Of a stretch of DNA of 64,000 nt, positions 1 through 64,000 are shown in pieces (position 1 is the first letter of the stretch; each line of letters starts with the position of its first letter). This DNA comes from Liolophura sinensis. Lineage: Eukaryota; Mollusca; Polyplacophora; Chitonida; Chitonidae. Location: NCBI RefSeq assembly GCF_032854445.1, contig NC_088301.1:7684281-7748280 (forward strand). The letters run 5' to 3'. The translations under genes were made by a program, and so were the position numbers. The notes below the pieces were generated by a model, which worked only from the letters and a program-made list of their open reading frames with translations, did not search any database and had not been told where the DNA came from.

Positions 1-735
1 TAGACAAATGCAGATGGTACTGAGCAACCACTACATGACTCTTTTGCAGGTATATGATTCTTATGTCTGATTGTCTGTCTGTATGCTGATGGGTGGTTAG
101 ACAAAGGCAGACGGTACTGAGCAACCATTACATCACTCTTATGCAGGTCTATGATTCTTATGTCTGACTGTCTGTCTGTCTGTCTGTATGCTGATGGGTG
201 GTTAGACAAAGGCAGACGGTACTGAGCAACCATTACATCACTCTTTTGCAGATCTATGATTCTTATGTCTGACTGTCTGTCTGTCTGTATACTGATGGGT
301 GGTTAGACAAAGGCAGACGGTACTGAGCAACCATTACATCACACTCATGCAGGTATATGATTCTTATGTCTGACTGTCTGTCTGTCTGTATACTGATGGG
401 TGGTTAGACAAAGGCAGACGGTACTGAGCAACCACTACATGACTCTTTTGCAGGTGTATGATTCTTATGTCTGACTGTCTGTCTGTCTGTCTGTCTGTCT
501 GTATGCTGATGGGTAGTTAGACAAAGGCAGACGTTACAGAGCAACCATTACATCACCACTCATGCAGATATATCATTCTTATGTCTGTCTGTCTGTCTCT
601 ATGCTGATGGGTAGTTAGACAAAGGCAGACGGTACTGAGCAACCATTACATCACACTCATACAGGTATATGATTCTTATGTCTGACTGTCTGTCTGTCTG
701 TAGACTGATGGGTGGTTAGACAAAGTCTTACCGTC
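1..735. repeat. Satellite-like tandem array, about seven ~100 bp units
   Basis: The motif 'ttagacaaaggcagacgg' recurs with starts of acaaa near 4, 101, 206, 307, 408, 521, 619 and 720, giving spacings of 97-113 bp. Each unit runs through 'actgagcaaccattacatca', a 'ctcttttgcaggtatatgat'-like block, and a variable (GTCT)n tract, then 'atgctgatgggtggttag'. The number of GTCT repeats explains most of the length variation. A stray piece of the same unit sits at about 841-870. The array is cut by the left edge, so its full size is unknown. It lies upstream of the first SPEF2 exon seen here and is probably intronic. Confidence 0.9.
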
Positions 736-1087
736 GCTTGTCTCTACTGATTTAAAAAAAAGAAAAAAAAACATTTTGTTCACAGGGATCATATTTTACA
801 GCTTCCTGCAGCAAGTCTTTAACATCGGTTAATAGCACAGGTCTGTCTGTCTGTATGCTGATGGGTGGCAATAGCACAGTCTCTCTGTCTCCCTTGTCGT
901 CATGAGCTCCATATGTGACAAAGGTGTTTGAATGCTGTTTATGTATGTACATGTTATATACAGTCCATGTGACTCTAGTTCCACTACAGTGCTATAGGAT
1001 TTAAAATGTAGCACATTTATTGCTTTGGTAAATACTTTTGCCATATCCAGTTCCAGTAGTAAACTTGTGTATTTTGTGTTGTGGCAG

Positions 1088-3244
1088 TGTGAAGTGGACA
1101 GATTCCAGGACACGGTGCGGCTGATGAGGGATTATTACCGTGGCATGGAAGGGCATGTGCCTGATGAAACTAACCCAAAGTTTGCCAGACTGCCCCTTAT
1201 AGAGGTCAGTAAGCATTTGGGGGACAAATATCTGTAGACCCAGCTTCTGGAGTCAGTAATGTAGAAACTTCTTTTGAGGTTGATGCTTATATTTGCATGA
1301 ACTCAAACTATTACATGTGGTTCAGCTCAAATATTGGCCTGGTATCTGAAGTAAGGTACAAATAATCTCAGGGCTTAAAGGCGAACACTAAAATAAAGTA
1401 TATATGAGATGAGCACCGGCCATTAAACACCAGGCTGTTCTTAAAGGTAGCATTACCTATGTGTGTTTCATAGCTCTATTTACTGTAAACCTTTTGGAGC
1501 TTTAATCCACCTTTTCCAGTAGAATTTATGCATATAACTGTTATGGAAACGATGCTAAAAATGATTTCTTTGTGTCATTTTATGGTATGTCATGATTTTG
1601 TAGCTGCCTGTGGAGAGGCCTAACTCACCAGACAAAACTCCAGCTACCAGTGATGGAATGCCTTCTCCAATCCCTAACACTGATGCAGAGCCACCGTCTA
1701 CTCCCAAAGACAAGGATAAGTCACCCCAGTCCAAGTCCCCAAGGGCTAAGTCACCTAACAAGGACCGCTCCCGTTCTCCCAAGGGTGGTGGCAAATCTCG
1801 CACCCCCTCAGGCAAGAGGCGTGACAGGAGTAAAGAGAAGAAGGAAGAGAAAGAAGGAGGGGTAGCAGATACAGGCGCAGACAGTAAGAGACCAAGGTAA
1901 GAATATTATGTCCCGTTGTTTAATTATCTAAATGTTTTGTACATGTACTTTGAATTTCTATAACCTGACCCTTTTTTTTTTTTTTTTCAATACTGTCTAT
2001 ACAGGGATAGATTATTCATAGCATAGTCAAAAGTTCTACTTTTTAAACTCTAAGTGGAATTGTTTATGATCTTTTCTATATACATGTATCTTTTCTTTTT
2101 ATCTAGTTTGTTTTATGCGATATTGTTTGGTGTATTTCTTAACTGTTGGGAATATTTCAGTAGGCCTCACCCCCATGTGGGTCATACTTGACTTTTTCAT
2201 TTACCCTCATTTAACATGGTAATTCATGCTCCCTTGTTTATTACAAGGCTCCTCCTCTATGGCCTGCTGTCTAGTAACCTTTGAATCAACAGATACATAA
2301 CAACACCATAGAGATTAGAGACCATCAGCGAAATGTACATCTATGTTTTTTTAAACCACTATAGATAGATGTAATTACTATTACTAATCTTTTAGATCTC
2401 TTTACTTGAGGCCACTTTCATGAAGCTGACTTAGCTAATTTTGCCCTTAAATACCATGATGATGTATGTTATAAGGATATAAAGTGGACTTAGCTAAGAG
2501 CTACTTATCACTAAGTATGCTTCATGAATTCTGCCCCTGCTCTTAGTCTTACGTAAAATAAGCAAGTACCTTTGTCTGAAGAGTGTTATACTCTAAAATA
2601 CCTTTGAAAATTGGGAGTTCAGCATAAGAAGGATGCCTGCATACCGTGAATAGGTATTGGCATGGTTTTGTGTCTGGTAACTATGGCACGGTGCTCCAAT
2701 GAGGCAGTTCATTTGAAAACACAAAACATAATAATTTATTAACACAAACATGGCATTTGTGAGTGGTAAAGATATAATCTGGCCTGGACAATATTCGACA
2801 ATGTTGGCGATGAATCATTCATTTTTCTTCCATAATGAACACATTTCAGTCAGTACACTTGTTGTTTGTCATTTTATTGCATCTGAAGTCAGTTTTATGT
2901 TTCATAGCATACATCCCAATATATAAACATGTTAGTATTAAGACTGTTTAGACCACAGTACAAAGTAATGTTCAAAGTAATCTTTTGCCCACTGTAAACA
3001 AATCATTTGTAATGTTTGTTTCTTTTTTTTTTTCCTTTTTTTCTTTTTATACTTCAGGATTCCTCTTATCCCACGCCGCGCTCTTTCCCCAGACCCTGGA
3101 GCTATGGCTAAAGGGAAGATGGATAAGAAGCCTGTCAAGAAGGGAGACGCTGAGATGTCAGACAGCCCTTCACCCCCTATTGATTTGGACGAAAAACTGA
3201 TCAGCGATAGCTACCACAGTGCCGTCATTGCTGTCACTGAAATG
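1088..3244 (+). CDS. SPEF2: SPEF2 exons a-c: coiled segment followed by Ser-Pro/Lys-rich linker
   Basis: The first exon (1088-1204, phase 0 at both ends) encodes EVDRFQDTVRLMRDYYRG, the segment I place just after the adenylate-kinase-like region of SPEF2. The second (1604-1896) is strikingly basic and Ser-Pro rich, with repeated KSP-type motifs (SPQSKSPRAKSPNKDRSRSP) and ends on a split Arg codon. The third (3058-3244) continues with IPLIPRRALSPDPG, more lysines, then an acidic block and DLDEKLISDSYHSAVIAVTEM. The acceptor of the third exon follows a long T-rich tract at 3021-3057. The low-complexity linker looks expanded relative to what I recall of vertebrate SPEF2. Confidence 0.85.
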
Positions 3245-6200
3245 GTGAGTCTAATTATGTCTGATTTAAGTACTCTGCCACAGCCCAGGAGGGCTCTAGG
3301 TTTACACAAGCTAAAAATGCTTTGTCCTCTTGAATTGAAAATTGGTATATTGCTTCACGACGACAAGTGACAGGTCAAGATTGAGTTCTTGTAGATACCG
3401 TTTTCAACACTGATAAATGAAGACGAGTGAAAATACAGGCTGGAGTCACGTCAGGTGAAATAAATATTTTAGGAAACAAAAGTCAGCTTTTTAGGATACA
3501 TCTTTCACAAAACTTTGTAAATAGGATATTTATTGTATATACCGGCCTATACATTGAAATACATTCAGATTTCCCCCCATAATGCCGTATAGTGACACAT
3601 AGGGATATGATGTTGTACGGTCACACTCAAAACTCCTGTATTAATGGTATTGTGTACATTGATTAGATGGCCAAGGAAAATGCTGCGAGGGAAGCTGAGG
3701 CAGAGGCAGAGAAGCAGAAAGAGTTAGAGAAAGCTAGAGAGGCAGAGAAATCCAAGGCTACAGATGGGAAGAAAGCCAAGGGAGGGAAGAAAGGAGGGAA
3801 GAGTCGCAGTCCATCACCGAAAAAAGGCAAGAAAGAGGTGGATGTTCCTACCACACCAGTACCAGGTAAGGAAAACATCTCGTGACTTTTTGATTGATTG
3901 ATTGGCATTTAACACTCTGCTCAAGAATTTTTCACCTCCCAGGAGTGAACCAATTACCAGCAGGTTCGCTAGGTGCCTGATAGACAAACCGCCTGGCATA
4001 AAGCTGTATTTGAACATGCATTTTTATTGGTCAAGAGCCAAGAGAGTCGTAGAGAGTCAGACTGTCTGAGCCACCAATTAAAGATACCTAACATGTTAGA
4101 TACTACTGGTCTAACATTTAGTGTAGTGCAAAATTATGATGGTAGTCAAGAATTAGAGTAAATGAAAAGGACACAATTTTTTTTAATTGTTTTCTTCTTA
4201 GCTGCCCCTAGTGTCCAATGTGGCTGTCGATATGATTTCGACGAAGAGTGTTGTCAGGGGAAATCGCTCTTTGTAACAGGTTACACAATGTCATACTGTC
4301 GTCTTAGCAAACTTAATTTAGTTTTGTAACATATGTGTGAATGACAATTTATCTTCTTGTTGCTCAGAAGCTGCAGAGGAAACAGAAGATGAGAAAGCTA
4401 AGCGTGTGATGCGTTCCAAAATGAGGGAGGAGTATTACTTTGCTATTCAAGAGGAAGGTAAAAAGCTTATTTATTCCTTTATTTATGTTGGTGTTTAATG
4501 TTGTACTTGAAAACCTAAATTCTTGGAGTCAAAAAATAACTTTGGACGAGAGAGTTTGTAGTCATTATATTCCATTTTTAGCTGCATGGTTATGGGTTAA
4601 TTAACTTCATAGTTCATAAAGTATAATTAGAGTGGTGTATGCAGAATTGGTTCTCTCAGTGTACATGTGTATGTCAGGAAACATGCGACTGTTAACTGTT
4701 GATTTATCTATTTGATTGATTTATCTATTTGATTGGTGTTTTACGCCGTACTCAAGAATGTTCCCCTTATTGCTAACTGGTGACATTAGCGACTGGTTAA
4801 TATTTCATAATTGCAGAGATGAACATTTGAAATCTTACTGGTTTATACCTTACAAATGTAGCAATGTATGAACAGTTGAAATCTTGCTGGTTTGTATTTT
4901 ACTGTTATCAGCCGAGAATAACAAACTGACTGGTTTACATCTTTCAGTAGTAGACATGTTAGAGATGAATCTTTGTAGTCTTTAATACTGGTGTATCTTA
5001 CAATTGAAGAGCATTTGCAAACTGACTGGTTTATATTTGACACTTGTAGAAGCGGCCACAAAGACCCGTTTGGAGCTGATCAGAGCTCATGGATCAGGTA
5101 TAATACAGGAGCTGAAGGCTGGTGCTGACAATGCATACAAAGATATGAATGACTGGTTGGGTGCACGATTCCTCAAGGAGATGGAAAGGTAAGTTTAATA
5201 TGTAGGTTTTGTGACACAACGTTACAATGGCGACATGATGTCCATTTGTACTAAGGATGTTGTTGCTTTTTGGCATGGTAAGCCGAGCTCAGTTTACCAA
5301 TTTGAATAGGGGGTGGTATATAGACTGTAGAAAACTAATTGAACAGGATTAGATTAATCTTCCGAGGTATGGTTTTGGGTGCATTTGTTAAATATTGCAA
5401 GTATAGTGGGATGTTAAAAGATAGGCCATTAGCCCTACCATGCAGTAACGTTGTGTCGTTATTGAACTTAGACATCAATCTGTTGTTGTAATAATGTAAC
5501 ACAAAAACTGTGTGTGGTATTGGTTTTATGTAATGACATGAGACTTTATTAATGTTTACTCCCTCATGTAATATATTGTATTATGTTTACTGTATGTTCT
5601 GTATTTACTTAGTTAGACAAACTTATTATTTACCTTTGGAACTGTTAGCTAGACTTTACTCTTGTTACAACAGGCAAGGCAGCTAATGTCAGACATGCAT
5701 CCTTGGAGGTGGAAGAACAAATCATTTTAAGCTTGATTTTTCAGTTCAAGAGACTTATCTTCATTCCGGTTAGCTGTTATAGCATTGTGTTTGCATTATA
5801 TAAGGATCAAGGTTAGGGGGTACTTGGTAAAGGGTTGTAATTTATATAAATGAAATATTCTTGAGAACGGTGTTAAAACAGCAGTCAATAAATCTTCATA
5901 GAAATGAAGCAATGTACATGTACACTCTGTAACTATAGATTCAGGTGTTGTATTATATAGTTGATTGCTGATTTTTTTTTGTTTTTTTTGTTTGCAGCAT
6001 TGACCACATGTCAGAAGTGATTCGTCATGCCATAGAGACCAAGGAGAAGATAAAACAAGAGATCATTCTACAGCAGGAGGATTTCCTTGTCAATGAGGTA
6101 TACCAATACTTGTGTACTTATACCACATCATCAAAGTAGGACTGAATAGAGCATTGTATAATCAAAGTTTGGGACGCAATACCTAAGAATATACTGAAGG

Positions 6201-9200
6201 ATATTTCACTTATATGATGGTGGAAAGGATTATGGTGAGAGGAAACTGGGCAGTCAACATTTGGGAAACCCATGACCATCCACAAGTTGCTGGCAGATTG
6301 AACCAATCTGCTGATGTGTATATATCTGTACATTACACAGGGGAAAGTTAGTTATTAACTTGCCAAAGGTATGTGGTTTAATTACTCTGGACACTCCAGT
6401 TTCCTCCACCCATAAAAGTGACTAGCTTCAGATAAGTGTAAAATTCTCAAGCATGACGTTCAAACACAATGAAATAAGTGAATGAATGCTGACAATAAAC
6501 TAACATTAGGTGCCAAGCAAAAATTGGGGAAACACAGTTATGAGAAACAGCAAGTATGGAGATTTTACCTCAGTACACTTTAAGTTGACTTAACAGACAA
6601 AACATTATCTGATCAGTTATGGAGCATTACAGGTTTCACTCAACCATGGGAGTTCAGGGCGTCCTTTCACAAAACTTTGTAATTCATTTTTTAGTATGTG
6701 TAACATCATTTTGTATGTTCTTTTACTTTATAGGTTAGAATGTCATAATGCAACACAATTTATGTGAATACTTTATAGTAGACCCTGAAGAGGCGTGGTT
6801 AGATCTAGTTACAATGGCTCGGTCAAGTGGATTTTGAATTATTTTACCTTAGGTTTTCAGGGAAGACGAATCTGTAAGTTATGAAAGCAAAGTATATGTT
6901 ATGCCTGAAATATTGTTCACAATTGCCATATGTACACAGGCAGAGTTATGAGCACTGAATGGTGAGACACAGAAAGTGAATTGAAATTTATATGCACTTC
7001 ATATCTATATAACGATGTTAAAAACACTAAATTACTGGTAGTTTCATTTACGACATGAATATATACCTTCATAGGGATTGTGATTCTCATGTTGTTATAA
7101 TTATGTATCTCAAAAGATATTGTCGTTGTCATAGTTTTTTGTACAGCACAGATTGTGTACATGAAAGCTTAGCTAATGTGGATAGTTATGACACACTTTG
7201 TATGACTACACAAGGCACACTTTTAATGTTGTTTATGTTAATGCTTTCACACTATTGTGTAAGCAAGCTAGGTCATCTTCAACAGTATATCATAGGAAAT
7301 ATTATTACCAATGTCATTCATATTGAGTACAAGTCAATTCCATTTCATTTTTATTTCATATTTTACGATGTTGGTGATGTACTGGTTTGAATCATCTGTT
7401 GCATATATACACTGTAGCTAAATGAGATTGTGGTTTTGACAATATCTGCATACTTAATAAAGTTCATAGAACCAGAAGAAAACACATTACATGCCATGCT
7501 TGTAGGGTGGAAATTTTGACCTAAATCAGCAGACCTGGGAACTGTATGCATATTAATATGAAAAAAATATGTACCAAAATATCCTACCCTGTTAGACTAT
7601 CTGACAAGTGTCTAACTGTTGATGCTTGTGCTTTATGTTCCTCAAGGAGATTAAGGTGTTGCGCTCCCCCTCCCCGGTGCCTCCCCCTCCACCTGTGGAG
7701 TTACAGTCAGGTGACAACTTCACAGTCACTCAACTTCTTAACCTCTATAAACAGGTAAACTTCATGTCTGTTCATCAATAAATAATAGCCAATGTATTTC
7801 TTACTGTTTAATTGTTCATTTGTTATGCTGCAGTGAAATGCCTTCAGGGTTTGATAGTACATCTTTTTTTTTTCTTCATGAACTATCCTGGCTGATAATC
7901 TGCTTATAAAGTTTGTACCCAAATTTTTAAATGTAAATTTTTTATAGCAAGTTAATTGGTTTTTGTATAAATCAAAATCAGTAACTTTATTTTTAAAACA
8001 GAATGTTACAACTGAATACTTGGAATATTTAAAATGGTCAGTGTATCATGTGATAAATGAGGTAAAGTAAGAACATGCCTGATACATGTATCTGTTTTTG
8101 TTTGTGTAGTTTATGCTGAGTGCGCCGTCAGGAGTGATGTCCAGCAAGTCGTTTGTGGAGGTGTTTGAGAACCTGGTGGCTGTGGCTCAGGGCATGGAGA
8201 CTTTACCTGATGCCTGGATGAACATCTCACCAGCTCAGGTTAGTCTGCAGGTTAGATGTGAACTAACTCGTCATGATGAACGATCATGATGATGGGTTAA
8301 ATACAATGTTAAACATCGTCATTCGTCAGGTTGAGCTGAGTCTTGACTACATGTTGAGAAGGAAGGGCAATTTTCAGCTGGAAATGGAGTATTGGCTACA
8401 CTATTGGCTACACTTTTAGGTGGGACCTGATTATGTCATGACAACAGCTTGAACTGACAGTTACGTTTGGGCTGTGTGATTATGGCTTAACGCCACTTTG
8501 ACAGTATTTCAGCCATGTACGAGAACATGTTTAATCCAGGAGAAAGTCAATGGTTTTAATGTTTGTTGAAGAACCCTCGTCTCCCATCAATATGGCTTGA
8601 ATATCTGTGCACCTCACATTGAAAAGCTCATCGGTGACTTGCCAAAGGTCAGCGGCTTAACCTCAACACTCTTGTTTTCTCCACCCATTTTATAAGTGAA
8701 AACTACTTGATTGTGGGGTTAAACAAATGGGATGCATTTCATGTAATGTGAAACCTCCACTTCCCAACATGAATTTCCTTCTAAAATACATGACTGACAC
8801 GTGAACACCATCAAGTCTGTCTGATAACCTGCAAACTTATGGTGTCATTTTGCCTTTCCGGGCCAATCAAATAAATACATCATACAAATACATATGTTCC
8901 AGATTCAGGACATGTCAACAGCTCTGGCTGGGGAGTCTGAGTACGTGGACTGGAGACGGTTCTTACTGGCCCTGCTCCACCCCATCCCCCAGCCCTCACA
9001 GAGCCAGCTGTTGAACACCCTGACCAACTTCCAGGAGATGGAGCAGAAGGCAACAGGTTACGTGTCCAGGGAGCAGTATGATCAGGTTAGTTTGCTTGTT
9101 TGTGAGCCCTTGGGGTTAAGGAGGTATTCAGGATTGCTGTCCTTGGTGTTTAATACCAAGATGGCGCCTCCTTGCACCATATCTATTGTAAGGGTAGTAT

Positions 9201-12200
9201 TTTAAGAGCATTTGTTGGTTTATTTAATTATTTTGCGTAAAAGGAATCAACCAGAAAGTTTAAAGTCATGTCAGCTGACCTTAACAGATGTGATCTGAAG
9301 AAAGTTCATGCACCCTAAACATATGAAGATTTAAATTTCTAAAGTAAGCTTGCTTTTAGGACCAATAATCTCAAAAAATCCAGTGCAACTATGCGTATTA
9401 CATGGTGTGTGCCTATTGGAAGTAAAAGTGGTCAGTCCATACAACATTAAAAGGTGTGCTTAGTAACTTCAGCTCTTAGGGTCCATTCCATTTGCTCTCC
9501 GGTGGCCACTGGAGGAGGCCATGACCACTGGTGTGTTGTTCCACTGGCCACTGGTGTGTTGTTCCTCTGGCCACTGGAGGAGGCCATGACCACTGGTGTG
9601 TTGTTCCACTGGCCACTGGAGGAGGCCATGTCCACTGGTGTGTGGTTCCACTGGCCACAGGAGGAGACCAGTGGCGCCATTGCCTCCACTGAGACTGACT
9701 TTGGTGGGGTCAGTGGCACGTCTTGCAGTGTTGTGACTCACGGAACTTGATGCAACTTCCAAAACATTGGGATGTCACACTGTAGCCTTCGGTGGCCACC
9801 AGTGGTGGTCAGATCAACAAATGGAACACACCTTTAATCTGGAGTTCTTATGTTGCCGAAAGATGTGCCACTGTGGAGAAACTGAGAACATCACATGGTG
9901 TCATTCATATCCCACACTCTTTATTCTCTGTGGCAAAAAGGCAGAACATGAAGTCACATTGGAAATGAGTGCATTCACGAGTTATAAAAAATGATTCAAA
10001 TATGAACGTTTAAAATTGATAACATGGAGGCGCTGTTAATTTTCTCAATTTGGGCATTTTTGCATTCTCTGAACTGTAATATCTCAGTTATGCCACATGG
10101 CACAAAATAGTTTACTTTTGAAAGTTAATGTGGGATAATTTATGGGTATCTCCATACATTTAGTTTAGTGTGTATTTTATTTTAATGTATAAATTGGTTT
10201 ACAATTTTGATTATTTCTCCTTTACAGATGGAGCTGTGGTTTTCCACCTGTCCCTCAAGTGATAAGGAATGTGGAGAGCAGGACCATCCAGCATTTAACA
10301 GACTGCTACAGCTGAAGAAAAGCCTGTTTGATCTGTTTGCTGACCACTTTCGACACCCACCAGGACTGGACTACGTATTTATGGTATGAGACACAACTTA
10401 TCCCTTTGCATTTGAAACATGTATTGTATTTCTGAATCATTAAATGCTTCAAAGATTTTTGTTTTGTGATTTGAGGGCAACGCCTATATCTCAGAGAATG
10501 ACAAATTGTTCTATCAAAGGCCATTTGTTTTCATCTTTCACAGAAAAATATATAATTTGGCTGGACACCAATACCATGTTGCTGTGATTCCTTGTCAAAA
10601 TTCCCTGCTACTGTTGAATTCTTAATGTACCAAAAGTTAATGCTTTATCAGCATACATTTAAAGGTTAAAGTTTAACTGCAATGCTTTAAATTTTTGCAA
10701 AAATTATTGTCAGCAGCCTTCCGCTGTTATTGTATAAGATTATGGGTAATAAGTTTTCTTTCTGAAATTAATTCTGTTGGTATTTTAAAATAAATCTGTG
10801 CAGCTGCTTAATGTACTGTTTTTAGAATGTTATGACATCATTTAGTGGTGTCTGTCAATAATAATAAACAAAACAAGAAAGATTCAGTTTCAGACCAAAC
10901 GTTTTTGCAGTTCACCTTTTAATGCTCTATTGTTGTTTTCTTTCCACAGCTTTTGTATTTTAGTGCTGCTTCAGATCAGCGTGAGGGTTTTTTCCGTGCT
11001 CTCAGTGTGGCCTCAGGATCCCACATGCCCCACTCCCTGTCCTTGCCTGCATCTACTGCTTCTGTGCTGGATAGGTAGGTTATCTCCCCTTCAGTCTTTG
11101 TACAGGAAAAATACCTTACTCGCTTCCGCTGGCTGATTTATCTCCCTTTCAAGATGTCAAACGATAGTTTACTACTACATGGAATTGTTATTCAGTATCC
11201 AGTGTGTAGGCAAGACTTTTAAAAGTCATATGTTAACTTCACAGATTTTAATTAGTCCAAATCATTCTGAATGTTTCCAAACCAGCCAAATTTGTGATCT
11301 TAACATTATGCCGTACATAGTGTATGGCATTGAGCCATTGGACATTGTTTACTTTTATTGTATTTCTTGATGATATTTTTCCTGATAAAGGTAGCATTGT
11401 ATGTATTATATTTGATCCATCCTTACATTTACACCTGCTTTCATTAACAATATTTATGTTCAGCATTCCGGCAGACCTTCAGAACCTTGAAAAGCTAGAG
11501 GACGAGGAAACCAAGGCGATTCCTGATGATCCAACCATAACCAAGCAGGTGTCAGAAGCTGCTCTGGGAACAGAGGACCCAGCAGTGACAGCCCCAGTTC
11601 AAGAGGACATCCCAGAAACCGCACAGAATGCATTAGTGCCACTGGAGGCTCTTTACAGGGTCAGTAGAGTACAGCAGTGATTAATTTAACATCATAAATA
11701 GGTTTTTAAAACAACTCCCTTCATTTTTGTGTCTGTTGGTTGATCAACCAAATTCTTGCCATCCCATCTTGTTTAACACAGGCCATTCACTTAACAAGTG
11801 GCCTAAGTTCAAGATGACATGGACTTTTGCCATTTCTCACTGCAAAAGTATAATTCCACAACCTTTTCATATATAAAAGACCAACTTTCAGGGCAATTTA
11901 TGCACATTTGTAATTTGATTTTTGAGACAAAACTACATTGGTTGGATTGGTCCGTTTCACAAAATGTATAGTTTTATCAGCCAACAGAATAATGCCTTCA
12001 GAAAAATATGCTTGAATAAACACCTTCTAATTACAAGAATTACAGTATTGCAAATGTACATTGTTCAACAGATAATGCGTATATTATAGGATGATCAAAG
12101 CTCTGTACTTCTATAGACAAATTATGTATTATTCTATGTTTAGGTCCTACATCATGGTCGCAGTTCTCAGACTGACTCACACAGATTCAGCACAGATTCT

Positions 12201-13935
12201 GATCCTGAAGATTCCACATCCAGGGTAGGTAACTCTGTGGACTTACATAAAAATGTTTGTACATACTTGTTTTTCATATCGTCATATCACCTAAGTATAA
12301 GTTGTTGATGGATTTTCTTTAATGTAGAAAACATTGACATATAGACAATGGTAAATGACCTACGATGTCACACATGACTAGGGGACACATTTTGCTGGAT
12401 TCTGAGAGTTCTTTAGATCTTAGGAAGGCGCTTTGAAGTTTGTTTGGAAGGTAGGATGAAATCCAACTGGAAAAATTTCGGGAAGTTTCAGCAGCAAAAG
12501 TATATTTTACAACTATTATTTGCTTGTAAAAATACATTTTTTTGTGTCAAAATCTTAGGTGATTTACCTTAGTCCTTCTGAAATAAGTTTGCCACTCTTC
12601 AAAGTGGGGTGGTTGGAACCATGAAGATTAGGCCATTGATGTTATTGTTTTACCTTTCTGTATATCAGGTTGTCTTGTAATGAAATTTCTTTTGTGTTTT
12701 TTGATCAAAATGGGATGACTGTTTTAGTTTGAGTTAGAAACAGATCATCTGATTTTATGTTGGGTTGGAGACTTTACAGTGGGTGTATTTTCCAAACTTC
12801 ATGTAAAGTTAAGCTCTGAACAATGGTATTTGTTTGTTTGATCAGGAGAAATTACTGAGTGTGTACCAGGAATTAGGTGATGACGCTGGAAGCCCAGTAC
12901 CTTTCAGAGTGCTCGTAGCCCATCCTCTCATCCAAGATGTCATCGCAGCCTGCCAAGTCTATAAACTATTGGTTAGTATTTTCTACACTAGAGGAAAAAA
13001 TTCTTAGATCACATACTCCGTGTGGTTTTTACCATTTCAGCATCTTTGTTGTAAAGGTACGTGTATATACTGGGATTCAATATGATGTCATATGATGCCC
13101 AGGGATGTGTAGGAAAGCAAAATGAAAACACATAAATGACTTCAATATAGACGTGAAGCAAAAATCTGGACCCATAGGTAATTTACTACATAATAATTTA
13201 CAGTTTACAATAAGTGTTCGAACTGACTTCCACCTTCCTTCAAACACTTTCTTACTGGGGAGACACATGATCTTTGCGCACTTCAAAGCATAGAGTTATT
13301 CCCTCTTATGGTTTCAATTTCTTGTGTGATGTTATCTTTCAGTGCTTGTAATGTTCTTGGTTTGTTATCATAAACCATAGTTGCCTTTGGGCCCAGACTT
13401 TTGCTCCACCCTGTATATTTAAAGAATTAAAGGAAACAGACCAAAGAAGGAGAATTGAAACATTTCTTCCCATAATGCTGGCCGCCGTTATACTAATGAA
13501 ATATTTTTGAGTGCGGTGTAAAACACCATTCAAATAAATGAATAAAAAGTGAAACAATTTTTCATAAAATGCCTCAGTAAAATTGACTGATTATTCCCTT
13601 GAGCTGTCAGGGAGAGAAGGGGGAAATTAATGCCCCAAAAGTGATAACAAGGATGACAAGGTTCCAACAGCTTTGTGTATGAAAATGTGTAACAAAGCTT
13701 GATTTAATGAAGATGCCAAAACTGATATTGAAACTTCACCTATAATATACATAGAGGTTGTCATCTATATTTATAAGTAATTTGTTGTCTTTTTTTGTGG
13801 GATTTACCATTTTGTGGGATTTGTTTTGTTTCTGAGGCTTCTATTTCCATTTGTTGATAGGATGTGAAGAGTATTTTGCAATCATCAGTGACAACTGACC
13901 AGGTGGACGTAGGCAGCACTAAGACTTCAGACTGA
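1088..13935 (+). CDS. SPEF2: SPEF2 (sperm flagellar protein 2, KPL2), 3' part, 16 exons
   Basis: Exons: 1088-1204, 1604-1896, 3058-3244, 3667-3865, 4368-4457, 5050-5188, 5998-6097, 7647-7754, 8110-8238, 8903-9085, 10228-10383, 10950-11074, 11464-11659, 12144-12224, 12846-12971, 13861-13935 (stop 13933-13935). All introns are GT-AG and phases join without a break, giving 2304 coding bases, 767 residues plus stop. The protein matches my memory of the C-terminal half of SPEF2, including DWLGARFLKEM, LPDAWMN, EYVDWRRFLLALL and a PPGLDYVFMLLYF-like block. SPEF2 belongs to the central-pair apparatus of motile cilia and sperm tails; vertebrate SPEF2 is about 1800 residues, so the N-terminal CH domain and the adenylate-kinase-like region are off the left edge. 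No start codon is claimed. Family assignment is from recalled motifs, not a search. Confidence 0.9.
3667..6097 (+). CDS. SPEF2: SPEF2 exons d-g: charged coiled coil and EEYYFAIQ / DWLGARFLKEM block
   Basis: Exon 3667-3865 encodes an Ala-Glu-Lys coiled coil (MAKENAAREAEAEAEKQKEL) and a second basic SP cluster (KSRSPSPKKGKK). Exon 4368-4457 has MREEYYFAIQEE. Exon 5050-5188 has KTRLELIRAHG and DWLGARFLKEME. Exon 5998-6097 has SIDHMSEVIRHAIE and QQEDFLVNE. These blocks are in the same order as in vertebrate SPEF2. Split codons join cleanly: phase 1 at 3865/4368, phase 1 at 4457/5050, phase 2 at 5188/5998, phase 0 at 6097. A possible extra cassette exon at 4202-4279 is listed separately. Confidence 0.88.
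4202..4279 (+). other. Candidate cassette exon in SPEF2 intron (26 codons, phase 1-1)
   Basis: A strong polypyrimidine tract and AG (4178-4201, 'tgttttcttcttag') precede 78 open bases ending before 'gttaca' at 4280. Both ends are phase 1, the same phase as the flanking SPEF2 introns, so inclusion would keep the frame and add a Cys-rich segment containing QCGCRYDFDEECCQG. The donor is weak (cag|gttaca). I recall no such insert in SPEF2. It may be chance. Confidence 0.25.
7647..13935 (+). CDS. SPEF2: SPEF2 exons h-p: C-terminal helical region and stop
   Basis: Exon 7647-7754 begins at the AG in 'ctcaag', giving NEEIKVLRSPSPVPPPPP; the alternative AG three bases on would drop one Glu, and the longer form keeps the spacing I recall for vertebrate SPEF2. 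Following exons encode NFTVTQLLNLYKQFM (7647/8110), the LPDAWMN block (8110-8238), the EYVDWRRFLLALLHP block (8903-9085), ELWFSTC (10228-10383), LLYFSAASDQREGFFRALSV (10950-11074), an acidic Pro-rich linker (11464-12224) and a terminal helical domain ending KLLDVKSILQSS (12846-13935). The stop is at 13933-13935. The last residues, VGSTKTSD, show no targeting motif. Confidence 0.88.
9503..9675. repeat. 42-bp GC-rich minisatellite in SPEF2 intron
   Basis: 'ccactggaggaggccatg' starts at 9506, 9571 and 9613, with spacings of 65 (42 plus a truncated 23) and 42 bp. The unit contains 'gaccactggtgtgttgttcc'. Because 42 is divisible by three, long open frames appear on both strands; they reflect the repeat, not a gene. 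It lies between exons 8903-9085 and 10228-10383. Confidence 0.85.
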
Positions 13936-14474
13936 TCACCATTTCGACACCAGATCTTCAAAATCTCTTTATGTTAATTAATAGTTATGACACAGAATAA
14001 TAGCTGAGTAGGTCATGCAAAGACCATCCAGCTATACAATTCTTATTTTGACATTTTTTGAATTTTTCTTCAGGTATTAAACAGTATTTATTACATCCGA
14101 TGTATAAGTTTCCAAGCTCTTCTGTGTTATTCCCTTGTACAGTATGCAATATCTGTGATATCACCTGTTTTAAAATAATATTGTTATTATTACCAATATT
14201 GTTGTTCAGATAAGTTAATCAATCCAGAGTAAGAATTAAACTGTGAAAAAAATTATTTGTGATTGTCTGCTTTTGTACTGGTGTATGAGTTATCTCCCCA
14301 TATTCTGCTTTAGTTATTCCCCTTGATTCACATTAATTTTAAATAGTACTCTGCAACACTTTGAACTTTGCACTGCTGTTGCACACACTTTCAACAAACT
14401 TTAACTCTACATTACGTGAAATTGAGAGCAAATTGGTCTTGCCTGTGGGGCAGAAATTTTGTGCAACAGGCGAA

Positions 14475-14480
14475 AATAAA
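14475..14480 (+). terminator. Candidate poly(A) signal of SPEF2
   Basis: AATAAA about 540 bases after the SPEF2 stop. No transcript data support it; earlier non-canonical signals are possible. Confidence 0.4.
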
Positions 14481-16339
14481 ATTTGTACGCATACCACAAG
14501 CTCTTGACCAATGTAGTTTCAATCCAACTCTTCCTTAAAGCTTGTCATCAGGAGGTTTTATGTAAGGTTTCTTATCTTCTTTTCCCAGAACAACACTTTG
14601 GGTGTCTTACAGCAAGTATGACACAAAAGATAGCACAGCAAACTCAATACCACACAAAACCTTCCATAGTCTTCATTAACACCTCTTGCCTTCCACCAAT
14701 ATGGCATGCATATCTGTATGTTGGGTGTGGGGAAAGTTTGTCAGTCACTTGCCAAAGGTTGGTGGTTTACCCTCGGCACACTGACTACCTCAGTGAAAAA
14801 ATATTGAGTCCGGCATTCAATTAAACAAATAAGAATGTATGTTATTGACAACCTTTTCATAGTCCTCCCTGTTCAGCTTCTCACACCTGGTCTGCCTACC
14901 ATGATATAAAATATTTAACTGGAGTGAGTCCACTATTATAAGATAAGTTGACATCTTGTTTTACTGGTGTCCAGCATTTTGGGAGAAACTTGAAGAGGTA
15001 CTGGAAAGATGAATGGGTGAGGTTTCCTCAGATTGAAATGACATCGATGCAGCACTGGCACTTTAAGACAGTTTCATTGAAGAATACAGTCCCATGGTAT
15101 GACTGGAAAATTGCTCAAAGCAATGTGAAAACAGACGCAAGTGCTGATTTGTCATATTGTAATGTTTCTCTAGGCACTCCATGCAGTTTCTTCTACTCAT
15201 AAATCTGATTGCGTCTTATGAGCAAAATATTCTCCGGCATGGCATTAAACACCAATCAAGTAAATCAATCAAATGAAACAGAGGTAGACATACAGGTGCC
15301 TTGGTCCCTGGTCAAGAAACCAGGAGGACCACTTTCACAAAATTCTTAAAGCCAACATGTTGTTGTAACTTTTCTTATGTATTGTTCGGTTTTATGTCAC
15401 CATAACCTAATCGATGTCATTTATGATTAAAGTTATGAGAAATTTGATTGACAAATTTTTGCGAAATTAGCTCCTTATCAACACAAGAGCCAAACATTTC
15501 TTAAATCATTTCTGTCAATAAGGTCACATTTTGAATGCAGTTAAGTATCTCACTGCAAATGTGTCCTGCATTTCATTCAGTGATGTGTGATTATTCTAAT
15601 AACATCTAAAACTAATAAAATATTAGAAATTTCTGAGGTGCAAGAAAGCTTTCAGTTTTGAAAATGGTATTAACCAGTGCTGCATGGTATTAAGTCATAT
15701 TATATATTTATAATTTTAGTGAAATTTAGCAACCATTGCAGTTATCCAATGGTAAAGTATAATTAACACCAGAAGAGTTGGTTTATATTTAATATATTGT
15801 CAAACAATTATTTTAGGGAAAAGTACAAAATTTAATACTTGGTCTAAAGTTAAATCTTGGGCCCATTATGAAAATAAGCTGGTCCTGTGTGGCTATCAAG
15901 ATCATTATCGTTATTATTGCTATTAATATTAACTGTTTGTTGCCACAAAGAACTCATGAAATTAGGCTAAATGGGAATTTTCCCTGACAGCCTGAGAATG
16001 GTGCCTCTATTGAAACTAAACCACATCTCTGTTGTTTGATCATGATCTTGCCTGAAATTTAAAAGCAGCACAAGTTGGCACTGTTTAAAACTTTCTTTTA
16101 TACCCTTATAGAAAGGAACATATGACGTTAAACCTGAAGTAGAACGAAATCTTCTGATTCTGATATCTTCATGCAGTGCTAAATAAAATTTGAAAATGGA
16201 AATGATTCGTTACTATAAGAATAATAAAGAGACCTCTAGGTCAGAAATAATTAATGTACTCAGTTGACATTGCTTTTGATACTGCAAAGCACTCAGAAAA
16301 GCGAGAAGAGCATTCAGTTAATGCTAAATTAGTGGTGAA

Positions 16340-16521
16340 ACTGGTTTCGCGTTAACAAGCCCCGAGACAAAGCCAGTTAAAGTCTATCATGGTTACCTCC
16401 CCTAATAGTACGACATGGTTTTCCCGCCTGTGGCGCTGATCTATAGAGTCGTACGTCATTAGCATAATCCAGCAGTGCGTACAGAAGCGGCGAAAGTAGC
16501 TAAGCGCACAAACTAGAAATA
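16340..16521 (+). promoter_or_regulatory. Probable HDAC1 promoter with E2F-like and CRE-like sites
   Basis: The stretch before the HDAC1 start is richer in CpG than the rest of the window. It holds TTTCCCGC at 16420-16427, which fits the E2F consensus TTTSSCGC, and CGTCA within 'gtacgtcatt' at about 16454-16458, a CRE half-site. No TATA box is evident at a sensible distance. Vertebrate HDAC1 promoters are reported to use Sp1, NF-Y and CREB/ATF-type sites, so a CRE half-site is plausible. Motif matches this short can arise by chance. Confidence 0.45.
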
Positions 16522-19500
16522 ATGGCAACACAACCTCACAGCAAGAAACGGATATGTTACTACTATGATGGTAAGAGTGTGATGTACATGTGCATAGAAT
16601 TTGCAGTTGTTTTAGACATTTTCAGTGATGAGAGCAAGTTCAGGACTTTCAGTTCCTTGTCACTGTGTTGTGCGTCGTAAACTTTCAACAACAGAGAAAA
16701 TGCCGACTTACGGAGTTCTACGGTAACGACGAAAGTTGTGTGAATTTAATTCAGATCTGTGGTATTTAATATAGTATTGGCTTTTTAGGGGTTGAACGTC
16801 TCTCACCGAAACTGAACAAGCCGTGATAAACCACTTCATCGGTGTTCCAAACCTTAGATCGGAAGAATAAAATTCAAGCATAGCGCCAAGCTCATCCAGC
16901 GTGTTGATGGAAGTATGGAAGCCCAAAATTCTGATTCCCTACGCGCATGTAGTATTTTACACCCTGCGTTCTCTGCGCTTCGTGTTTATGCACGGAAAAC
17001 ATCTATGAGACGTGCGAAAAAAACTTGACTGTGAGCAATTAGCATATTGTGGATCATTTCGGTTCCCTTTCGAATGTTTTTCACGAATTCGAATTAATTT
17101 GCGAGCTTACGGGAAGAAACTACGGAAGCTTGTTATGCCTGCTAGGATTAAGACTCTCGCGGTAGAACGGACCGTAGGGCAGTAGAATTTTTGTTTTTTC
17201 GGCGGTTTACCTTCCCATTTCTGACTATGATTGTTGGGTAGAGATATTACAGTTAACAGTGATGTATCTTGTTCGTTTTATGTGGTTAGAAATGATTTTA
17301 GAGCAAGTACATGTATATTAAATTCCACCAAACTATCGTATGTAAACAAAGCCAATTCTACCTACACTGGGTAAACCTTCAATGAACTAGAACTTCACTG
17401 TTATGTATTGTGAAAAATATATCCCAGATTTTTCCTGCTTTATTTTCTCTTTTTTTATCATATCTTTTGATACAAATACTCAGTATAATAGCCAGTGCAA
17501 ATGCAGGGAAACAAATGGGACACAAATAACTAAAGGGCTCACCAAGTGGTACCAAAAATTTTCAGTGATAAGTTTTGAGATAATATAACACTGATAGTCG
17601 CATGCTGTAGATAATTATAGCCAAGTTTAGGTGTCCTGTTGTCATATTTCTTTTGATTTTCAGGTGACATAGGTAATTATTACTATGGCCAAGGGCATCC
17701 CATGAAGCCACACAGGATAAGGATGACACACAACCTAATCTTAAATTATGGACTGTACAGAAAAATGGAAATATACGTAAGTAAAGAAAATATACTTCAC
17801 AGTTTTGGCTTTGTTTCTGTGCTTTTTATCCTGCAGTGTAGATTTTTCATTCAAACAGTGCCATTTTCAGGACATGTGTTTAAAAGCCCCAGAAAAGCCC
17901 TTGTTTTTGTTCAGTCAAGCCCTTCTCTCCTAATGTAGTACATTGAGACCAACTGGTCGTATGTTGCTCAGCAGGAAAATTACACTAAACTTAACAACTC
18001 GTTCATCCTAATGTTTGCTTTATGTTGAATCCACAAGCTATCAGTGTTTAAAAGATTTTAAGCCTTGCACGGGCAATTCCTCGTTTAACAATAATCCAGT
18101 TGTTGAAAATTTTTAACGGAGAGGTGAGACTGACCTCTGCCATGTTTCATGCTCGAACGTCAGCCACGGTACATGATGGCTGTTTGAAAGATAAACTGTT
18201 GACAGTGAATACCAATACCTAGAGTACCCTTCAAATTTGTCAAGAAAAAAAGATTAATTCCCAAGAGAAAGTCACATTGGAAGAATTTTTTTTAGCAGGC
18301 ACAAACTTGACATAAGTTTGAATTGAAAACATGGCGGAAATGTTAGTTTGAATAAAGTAGAAATTCTGGAGCCCTGACCTCTAGATTTAGTTCAGTTCAG
18401 GTCAAATTATGTTGTTGGTGTATCAGAACGTATGTGTTTTGAAACTTCCCAGAGACCACACAAAGCCACACAGGAAGAAATGACAAAATTCCACAGCGAT
18501 GATTACATAAAATTTTTGCGAAGTATTCGACCAGACAACATGTCAGAGTACAACAAACAGATGCAGAGATGTAAGTGTTGAACAAGTAATGACATGAAGA
18601 GAGGATTTAAGTTTGCTAATTAGGAACTTATGTCCTCTCGTAACCCTTGTAGAAGAAAACTAATAATTATCAGTATGTTGTTTTAGTTTAGTCATTAACT
18701 GAAGATTATGCATTCAGAATTTTGTGGTCATTTATTATTTTAATCCTTCTTGAGACAATAAACTTTTTTTGGAACAGTGGAATTTTAACAGATTCACTCC
18801 TTCATTAGCATCAAGTCCTAACATTTCGTATGTCCATTCATTCCGTTCAGTGACCATCAAGTACTTGTAATGACTGATTGTATTTCAGTCAATGTTGGAG
18901 AGGACTGTCCTGTGTTTGATGGTCTGTATGAATTCTGCCAGCTCTCTACTGGAGGATCAGTAGGTGAGTAATAGTGGTTCCTGGTAATCTACACCATGCC
19001 AGGGGTTAATATATGCAGGCATGTGGTTTTTCAGATAATTATCTGATTTCAGATTTAATTTCTCTGTAAATTCTATTGCCCTCAAACCTCAGTTTTGTAG
19101 GATGTTGCCAAATCCTCAGTGTTTTTTGTGGGTGATTTTTTTGACTATTTAGAAGGCTGTTTAATAGAGCTTTATGCTGACTCTCAGGTCTTTTACTGAC
19201 TCTCAAATCACTGGCTTGTTTACGCTGTTGATTTTGAATTCATGTGTCATTAATTCAGTGACAGAAGTTAACAATTTGAGATCAGGGTCTTGAAACATGC
19301 CACAATCTCGGGAAATGAGAAGTTAACTTTTGCTAGACTTTTGGCAGCATATTCCTACTGTCCTATGATTGAGTGGAATATTTGCACACTGCATGCATAA
19401 ATGAAGCGCCTTGATGGCTGGCTAAATTTTTTTCTTAATTAAGTTGAAATATTTATTTACTGTTTTAAATTCAGCTGTTTGTATCTGACAAAGTGGTTAA

Positions 19501-20740
19501 CACTTTATGGTCCTACTTCTAGACACAGGGTTTACTTGCTCATGTCATGTTTTTTTGTTGTTTTATGGTCTTAATATATATATACCTTTATCATAAATAC
19601 CTGTATGAAATCATGTCTTCTTCCTCCTCCTCCATAGCTGGAGCTGTCAAACTGAACAAGCAGGCAGCAGATATCGCAGTTAACTGGGCAGGAGGCCTCC
19701 ATCATGCCAAGAAGTCTGAGGCCTCAGGTTTCTGTTATGTCAACGACATAGTGCTGGCCATTCTGGAGCTACTCAAGTAAGTCTGTAGTCTGTAGAATCT
19801 AATACAGTAAAAAATGATTCAGCCGCTCAGTGATGATGAGAATGTGGCCTGACTGAGTTTTCCTTGTTGTTCAGTTATACAGTATTTATCTGAGAAGCTT
19901 TGATTATCATGATACGATTCTTACTCATTATCCCAGTGGAGAATTTTCAAATTGTAGTGTTTGGGAGCGGTAAATCCTGGGTCAGTCCTGGGTCAAGTCA
20001 CGCCTGAGACTTTAAAAGAGGAAGTTGTAACTTCCTTGCTTGGCGTTCAGCATGAGGGGATAGTGCAATGAGTTTTTGACCCGTATCAGTATAATGGCTT
20101 GGGCAGGGCAGCTTACTTGCCTTTGGTAAGTCATCTCAGTGAAGCAGCACTAGATTAAAAGAGCGGTGGAAATCTGCCCTGCAAGAAGAAGGCACGTTAC
20201 ATGCACTCTAAGGATTCCTTCGGCGTCAATTCCTGAAAAATTGTTAAGTATTAAACCCAAGCAGTCACTCATTCACCACTATAAATGGTAGCAGTCATTT
20301 ATATGGTCAAGCAGTTTGCGAGAATTCTGGTAAATAGCTCTGCTCTTGCTGGCAGTAAGTGACTGACGGTGCACGTAAGGCTGTTCGGGTATCCCCCTGG
20401 CTCTTGCCCATTATCCTCCCACCATGGCGCTGGCCGTCGTCGTAGAAGTGAAATATTCTTGAGCAGGGCGTAAAACACCAATCAAATAAATAAATAAATA
20501 AATATATTTTAGTAAAACATTGATCTATCAATCAATTAGCTGATATACTAGTAAATTGTCTCCTTTATACCCTGCTGAACTGTGATATTGTGCTTCAGAT
20601 ATCACCAGAGGGTGCTGTATGTAGACATTGACATTCACCACGGAGATGGTGTGGAGGAGGCGTTCTACACAACAGACAGGGTGATGACCATGTCATTCCA
20701 CAAATACGGCGAGTACTTCCCTGGTACTGGTGATCTCAGG
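16522..20740 (+). CDS. HDAC1: HDAC1 exons 1-6: N-terminal half of deacetylase domain
   Basis: The ATG at 16522 gives [17 protein letters not shown], aligning residue for residue with the human start region (CYYYDGD). Exon 2 carries [19 protein letters not shown], exon 3 the [14 protein letters not shown] block, exon 4 [11 protein letters not shown], exon 5 [20 protein letters not shown], and exon 6 [19 protein letters not shown] and [11 protein letters not shown]. Split codons: phase 1 at 16570, phase 0 at 17776, phase 1 at 18570 and 18963, phase 2 at 19776, phase 0 at 20740. Any 5' non-coding exon is not identifiable. Intron 1 (16571-17663) starts CpG-rich and then becomes AT-rich. Confidence 0.96.
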
Positions 20741-23700
20741 GTAAGCCACACAAACTAGCTCGATCTCAGCTCATGTGGGACAGCATTTATGTTTGAGCTG
20801 CTTCACTTCAGGGCTCTAACTAGGGTAATTTTTCAACCATTTGGTTTGGTTTCTACCATTAATGTCCAGATAGTGAAGCAGAATGGTGTGCAAGGTGGAA
20901 ATTTTCGGTGTTGAGTGATTGTATCTCAAAAACCAGATTATGTGGATAAATGTTGTAACTGTTCTTGTGTTGTCTTGGAATGACCTTTTGTGACTCATAT
21001 TGGCAATATATTAATAAGTTTAATAGAACAGACCATGGTATAGTGGTTGAAGATGCTTCAACCTTGGACAGTCTATTTTAAATTCTCCCACTCTCATGGC
21101 ATCTGTGGCTTTGGTGACAGTAGGCGTCAGTATGGTGTGCACAACTGCTTGGTTTCTTCGGGTACTCCGGTTGTCTCCACCCATAAAACTGAACACTGTC
21201 ATATTTGTGAAAAATTCTTTACCAAGGCAATGAACAGCAATAAAATAATAAATGAATATTAATACATGTATGTTTTTTTCCATCATTGTTTCCAGGATAT
21301 TGGGGCAGGGAAAGGAAAATACTACGCTGTAAACTTTCCCCTGAGAGACGGCATAGATGATGATTCTTACGAGTCAATATTCAAGCCAGTAAATATTACT
21401 TCTAAACATTTGTTTTAGTTCTGAGCAAAAAAATGTGACTTTATAATATACTTTTGTAATATACTTTTTGGGCAAATAATACATGCCCAAACTGGAAATC
21501 TTCAGAGTCCTAGAGATTTAAGCACCACTTTTATTTGGCGTATGTTTTGTCTGAGATTCTGATATTTCTGTTTTTAGGCAGTTTTATATGTGTAATGTAT
21601 ATCATCATCTTGCAGAAAATGTGTATTTCTCCTTAAACACGTATGTTCTGGTTAAAGTTGACTGGGTAGTCTGTCGTGTTATAATCTTATCCAATGGACA
21701 TTCTCATCTTACCATGGACATTTATATCAGATAATTGGCATTCTCATCTTGTAATTGACATTCTTATCTGATCAGGTAATGACAAAAGTCATGGAGATGT
21801 ATCAACCCAGTGCTATAGTATTGCAGTGCGGAGGCAGATTCCCTGTCTGGGGACAGACTGGGCCTGTTTTAATCTCACGCTCAAAGGTATGTGATCAAAA
21901 ACAGAATACTCGAAAGATTAACAGGCTTGCATTGCTTTTTGTGGAGAAGACACCAGAAATATGTGTNNNNNNNNNNNNNNNNNNNNNNNNNNNNNNNNNN
22001 NNNNNNNNNNNNNNNNNNNNNNNNNNNNNNNNNNNNNNNNNNNNNNNNNNNNNNNNNNNNNNNNNNNNNNNNNNNNNNNNNNNNNNNNNNNNNNNNNNNN
22101 NNNNNNNNNNNNNNNNNNNNNNNNNNNNNNNNNNNNNNNNNNNNNNNNNNNNNNNNNNNNNNNNNNGCTCGATCTCAGCTCATGTGGGACAGCATTTATG
22201 TTTGAGCTGCTTTACTTCAGGGCTCTAACTAGGGTAATTTTTCAACCATTTGGTTTGGTTTCTACCATTAATGTCCCAGATAGTGAAGCAGAATGGTGTG
22301 CAAGGTGGACATTTTCGGTGTTGAGTGATTGTATCTCAAAAACCAGATTATGTGGATAAATGTTGTAACTGTTCTTGTGTTGTCTTGGAATGACTGACCT
22401 TTTTTTGACTCACTTATCATATTGGCAATGTATTAATAAGTTTAATAGAACAGATCATGGTATAGTGGTTGAAGATGCTTCAACCTTGGACAGCCCATTT
22501 TTAAATTCTCCCACTCTCATGGCATCTGTGGCTTTGGTGACAGTAGGAGTCAGTATGGTGTGCACAACTGCTTGGTTTCTTCAGGTACTCCGGTTGTCTC
22601 ACCCATAAAACTGAACACTGTCATGTTTGTGAACAATTCTTTACCAAGGCAATGAACAGCAATAAAATAATAAATGAATATTAATACATGTATGTTTTTT
22701 CATCATTGTTTCCAGGATATTGGGGCAGGGAAAGGAAAATACTACGCTGTAAACTTTCCCCTGAGAGACGGCATAGATGATGATTCTTACGAGTCAATAT
22801 TCAAGCCAGTAAGTATTACTTCTAAACATTTGTTTTAGTTCTGAGCCAAAAAAAATGTGACTTTATAATATACTTTTGTAATAGATGTCAGAAAATAATA
22901 CATGCCCAAACTGGAAATCTTCAGAGTCCTAGAGATTTAAGCACCACTTTTATTTGGCGTATGTTTTGTCTGAGATTCTGATATTTCTGTTTTTAGGCAG
23001 TTTTATATGTGTAATGTATATCATCATCTTTATCTTTATGATGCAGAAAATGTGTATTTCTCCTTAAACACGTATGTTCTGGTTAAAGTTGACTGGGTAG
23101 TCTGTCGTGTTATAATCTTATCCAATGGACATTCTCATCTACCATGGACATTTATATCAGATAATTGGCATTCTCATCTTGTAATTGACATTCTTATCTG
23201 ATCAGGTAATGACAAAAGTCATGGAGATGTATCAACCCAGTGCTATAGTATTGCAGTGCGGAGCAGATTCCCTGTCTGGGGACAGACTGGGCTGTTTTAA
23301 TCTCACGCTCAAAGGTATGTGATCAAAAACAGAATACTTGAAAGATTAACAGGCTTGCATTGCTTTTTGTGGAGAAGACACCAGAAATATGTGTATCAAA
23401 GGGCCACATCTAGATCCCTTTTTGTTCATGAAAATGTTTCCGCTGCCAGACTGTTGAACAAAAACATGATGGTATCCCACTAAAAGTTTTTCATATAAAT
23501 TTCTTTCATTCACAGGCTTAAAAGCTCTCAGAAAGCATCATTTTGAACTGCCTAAAGTTACCTGAAAGCCATCTTTTAGAAAAACTGAAGTTATAAATTA
23601 GTATGTCTGTTTGCTTTGTTCAGAACAAATTCACAGCCATGATATTGCCTGAAAGTCATGACTATCAGTATGTTGAAAAATTATACATGTGATGTGAATT

Positions 23701-26700
23701 ATATGTATTTATAAATCTTTGGCAGGAGTTAGACTTGGAATTTTTCTGGTAGATCTCTTTTTGACTGTTTTAAAGTTGGTTTATATGAGGAAATTTAGGT
23801 CTTTATCATGGACACGTGTTGAATTGATTGCATATGTGACTTTTTTAACTGCATTTGAATCTTGTCAAAGTGTTTGAAACTTGGATAATTTAACCTTAAG
23901 TTGCATTGAACATGCACTTGTACTTTTCAATACTGGGTATTTCTTTGGCATTTGAAAATAGATTTACACTTACATGTAGCTTGTTTAAAGATGCCAGTGA
24001 ATCATATTTAAAGTGTAAGAAAGAAAAAAGTTGTACCTCATTTTGTGTTCATTGTGATCATGTACAGGTTTGGTGTGAAAATTATGTAGTTTTACATGCG
24101 TTAGAGTGAGATTTTCTTGGCGTCATATAGCATGGTGCTAATGTGGTAATAAAATTCACATTGAGCGATGTGATTTTGTGTCAGATGAAATGCATCCCAG
24201 TTGTCTCTGTTGTCTCTACAGGGCATGGTAAGTGTGTGGAGTTCATGAAGAAGTGGAACCTGCCATTGTTGTTGTTGGGAGGCGGTGGCTACACGATCCG
24301 TAACGTTGCCCGGTGCTGGACGTACGAGACCTCAATAGCCTTAGGAGTAGATATAGCCAACGGTAAGACGAATTTTTCCTTGCGACCAGTTTCCTGACCT
24401 TCAGTTTGATAGTGGACTACCATTATATAATGAAATGTACCTGCTGCTGTGTAGCGGTGTCCAGTCTTGTTGAAAAAGTTGTTTTGCTTTGTTTTGTGCA
24501 TACATAAAAGACAGCCAATACTAAGAGTGTTAATTAATTGTACATTGTTATTGTCCCCATAGCAACTAGTTTTAAGTTTTTGTTCACTAACTACAAGTCT
24601 CCAAAGCTACAAAAACAAGTAAATGCTGTTCCATTTTTTGGGATAGCCATATTATGAACCTATAAGTATATCTATGGCCTGTTAGCAAGCCTGGAAATTA
24701 AAACTTATATAGTGCCCTCTGGCAGCTGAAATGCAGGCTTTACAATATTACTCCAGACACAGAAGAGTTCAGTGGCCAACTAACCGATTGTTGCGTTTTT
24801 TTTAACTGATTTCCAGATGTGCTTTAAAGATGCTAAATTCATGGTGACTTTCTTTCCTCCCTTTAACAGAGCTTCCATATAATGATTACTTTGAGTACTA
24901 TGGACCAGACTTCAAGCTCCACATTAGTCCTTCAAACATGGCCAATCAGAACACACAAGAATATTTGGAAAAGTTAAAGTAAGTTATTCTGTTTCCCTTT
25001 CATTACAACTGAAGGATTAATTGCAGTTTTTGTATTAAAATATACTTTTGAACGCCTTATTTTAGTATGCTGTGTTTGAGAATAGTGAGCAGTTCTCAAC
25101 CTCATGCTGTGAGTTCAAGACCAGCTTATGCTGCCTTCCTCTCCGGCCGTACGTGGGAAGGTCTGTCAGCAACCTGCGGATGGTCGTGGGTTTCCCCCGG
25201 GCTCTGTCCGGTTTCCACCCACCATAATGCTGGCCGCCGTCGTATAAGTGAAATATTCTTGAGTACGGCGTAAAACACCAATCAAAAAAAAAAAAAAAAA
25301 ATCAACCTCATGCTCTGTTATTAATAGGCACAGCTAATTGTACATGATGTGCAAAAGTTCCTCAGTTACTTCCCAAAGGTTGATGGTTTACACTGGACAC
25401 TCCAGTTTCATCCGCAGTCTTACAAGTGAAAAATTCTTGAATATGGTCTTATAAACAACTATAAAATAATAGATCAATAACAACATTATCCTGACAAAAT
25501 GTGAATGAAAAAATGAACATCCATATTGATAGAGGCTGTGTTTCTGTATCTTATAGTGAGAACATTGTTAACATGATATTTGTAGAACTCGTCTGTTCGA
25601 GAACCTAAGGATGTTACCACATGCTCCCGGTGTACAAATGCAAGGTAAGAACATGTGGACAGAAAGCATTTTACGCTAATTACAGAGTAATATCAGGAGT
25701 TAAATAAATTGATGAAAATCAATGAATTGATTGACGCTTTTGTGCAAGAAACATTTAAAGTCATTGTTTGCTGCAGTTTACTCATGAATCTACCTGTGTG
25801 CTGTAATTTTACTCATGAATCTACCTGTGTGCTGTAATTTTACTCATGAATCTACCTGTGTGCTGTAATTTTACTCATGAATCTACCTGTGTGCTGTAAT
25901 TTTAAAGACACATTAAAATGAATGCCCCTGTGGATAGAAATTGTTAGTGAATGCTGAAGTGTGAACGAGACTGCGTTCTTGTGGTGAAATGTTTTGATGT
26001 GAAGTATCGATTTTGTAACCTCACTGTACTCTCAGAACAAGTCACATCGGGAAAATGTCCAAACAAAAGATACAGCATTACATTTGTAATCGAGGTGGCT
26101 GAGTGTTTGTTGTTGTTTTGTGCAGCTATTCCAGATGATGCCATACACGAGGACAGTGAGAAGGAAGAGAAGGAGAATGCAGAAGAGAGAATCTCCAGTG
26201 AGTCAGTTTTCATACAAGTTTGTCATATACATGCGTGCATGAGTGCAGCCATTTGATTAGAAATATATACCATGGCAAATGAAAAGGTGACCAACATTGA
26301 GGACGACTTTGCTTGAAACTTAAGTATTGCTTTTAATGACAAGGTAAATTTGTTAGTGGTATTATTTATTGTATTGATGTACGTCAGGATTTGCCGCCTG
26401 ATATATTACTCCAATTGCAGGGTGGGATTGTAGTATTAATCTGAGCATGACATAGCAATACGTGAAAAATTCAATCTTTGCTGCAGTTCGAGCAAGTGAC
26501 AAGAGGATAGCGTGTGAGGAAGAATTCTCTGACAGTGAGGACGAGGGAGAGGGCGGACGTAAGGACAGGCAGACATACAAGCACAAGACAAAGAGACCAC
26601 GGACAGAGGAAGGGGAGAAGAAAGAAGCAGACAAAGGTAAGGTCCAGGTGTAAACTGAGACAGAGATAAGTGAGACTGGCAAAGGTGGGACATAGGTGTA

Positions 26701-29128
26701 AGCTGAGACAGAGAAAAGTGAGACTGGCAAAGGTGAACACATGTGTAAGTTGAGACAGATAAGTGAGACAGAAAGAGACAGGCAAAGGTGGGACACAGGT
26801 CTATGCTGAAACAGAGATAAGTGAGGCACATGTGTAAGCCGAGACATAGGTTAGTGAGACAGATAGAGACTGGCAAAGGTGGGACACGTGTATAATGAAA
26901 CTTACGGACAGAGACTGATGAGCAGGACAGAATGAGGGAGATAAAAGTGGCACACAGGTGTGAAAAGACAGAAATAAGACTGAGACCCAAAAGTGAGACT
27001 CAGGTGTAGGCTGAGACAAATAAGCAAGACATAATGAGGGAGGTAAAAGTGGGACACGTGTGAACAGACAGAAATAAGGTTAGTCACATGTGTTATGCGA
27101 CAGAGATAAGTGAGACACAGGTATGACTTCAGTGTGGTGGAGACTGATAAGTGAGGTAGAAAGGGTGAGATATGGGCATGGGTCAGATTTTGACTGAATA
27201 CAAATTAGAGATGAACCAAAATGTTAAAATGATGAGTTTGGCTTAAATAACACAAGATGTTACACTTAGACACGAGTGCTCTGATTGTGTGCGACAAGAC
27301 TGTAAGGAAGGTGATTAGTTGTGGAATGTACATGTTTTCCTGGGTTCACGTGTGTGTGTGTGTGGTGTGGATATGTGAAACTGTGATGTTTACCCTGGCA
27401 TTTCAGACAAGGACGAGAAGAAAGAGCCTAAGAAAGAACCCATGGAGGACTCTGGCAAAGAATCCAAACCAGTTGAGAAGAGGTAAGTTTGTCAGATCTT
27501 TAGTCAGTTATGTAGTCATAAAGGATGCTTTTGTGAATCTTCACATGCTGCATGATTCCCAGGAAATTGAAAACTGTCTGTAAAGATCCATTGTGACGTG
27601 CATAACAGAATAACTAGTGGAACAGTTGCAAAATACCCTGATGGATGACCTACATGTATGTCGAGGGACAGGAGGCACAGGCTAAATGATAGGTTGTCAG
27701 CAGTTTGACAAGTCTGAAGTTGAAGAAATTCATAAACTGTCATTTTGTCCAAAGTGCTCACCCAAATGTACTCTTTGTGTTGACATTTTTATGTAATTAT
27801 ATCCCCTACATATGTGGAGCTTTTTGATATGGTAAATGTGGAGCTTTTGGAAGGTTTCTGAAATGGCAATTGTATGACTTCTTCCTGCTCAGGTTTTAGT
27901 TGAAGATAAAGTATGAACTCGACGTCAGTTCTGGTGACAAAACTATTTCTTTTTGTTTCTTCACTCACTTTATCTGGCTTTTCTTTTTCAATGCACGACA
28001 CAGCACTGCACTTTGTTTGGACTGAAATATGAATTCCTTCCACAGCATTGTTTTAATGTCTTTTATCACCCTGTTCAGTATTTTACTTGTATTTACAGCA
28101 CCTTGTTCAAATAATCCAGGAAATTTTAAACAGCAGTTTTGTATGTTCAATTAAAGTTATTCCATTTATATACTTTTCTTAATCAGCGTATTTGCTGTTG
28201 TTCTTCTCCCAAAATAGTGCAAATTGAGTACATATTTGTCTTGTTGCTCTGTGACTATCAAGCTCTTGATCGACCAGGCCTAATGTTGGAATCCAGTTTA
28301 TACTGTTTCGGCAGCTATCTGGTGAAGGGCAGTGGTTCATTCTAATCTCTCCCTCCCAGGGACATTACTGCAGTCATCTGTGGACAAATTCTTTAGTTTG
28401 GTTGGCATAAACCACTAGTTAATTACATGAATAAATAAATATATGTGCTTTACTGCCCTTAGGCATTAAATGTATTTAATTATTTTTTTGATTATTGTTT
28501 TGCGTCATACTCAAGACTCCTAGGGTCTTAGAGAGGTTATTATATAATGCAGGTACACCTCCTCATCTGCCAGGTTAAAGCTCTTCCTGACCTTCTGAAC
28601 AAAATTGGATGGTTATCACAACTGTTTAAGATTGCTATGCTATGCATTGTTTCTTAGTTTCTAATCTTTTGTTTTCCAGTGCTGAGGAGAAACCAACAGA
28701 TGCTCCAGAAAAGAAAGGTATGCCTAAAGGGTCCATGAAAGGCAACTGTAAAATGAATATTATGGAAATAAAAAATTAGGCCAAAAAATATCAGCCCTAT
28801 TTTATGCATATTTTCTGTCACTGGTGGGAAGTGTTTGGATATATATCATCATGATGGACTTCAGTAGGACCAGATTAGCTGCACCTGAGTTTGCTTTACA
28901 CATAATCCCACTCACTTGACTACCTTGTAATCAAATTATTCTTGATTATGTCGAAAAACTAGTCATAAATAAATAAATATTTTGACAGTATGTTGGTCTT
29001 CGAAGTCTGTCATTGAACAACTGGTTTTTGTTTCAGAATCAGCAGTAACACCCAAGCCTGAAACAGCAGCTCCTGATACAACAGAGGAGAGCAAAAAACC
29101 TGATGAAGAGACAAAGATGGAGCATTAA
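16522..29128 (+). CDS. HDAC1: Class I histone deacetylase, HDAC1/2 orthologue, complete
   Basis: Exons: 16522-16570, 17664-17776, 18453-18570, 18889-18963, 19638-19776, 20599-20740, 22716-22808, 23206-23314, 24222-24362, 24870-24978, 25586-25644, 26126-26197, 26487-26636, 27407-27482, 28680-28717, 29037-29128 (stop 29126-29128). The 1575 coding bases give 524 residues; vertebrate HDAC1/2 have about 482-488. Numbering matches human HDAC1 through the catalytic core: His140-His141 (GGLHHAKK), Asp176 and His178 ([10 protein letters not shown]), Asp264 ([14 protein letters not shown]), Tyr303 (GGGGYTIRN). This is the Zn-dependent deacetylase of the nuclear Sin3, NuRD and CoREST complexes. Exons 7-8 occur twice around an assembly gap; the right-hand copies are used here because the left exon 8 is frameshifted. 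Confidence 0.97.
19955..20265 (+). repeat. Dispersed repeat family B, HDAC1 intron copy
   Basis: 'cctgggtcaagtcacgcctgag', 'gtatcagtataatggct', 'cttgcctttggtaagt' and 'gtggaaatctgccctgcaa' are shared, in order, with 58070-58360. Parts recur reversed near 47200-47400 and 47805-47880. I recognise no coding capacity; a MITE or SINE-like non-autonomous element is possible. Confidence 0.75.
20370..20505 (+). repeat. Diverged tRNA-derived SINE (family A) in HDAC1 intron 5
   Basis: Retains the 3' half: a degenerate 'cctggctcttgcccattatcctcccaccatggcgctggccgtcg' segment, then 'gtgaaatattcttgagcag' and 'gtaaaacaccaatcaaataa' followed by (aaat)n. The tRNA-like head is lost or unrecognisable. Confidence 0.75.
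20758..21966. repeat. Left member of ~1.2 kb direct duplication flanking the N gap
   Basis: Begins 'gctcgatctcagctcatgtg' and ends 'ccagaaatatgtgt' exactly at the gap. The right member spans 22167-23394, begins exactly at the other side of the gap and ends at the same sequence. Lengths are 1209 and 1228 bases. Differences are SNPs and small indels, for example a 12-base block 'tttatctttatg' present only on the right near 23029-23043. Confidence 0.95.
21296..21886 (+). pseudogene. Left duplicate of HDAC1 exons 7-8, frameshifted (probable assembly artefact)
   Basis: Exon 7 copy 21296-21388 is identical in coding sense to 22716-22808. The exon 8 copy 21776-21886 is 111 bases against 109 in the right copy: an extra G in 'cggaggcag' and an extra C in 'gggcctg' break the reading frame from Gly262 onward, just before the Zn ligand Asp264. 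The copies are embedded in about 1.2 kb of near-identical flank that runs into the N gap. I read this as the unmerged end of one contig (other haplotype or low-quality end), not as a true exon duplication. Confidence 0.85.
21967..22166. other. Assembly gap, exactly 200 N
   Basis: A round-number N run, so a placeholder and not a measured length. Because both sides carry the same sequence end to end, the true genomic gap is probably negative (overlap). Open frames that cross this block are meaningless. Confidence 0.99.
22167..23394. repeat. Right member of ~1.2 kb direct duplication flanking the N gap
   Basis: Matches 20758-21966 over its whole length with haplotype-level differences. It carries the intact exon 7 (22716-22808) and intact exon 8 (23206-23314) of HDAC1, then continues past the point where the left member stops, into the intron leading to exon 9. 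Confidence 0.95.
22716..24978 (+). CDS. HDAC1: HDAC1 exons 7-10: second half of catalytic domain
   Basis: Exon 7 (22716-22808) encodes [19 protein letters not shown]; exon 8 (23206-23314) [20 protein letters not shown] with Asp264; exon 9 (24222-24362) [14 protein letters not shown] and the [17 protein letters not shown] loop with Tyr303; exon 10 (24870-24978) [20 protein letters not shown]. The '[18 protein letters not shown]' residues include the inositol-phosphate-contacting lysine known for class I HDACs (GKGKYY). Phases: 0 at 22808, 1 at 23314, 1 at 24362, 2 at 24978. Confidence 0.95.
25098..25303 (+). repeat. tRNA-derived SINE (family A) in HDAC1 intron 10
   Basis: Starts near 'ctcatgctgtgagttcaaga', which contains a B-box-like 'gagttcaaga', continues through the conserved central part ('ggtctgtcagcaacctgcgg', 'ccaccataatgctggccgcc'), and ends 'gtaaaacaccaatcaaaaaa' with a poly(A). 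It is truncated at the 5' (A-box) end. Confidence 0.9.
25586..29128 (+). CDS. HDAC1: HDAC1 exons 11-16: end of fold and charged C-terminal tail
   Basis: Exon 11 encodes [19 protein letters not shown]. Exons 12-13 encode an acidic stretch and [20 protein letters not shown], which keeps the paired serines that are CK2 sites in vertebrate HDAC1 (Ser421/Ser423). Exons 13-16 add a long Lys/Glu/Pro tail ([20 protein letters not shown], then [14 protein letters not shown]) ending KMEH. The tail accounts for the 36-42 extra residues relative to vertebrate proteins. KRPR-type basic clusters may serve as nuclear localisation signals. Phases join cleanly: 1 at 25644, 26197 and 26636, 2 at 27482, 1 at 28717. 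Confidence 0.94.
25770..25905. repeat. 31-bp tandem repeat, four copies
   Basis: Unit 'ctgtaattttactcatgaat' plus 'ctacctgtgtg' starts at 25801, 25832, 25863 and (partial) 25894, with a slightly different copy at about 25771. It lies in the HDAC1 intron before exon 12. The copies are almost identical, so the array is young. Confidence 0.95.
26650..27145. repeat. ~47-bp minisatellite in HDAC1 intron 13
   Basis: About ten degenerate copies of a unit like 'ctgagacagagataagtgag' plus 'actggcaaaggtgggacaca' plus 'ggtgtaag'. Read on the minus strand it yields long Leu/Ser/Val/Cys-rich open frames of up to 184 residues, which are repeat artefacts. Confidence 0.85.
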
Positions 29129-29880
29129 TCAGGGACATAAGTAATGTCCACCTTCTTTATTCACAGTCAAAGATGTCCTCATGAGCAGTGAACTCCAGCT
29201 GAAAGCAGGATAAAACAAGGGCAGATAACTCCTTAAGAAGTGTGCACTGCAGTCGGTTTTAGAGCCAGACACCTTTGATCTGAACTGCTAGCACTCATAA
29301 TATTTATTGACATTTCTTGCCCCTCTATTTTAGAATGAATTCACCCAGATGTCATTTTCCTACAAGGTTTTGAATTATATTCCATGGATTAACCACCAAA
29401 TGAACACGGAATAAACTCTCCCTTTTTCCATGGTCTTTTTTCTGATTCTTCAGGATCTCAACTTGATTTGGTTTTGTCTACTACAGCAAAAACATGATGT
29501 TCAGAAATTTTCCATAGGTAGGCAAGTGCCTTACAGAGACAGAAAGGATTGTCACCAGCTCATTTTGTATTTTCAACGTTTTTAAATTTCATTTTCTCCC
29601 ACTGTTTTGAATCCATTTTTATATCATTGCATGTCATATGCAAGTAAAAAGATATACCCACGGTCATATCAACATTGTATATATATATATATCTTGCGAT
29701 GAAACATAGACCTCTAAAGACACTATTATTTCTCATTAAGTGTTTGTGAGGGCCTGCCAAACAATATGACATGATGATTTAACTGTAATGCAACTAGATT
29801 GTGTAATTATAGCATTGCATGTAGTCTGTGCATTTGTATGTAGAACGTGTGCCTCGGCATTGTCATCCAATAAAATATTT
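29129..29880 (+). other. HDAC1 3' UTR
   Basis: Non-coding, AT-rich sequence from the HDAC1 stop to an AATAAA at 29869-29874. It contains a short (TA)n tract near 29676-29692. Polyadenylation is expected 10-30 bases after the signal. Confidence 0.7.
29869..29874 (+). terminator. Candidate poly(A) signal of HDAC1
   Basis: Canonical AATAAA about 740 bases after the stop, within 'tgtcatccaataaaatattt'. No closer canonical signal was seen apart from 'gaataaactc' at about 29409. Confidence 0.55.
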
Positions 29881-30074
29881 CATCATACTCATTTGTATTG
29901 GTCTGTATTTTAATTCGTATGGTAATGATCGAGGGCTTTCAGTGGTTTAAGGTGTGATGTATTAAAGACTGCAATTCGTTAAGTCTATCTGTTAATGTTT
30001 CGCTCAGCTGCTGAGTTGTAATTTGGTGTTCTACCACGCGTGTGATTGATTTGTATTGAATGGTGCGCTGAAGA

Positions 30075-30350
30075 GTTTTTCACTTGCATGTGTATGGTGG
30101 AGAGTTGGGTTTGCGTAGGAAACAGGTCGACTCCTCAAAGCCATTTTCACTTGTATGTGTATGGTGGGGCATTGGGTTTGTGTGGGAAACGGGCCTACTC
30201 CACAAAGCCATTTTCACTTGCATATGTATGGTGGGGCATTGGGTTTGTGTGGGAAACGGGCCGACTCCACAAAGCCATTTTCACTTGCATATGTGTGGTG
30301 GGGCATTGGGTTTGTGCAGGAAAAGGGGCAGTTCCACAAAGCCATTTCTG
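30075..30350. repeat. 67-bp minisatellite, four copies
   Basis: 'cacttg' starts units at 30081, 30148, 30215 and 30282, an exact 67-bp period. The unit reads 'cacttgcatatgtatggtgg', 'ggcattgggtttgtgtggga', then 'aacgggccgactccacaaagccattt'. Because 67 is not a multiple of three, each unit is read in a new frame, and the unit is stop-free in all three plus frames. No coding role is supported. Confidence 0.95.
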
Positions 30351-31144
30351 ACTTAAATCAACATTTGAAGCCTCTTTACAACGTGTATATGTAGTTTTTT
30401 CATTTTGGCAGTAGAAATTTGGATACTTTTTGTCTGTAACTAATACTGATGAGGTAGACAAAATTTTAATTTCTAAAGCCTAAAAATAAGCTTTATGATT
30501 GTATTTCAGTTTCTGACACAAAGCCAGTCAGAAATGGCCTTACGGAATCAGCCTCTGCAATGATTAAACGTACTACTTTTGCCTGCTGCAGAACAGACCA
30601 GGAACTGGATTTGAGAAGACCTCATGGGTAAAATCCATTGGTCAGGCCTCTAATGAAATACATTATTGTCAAATACATGAAGTATTCTTCAGTTTGGTAT
30701 AAAACAGTTCAGATAACATGTGGCTGGTTTACCCTGGTTGGTGATATTGTTTTACCCTGGATGGTGATGTTTGCTTAGATACACTTGGATGTGATGTGAG
30801 CTTTACTAGGTGAATGAAATTCTCCTGTGTTCTCATTTAGCAGTCAACTGTCCATGTAATGCCTGCATTGACTCCAAGAATAACAACCAATGGCAAGGCA
30901 TTAAGAGTTAATCAAGGTAAGGAAAAGTACATATCACTGTAGTGTCAACACTTGTGATGTCTCCTTTCAGTTCATTTTATTGGTGTTTTTATGCCATACT
31001 TTTATGAATATTTAACTTATACTCCATCAAGGCTTTCTTAACAGCGGACAGAACTTGGCACCAGTAGTACAGGGAATGGGGTTTCAGTCCCCCCTCCCCC
31101 TGGCAGGCCCCACAGACTGTACAGTCCCTATACTACTGCACCAA

Positions 31145-31745
31145 ATTTGTTTTTTGAATATTGTGCTAGCGCTACATTCGTTATTCAAATCTTTAATAAC
31201 ATGCTGGCAATACAGAAATTAGCATGACTTTCGTTTTTTGATTTATTATTTATTTGACGTGTTTTACGCCATACTGGCTTATACGAGGACAACCACCATT
31301 ATGGTGGGTGGAAGAAACCAACAACCATTCACAGGTTACTCACCACCCTTTCGTTACCTGAACACTGACTATCGCGCTAGCAAGACATACATTATTGGAA
31401 TCTTACATAATGTGCAGGCAGAATTGAATTTAGGAATAAACTCATTTTTTTGTCATTTGAATAACTAATATGGTGCTAGCACATTTTTCGATATTCAGGC
31501 CTTCAGTGGTTTGCTTTCTCAGATATGGTGCCAGCACGTTTTTCGTTATTTGCATCTTAAATAAAATCTTTACACATTGGTGCAAGCACTTTTTTGTTAA
31601 TGGGATCTAAAATATGACGTTTTCCTGAATATAGCGTGTTTTTGTTATTCAGGGCTTCAGTAATATGTTGGCTCGAAAATGGTGCTAGCAGATTTTCAGC
31701 AACATGCATGCCTGAATATGGTGCCAGCATGTTTTTCGTCATTTC
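31145..31745. repeat. Decayed 'ggtgctagcac...ttttcgttatt' array, left block
   Basis: 'atggtgctagca' or 'atggtgccagca' followed by 'tttttcgttatt' and 'caggcttcagt' recurs about seven times at irregular spacing. A related block lies at 33270-33680. A partial reversed SINE interrupts it at about 31240-31370. Confidence 0.6.
31240..31370 (-). repeat. Partial SINE (family A), reversed
   Basis: 'tttattatttatttgacgtg', 'ttttacgccatact', 'ccaccattatggtgggtgga', 'caaccattcacaggttactc': the reverse complement of the SINE 3' part, degenerate. Confidence 0.6.
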
Positions 31746-31898
31746 GCTCTCAGGCCTCAGAGTCTGCCTATAATCGCTATATTTTCCAGATCCTCTTACA
31801 TGTTTTCAAAACATCAGATATTTCTGCAAATAGGCAGCTCAAAACTAGCTATCAATGACAAGCTTCTTACGCTTTTTGCCTTGTCAGTACCACAAGGT

Positions 31899-32068
31899 AC
31901 ACATACATGTAGGCTACATAGGGAGCTCATGCCATACCCTTAACATACATGTAGGCTACATAGGGAGCTTATGCCACACCCTGGACATACATGTAGGCTA
32001 CATAGGGAGCTCATGCCATACCCTTGACATACATGTAGGCTACATAGGGAGCTCATGCCACAAAATTT
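31899..32068. repeat. 42-bp tandem repeat, four copies
   Basis: 'acatacatgtaggctacata' starts at 31901, 31943, 31985 and 32027, an exact 42-bp period; the rest of the unit is 'gggagctcatgccatacccttg'. The period keeps a 14-residue repeat in frame, but there is no start context, no splice signal and no known domain, so it is not called as a gene. Confidence 0.95.
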
Positions 32069-33269
32069 TTCAATTGTTTTTGCCATATATTTCACATCTT
32101 CCTTAAAACCATGCTCCTTGTTTTTCATGTGTCCTTCAATACATTTTAACCCAAATTCAACACAGATAGTCAGACGTTCCTGTCTGGCGGAAACCCAAGC
32201 CTATCAGCTACTTAGTGGTAGCATATGCCATACCCTGAGTGTCTACATTAGAGACCAGTTATTGGAAAACAATGATAAACAGAATGTTAGGGGTGGTCTA
32301 TGTATCTCAAAAAGTACTGAATGTTGTACTTGTATATATTACTGATGCTCTGTGTGCATATTAATTACATTAACTTACCAAATTCACGACTTCAGTACTT
32401 TATGAACTGAGCTGAGGTTTGGCATTCATGTCTCCCTAAGAGCAAGCTCTTTGGTAGCCTTGGCACCAAATCGAAGTTTTTATTCATGCAAATGAAGAGA
32501 TAGGGATTTTTAAGGGAATGGCATGGGAGACAAATAAAAAAAACAGAAATTTTGATGGGCCTTTGTATTACCTTAAACAAAAAATTTTGATGATTTTGCA
32601 TTCGTCTCTTGCAGGCAAGCTCATTGGTGCCACCACATCTCATAATATTGCTTTCAAATCTGGATGTTTTTACATACATGTATTCCAAGTGTCATGATAC
32701 ATGTACCTTACTGTTACACTTGGGATTAAGGCGTCTATGTTAATCCCAGGTTAGACTAATTTCATTCTTGTGACAGTATGTTTTGGGGGATAACTGTTCA
32801 TAACAAAGCAATAATTCACCAAAGGTGTGAACAGTATGTGAACTTTCTTCTCATTTCAGGATAAATGCAGGTATGTGTAAGTCCTGCTGGTCACGGTGGT
32901 GGTGTTGATGTGTATAGTAGTACATGTACTATGTCATCCAGATGGTTCAATCCTGGATGTCTTCATTCATACCCTCACTGTTTACGGGACTCTGGTGACA
33001 ATACGTGGTTGAGTACAGACGGAGTGCATATCTGTACATCACATAATGCACAAACTTGGGCAAGTTCACCAGTTTACCAGATTCATTAATCCACATGACT
33101 GACTACTGTTGTATTACTGAAAAATTCTTCAGTGTAGTGTTATACAACAATGAAATATATAATACATGATCCATCAGTCACAGAATTATGTCTGGAATTT
33201 CTGATATAAAGCTATCTTTTAAGTAAAAAATTACAATATTTTTTATTAAAAACCTCCTATATTTTGCGG

Positions 33270-33685
33270 AGAGGGCAGCGGTCTTCAGTAATGCGCTGGC
33301 TCAAATATGGTGCTAGGGCAATATTCTTTCTTTGAATAACAAAAAACGAATATGGTGCTAACTTCTATATTGCCAGCACTTTACTGAAGATCTGAATAAC
33401 AAGAAGTGTCATGGAAAAAATGTGAGTGAACTTCTTGTTTCACGTACTAGAATCATATTCGAGATACTGGAGGTACGAGTTCAAATGGTGAACACGGTGC
33501 TAAATTCTCTACGTCCAGCAGGTCATTTGTGATCTGAATGTTGAATTTGGTGGTAGCGCAGTATTGGCTATTCAAAAAATGAATAGGGTGCCAACTTCTG
33601 TATTGCCACCAAGTTATTTGCGATTCTAATAACAAATATCGTGCCAGCATTTCATTCGTTATTCAAATCATGAAAAGCGAATCTG
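33270..33685. repeat. Decayed 'ggtgctagc' array, right block
   Basis: Shares 'cttcagtaatgcgctggctc' and 'aatatggtgctag' with 31660-31690 and carries further 'gaatatggtgctaactt', 'attgccagcac' and 'gtgccagcatttcattcgtt' motifs. Same orientation as the left block, separated from it by about 1.5 kb. Confidence 0.6.
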
Positions 33686-34099
33686 GTGCTAACTTCCAGT
33701 TAGGAAAGGAAACTTTTGATTTTGTGCACAGGCGTTTCCCCTATTATCTAAACATGTGCATGCTGAAGTTTAATTACTATCAAGTAACTGTTTTCATAAC
33801 TCCTCCCGTTCAGATACTTAGTGCAATAATGGATTTTCATGTACACAGACTTTGTCCATGCTACAACTCCTGCTTAATAATAATGAGTCTGATTATCATT
33901 CTTATATTCATTTTCTTTTCTTGGAAATGTTGGGGGGATGGTTGGGGGGTAAATTGGACATCCACATCCTAGTTTTCACTTGCCCAGGAACTAGTTAGCA
34001 CGTTTTAAATGCACTTTCTGATAGGGCAGGGTATCATGTTATAATCCGTCGTCTATAAATCCCCTTAACATTGCAAATGTCAAATGGTCTCAGCTGATA

Positions 34100-37000
34100 A
34101 AAAAAAAAAAAAAACTATTCAAGGTGTCAACTAAAATGTTAACTGGTAGACAATAAAGCAATAAAATAAAAACACACAAGTAATGGTTTTGAATCTGGGA
34201 CTAACAGTTTTTTATCAACCATTTTTTGGAATATAAATAGAGCTGTAACCAGCAAGTCATGTGGGCATAACAAGAAGCAAAAGTGTTCTATAGTGGATTA
34301 GCTATAATGTCTGAACCATGAGGTTCAATCTCTGCGACAAACTCTCTCAGTTATCTGCCCTTATCTCCCGTTATCTACTCTTGGAGAATCCACATTCAAA
34401 TTTCTACAAATCCCAATCAGTGGTTTTCATTGAAAATAGACCTTTAACAAGTTCATATTTACAAATTTTACAATTCACTTACAAAAATCTGTAAAACAAC
34501 TTGAGACTTAACAGACAAGAAAAAAAATCACAAAAAGCACACTTGACAAATGTAGATACATAAAATGAACCATATTAAAGTGGGTGATTTTCCAAAAGAA
34601 CAGCAAGAAGCACCACTATAAAAAGTACGTAAGGTTTTGTCTCAGCCAAACAGCAGTAATCGGCAATAAAATACTTGGAATGACCTGCAACTGAGAAAAC
34701 CAACACAACATGTCCTAAATTAAGACCACACTGGAATGTTGAAATTTCAGTATAAAGTAATGGAAAATGGCGCCACCAGTCAAGATTCAATATTCCACAC
34801 AGCACATACTTGTACATACATGTAGCAGAGTAAATTTCCACATGGCATATATAGAAAAGGAAATTCAAATCTGCTCAAAAAAAAATCCTTAATAAGTAAT
34901 GTATGCTATGTTCATTTATGTTCGCACACACACCAAGAAAAACAACACATCATCTTGTACACAATGCAGGGATTCTTGGGAAATACAAAATGGTACAAAT
35001 ATATACACATAGCTGCAGCATATTATGACTAGTGAAATGAGTGTGAACTAACTCAGACAATACTGGTGTAAACAGAGGTGGCCAACAATTCACGCCCGAT
35101 GAGACCATCTGCTCTGACTGTCTTTACTATGCAAAAATTTTCATACCGGTATACAAAGAATGCAAACAAGTTAACTTTTGGAGTGGTACACAATTAACAT
35201 TTTAAGCCACTGGGAAATTTGAATTGATATTTAGCAAGATGACTCCTTTAGTCCAAATGTAAGGGCTTGAATCACATAAGATTTCATAAGGGTAAGACTT
35301 GGATTTGTAGAACTGAGCTCTTAAATATTGCTCAGCAAAACTTCACACTTGTGTTTATGAAATAACATCAGGTGTTATAAAGTTTCACTCCTGCCAACAT
35401 AAACTGTTCCATCAAAACCTAATACACACCTAATGTGTGTGTGTGGTGGTGGGGGGGGGGGTGTCAAGAAATAATGCTGTGAAAACTGTGAAATTTCTGG
35501 ATGCTGGTCCAAAATGCAAAACCGGTCTTTGCTGCGCACTTTATATGCTAAAAACATTGTATGCTTTTAACTGAAGAGATCAACCATTTGTTTGTTTTAC
35601 CTTGAAAACATCTGCACCAAAAAACCCCCAAGAGAAAAGAAGGCCTCAGGGCTATTCTATGTGTGACTTCAAGAACTATGTGCAAACTCAACATGATGGT
35701 TTCAATGCAACATTCACATATGGCTTACCCAGACTGACAAATTTATATATATACCTATATATATATACATATTTTAGACGTGTTGAAATTCTCACAAATG
35801 TAAATCTAGTGACCAATAGGTGGAGTTTGGAAAAAAAAGCTTGGAGAATGAACTCTTTAAATTCTACATACACATATATGTATTACAAACTTTGGATAAT
35901 ATACCAAACATCTACTTCACTAAATCTGAAAAAGAAATTCAAATTTTTAATGAACGCTGATTGGCTAAGTGGATCAGTGAAGATAATTTTATGACAGTCC
36001 TTTGTGAATCAACAAGTTTGGGCACTGTAAAATTTTATCAGCATCGATTCTGTATCCCTTTAATATTAATGGTAAAAAAGCTAAATCATACTCAAGACAA
36101 CAGTATCAGTATTTTTAACCAAATGCTGTTCAGTGTGGTGTACGTGTGTGAAAGCACATACAGTACAGTGCAGTATATATTACTGATAACCTCACAATGA
36201 TCTGCGCCCACTGGGAATATACAAAAAAAAAAGGTGGAGAATTTTAACCAGTACATCTGCAAGAAATCCTTGACTGATAACAAGCATAAGGGGGCTTTGT
36301 GCTTACCAGGTAATTAGGGTTGACATACATTGAAAACATCTACTGTATATGTACATGTATACAGTCTCCTTGGTGAATATATTATGTCAGTGATAATACA
36401 GTTCTAGTTTAATTCCATACAACTACAAGAAACTCATGTGAAATTCAATAATACTTCTGCCTTGGTTAGATAACTTTGATGTTAGCCCTGGAAATCTGGT
36501 GGTCATTTATTCCATGTATGTAATGCAAGGAGCCAAGGCCAAGTCTTTGGTTTAGGTTGATAAATGGAGAATGAGCTAATCATTCATTTTTTGAAATGTT
36601 TGATACATTGTTGTACATATTATTCCATATTTACATCCCCGTCTTCTCAGGGCTGACAAGTTACAGAAGATGTACACACTTTTGATCCTCTGAGTAAAAA
36701 CTCACCTTGTAGGAAACTTCTTTGTATGCTAAAAAAGGGTATGAAATTTATTAGCCTTAATACTTGTGCAAAAAAAGGTTTGAGGATTGTGAAATGTTCC
36801 AATGTATGTTCTCAAAGGTGCTGGAATATGACATGTTTCAACATGCAGTGCATGCTAAAAAATTCTGGAACATGGGAAGTATCAATGAGTGCAAGAATAT
36901 TTTAGAATTTGGAATATTCAAAGAGAGGCTGGCGTGGAATGGTGCTTCAGATCTATTCAAATATTTCTATCGTCTCCTATTAGACCTCTATAAAGATAAT

Positions 37001-38313
37001 GTTGGATTAAAATGCTTGGTTTTGAATATTATTTTTGTACAATATATAGGCTCCCTCATAAATTGTGGCCAGCACTTACAAATATTTCACAAATATTAAT
37101 TACTAATATATCTTAATGGATGAGCACAAATGTTGACCCTTAGGTGGGAATTTAATTCAATATATTAATTCTCACATAAACAAGACAGAAATAAGTATGA
37201 GCATACTTCACTGACCAAGACAGTTTTACACATAAATGCTGGAACCCTGTGGCAACAATTCACACATTTCAACGACACAGTTAGTAAACAAATCTGGTTC
37301 GTGGAAAGAATGTGAATCATTTGCTGTAGTTTAAAATCAAACACAATTTAATGATGATCCAGAAAAGTCTGTCGTCTGCAGTTTGAAATAAAAATTATCA
37401 TGATGTAAGTGGATATCAACAGTTGAGAAAAATCTGTTTCGTGAATAGCAGTTTATGCACCACCTCACAATTTTGTGACTGTTACATGAAGATCAAGGCC
37501 TAGAGCACAAGGGTGTAGACCCTGACATGTCTCTGACTGCGGTCATCCTCAAGCGCACTCCTCGAACACCATACGGTTTCAAGATTCTTTCCGGCACCAA
37601 AAGCAGAATGGTCAATTTAATTCACTCTCATAGTGTCACATACAAAACGGTTACAGGCTAGCTGTATATAATGCAGCAGGGTGATGTAACCTGTTCTTAT
37701 AACAAACCAAAGGCCTTAGCTGTTGTTTAATGCTGGGAGAGGACATCTCCACAATGCACCCTGAAAGTATATCTGTGAAATACAAGTATCCCTGGGTGAA
37801 ACTGAAGTCACTGTTAATATTCCAGTCAGAGTACTGCTGGACTCTACAGAGGTATCACCTTCAGTCTGAAAGTTTCATAAATAACAATAACATAGCAGTT
37901 CTTTAGTACCCCTTAGAATGCTAAGGTATGCTGTATGTCCACCGAATAGTTCAGAATCCAACATTCAAAACTTCCTAGCCTTTGGTCACAAATTTCACAT
38001 GGAGTTGTTACAGATCCCTCTTGGAATAGTCCTTGTTTTGGTGAAAACTTCCATTCCACATTCACAAGCCAAGTCTTCACAGCATTCATCTACAGCTCAT
38101 ATATTTCTGCCTTTCGTGTGTGTTACATTAAGTTCACCAGTCAGAAGCAGAGAGGAGAGACATAATCCTGGTGGTTCCACTGGGGCCAGGGATAAACCCC
38201 TGGAGATCCCAAGTCTTCAGACAAAGTCACTTAATTATGCCCCTTGAGTATTCACTGAGTTTTGCGAGTTAAATATGACCCTTGACGTATGTCTGTCAGG
38301 AAGTTCTGACCAA
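34100..38313. other. Unassigned stretch, probably including the LamG-gene 3' UTR
   Basis: No coding exon is recognisable on either strand. It precedes, on the plus strand, the stop of the minus-strand LamG gene at 38314-38316, so part is expected to be its 3' UTR. Reverse-strand AATAAA (plus TTTATT) occurs at 36506-36511 and 36747-36752; either could be its poly(A) signal. It also holds a TG/poly-G tract at 35436-35464 and (TA)n tracts near 35737-35772. The 111-residue plus frame at 36764-37099 has no recognisable domain. Confidence 0.4.
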
Positions 38314-41300
38314 TCAGCAGGCAGTCTCGGCCTCTTCACTAATGAGCCTCGTTTTCACACTGTCTCCTTTTAGCAAGGATTCAGAGTTATAGCCTGCCAG
38401 GTCGTATTTGTACAGCTTGTCTGGACTCGCTGTGTTTTCCTCTTCCACTTCGGGCTTTGACCCAGCCTCATACCCACTGTCACCGTTGAACTCTACGCGA
38501 ACAGGACTGTCTGAGCGATGCGATGACGCTTCAGCTGCCTCCTCAGATTTATTCTTCTGTAAAGCAAATAAAAGTGAAATGCCCTTGAGAAAAAGCAAAA
38601 GTCAGGATATAGCTTTTATACATTCTTCACCTTAGCAATGTATTCAGGATGGCCACACAGATATGTGGACAATGTGGACTACATCATAATCCTAGAGGTT
38701 GCATATAACTACAATCAAACACAACTATTTGTTAATTTAGAAGTCAGGAACAGGAAAAGATTCATTTACTCCCTGACATTTGGAAATTTAAAAAAAAAAG
38801 AATAATAACTGAACCTATAACTTTCGTGAGGGATTATAATTAAACAATCTTTTACGTTCCATAAACATTTCAGCAGCAGATTAAATTAAGGTATCCTATG
38901 TAAAATATAATCTTAGTACAGAATTTCAGCCCATATATATATATATATATATACATGTATATATAGTGCCACTAAGACAGTTTGAATGAATGAATGATTA
39001 TGGTTTAATGTCACTTTGGCAAAATTGCAGCCATATCATAGCAAAGTCAGTTCAGAAACTGTACACTAGTTTAATTATGTCAAATTAATGTGCTACTATT
39101 GTCACAAAATTGTGTGTTAATTATGGGTTAGCATAAAACATTTCAGCTGTTAAATGCAACTACTAAACAACATACAGCATTACTGTTGGTTAGGTACACG
39201 TATGCTAATTAAATTACAATGGGTCAAAAATTCAAGAATTTTGTTCATATAAAATAACTGAATGAAAATGATAAATAAATAACGCTAATTGTGCAAAATT
39301 TAGTACCAATGACTGATTTTAATTTGATAGCTTTTTTCTTCATCTTACCCAAAATTTAGTTTAAAATTGCAGTCAAAATGTGCACTCCTCACCCATTACT
39401 GGCAGAATCTTTTTCTAAGCAAGAATAATGAGGAGAAATGCTCTATACTATCCAGCATTTAAGGATATCATTATGATAACAATGAGAATCACATTACACC
39501 AACAGAAGAATATAATTAAGGTAATGAGAAATATATTATTAACAAAAAATTGAGGCATCATCAAGCAAATGTAAAAGCTTTCACAAGTTTTGACTCTGTT
39601 ACCGAGTTGTGAACCTTCATACGACTACTGTATACGAAAAATGTATTACACCGCTAGAAATATTTATGATGTGTAATTACTGTATGTTGCTCAAAGTGTG
39701 TAATAACTCATTTCCACTGATATAGACGTCTAAGGGGTTGTTCAGAAACAAGATAGATTTGGAAGTTGATTAATGAGATGTACATTTGAATCTAAAGCTG
39801 CTGGAGTATGGTGTTTAAAACCACAGCCTACACAGCAAACTCAAGTTGTACACAATTCGTTAAACTTCATGTAAGACCGATCTACACACTGTTATATGAA
39901 TTGTTGACCACTAAGACCACAGGAGAATCAAATTTCCTCTGGCCTGGTATTGAAGCAAGATTTTTTTCCAAAAAAAAAAAAAGAAACATTTTTGACAACA
40001 AAAGACTAGTACTTTATACTCAATGGGGAACATTTTCAGTACAAAACATGGAGAGATAACTTAACACATGAGGTCTTTCACGAAATAAAAACCCCAATTA
40101 ATTTAAGCCTTGATTTCTATGTTACTACTGCTTTGTTGATTATATACTGCTCTAATTTGGTGAGTATAGCTGTTAGGAGACTCACTTCATAATTATATGC
40201 ACGTCAGGAGACTCACTTCATAATTATATGCATGTTAGGAGACTCACTACATAATTATATGCATATCATCAGTAGACATTTCAAGCTACATCAAATAAGC
40301 CCATGAAAGTTAAAGGCAAAGAAAGCACTAAAATGAAGTATGTATCATATGAAAGACCATTATACACTGTCCAGGAAAATAGCCTGATACATCTGTTTTT
40401 AGACTTTTTGCAAATGAGTCAAATGGTTTAAAACATCAGGCTCTACAATGGCCTGTAGTGATCCAGAAGGTATCAGAGATGTCACATCCATATGTCCTTC
40501 TTGAAATAGTTTGTTTCAAGGTCTATTCTGCAGATGCATTCACAGGTCTGTATGTGTCTGCATTTAGAATGATGAAATCTAGCAGTATATGTGTGTTAAA
40601 TGACAAAAACCTTATGTGACAGCACTGGTCCCAATGTGGGCAGAAAATGGCCACCTTAGAATGCCAAGTTTCAAATGCATTTTACTGGGTTAAAAATTCT
40701 AAAAAATAATCCATCTATTTTTTGTGAACAGTGTTTAATGATTTTTCATCTGACATATACTCCACAATAGTGTTTTATTTGCCTTTAAACATTAAAACTA
40801 CTAGTAACAAGCTTAGTTATACACAAGTGTACATTTGTGTGTTTTTTTTGAATCATATTAATACAGCTTGACGTCTACAGGTGTTATTTGTCACTTGGCT
40901 GAGCTGGACATGGTCACAAACCTGACTATGCTGTGAGGGAGGGGAATCCCCGACAGTCAGCTCAATCTGAGCCTCTGTTACACTCGGCCTACTAGACACC
41001 TCTGAGAATTCATCAGAATAGTCCAGGATCTGAGCAGAGGGCAAATTCATCAAGTCAGATCAATCATAGGCTTGGTAATATAGCTCTGACTACAAAACCT
41101 GAGGCCCGTTTTATGAAGCAATTTCCATGACAACATACATGTACTCTATTTCTTCTAATATTTGGGACAAATATAGTGTTTAAAGCAAAAAATTACATTT
41201 CACTCTCAATTTTTTCTCCAGAAAAGTAAGGATATAACCATATGAAAAAAGAAAAAACATGTATTCCTGTTACAGTTTCATACATATTGGCTAAAACGGG

Positions 41301-44174
41301 CTGAACAGATGTCCAAAATACTAGGAGAATTAGGTCACAGTGACAAGATATGTCACCCTGGTATATGCGCTGGAGGCAGCGATACAACAGCGTTGTAGAA
41401 CGAGCCCCCTTGTGTTTGTTTTCTGGGGGCAATATCTTTCAGATACCTCAAGTGTGTTTGCCTGCTCATTTTTTCTCTCAGTCTTAACATATGTATGTAC
41501 ATACCAAACTTCATTTATTTTGATATCCAATAAATTTTATGAACTAACATTACATCCCCAAAAGTACAATTTGAAAGGCTAAAAAATGTGATAGACTATT
41601 ATTTTTGGTTTTGAAACTTAAATATTCCCAGTAGGATATCCTGCTAACTTCCAAACAAATCTCAAACACCTTTCTGAGATCAACAGAACTCCCAGTCAGG
41701 AAAAAATGTGCACCTTAGTCATGGTCTAGACTGCTCGAAATAGGTTTGTCTGACCCTCTGTTCCAATGGATATAATACAGTCAAAACTGCTCAAGCATGT
41801 GAAAGAAGACAATCCCAAGACACATGTTCATACTCATGTACTTTGACATCTTTGATCAAACCCACCCATTGTCATAACAGATGCAGATCTTATGGATGCT
41901 ATTCCAGCAAAGCAAACAACCCTCCATTACTTCCGTTAACTATCAGCTCATGTTCAATTTAAAGCTATTGCAATATTTACTTCAAAACACTTTTGTATAA
42001 CATAAAACATTCTGTGAAATGTGGTTTATTACTCATCTCCACAAATTCAGGCACAGCCAAGACAGATAAAGGGAGGTAACTCACGCAGCTGAGTGGGACA
42101 CGGTCGGCTTGAGGATCCCACTCCAGGTCTCCCTCCCCATGCATCTGCATGGATTGAGCACTGACTGGCGAGTCAGTCAGAACCACCACATCTGGGTCCA
42201 GCCCAGCGACTGAAAACATAAAAACACAGTACTGTGGTCAAGCAGTATTCCTTAGCACCAATTTGCTTTATTTATTTATTTGACTGCCACACTCATGAAT
42301 TTTTCACTCACGTGATGGCAGTCATTTTTATGGGTAGAAGAGACCGGTGTGCCTGGCACAAACCACCGACTTTTAGCAGGTCACTGACAAACTATCCCAC
42401 AGCTGATGTACAGATATGCACGCTATACTGGTAGAACAAGTGATCTTCAATGACAGAACTAGTGGTCAAATCTTGTGTGTCCTGACGATGGAAAAGAAAG
42501 TGCCTTCATTCATATAGACTGTTTAACATGTGAATCCATGAAAGTCTAATCAACACAAAATGTGAAAGAATTGCCACATTTTCACAACAAACACAGCTAC
42601 AAATAGTCTTGCAAATGTTCATGCTGTCTCACAGTGCCTAGTGTCTATCAGACAGTCTAATGGACTAGCCTAATCCATCCTTCACTGGTACGTCAATGTT
42701 CCGTATTCAGGCTCTGAGGCATCACATACAGTACTTTACATATGGACATTAATCAATATTTACCTTTGGCTTTTCTTCTGCGCTCCATTTCCTCCAACAC
42801 CTCTGATATTGAGGAGGCTGGGCGGTTCGTTTTCCGGTTTAGTGGTGGATTTAACAATGCCTCGTCTTCGGGCGACTAAATCAAAATACAGGCTTCATTA
42901 GTGTAATTGTAACTCATCTGTAATTCTATGATTAACCAACAACGTATTAAAAATAATCAGGATTACCATTATTGGGGATTACACATTCTAAATGTAGCTC
43001 AGATTCTATTGCTGAAAAAAGGGTGAAACCAATCTGGCTTTCAAACCAGTGAGCACAGATTGAGGTACCCGACAGCTATCATGATACGCCCAGGGCATGT
43101 AATCCAATAACGATAATACCATTACTTAAAATCCACTTTCTCATTCTAATAACCTGGAACAATTGTTTGGTTGTTTGCATGGGCATTAAAGTAACTTTTC
43201 AACACAGGGATAAATAGTACATTAGATGTAGTTTGATAATTTCCACTCCCTCCAGTTTACACAGTCTTCCAAAATGATTAGTCAGGTGTTACACTCAGAA
43301 ATTTAAAAAATGACAAAAAGTGTGTTCCACTAAGAGCATTACAATGACTTTGAATAAAACTATAAAATTCTTATCTGAATAGGGCCTTAAATAGGAAATC
43401 AACCTCAAGATTCAAAACAATCAAGAGTAAATTTCCCAATATATAATTTCACTTGATTTTTATTATTGTGTTTTTGCCTAATTGATCTTAAGCAAAAATC
43501 CCTGTGATGAATAATGTATAAAATATTATCAACCGACCAACATACCCTGATTCATCTCAAATCTGGGGCAGATATTAGTAGTGTTTAAAGCAGAACATTA
43601 CATTTCTTTACCAGCTTTTTGGAAAAGTAAAGGTATGAGTATGTTGTTCATTACATGGTCTAACCATGTGAGACAAAAAAAACTCAATATTCCTGCTAAG
43701 ATTACATATATATTGGCCAAATGAGCAGACCAGGTATCCCAAAATCTAGAAAAAATAGGGTAATTATTGGAAAACAAATATCTGTATTTCACCTGAAGTT
43801 TGGTATGTAAGAATTACACTTTCAGAAGCCCATAAAGGTCTTAAAATCATACTTCTGATGTCAATACAAGTGTTTCTGATACGAAATTAATCAAAAATCA
43901 CAGAAAAATTCTTATGCGGTAGTAAAACGCAGATGAATGAGAATCAAGCAAAGAATGTCTCTTGCAAAATGCTAAAATTTGTGTGGATTACATTAATTCT
44001 AGAGGAAAAAGACAACGTGAAAACAGACAAATTCTAGGGAAAGGAAAAACGTGAAAACAGACAAATTCTAGGGACAGGAAAAACGTGAAAACAAATTCTA
44101 GGGAAAGGAAAGGCCTGAACCTACCATTTCTGGGAAATGATAGCCGTTAGCTTCATGGTGATTCTGAGGAGACT
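38314..44174 (-). CDS. Cytoplasmic tail exons (five) and stop
   Basis: Exon 44174-44125 gives ESPQNHHEANGYHFPEM. Exon 42875-42764 gives SPEDEALLNPPLNRK and RPASSISEVLEEMERRRK, a short predicted helix. Exon 42209-42085 gives AGLDPDVVVLTDSPVSAQ. Exon 41029-40922 gives ILDYSDEFSEVSSRPS. The last exon gives RVEFNGDSGYEAGSKPE, YKYDLAGYNSESLLKGD and ends EEAETAC. The tail is acidic, Ser/Tyr-rich and probably disordered, with several possible phospho-tyrosine and phospho-serine sites. The terminal Thr-Ala-Cys loosely resembles a PDZ ligand. I recognise no family. Intron phases: 0 after 44125, 1 after 42764, 0 after 42085 and 40922. Confidence 0.82.
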
Positions 44175-47100
44175 CTGTACAAAACAGAAAATAAAGATAA
44201 CATGTGGACATAGGATGGTCAATTCACATTTACCTCTGAGTTCACCTATAGCAAAGTTATCACAGGCAAAAACCTTCATCAAAAGGATCTCAGTGTTAAA
44301 ATCAGACTTCAGTCCTAACACAGGGCTTGAACAATACAGATAAAAGAAGACAAAGCCTTAAACTAAACGTTAAAAAATTAATAAAAAATAAAACTAACCA
44401 AAAAAGGACTAACCACTAAAGTTGTTTTTTATATTCCAGCTAATATTTGAATAACAAAAGTTGCTTTGTGGATACAGACACAGTTTAACTACATTTCACA
44501 GAAGTACAATAATGAGGATTTTTTCAAAAGTAAACATTTGTGGAAGACATTACTAAAACAGTGACTAAAACAGATTTCAGTTATGACCAGTGCATTTCAT
44601 ATTGGCCATGAATAAAATACGAGTATTTTAAGTGTAATTTAATTAAAACTTTATTATTTACATCTGTTCACAACTCAGCCAATTCTCCACCACTGTATTT
44701 ACCTGTGTCATCATGATTTACAATAAGGCTATTATATCAAAACAGTCAAACAACCAACTCTGACACCTTTCCCAACAAATAGCATGTATTGACAGCTGTA
44801 TCTACTGAGTCAGCATTTTCCATGCCTCTGTGTATTTGTTTTGTAAATCATTCACATGAAAAGTACTATTATTATTATTATTATTATTATTACACGCCAA
44901 AGCAGCATCTCCATCAATTTGGGTTAAGTGTTAATAAAAGAAAATTAAAACTAAACATTTCAAAAACAAAACCAAAAACATACATGCACACAGTAAATCA
45001 CCTGTCTATAATTTCATGGAATTTCCCTCCCAAATGCTGCATAAACTGTAGTTAAGTTATGAGATTTACTGTTAATTAGACATTAAAAATTCCAAGTGAT
45101 TTTTCACAACCTTAGTGATCCATGTTAGGATAGGTCATTTACTATATACTTTTATATAAAAATAAAAAAGCTCACCAAAACTGCTTAAAGGAAAATATAT
45201 CACAGCAACCTATAATTCCCCAGCACATCAAACTCATCACACCCCAAGAAATAATGAAGCCTCACAAATTCACCTGTCAGCAGAGGGCCTAATAGCTGGT
45301 ATGTTACACTGCTACTGAATGTATCGTGTAACTGAGTGACGATAGCATGCACATGGTAATTTATATACTACGATAAACAATGTGTGCAATGATTGCTCAC
45401 ATACATTACAACACTTGGAGGCAAAATGATTTTACCATCTATCATATTTATTTATTTGATTGGTGTTTTATGTTGTACTCAAGAATGTTTCACTTATACA
45501 ATGGTGGCCAGCATTATGGTGGGAGGAAATGGGGCATGCACCAAGGGAAACCCATGACTGCTCGCATGTTGCTTGCAGACCTTCCCATGTACCGCCGGAG
45601 AGGAAACCAGCATGAGCTGGACATGAGCGAATGCATTGGTGAGAGGCTACCTACCTTTAACCCGCATCTTTATTTTGAAATATGCACTAAAAATATGCAC
45701 AATCACTTGAACAGCCATCTTTCTTAATTCATTCTAAAGAGAACATGATTCTCGGTCTAACTCGACAAATTTCAGAGATCAAATCAATTAACATCTGTGT
45801 GGAATGTATTGATACGGTAGTATAATCTGGCTGTACTAATGGGGTCACCTGTGAATACAGTTTTCCCTGCTTATTATTTATTTATTTGATTAGTTGTTTA
45901 TGGTGTACTCAAGAATATTTCACTTATACGACGGCAGCCAGCATAATGGTTTGAGGAAACCTGGCAGAGCCTGGGAAATACACGACCATCCGCAGGCTGC
46001 CAACTGACCTTCCCACCTATGGCCTGAGAGGAAGCCAGCAAATGAGCTGGAGATGAACTCACAGTGACCACATTGGTGGAAAGCTCCTGGGTCATCGTGC
46101 CGTGATGGTGTTCTTACCCCCTCGCCCCTTCCTTATTAAGTCAGGAGGATTATCAGGTACCTAGCAAAGCGGGTGGCATTTTAGAACAGACCATCTTCAA
46201 ATAAAAGAACCTGAAAGGCTATTTCATGCTGATTTTTTCTTATTCACAATGGATAAAATGGAAATAAAGACTGAGGCTCTACCGTGGACATTATGGACCT
46301 TATTGAAACCGCTGAAGTACAGCGATGTCACAGATTCTTCTTTTTTTGCTGCTTCAACAAGTTCAATTTAGTTCAAAAAGTCCAGCATATAACCTGACAG
46401 TTTTCTGCATTTTATTTATTGTAATGAAAAAAGATAGTCTCTCCCTTTGATGAAAACACTTCTGTTTCTTGTAGCTAGACTCCTGACCAATGTCATAAAT
46501 GTGCATAATTACAGAGAAAAATATTGATAATAGATACATTAATAAGTATCTTAGCCTTTTCACTTTATCACTTCAAGTTGTTTAAACTTTTATCAGTTCA
46601 CATGAATAGTGGTTAAATGTCATAAGTTTGTTAATGAACAAAACAAAACGCACCCTGATCCAACGTGCCTCCCGACACCAAACTAAACTCATCCATGGTT
46701 GCCAGGTGACTGGCAGTCACCCGACCAGCCTGAGGTGGTTTACCCGGTTCTGCGCTCTTCAGTGGCATTTTTAGCTCGTGGTACTCCGCTGGCTGCTTCT
46801 GTACGTCATATCGTTCCCGTCGGCGTCGTAAACGAGCCAGAAGAAGGGCGATCACTAGAGCCACGATCAACAGGAAGGCCACCAGAGTCACTGCTATAAC
46901 TGTGGGGGAGGACATACAGATCATAGACATCATATTCTATACAGGGGTACCACAAATGTTTTCAGATGAAAAACTCATGAATTCTCAAGACTAGTAGCAC
47001 ACTCTTTTATAAATGATGTAAATAAAATATTTCACCATCATACTGTAATAATTTTTAAAAATTCATGACATTTTTCATGACAATTCATGACAGGGACATT

Positions 47101-50100
47101 TAATTATGAGAATTCAGTTCTTTTCATGACTACCAACCATGTCCATTAGTATTAGAAGAAAACCTCACAAACAACTGATTGAGCAAGTGCTTGGGGTTTA
47201 ACCTTTTATCTCACAATTTTTCAGTCATATGGCGAAGGAGTCCTGAGAGTACATGTAATGTGCCTCCTTGTTTGCAGGACAGATTTCCACCACACTTTTA
47301 TCTAGCACTCACAAATAACTGAGTGAGCGAGTCCTTAGAGTGGATGTAATGTGCCTCCTTGTTGCAGGACAGATTTCCACCGCTCTTTTATCTAGCGCTA
47401 ACAAAAAACTGAAGACGGTGAAAACAACAGCTTAAATCCATTATAATTGACCTTAAACTTCACTTAAAAAATGCAATTTCAGAGGCAATTAATGCCTTAA
47501 AATGAAAATTTCTTTTCACTTAGGGTATCGTCCTACCTTTCAAGGAAACCTCAAATGAGACAAAGTGGTGATGTGCCACTTTGTCTGATGTGTGCCACTT
47601 TGTCTGATGGGGCAAAATTTTAGGTTATATACCATATTGGAAGTAAACAGCATATAGAAGATAATTAATTTCAGAAGAATGGAATTACAATGGCTGGGAA
47701 TCTACAAGAGGCTGGAGAGAAACGACCAAGCTGCTTTGCTTTTGTGCTTATTTTTTTCAAATATATTTTATTCACAGCCTAATAATCATTATAAAAATGA
47801 ACGTATGTATGTATGTATGCTTGGGGTTTAACATCATACTTAACAATTTTTCAGTCATATGATGATGAGGAGTGATCAGGTGTGTCTACTTATATTGTGT
47901 CCTCTTGTGGCAGGGAGAGTCCATGCCACCACAGTGCTGCCACAACTGAATTGTTATGCTGAAGATAACAGACATGACAAAACACCCAGACATTTTATAC
48001 TGACACCGCACCAGCCAGTTCTGTTGCACTAATCTCTCAGTACTGAGCGGCAAGTGAGGCAGCAGCAAGTACCATTTTTAAAGTTTTTGGTATGACCTGA
48101 CACGGGTTTGATTCAGGGGTCTCCCGACTTCAAGGCAAAGGCTCTAACCATTAATCCATGAATTCATTGTATGAATTCAAATTAATGTGAAATAATTGCG
48201 CACATTCTCAATGGCATTATTCCATAATCTGAAGTGCTTAATAAGGGATAGCTAATGTAATGCTCCTTTGCAGAATTCATAAGGGCATAAAAAATACCAG
48301 AAAAAATGTATGGCGCTGGTATTGAACACATACATGTAATCATCTTGGTGAGGGTCTACAGTGGACTTACTGATGGTGAGGTAGTCTGTGGAAGATGTTA
48401 TGATTGGGACGATCCGAGTGATATTTGTGATGTTAGGTGTCTGGATGGGCTGGATCAACTCGACTTCTGCTGGCCCTTTGTCCCATGGAGGCATTGTCAC
48501 AATCTGTCACAACATCAAAACATTTACACACACTCATGTTAAAGACTACATCCGCTTTCCAAAAACTTCATAAATCAATATTTCATAACTTACCCCACCT
48601 TCTCAATAATTACAGGCACTCGTTAACTGAGATACACAAGAAATGTTCCGCAGGTAGATCATACAAATCTCCCGCGAAGTGCTCATAGCGGGGGATAACA
48701 ACTGGAGCATACGCCTACCCTAGCCTATAAAGCCAGGCTTTCCTCACAGCTTGTACACGGCATCATCTTCATCTTATGGTGTCAGCTTTCAGTATAGACA
48801 CAAAAATGAAACAAAAATATTCATGCCGGAACATCACCATAGTGAAAATATCTCTTTGCCATTTCCTTACCCAAAACTCTCACCATGCCATCTTCCCATT
48901 GTATTTCACAAACTATGTTATCTGATATTCAAAGTCAATGGTCGTGTGGCATTATTTACAGGGAATAATTTACAGCCGAATTAAGTATTATATCAGCAGG
49001 ATTGCCTTGAATCTACCAATCGCTTGTCTTCGTCCCCACTCGTGTTTGGGGCCCATATAAGATCGGAACATGGATGATTGGCGTTTGGTCATTGAATTAA
49101 CAATGCTGCCTTACAAATGTGGATGTGGAAGCACGCGTGTCCGCCTTGCAAGTAGACTTCCCTTTTATTACTAACCACCTGTCTCCTTTGGAGGGAGCAT
49201 GAGAACAATCTGACGGCTGAGTCTCATTGAGTGTGGGGGGGAGGGGGGTGGGGGGGTAATTTACCATGAGGATTTCAAGAGTTAGTTAGTTGTGCAAGTA
49301 CATTCCATGTATACATGTCATTACATCAGCTAAACAGGGCTGAATACTTTTATTATGTACCAGGGAATATCAATCTCTGATTACGTTTTGCTGTGAAAGG
49401 TAATGCCAATTTGACAAAGTATATAAACAATGTTCGACCAAAAAACAAAGTTCAACTGGTTAGATTCAACTGAAAAGATGAAAGACCTGATTTTCCAGTT
49501 CCTGGACGAGCACACAAACCATGCAGATTTCATCTACCACCTCCAGGTCTGGGAGATAGGAAGCTCTGGAAAGTCATTTCCAGACAAAAGATCATACATA
49601 TACGTTCTGTGTCCAAATTAATGTCTAAAGTAAAGAGAAGAATTTCCAAATTTTCATGAGTTTTTATCTACCAATCTCTCTATAGGTATACTCAATAGTT
49701 ACGAATGATGCAGAGTATGGCACGGTCTCAGTGAATACATTATCGTGTACCTCAACATCCTTCCCTTGGAAACCTCACTCAGTTCATTCAGGCTTCAATT
49801 AAACTGAAGCATCTTGACAAACTCTTCAGCTGAATACAAAATATGCAAAGTGCACATGGATGACAAAAATCAAGATTGCATGCAGAACAATTGCTGCAAC
49901 TGCTGTACTGGCTATAGGAATTATTACCAGATAACAAACTCACAACACAAAGCATCATTGAATTATAATATATTTACAATATAGTTTTAAGCAGCTTTCC
50001 CAAATTATCGACAGGCCTACAGGCACATATGCTGGTGAATGAACAATTATCTACTGTGACAAACCTTTTTATTTTTAATGTAGCAATAAAAGCTTTTAAT

Positions 50101-53100
50101 TCACAGGAAGCAAGGCCTTGATCAACAGCAGACTCCAACAGATGCGCGAGGTTAATCTGGATGGTAAGTTCAAGTTTCAGCCAGTCTATTAAAAGCATGA
50201 GAGGGGTGGTGACTACTCCGTGAAAGAATCTCAAAGCACTGTTTATCTAACTTGGATTGGTCAATCACCCCATGGTGAATGGAACAGTCTCCAAGTGAGT
50301 GGGCTCATAGTATCAGTTGAGCTCATGAAGTAAAATCTCTAGCAGTTACAAGTGCTAAGACACTTAGATCCGTTATTATTGGATTTCTGTCCAAAATTTC
50401 TTCTTCTTAGAGCATTTGACAGTAAATCGTAAAACATATACACCATGTAAAATTCTGATGCTGTTTATGAGACTACATGTATGTACTTTTTGGCTGTCAC
50501 ACCCAGCTTTCAGGTGGATTATAGGTTGTTTTGGGAACTGGTCGTGATGATTGAACTGGACCTTCCTTACTGGTTGACGGCTGGTATGCGAGTGTGAGTT
50601 TCGACGCATAGAGGTAAGGATCATGCAGCTAACACACGCCACATGCTGTGGTGATAGAAATTGCCTTAAAAGTGAAAGAGCTGTCATGGAAGACTTAAAA
50701 GGTGGTTATTCGCTAGCCATTTCACATACTCATCAAAGAGTTTGAATGCTGATCGTATCAAATGCAGGATCTATGGGCCTATGACAATGTGGGCCGCACT
50801 ATAGGCAGAGGAGGATTTCATCTTTCAAAGTAGCAGTTATCACACTGTTTGCTGGGATAGTACTGGTAATCACAAATGTGCTCAGTCCATCTACATGACG
50901 TTTTTATTTTTCATTTTTTACATCTTGACATTCATCCCTGCCTCTTACAATCTTCAATGGAAAATGTGAATCTTTAAAAAACTGGCAGTGTGTTTCTCTG
51001 CCCCTATCCCTTTTGCCAAGATGGTGAGGCTCACTCAGACATGGCGGAGATGTGGGCAACTGTCGCTGATCAACTACCGGTAATCCCCTACTCCCCACAG
51101 AGTTTACGACTTAAGACAACAGCCCTTGCAAGTATACAGCCTCAGTATACAGTTTCAGAAAATGCGGCTGTAATTATTAAAAAGGTACGGTAGCTGATAA
51201 ATCACGTCGCATTACGCACTATAGCCCAGACAATGTCAAATATGATTTTGATTTACATGAAATTTGATTTACAAAATTTTATGACAGTAGCCTCTACACG
51301 TAGGTCCTAAAGATTATAATTCATACATTCCAAAATGTATAGCCTATGTGATATCAATGTCACAGATCCAAATTCAGCTTCTGCTGGTTCAGCTGTGGCT
51401 TAGGGATAGAGGGTTTGCCAGGTAGATGTATGGAGGACAGGTCATAAATTTTCTCTGGGTATTTTAATTTCCTGCACCCATCATGATAAAACTGATTGTC
51501 ATCAATTAAAAGAAACTTCCACGTTAAGGCGCCAATCACAGTTCAACTATCAAAAAAAAAAATAATTGGTCGAGGGGTAAAAACTATATAACTACCTGAA
51601 GTGTTGTTTATATTACACTGTCCTTTACTGAACACGTATTATGCCTTACATCTTCCATCTGCCCGTTTACAGGTAAGACTAAAATGTTTCCCTAGCCAGC
51701 ACTGTTAACTTACCTCAGGACGAGACTCCGAGTCTGAGGGGGAGGACGGGATCTCCTGCTGAGGCTTCTCCATGACAGGTGGGGTGGGGCTACACGGTAC
51801 AGGCTCCTCCCCCCACGCCTCCACGGTGTCGTGTTGTGGTACCTGATGGAGTTCCTTCAGCGGTTGAAATTTCAGTACACTGTTGGCAAGTGGGTAGTAA
51901 ACTACGTCTGTTAACAAAGAGTCACACTGTAGTATTCACAATCACAAAAGTCAAATCAAAGTATTCACAATCACGTAGTAGCATCACAGTACTTTCAATT
52001 ACATAGTAGCAGAGTATTCACAATCATGTAATAGCATCTCAGTGTTCTCAATCCTGCAGTAGCATCAGAATATTCTCAGTCACTCAGTAGCATCACAATA
52101 TTCTCAATCATGTAATAACATCACTGTCTTCTTAATCATGTAGTGGCATCACAGTATTCTCAATCACTCAGTAGCATCACAGTATTCTCAATCCTGCAGT
52201 AGCATCAAAGTGTTCTCAATCATGTAGTGGCATCTCAGTATTCTCAATCACTCAGTAGCATCACAGTATTCTCAATCACTCATTAGCATCAAAGTGTTCT
52301 CAATCATGTAGTGGCATCACAGTATTCTCAATCACTCAGTAGCATCAAAGTGTTCTCAATCATGTAGTGGAATCACAGTATTCTTAATCACACACAACAT
52401 CATGCATGTAGTATGCATAATCACAAAGAGTTACATCCCACTGTGGTAAATATGGTGTTCACAATCACATCCTAAAGAGCCATTTCAGCCACGATTCTTC
52501 TCTTGATGAACAGAAGAAGAAAGGTATTCTGTCCAGTGCAACATGCATTCATTCATATACCATGTATGAATTTTCTCAGATCTTTAAATAATCCTACTAA
52601 TACAGAAAGCTGACAGAAACAAAATTTTAGCTCATTTATGTACAAATTCCTGGAGTGACGTCATTTCCCTCAAGTGACATCATTTTTTCTGGGCTGACTT
52701 AATCTGCAGCGTTGTCAATCACACTAAAGCTAATTCACAGATGACATGGTCTTCTGAGTCAACTGGAGTTTTGTGAAGTCATAGTAGCGTCAAAAAAGGT
52801 AATGTGAAGTCACATCACGAATTTGCACGGAAATGACTGAATTTCTTGTTTTTTTTGCACTGAATTGTAATAAGCTTGACATATCTTTATGTGATAACCA
52901 TTGTACATACTATGTACCCATGTGGCATACTAGCAAATTTAGCCTGAAATGTGTGTGCACCGAAATGGCTCTTTAATCCCCAAGTATAATGATACCAAAA
53001 TGCCATCTTCATTTCTGTTTTCAAGAGTGAACAGAGGCAGCCTGTGAAGTTCTGGTAATTTGCTTTCATGCAATTACCTTGTTTATTTAAAATTACATTT

Positions 53101-56100
53101 AATTTTAGTTATTTTGCTTGTCTTGAACTGGAAAAATCTCCAAGCACCCTGCATGTAAATAAATGCAGACTTCTGAATACGGTCAAATATAATGAGGACA
53201 ACTGAATATGGAAGACTTTTACTGGTCCAAATGGCACCCCCTAAATTCTGTGAATAAGAAATCTGTTCATTCTGACTAGGTAGACAAATCTTACCTTTCC
53301 AACAGGCAATTCTTCATTAAATCATACACCTTGTATTGGAAAGTATCCACTATAGAGTTGAACACTGTTGACTTAACAACCCAGGTGAGAACCAATATTT
53401 GGTATTAAAGCTTTACAGGTAAAAGATTAACTGACTCACTAACACTGCTCTGTGGAGCTAGAGAGACCAACAGCCACTGGTAAGTGTTTTGCAGGTGAGT
53501 TTATACATGATCCAATCTGCCCAGTCAACAACACCTGTAATCACAGGTCACAATTAACACCACTGCCCCCACATAGACTGAATACCTCCATCAGCTCATC
53601 TGTCCCAGCTAACCGTGACTGAGCTTGCCCACAGAAACTTGACATGGATCGATTACCTCAATACACAACAGGTTTCAGGTCCTTGGAAATTCAAGGATGT
53701 TTCTAACCCTAATTTTCCCAGGCAGACTTTTTTCCTTTTACCCTAATATTAACAATAACTGGTTGACAAAACCTCTAAAACATGATTACGGGAGAGCATG
53801 AGTAAATTTGGATCATCACAATCAAAATCCTGGCTAGATAGTTAATTCACACTACACTCCAACCTGAACCTTCCATTCACCCAGCTCCCAAAAAGAAATA
53901 AATGAAGGAAAAGTTACGAAATCACAGGATATCAGACATCTAAACAATTTGTCTCTCAATTTACATTTATTAATATGCAAAAAAAAGGAAAATATATATT
54001 GTTGTATTACTTGTAACTTTTTAGTTCTTACACAGGCATTTTTTTCGTTGTATTTTTGAAACCACAGATGAATCTAGTTTGAAGTATAAAGCAGGAGTGC
54101 CATCTTGCCAGAGTTCCCACGCCTTTTCTGGCCACATAACCCCACCTAACACTGCATGGCAAAGTATATCGCATTTCAGGCATTCATCGCCTTCAACCAA
54201 ACTGAAATGTCTTAACATCTATACTGTGTGTATGTGTATTATATATCGTTTCCAAAAATACCTTTTGAGCAGCTGTTGTTACTACATTTACTGTAGTTGC
54301 ACTAAAAATCCACGGAGGAAAAGAAGGCATTTTTAGATACAAACCTATTTTGCATTTATCTAGTCAAGCAGGGCTTTTTTTTATGTATATTGGTGAAAAC
54401 TGCATATTACCATTCACAGGAATTTTGCCATTAGTCAATCCTCACTTGGCACAAAAAAAAACAAGAGCTTTCAGAATCTGGCAAAATGGGTAACTTTTTA
54501 GTCATGGACAAGTTATTAAGTCAATCATAGAATGAGGTGGTTCTTATTGAAAGAAAATGGTTACCCTTTCTCCTTGTTGCAACTGTTGAAAACGCCAATT
54601 TTTTTACAATAGCTATTGCAAAAATACTTTAAGTAGTATACCTTAAAGAAAAACATCATGCACACTTGGAGACAATGCAGTATATGCTTAACTGTGTAAC
54701 AGTTTGATCCGCTCTCCTTTTGAATACATAAATCATGGAAACATTCAAGTCAAGATTTACTGAGGACGGCAGTAAAAGTGCAACGTTGTGGAACATGGAA
54801 CACGACCTATGCGCACCTCTCGCTCCAATGATACAAGTCCATCACCCTGGTAAGTCAATGAGTGCCTTCACCAAGGCCACAGGTGAAGTTTACAGGTGAC
54901 ACTTGGCTATTACAGGTGATAATACGTCACTTATAGCACACAGCTGTCTGTGACTTTGAGACAGGTGAAAATTGGTATCAAAATTACTGAAGTTATTAAA
55001 AGGATAATTGGTATTTTAAGCTTCCAGAGCTCTGTCAAAACAACTTAGCTGGTACTTGCATGCCAGCACTTATTATTCTCATCATTCAAGGGCCAATCCA
55101 TGGCTTTTTCAAGGAATATCAGTTTAAAGATCATTGTACAACAAAATGGTTCAAACAGGTTTTCTCTTTGATAAGAATTATTGTATTTTGTGATAATGTA
55201 GTTATCTGGTGTTCAGTGGTCTGGTACCAGGTGTAAACCAGGTGCAAACTGCACACAGGTAAAGCCCTGGATATTTCCTAGTCATAAGTTTACGATCTTT
55301 CCTCACTGAATTATAGATTTCTGGATGACAATGAGTGACAAAAAATCGGTTAAACTGCATTGAATGCAAATCCGGTTTAAAGTTAAAGTTACCTGAGAGG
55401 CAGCCTGTGAAGTTCTGGTAATTAGAGAACCTGGGGTTGTTCAGCACCACACCTCCAACCATAATTGTGTCCACTCTATCCAGGGTGTAGTCTGGGTGAA
55501 CCACAGTGGAAGGCCTGTCCTGGTCCAGCTGTACACAGATAGAGAGACATAAATAAATATCCCTGACTTGACATGGTGACAAAGTAATACAATGATGCAG
55601 AAGACAGTTAACCCATTAAATTATATCTTCCTGTAGTTCTTATGGTTGGACACAGACCGAATGTTATCACACATGCATACAGGTACACACAGACGGTCAG
55701 GCAGATAGACAAACAGACAGAGAGTCAGGCAGAATGACACACACACATACATAAACACACATGGTACTAGTGAATTCCCTGTTACATACACATGTAATGA
55801 CAATATTTCTACATTGCCAAAATCTGCTTTTAGAATGATATGTCAACATGAATTCAACATTTTAACTTATTTCAGAGCATTGCGCACCTGGAAAAGAAAA
55901 TGTGTCTGCCATTTTGGCAGTTACAGTTACACAAAGAAGAGTTTTCTGCATTAAAATAAAGGAACAAATCATTTATGTAATTTTTTAATGTTGGTTAACG
56001 TCATAATCCAAAATTTTCCACTCATACAATGGCGGTTAGTTTTAAGTGCAGAGGAAACCACAAGGTCCAGGAGAAACCACTGTCCTTTGGCAAGATACAG

Positions 56101-59100
56101 ACGGACTTTCCCACAATTGGCACATAGTTATGCACATCAAATTGGTGGGACTCAAGTGATCTGAGTGTGGAGGAATCTGCAAAATCCCTGTCCATGGCAT
56201 GGTTAAGAAGAAAACTAACACACGATCCATGATTTTGGAACAGTCTGTGGTCTTGTGACAGAACCCTCATGTGGTGCTATCTGTGGCATGAAATTACACA
56301 TCAATCTCAACAATCTGATGGTGAGTTTCCTACAGACAAAATAATTCTGAAGGGATGGCAAGGCTTGGATTAGAACACATACGATGGAGACTGTATCAAC
56401 TTGACTTGTCTGACAAAACCAGTCTTATTATACATATAGGTAGGTGCATACACATGTCTTTTGATAATTACTCTATTTAAATGAAGTGCTTTATGCAATA
56501 CAAAATAGCCCAAAACAAAATTTTTACAAACACAAGAAGTGTAAAATCTGAGACAACTTTGTACAAGTACAACTGCAACTCACATGAAAATACATTATTT
56601 TTGTGAATAAAAAGTGTGGAGAAAGACCTTTATGGATAAGTGGACACCAAGTAACCACCAGACTAAATGAAACAAACGAATAAATAATTTGTGTCCCCAA
56701 TTCTGTTTGAAAAAAAAACAAAAAAACAAAAAAGGGTGCATTGTACTCTAACAGAGTTACCACATATTTAATAACAATTCCAGCATGCACTGCACCGGAA
56801 AAGCCATGCATTTCAAACTTTCGGCAAATAATCCAACATACAATTCCTATAGGTACAAAATGTTGCGTTCCTTTCCCCTATCCCATTCCAACACAAATAT
56901 TTCAGTAAATCCTTTCATTATATTAAGCTTCAAAAGCTAATTTTCAAATAAGCCATATTCAAGGGTCTGGCTGAATTTGACTTTTTCTCTCTTCCACAAC
57001 AAAAACCAAAACAATGAAAAAATGTGTTGTTTTTGTTTTTGGTGAACAAGCAGACTGAAGAAAAAATAGCACAAAATTTTATACAATATGCAAAATAAGC
57101 AAACACCATCTCAGAACAACGCTTCTTAAACTACATGAGTACTCACTTCCGCTAAATCAATTACACTAGACTTATTTCCCTCAAATGGGTCCAGCTATGG
57201 ACAGGTAAACAAAACAAACAACTTAGGGCGAGCTTCAACACAATTCAAATTGATTCATTATGCAGATTTACATCAGTCATATTAAGTACGAGAAATAACT
57301 GGACCAAGCTGTTGCATGCTAGATTATAATAATGAATGAATGATTATGCTTTATGGTGGCACTTCAGCAATATTTCAGCCACACCGTGGCAAGAACATGT
57401 TCAAGCCAGGAGTCAGTAACTCAGCCGTTTTTGATGCAATAATGAAAACATCCAAAATCCAAACAAAACCACATTCACATTTTGTAAAAAATTATAGGAA
57501 ATTATTTACACCTTTGATGCACTAAATGATGCACTAAATTTGTGTGTTTATTCTCGAAAGACATTCACATGAATCTATGTTTAAAAATTTATGATTTTGT
57601 ACTACCAAGAACATTTTCAATAAAATAAAAAACTTTGCCACAATGCACCAGGTATGCTTTTGTAACTTTAATACTTTTCAATGCAATAAAAATTAGCCTT
57701 AAGGTTTGAGGTTCATTTAAGGCTTCTATTGATAGCCTACAGATGAAAAATGCATACAAAAAAACCCTTCAGGTCTGAGCAAACTATTTCATAATGATTT
57801 AAAAATAATAAGAGAGACAAGTTCTAAACTTACAGTTAAGCTCAGTTCTGTCTGCCTGCGTTTGTACTCCAATTTATGTCTCTGGTCGTCCACAAAAGAT
57901 CCTGATTTCTTGACAATATCTGAAAATACATTATCTGATTGTTTAATACCATGCTCAAGGATTTTATTGGCTGTCAGCTTTATAGGTAGAAAACAGAGTA
58001 AACCACTGATCTTTGATGGTTACTCATAAACTTTTTAATGAGAAGCACAGTCCCCGACAGCACAGTTGAGGGCTTTGAGGACAGTAGATCCAGGGTCAAT
58101 CCTGGGTCGGGTCAGGCTTGAGAACTCAAAAAAGAGGAAGTAACTTCATCGCTTGGTTTTCATCATTAAGGTGATAGTCCAACGACTGGCCAACCTGTAT
58201 CAGTATAATGGCTCGGGCGAGGTGGCTTACTTGCCTTTGGTAAGTTGTCTCAGTGAAGCAACACAAGATAAAAGAGTGGTGGAAATCTGTCCTGCAACAA
58301 GGAGGGACATACACTCTATGGACTCCTTTGTCATCATATGATGAAAAAATTGTTCAGTACCACCTTAATGCCCCAAGCACTCACTTACTCTAATGTGAAG
58401 CATACAGATATACACACCACATTGGAGGAAGACAGGTCTTCAAAGAACGTCCAGACTGTGCTAACGATCATGTGTGTGTTGTCAGCCACTATTAGGCCTC
58501 ACGAAAAGTGGTATCAGCAGAAATCCACAAATTTCCTGTTCAAGGCTAGATTGATCCTGCATATCATCATTTGTGTTTTAAGCCGTACTCGAGAATATTT
58601 CCCGTATATTTACGGGTCTATCAATGGACACAGAAAACCAGGTAGAATCTAGGAGAAACCTGTGCCTCTCCAGGCACCTGACAAACCTCTTGACAAAAAA
58701 TAAACCAAATCCTCCAGATTAATTCACAAAAAAAATTCACAACTGAGGTCTGTTTTGAACAATTTGTAACATTTCTTAAAGCTGAGTTGGAATGGGATTA
58801 CAGCTTGCAAGAGTGATCCATGAGATCTCAATCTCATTAATACATATAAAAGCATGATGTGTATCTCAGTTCAAAGATTAAAGGCTGAGACAGATAACTG
58901 TTAGAAATATTAGACCTAAATATTTCATTTAATTGAACTATATTATATTTGTGTGTACATAAATAAAATTTCCTCTCCGGACTTTGGTGGGAAGGTCTGC
59001 CAGCAACCTGCGGATGGTTATAGGTTTCCCCTGGCTTCTACCCAGTTTCCTCCCACGGTTTCTTCCCACCATAATGCTGGCTGCCATTGTATAATCAATA

Positions 59101-62100
59101 ACACCAATCAAATAAATAAATAAATATAAACAGGAATAAATGGGCATACAGGGCCTTATACTTTTGCTTATCCCATATGTGGAACTTTCTCCTCATGTGT
59201 CCACTCTGATCAATTCACACCATTTGAAACAGCTACAAGGCGTATTTCCAACACGAATCACGTTTTAATTATGTCTCATATGTAAACAAACTGCAAAAAA
59301 CAAAGTCACCGAAATTATTTTAAAAATGACCAAACATTCTCAAATTTCTGATTCCCAATTAATGCAGGTCCACATCTTTCACAAAAGCACCTGAGAGTCT
59401 CGCATCATAGTATAACATAATTATAAATATAGAATCCGGAAACTTACTTTCACTTAAAGCAACTGGTAACAGATATGAGCTACATTTTGAGTTCTGCAAA
59501 GCAAATCTACTGGAACAAATAATGCCTGAGCTATCTGGCTTATTTAAGAAGTACGCGTTACTCACATGTTCCTGTGCCCAGGTCTGTCTCCACCACCACG
59601 TCTCCCAGTCTTGTCAGATACACCAGGATGTAGTCTCCAGTTCTGACAACAAAACACAGACACATACACATAGCTTTGGTATCAGTTATAGCTGTTGGTT
59701 CCACGCACACAAGGCAGACAATGCAGAAGCAACATTACCCCCATACATTGGGCAAATTGGCATGAACCATCCTAATGATGAGAACACCAAATTTTTTTTA
59801 TATCTGTCTATGTGAGTCGAAAAATGAAAATGTTTCAAACTCACCTAGAGCTGTAGACAAAAGCTAGGACGACCCTCTCTGTGTTGGCTGTGCTGTTAGC
59901 GGTGAAATGAACAGTGAGACGTTCTGTGCTGCTTGATGCAGCCAATGATGTGGCATCTAGCTTCACTTTTGATCTCACCACTGTGCTCCCATCAAATATG
60001 CCCGATGGCTCTGCAATGAGACAAGAGCCACCAAATCTCAGGTAAATATGATTTCAAAATATTATTTGCATATGCCGTATTTGAAACTGCATATTTTAAG
60101 TGCTATCCTATATTTTACAGGGGGCCCTCCGTGGCTCGGTTAGTTATCGCGCTAGCGCAGCATAATGAGGAGTCTCTCACCATGCTGGCCTCCTCTCCGG
60201 CCGTACGCAGGAAGGTCTGCCAGCAACCTGCAGATGGTTGTGGGTTTTCCCCGGGCTTTGCCCGGTTTCCACCCACCATAATGCTGGCCGCCGTTGTATA
60301 AGTGAAATATTCTTGAGTATGGCGTAAAACACCAAATAAATATTATTTAAACAATTATCAAATAAATAAATATATGTTACACATGATGTAAACACATAAC
60401 TATTACACTGATACATTTATCTGTCTGAAAGGTGATCTTGATTTGTAAATGTTTCATACTGTGACACTGGTACATTTACCTGTCTGACAAGTGATCCCTG
60501 TGTAGTAAGAGTTCATACAGTCACATTGGTACTCTCCTTCCCACAATTCCACACAAAGGCCTCCATTCTTACAGCCCTGCTTTTCACAGCCTGCTATGCA
60601 TCCCACAGATGTACCTGCATATCACAAAAAAAGAGAGCGATATGTAAGAAAAACAATTTCATATATTTATTTATTTATTTGATTGGTGTTTTACGCCATA
60701 CTCAAGAATATTTCACTTTTACGACCGCGGCCAGCATTATGGTGGGAGGAAACTGGGCACAGCCCGGGGGAAACCCACAACCATCCGCAAGCTGCTGGAA
60801 GACCTTCCCACTTATGACCAAAGAGGAAGCCAGCATGAGCTGGACTTGAACTCACAGCGACCGCATTGGTGAGAGGCTCCTGGGTCATTACACTGCGCTA
60901 GCACACTAACCAACTGAGCCACGGAGGCCCCTCAATTTCTTATACATGTAATGAAAGTTTGTCCAGTCCAAACTCATTAAGTTTAATAAAGCAACCTTTG
61001 ATAAGCTCACGATTTCAAGGCCTAATCGACTAGTCTGACATCCATCATATGTACAAGTTAAAGCAGAATCCTCACATGATACTCTATGTTTCTGACGGTA
61101 TATTTCCAACAACCTACCATTTTGATACTCTGCAGATCCCTCTAAATCAAAGATGTACTCGTTGCTACGGAAACCGCGGACACAGCCATGCAGAGTCGCT
61201 GGCGTAATTTTAGTCTTCATCTCCTTAGGAACACCCCCCACGTAAAGCTTTATGAATGGGTCAGGAGGAAGCTCTCCTCTGATTGGCCGAACAGATTCTG
61301 TCAAAACATTAACAGTCAGATATGATAAACCTGTCAATGTATCATTTTATTTACGAACTTGTGTCACTAGTCTGTCACTAGTCTTTCACTCTTTACTCTA
61401 GAATATTTAACTTATATCTCAACAATGGATTCAACTTATATCTCAACAAAAGCAGCACAGATTTTCACTTTACCCTTTATCACTTATTTATATCCACACC
61501 AAACTGAAAATTCCTCAATATTCTGGATATTTTGTAAAAAAATCTAAGCTTTCAAATGACAGATTGAAAGTTTAACTTTCAGAGTTTCTCTTTGTCTGAC
61601 TTCAGCAATGCCATATGCCTACCTCGAGAGTTGAAGGGTTTGGAGAGGTAGGTCCTCAGCAGGGCTCGCTTCTGTTGGATTACCCTGCTGATCTTACCAC
61701 ACTGGAGCTTAAGCCAGCCACTGTCCAGCTTTTCGATGATCACCTGCTTCCAGTTGCCATCGTTCAAGTCTGTCAAGCAGAAATATTGATGCAGAGCTAA
61801 GGTTAATTTATACATTTATTTTTGGTTATTTGATTGCTGAATATTAAAGTGAAGTCTCAAAGTCTGCCACTATATATACATAGAAAAAATGATAAACGAC
61901 AGAGTTATCACAGGAAAGTACGTAAAAAATTCTATAAAGTTTTGAAAGCTGAGAAGATGAAGTTCAGCACTGGGGATATGGCACTGAAGGACAATTCACT
62001 CCAACTAGCCATATTGTAGAAGCCCTTCTGGATCAATAGTGCTGGAAGCGTCACAAGATAATTGGCTGTCATGTCAAAAACCCTATTTGCTCTTGATTGT

Positions 62101-63486
62101 CAGTGTGGTTTTGTATGGTGAATAGACAGATATTTTTGCAATCAGTTGAATTTTACGGTTAGTTTAAGTGTGAAACTGATGCATTTCGAACCACACTTTT
62201 GAACTGCCTGTGTCACAATGTGTACATGTTGGGCAGGATACTGCAGTAGCTTTACAGGGTGAGCTGGCATGAAAACCTCAGGAGAGTCATTGGTCAAAGA
62301 AAAATACTGTGACTTTGCATTATTTTTCCTCAGCAAAGTCAGATTTATTGCAAAAACATCTTCCCGAAATCTGATTGAAAGGGTCTGTTATCAATCAGAA
62401 GGTCCTGCTATGTTCGGTAAATTTGGTAGAGCCAGGTAGGCCAAATGCTTACACCCATGTAGGACGAGGACAAGGCTTGTGTCCACAAACATCACCCTGA
62501 CCAAGCACCAAACTAAAATCTTTGTGAAAGAAACATCATCCCTTTGAACAAGAAACAGAGCTGATACTCTTTGGTTGGCTATCAGGCGTTTTTGTTTGTA
62601 TTTTCTCATTGTCACATTGTTTAATCCTGATGGTATGGGAGAGCACAAAATAGGTTTTGTGACGTTAGCAAGAGGCTCTAATCATTAGGCCACTGAAATG
62701 GTCCCATTGGTGGGTTGTACAAGATGGATTTCCCTGTGCATTTACCCTGATTTCATTTAGCCTTGACTCATCTCTGACCTCTCAACTGATATACGTTCAG
62801 GACTTGTACAAAAAGAGATCTTCCCAAGAACATGACCTTAAAAACACTGACTCAATTTAACCTTAACTCACCTCTGACCTTTATGAACTGATCAATGACA
62901 CATTAGTACATTAATAGCAAGTACAGAAGGAGAATTTTCCCAAGAATGTACCCTTACAATTATGAATCAACTTATAACTTGACCTTGACTCACCTCTGAC
63001 CTTTATGAACTGATCAATGATACATTAGTACATTAATAGCAAGTACAGAAGGAGAATTTTCCCAAGAATGTACCCTTACAATTATGAATCAACTTATAAC
63101 TTGACCTTGACTCACCTCTGACCTTTATGAACTGATCAATGACACATTAGTACATTAATAGCAAGTACAGAAGGAGAATTTTCCCAAGAATGTACCCTTA
63201 CAATTATGAATCAACTTATAACTTGACCTTGACTCACCTCTGACCGGTATGAATTCATCAATGATGTACGTTAGTGAGTTGTACAGAAGGAGAATTTCTC
63301 GAGCATTTCTCAGCTCCAGCTGTATGAAGTTGTTGAAGTGGTCATGCATATAGAAGAGGAGAGCGTTGGCCTGGAATGTCCTGAAGCTGAAGACAAGTGT
63401 GCCAGATAGGACTCTGGGCGTTGTTACGTTCACTTCTAGGTACGAGTGCTCTGCACCATCAATGGTGGCCATGTTCTCATCAATAT
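38314..63486 (-). CDS. LamG-EGF-LamG type I membrane protein (neurexin/Caspr/axotactin-like), 3' part, 17 exons
   Basis: Exons in transcript order: 63486-63238, 61769-61623, 61297-61118, 60614-60480, 60010-59845, 59642-59566, 57919-57834, 57194-57147, 55528-55393, 51907-51714, 48503-48371, 46899-46654, 44174-44125, 42875-42764, 42209-42085, 41029-40922, 38556-38314 (stop 38314-38316). Splice sites are GT-AG and all phases join; 810 residues plus stop, first exon entered in phase 1. Order: LamG, EGF, LamG, short stalk with NIT sites, one TM helix, about 272-residue cytoplasmic tail. LNS-EGF-LNS is the neurexin module, and Caspr and axotactin also use it, but the tail lacks the neurexin 4.1/PDZ end I know. 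The N-terminus is off the right edge. A role as an adhesion receptor is inferred from domains only. Confidence 0.85.
40165..40268. repeat. 32-bp tandem repeat, three copies
   Basis: 'aggagactcacttcataatt' plus 'atatgcacgtc' repeats at about 40174, 40206 and 40238 inside the last intron of the LamG gene. Confidence 0.85.
44020..44112. repeat. 34-bp tandem repeat, about 2.5 copies
   Basis: 'aacgtgaaaacagacaaatt' plus 'ctagggaaaggaaa' repeats just downstream, in transcript sense, of the exon at 44125-44174, only about 13 bases from its donor. Confidence 0.85.
44866..44892. repeat. (TTA)n microsatellite
   Basis: About eight to nine consecutive TTA/ATT units in an intron of the LamG gene. Confidence 0.95.
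45445..45650 (-). repeat. tRNA-derived SINE (family A), reversed
   Basis: Begins 'tttatttatttgattggtgt' (the 3' tail of the element), passes 'cagcattatggtgggaggaa' and ends near 'catgagctggacatgagcga', the reverse of the B-box side. The head is missing past 'attggtgagagg'. Confidence 0.9.
45872..46110 (-). repeat. tRNA-derived SINE (family A), reversed, second adjacent copy
   Basis: Same order of blocks as the copy 220 bases to its left: 'tttatttatttgattagttg', 'cagcataatggtttgaggaa', 'agccagcaaatgagctggag', then 'gctcctgggtcatcg'. The two lie head to tail in the intron between the TM exon and exon 44125-44174. Confidence 0.88.
46654..46899 (-). CDS. Transmembrane exon with basic stop-transfer and YHEL motif
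   Basis: Encodes the hydrophobic run AVTLVAFLLIVALVIALLLA followed directly by RLRRRRERYD, a textbook type I stop-transfer. The cytoplasmic part contains EYHELKMPL, a Yxx-hydrophobic motif of the kind used for adaptor-mediated endocytosis, and TMDEFSLVSGGTLDQ. The donor 'gtgcgt' is less common than 'gtaagt' or 'gtgagt' but phase and flanks fit. Confidence 0.88.
47205..47400 (-). repeat. Family B fragment with internal ~105-bp duplication
   Basis: 'gtaatgtgcctccttgtttg' and 'caggacagatttccaccaca' appear near 47255-47297 and again near 47347-47386. The reverse complement matches the 'gtggaaatctgtcctgcaac' part of family B at 58270-58300. Upstream of it lies 'tttaaccttttatctcacaa' and another related piece at 47805-47880. 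Confidence 0.7.
48371..48503 (-). CDS. Juxtamembrane stalk exon
   Basis: Encodes IVTMPPWDKGPAEVELIQPI followed by NITNITRIVPIITSSTDYLT. Two Asn-Ile-Thr sequons suggest N-glycosylation close to the membrane. No fold is recognised. It is entered in phase 0 and leaves in phase 1 into the TM exon. Confidence 0.8.
49231..49257 (+). other. G-run cluster (possible G-quadruplex)
   Basis: Three runs of 7, 6 and 7 G separated by single bases (A, T) lie between 49235 and 49256. Each run can supply two GGG tracts, so an intramolecular quadruplex is possible on the plus strand, which is the template strand of the LamG gene. Confidence 0.6.
51714..60010 (-). CDS. Second LamG domain, optional 48-bp exon, and Pro-rich stalk start
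   Basis: Exon 60010-59845 starts EPSGIFDGSTVV and contains LTVHFTANST and VVLAFVYSSR; 59642-59566 gives GDYILVYLTRLGDVVVETDL; 57919-57834 gives DDQRHKLEYKRRQTELSLT, the strand before the LD turn. 57194-57147 is a 16-residue phase 0-0 exon (LDPFEGNKSSVIDLAE). 55528-55393 gives LDQDRPSTVVHPDY, DTIMVGGVVLN and NFTGCLS. 51907-51714 completes the fold with DVVYYPLANSVLKFQPL and continues into an acidic, Pro-rich stalk (MEKPQQEIPSSPSDSESRPE). Without the 48-bp exon the protein reads ELSLT-LDQD, a normal LamG strand-turn, so that exon is probably alternative. Confidence 0.85.
51930..52400. repeat. 28-bp minisatellite beside a LamG-gene acceptor
   Basis: About sixteen degenerate copies of 'gtagcatcacagtattctca' plus 'atcactca', with alternating variants ('atcatgta', 'atcctgca'; 'cacagtattc', 'caaagtgttc'). 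In transcript sense the array ends about 22 bases upstream of the 3' splice site of exon 51907-51714. Confidence 0.92.
53033..53060 (-). pseudogene. 28-bp exact copy of LamG exon fragment in intron
   Basis: Identical to 55396-55423, the 3' end of exon 55528-55393 that encodes NYQNFTGCLS. Homology stops abruptly on both sides and the donor is not preserved. It lies in the intron downstream of the source exon, in the same orientation. Confidence 0.85.
57147..57194 (-). CDS. Candidate alternative 16-residue exon in the second LamG domain
   Basis: Acceptor 'ccatag' and donor 'gtgagt' enclose exactly 48 bases, phase 0 on both sides. The insert LDPFEGNKSSVIDLAE begins with the same LD (CTGGAC) as the next exon, so skipping restores a canonical LamG sequence. 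Neurexins carry comparable short splice inserts in LNS loops. Inclusion cannot be proven from DNA alone. Confidence 0.65.
58055..58360 (+). repeat. Dispersed repeat family B, LamG intron copy
   Basis: 'gggtcaatcctgggtcgggt', 'ctgtatcagtataatggctc', 'cttgcctttggtaagttgtc', 'ggtggaaatctgtcctgcaa' follow the same order as at 19955-20265, ending with 'atgatgaaaaaattgttcag'. Confidence 0.75.
58968..59128 (+). repeat. tRNA-derived SINE (family A), 5'-truncated
   Basis: Starts 'ctctccggactttggtggga', has 'ggtctgccagcaacctgcgg', a small internal duplication around 'cagtttcctcccacggtttc', and ends 'caccaatcaaataaataaat'. The '...tgaaatattcttgagtacggcg' part is deleted. Confidence 0.85.
60121..60343 (+). 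repeat. tRNA-derived SINE (family A), with A-box head
   Basis: Begins 'ggggccctccgtggctcggt' 'tagttatcgcgctagcgca', an A-box-like tRNA head, then jumps to 'ctcctctccggccgtacgca' (B-box segment deleted) and ends 'gtatggcgtaaaacaccaaa'. It lies about 140 bases downstream, in gene sense, of the EGF exon. Confidence 0.92.
60480..60614 (-). CDS. Single-exon EGF-like domain
   Basis: A phase 1-1 exon of 135 bases encodes GCIAGCEKQGCKNGGLCVEL and YQCDCMNSYYTGITCQT. The CxNGGxC, CxC and G-x-x-C spacing is that of an EGF repeat between two LamG domains, as in neurexin and Caspr. No Ca-binding DxNE-type motif is evident at its start. The exon sits between two oppositely oriented SINEs (60121-60343 and 60662-60931). 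Confidence 0.9.
60662..60931 (-). repeat. tRNA-derived SINE (family A), near full length, reversed
   Basis: From 'tttatttatttatttgattg' to 'ccaactgagccacggaggcc'. It contains the reverse of a B-box ('ggacttgaactcacagcgac') and of an A-box ('gcgctagcacactaaccaac'), so it is the most complete copy here. It starts about 48 bases upstream, in gene sense, of the EGF exon acceptor. Confidence 0.94.
61118..63486 (-). CDS. First LamG domain (three exons)
   Basis: Exon 63486-63238 encodes TIDGAEHSYLEVNV, LVFSFRTFQANALLFYMHD and FIQLELRNAREILLLYN, a typical LamG beta-sandwich start. Exon 61769-61623 gives DGNWKQVIIEKLDSGWLKLQ, matching the conserved 'W..V...R....L.VD' strands. Exon 61297-61118 gives PFIKLYVGGVPKE and LHGCVRGFRSNEY, the YVGGxP and GC(V/I)R landmarks that close the fold. 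All three junctions are phase 1, the usual phase for shuffled extracellular modules. The donor of the first exon lies inside a 122-bp tandem array (see repeat entry). Confidence 0.88.
62771..63236 (-). repeat. 122-bp tandem array built from an exon tail plus donor
   Basis: Units start at 62871, 62993 and 63115, exact 122-bp spacing, and the next unit start (63237) is the 3' end of the real exon 63486-63238. A more diverged unit starts at 62771. Units B and C differ by about one base from A. Each unit carries the reverse complement of 'ggtcagaggtgagtcaaggt', that is the exon end and its 5' splice site, and 'gaaaattctccttctgtac' from the exon interior. Frame is lost in the copies. Confidence 0.93.
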
Positions 63487-63807
63487 CTGGGAAGAGAGCA
63501 TGAATATTCATTGATTACTGACTCGGGTATAAATCTGAATGTATCTCCATCAAATAATAAAAAAAACAGGACAGAAATGACAGATACTTCAACTATTGAC
63601 CCATTTTAACGTAACCTTACAAGCCAAGCAAACGCAAGGATTTCAACAAATGCACTGAAGGAATCTCCAAACTCTTCAGGTCCTCGTACAGATGATAAAC
63701 ACAAATGCATCTGATACAGAATGGGAAAACATGTGTGGCATCCTACAGATGTGAAACCAAGCCAACATACAACCATTAAAGTCAACAAATGATACTGGCA
63801 TTTTGTA

Positions 63808-64000
63808 TTTACTCTGTTGAGAATTGGTGCTTATGTGTTCTTCACCACTATTTAATACTCTACACTTAATGACAGTTTATGCCCGTATGATGACACCAGA
63901 AGACTTTGTTGATAGTTGGAGCTCACGTGTTCACCAAGAGTACTTAATCTCTTGACAGTTGAAGCCCAGGTGTTCACCACGAGTACTTACTCCGTTGACA
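63808..64000. repeat. Decayed ~49-bp tandem array at the right edge
   Basis: Variants of 'gtgttcaccacgagtactta' followed by 'ctctgttgacagttggagct' recur about four times; the last is cut by the window edge. No exon is recognised between 63487 and 64000, although the upstream part of the LamG gene must lie further right. Confidence 0.7.

Follow-up and report, generated by a model that had tools for sequence, protein, structure and literature searches.

The intron that follows a LamG-like exon of the chiton Liolophura sinensis begins with several further copies of the end of that exon, each with its own 5′ splice site. Are such copies of consequence for splicing, or are they passed over? The locus lies near one end of the window that we analyzed, a stretch of 64,000 nucleotides on contig 7 of the 609-Mb genome. 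A first-pass annotation made from the sequence alone had described it as a young 122-bp array derived from the tail of the exon at 63486-63238.

The 122-bp array and its host gene

The gene that hosts the array is encoded on the minus strand and belongs to the neurexin superfamily. In profile searches, an EGF domain and one LamG exon just upstream of the window (C7:7749917-7750144) were above the Pfam cut-off, and the LamG-like exons inside the window scored slightly below it; the array-bearing exon matched Laminin_G_2 with an E-value of 1.8e-4 and 22.4 bits, the cut-off being 22.9. The best solved-structure match of the joined protein was neurexin-1-alpha (E 4.7e-42), and from the domain order we take the product to be a putative receptor of the Caspr, neurexin IV or axotactin type. 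A putative fibrinogen-like stretch was read by eye in the same gene. If every exon, the five with donor arrays among them, is spliced from its outermost donor, 12 consecutive exons from 71413 to 59845 (coordinates continued past the window end) form one open frame with 0 stops, in which the exon at 63486-63238 joins the exon starting at 61769 in frame (..IPVR|DLNDGNWK..). Joining 18 exons gave 15 stops, all outside the 12-exon block, which we read as exons missing on both sides. A hydrophobic exon at 46899, not joined in the continuous frame, probably encodes a membrane span. From the open frames we infer that splicing probably uses the donor at 63237. The exon, its neighbor and the units of the array (u0 for the authentic copy, u1 to u4 for the spares) are as follows.

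63238..63486, minus strand: authentic LamG exon, the outermost copy (u0 tail), 249 nt, phase 1-1, with in-frame joins on both sides
63186..63237, minus strand: first 52 nt of the intron, opening with the G (63237) of the authentic donor GAG|GTGAGT and matching the intron parts of u1 and u2 exactly
63064..63179, minus strand: spare unit u1, a 64-nt pseudo-exon tail, an intact donor at 63115 and a 52-nt intron part
62942..63057, minus strand: spare unit u2, intact donor at 62993
62820..62935, minus strand: spare unit u3, with the same tail as u1 and a diverged intron part; its donor at 62871 is intact
62720..62835, minus strand: older unit u4, diverged tail and dead donor at 62771 (GT to AT); overlaps the u3 intron part as a matter of bookkeeping
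61623..61769, minus strand: following exon, which continues the 12-exon open frame from the authentic donor

TRF delimited the array at 62860-63264, with a period of 122, 3.3 copies, 97% matches and a score of 768, and repeat finding returned three copies of 168 nt with 96-100% identity at spacings of 122 and 122. Each unit takes in ~64 nt from the end of the exon, the donor GAG|GTGAGT and ~52 nt from the start of the intron. The tails of u1-u3 differ from one another at 0-1 of 64 positions (98-100% alike), u2 carries a substitution of its own, and the u4 tail is 68-80% alike to the other three; in the intron part, u0, u1 and u2 agree at all 52 nt and u3 has diverged. The array described by the first-pass annotation, with at least three near-identical units and an older one, is confirmed and does look young. 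Homology of the units to the exon at 63486-63238, which the annotation had asserted, is also present, the exon tail matching the spare tails at 49 of 57 aligned positions with 8 gap columns. When the junction segment was aligned to the intron that follows, it scored 50, as compared with at most 17 for the shuffled (single-base) targets of the sampled donors, which excludes a chance origin of the similarity. When the locus and the array were each searched against the assembly, only this locus was matched (the search ignores very common words), and a whole-genome search with the exon protein found the same locus and one weak LamG match (E 0.13). A dispersed repeat or paralogous source of the array was rejected on these grounds. 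In addition, no structured RNA family reached its gathering score in 60000-64000.

The donor sequence GAGGTGAGT occurs with intron base 1 at 63237 (the real donor), 63115, 62993 and 62871. The annotation had the first position right and the spares each one base off (63114, 62992 and 62870), and its statement that four equivalent donors stand in series holds, as all four score 11.8 bits. A fifth, older copy at 62771 reads GAGATGAGT and is dead through a change of GT to AT, leaving three of the four spare donors of this exon intact. Reading on through the real donor meets an in-frame stop after 80 nt and before the first spare, so that use of any downstream donor would bring the premature stop that had been anticipated; the frame on intron retention is broken by this stop and, for the first two spares, by the unit length as well. 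The units had also been said to carry frame-breaking changes. This was not quite correct, since the spare tail stays in the frame of the exon, with one in-frame stop (KILLLYLLLMY*CVIDQFIKVR versus EILLLYNSLTYIIDEFIPVR).

Arrays at other exon ends

Four more donors of the host gene have arrays built from exon tail and 5′ splice site, at 71152 (56 bp), 69490 (41 bp), 64177 (43 bp) and 60479 (59 bp), and acceptor 83559 is preceded by units of 93-95 bp built from the 3′ splice site and the exon head. Two of the donor arrays lie at least partly in the window.

60405..60532, minus strand: second exon-edge array, with a 59-bp unit, at the EGF exon 60614-60480; its one spare donor reads AT in place of GT
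63903..64000 (window part), minus strand: third exon-edge array, 43-bp unit, from an EGF exon tail whose donor is 177 bases past the window end (64177); the array reaches ~216 bases past that end

At all five array donors of the host gene, reading beyond the real donor runs into an in-frame stop at a distance of 1-80 nt, and this stop precedes the first spare. By TRF, 5 of 24 donors and 0 of 25 acceptors of this gene are in arrays on the + strand, the donor count varying with the strand analyzed (4/24 on the reverse). Five or more donors have a probability of 0.09 at the 10.2% array coverage, a shift test gave P 0.07, and against the random-intron null the value was 0.28. The excess over the coverage prediction leaves some room for a donor-linked process.

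We assessed exon ends in a larger sample, consisting of the host gene and 75 exons beyond it that came from the best family matches and from exon-dense stretches of myosin, kinesin and LamG genes. Thirteen of 88 listed exons were dropped owing to a stop inside the profile match. Also excluded were, by hand, L005, L008, L011, L035, L042, L045 and L048 (long single-frame, split or stop-bearing matches), 8 loci covered by contiguous stretches, L017 (which repeats L006) and two of the five L053 matches (overlapping, with stops). Exon ends were set by eye in the host gene and elsewhere by a weight matrix from its 24 donors and 25 acceptors, and a few ends may be wrong given the small size of this matrix. 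Segments of 60 nt at each junction were aligned to the neighboring 600 nt of intron, and those scoring at least 25 were counted as arrays. Over all genes sampled, this was the case for 10/93 donors and 4/95 acceptors, the safer counts being 9/93 and 3/95 as donor 700 and acceptor 1694 of L052 have no spare that passes a stricter filter. Among random segments kept at least 200 bp away from any mapped junction, 14.9% reached that score forward (n = 1180) and 14.8% backward.

Array formation is thus general and exon ends are not preferred. Donors do not exceed the random-intron rate (P(<=10) 0.16), which indicates that arrays are not aimed at exon edges, and acceptors are depleted (P 0.0009). Donors outside the host gene are somewhat below the intron rate (5/69, P(<=5) 0.044), suggesting that donor arrays are not wholly cost-free. 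The contrast between donors and acceptors is itself weak (Fisher P 0.10 for 10/93 versus 4/95; 0.057 for the TRF counts of 8/93 versus 2/95). In the myosin, kinesin and other LamG genes, TRF arrays were found at 4/69 donors (L038, L052 and two in L061) and 2/70 acceptors (L043 and L058). TRF array coverage falls from 17% deep in the intron to 2.5% adjacent to acceptors and from ~12% to 8.6% adjacent to donors, and this steeper fall at acceptors is what a greater tolerance of spare donors than of spare acceptors would lead one to expect.

Spare donors retain GT in 50 of 57 cases, with 43.5 (sd 3.1) expected from the other aligned positions, although this count is rough: it covers the recognizable spares of 9 of 10 donor arrays, the copies are not independent, donor 64177 is listed with seven spares, two of them outside its TRF array, and 21 come from L061, where they continue from a 66-bp array into a neighbor array with shorter spacing. 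With L061 omitted, GT is intact in 29/36. Spare acceptors retain AG in 24/37, with 29.7 (sd 2.3) expected. These counts are suggestive only; they hint that spare donors are neither purged nor clearly kept, and that spare acceptors may perhaps be purged. A lack of purging at donors is what one would expect if splicing ignores them.

Splice-site choice and competing explanations

We hold with good confidence that the array is a minisatellite of the mirage type known from lancelets, formed by tandem duplication across the exon-intron boundary, with the outermost donor, 63237, in use and the array itself most likely functionally neutral. A short duplication spanning the boundary would have seeded the minisatellite. 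Because the far-edge copy has diverged and u1-u3, near the exon, are near-identical, the duplication is probably old, and the unit stretching from the donor to the end of the pseudo-exon probably multiplied recently. Slippage or unequal exchange may have produced these duplications, as in other parts of this minisatellite-rich genome. Copies placed on the intron side would spare the outermost exon end and its donor, which may be how the array survives; with that boundary untouched, a duplication spanning the donor would be tolerated. Occasional use of a spare donor would meet the stop 80 nt in, and the transcript could be removed by decay. Most likely, arrays of this type are a side effect of the richness of the genome in minisatellites and are normally disregarded by splicing.

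Alternatively, the donors may compete, with transcripts that use a spare being lost to nonsense-mediated decay, so that the length of the array sets protein output. The equal scores of the four donors and the stop met from every spare are as this would have it, and there is precedent in that duplicated identical donors compete in vitro, often in favor of the one nearer the 3′ splice site. We nevertheless consider it unlikely. The spare donors are intact in some arrays and lost in others, a kept state not being evident across the nine arrays, and use of a spare would lengthen the exon from 249 to 371-615 nt, which is unfavorable for exon definition. Moreover, normal mRNA is reported from lancelet mirages (PMC3087553; PMC3902484). 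Tuning of expression by the array, which the first-pass annotation had proposed and which has no support yet, is thus less likely than neutrality; the hypervariability that it had raised, with variation in copy number, is plausible from the near-identity of the units in one assembly. A self-masking of the spare donors by hairpins was considered separately. The u1 fold has -25.6 kcal/mol (z -3.3), the real exon end -14.6 (z +1.1) and the whole array a z of -3.25; in six other arrays the spares are mostly as accessible as the real donor, or more. This idea was dropped, as the accessibility of spare and real donors showed no consistent difference.

One could also imagine that the 5′ splice site, through its sequence or a co-transcriptional structure, promotes tandem duplication, and the preponderance of donors over acceptors in TRF arrays, both in the host gene and overall, is in keeping with this. 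A special attraction of arrays to donors was first suggested by the five arrays of the host gene and was not borne out after the 75 exons of other genes were added: donors are not above the rate for random intron, and the asymmetry is equally explained by loss of arrays near acceptors. Seeding by donors therefore seems improbable to us. The chance that the unit copies are an expansion error of the assembly is slighter still. Near-identical tandem units are prone to such errors, the copy number in the assembly may be wrong, and one haplotype of a lancelet mirage was reported to be aberrantly assembled in the genome draft (PMC3087553). Against this, the units are not all alike, with divergence in u3 and u4 and a private substitution in u2, and comparable arrays are present in other, independent genes. 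Least credible of all is stepwise removal of the 122-nt units by recursive splicing, from GTGAGT to CAGAG, to give the same mRNA. Every unit does have a GT...AG shape and regenerates GAG|GTGAGT, but the sole acceptor candidate scoring above 4 in each spare is AAAG|GTC, at 4.9 bits and 7 nt short of the donor, while the 25 real acceptors of the gene score 5.8-17.3. The candidate has no preceding pyrimidine tract. An assignment to the class of recursive splice sites was rejected for these acceptor scores and for the lack of such a tract directly before the regenerated GT.

Wider meaning and relation to known systems

The neutral mirage thus remains our preferred reading, and its main value lies in the class of arrays more than in the single locus. 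It is conceivable, though we would put it at somewhat under even chances, that about one donor in ten, and hence probably thousands of exons, bears such an array, that the outermost donor is reliably picked, that donors tolerate arrays better than acceptors do, and that the arrays are a ready source of proto-splice sites for new introns; the figure of one in ten is an estimate, as the sample was non-random and exon ends were predicted. If true, selection on splicing could be read from arrays. How identical tandem 5′ splice sites compete has been studied mostly with engineered transcripts, and the arrays would offer natural replicates of competing identical donors with known spacing, copy number and exon context, from which the rule of donor choice could be read directly in RNA-seq data. 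In array-rich genomes, exon ends may be misplaced during gene annotation and in the mapping of junctions.

Three known systems invite comparison. Human internal tandem repeats at exon-intron boundaries, which lie in segmental duplications and can supply splice sites, are likewise minisatellites at such boundaries (PMC2812944); they differ in altering transcripts and being able to form novel introns, whereas the present array is inside an existing intron. Intron gain through tandem genomic duplication of a segment that carries AGGT has been described (PMC4974935), and the AG/GT duplication model is also named in PMC3087553. The duplicated segment here similarly holds AG|GT and is spliceable in principle, but no new intron is seen in the coding sequence, and the spare units are already intronic. 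We rejected assignment to this class, as the two exons flanking the spares join in frame with the spares left out. Arrays of this kind offer a concrete route for intron gain.

The closest counterparts are the mirages of lancelets, tandem repeats akin to minisatellites that straddle the boundary between exon and intron, on the 5′ or 3′ side, and have been described in the amphioxus genes for Adh3, the globins BflGb6 and BflGb9, troponin C and PGBD5 (PMC3087553; PMC3902484). In these genes many units are reported to keep splice signals, the middles of the arrays to be homogenized and the edges diverged, haplotypes to differ in length, and splicing to be regular (PMC3087553; PMC3902484). In our searches of open-licence PubMed Central, the papers found to use the name mirage for this structure concerned lancelets, and none came up on mirages outside them. 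What is new here is the host phylum, as a structure reported from lancelets is now seen in a mollusc rather than a cephalochordate, together with a rate, since arrays were tallied across sampled exon ends. In line with a mollusc and against a lancelet origin of the genome, eight domains of the molluscan haemocyanin family PF14830 stand in a row on contig 8. For amphioxus, normal splicing and unstable length are reported; here, splicing is deduced from open frames in one assembly. In both, the units span the boundary and the authentic boundary stands beside the array, here as the outermost copy with which the gene is readable. Many units, not all, have splice signals (here 3/4 spares, and 50/57 over nine arrays), and the inside is homogenized with a diverged edge (here u1-u3 versus u4). 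The chiton array fits those features of a mirage that are open to sequence tests.

Acceptor-side and donor-side arrays

Spare splice sites, that is, intronic copies of an exon edge together with its splice site, were also present in three further arrays of the same genome:

L003 9680-10000 and L020 1-261 (two stretches beyond the window), minus strand: acceptor array that precedes the exon whose start is at L003 9559, the mirror case of the main 122-bp array and in the same gene
L043 (kinesin locus) 773-1529: acceptor array before a kinesin exon, in which a 64-bp unit is repeated about 12 times
L061 (myosin locus), donor at index 574, reverse strand: donor array after a myosin exon

The L003/L020 array comprises about six units of 93-95 bp, built from the head of a LamG exon and its 3′ splice site; among the spare acceptors that aligned, CAG is kept in the nearest and the three more distant ones carry CAT. 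The kinesin unit consists of the exon's acceptor and first codons, with AG intact in 8 of the 11 aligned spare acceptors. After the myosin exon, every recognisable spare donor retains its GT (21/21), and the spacing between spares, initially 66 bp, becomes shorter with distance. Minisatellite load around the myosin and kinesin exons (L022-L051) is high, as TRF arrays occupy 16.7% of 98.8 kb.

Predicted folding of the spare units

Units u1-u3 of the main array (window 62820-63182) are predicted to form a hairpin in which the pyrimidine run CUCCUUCUG pairs with the donor region (z of about -3.3 for u1), and which is stronger than that of the real exon. Such a hairpin was not found as a general trend across six other arrays.

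Other elements

Window positions 60700-60930 resemble a dispersed repeat with AATAAATAAATAAAT at its end, and similar translated fragments recur several times within the window. On contig 8, eight haemocyanin beta-sandwich domains lie in a row (G000:C8:37880506-37891931), in a complete-looking haemocyanin gene.
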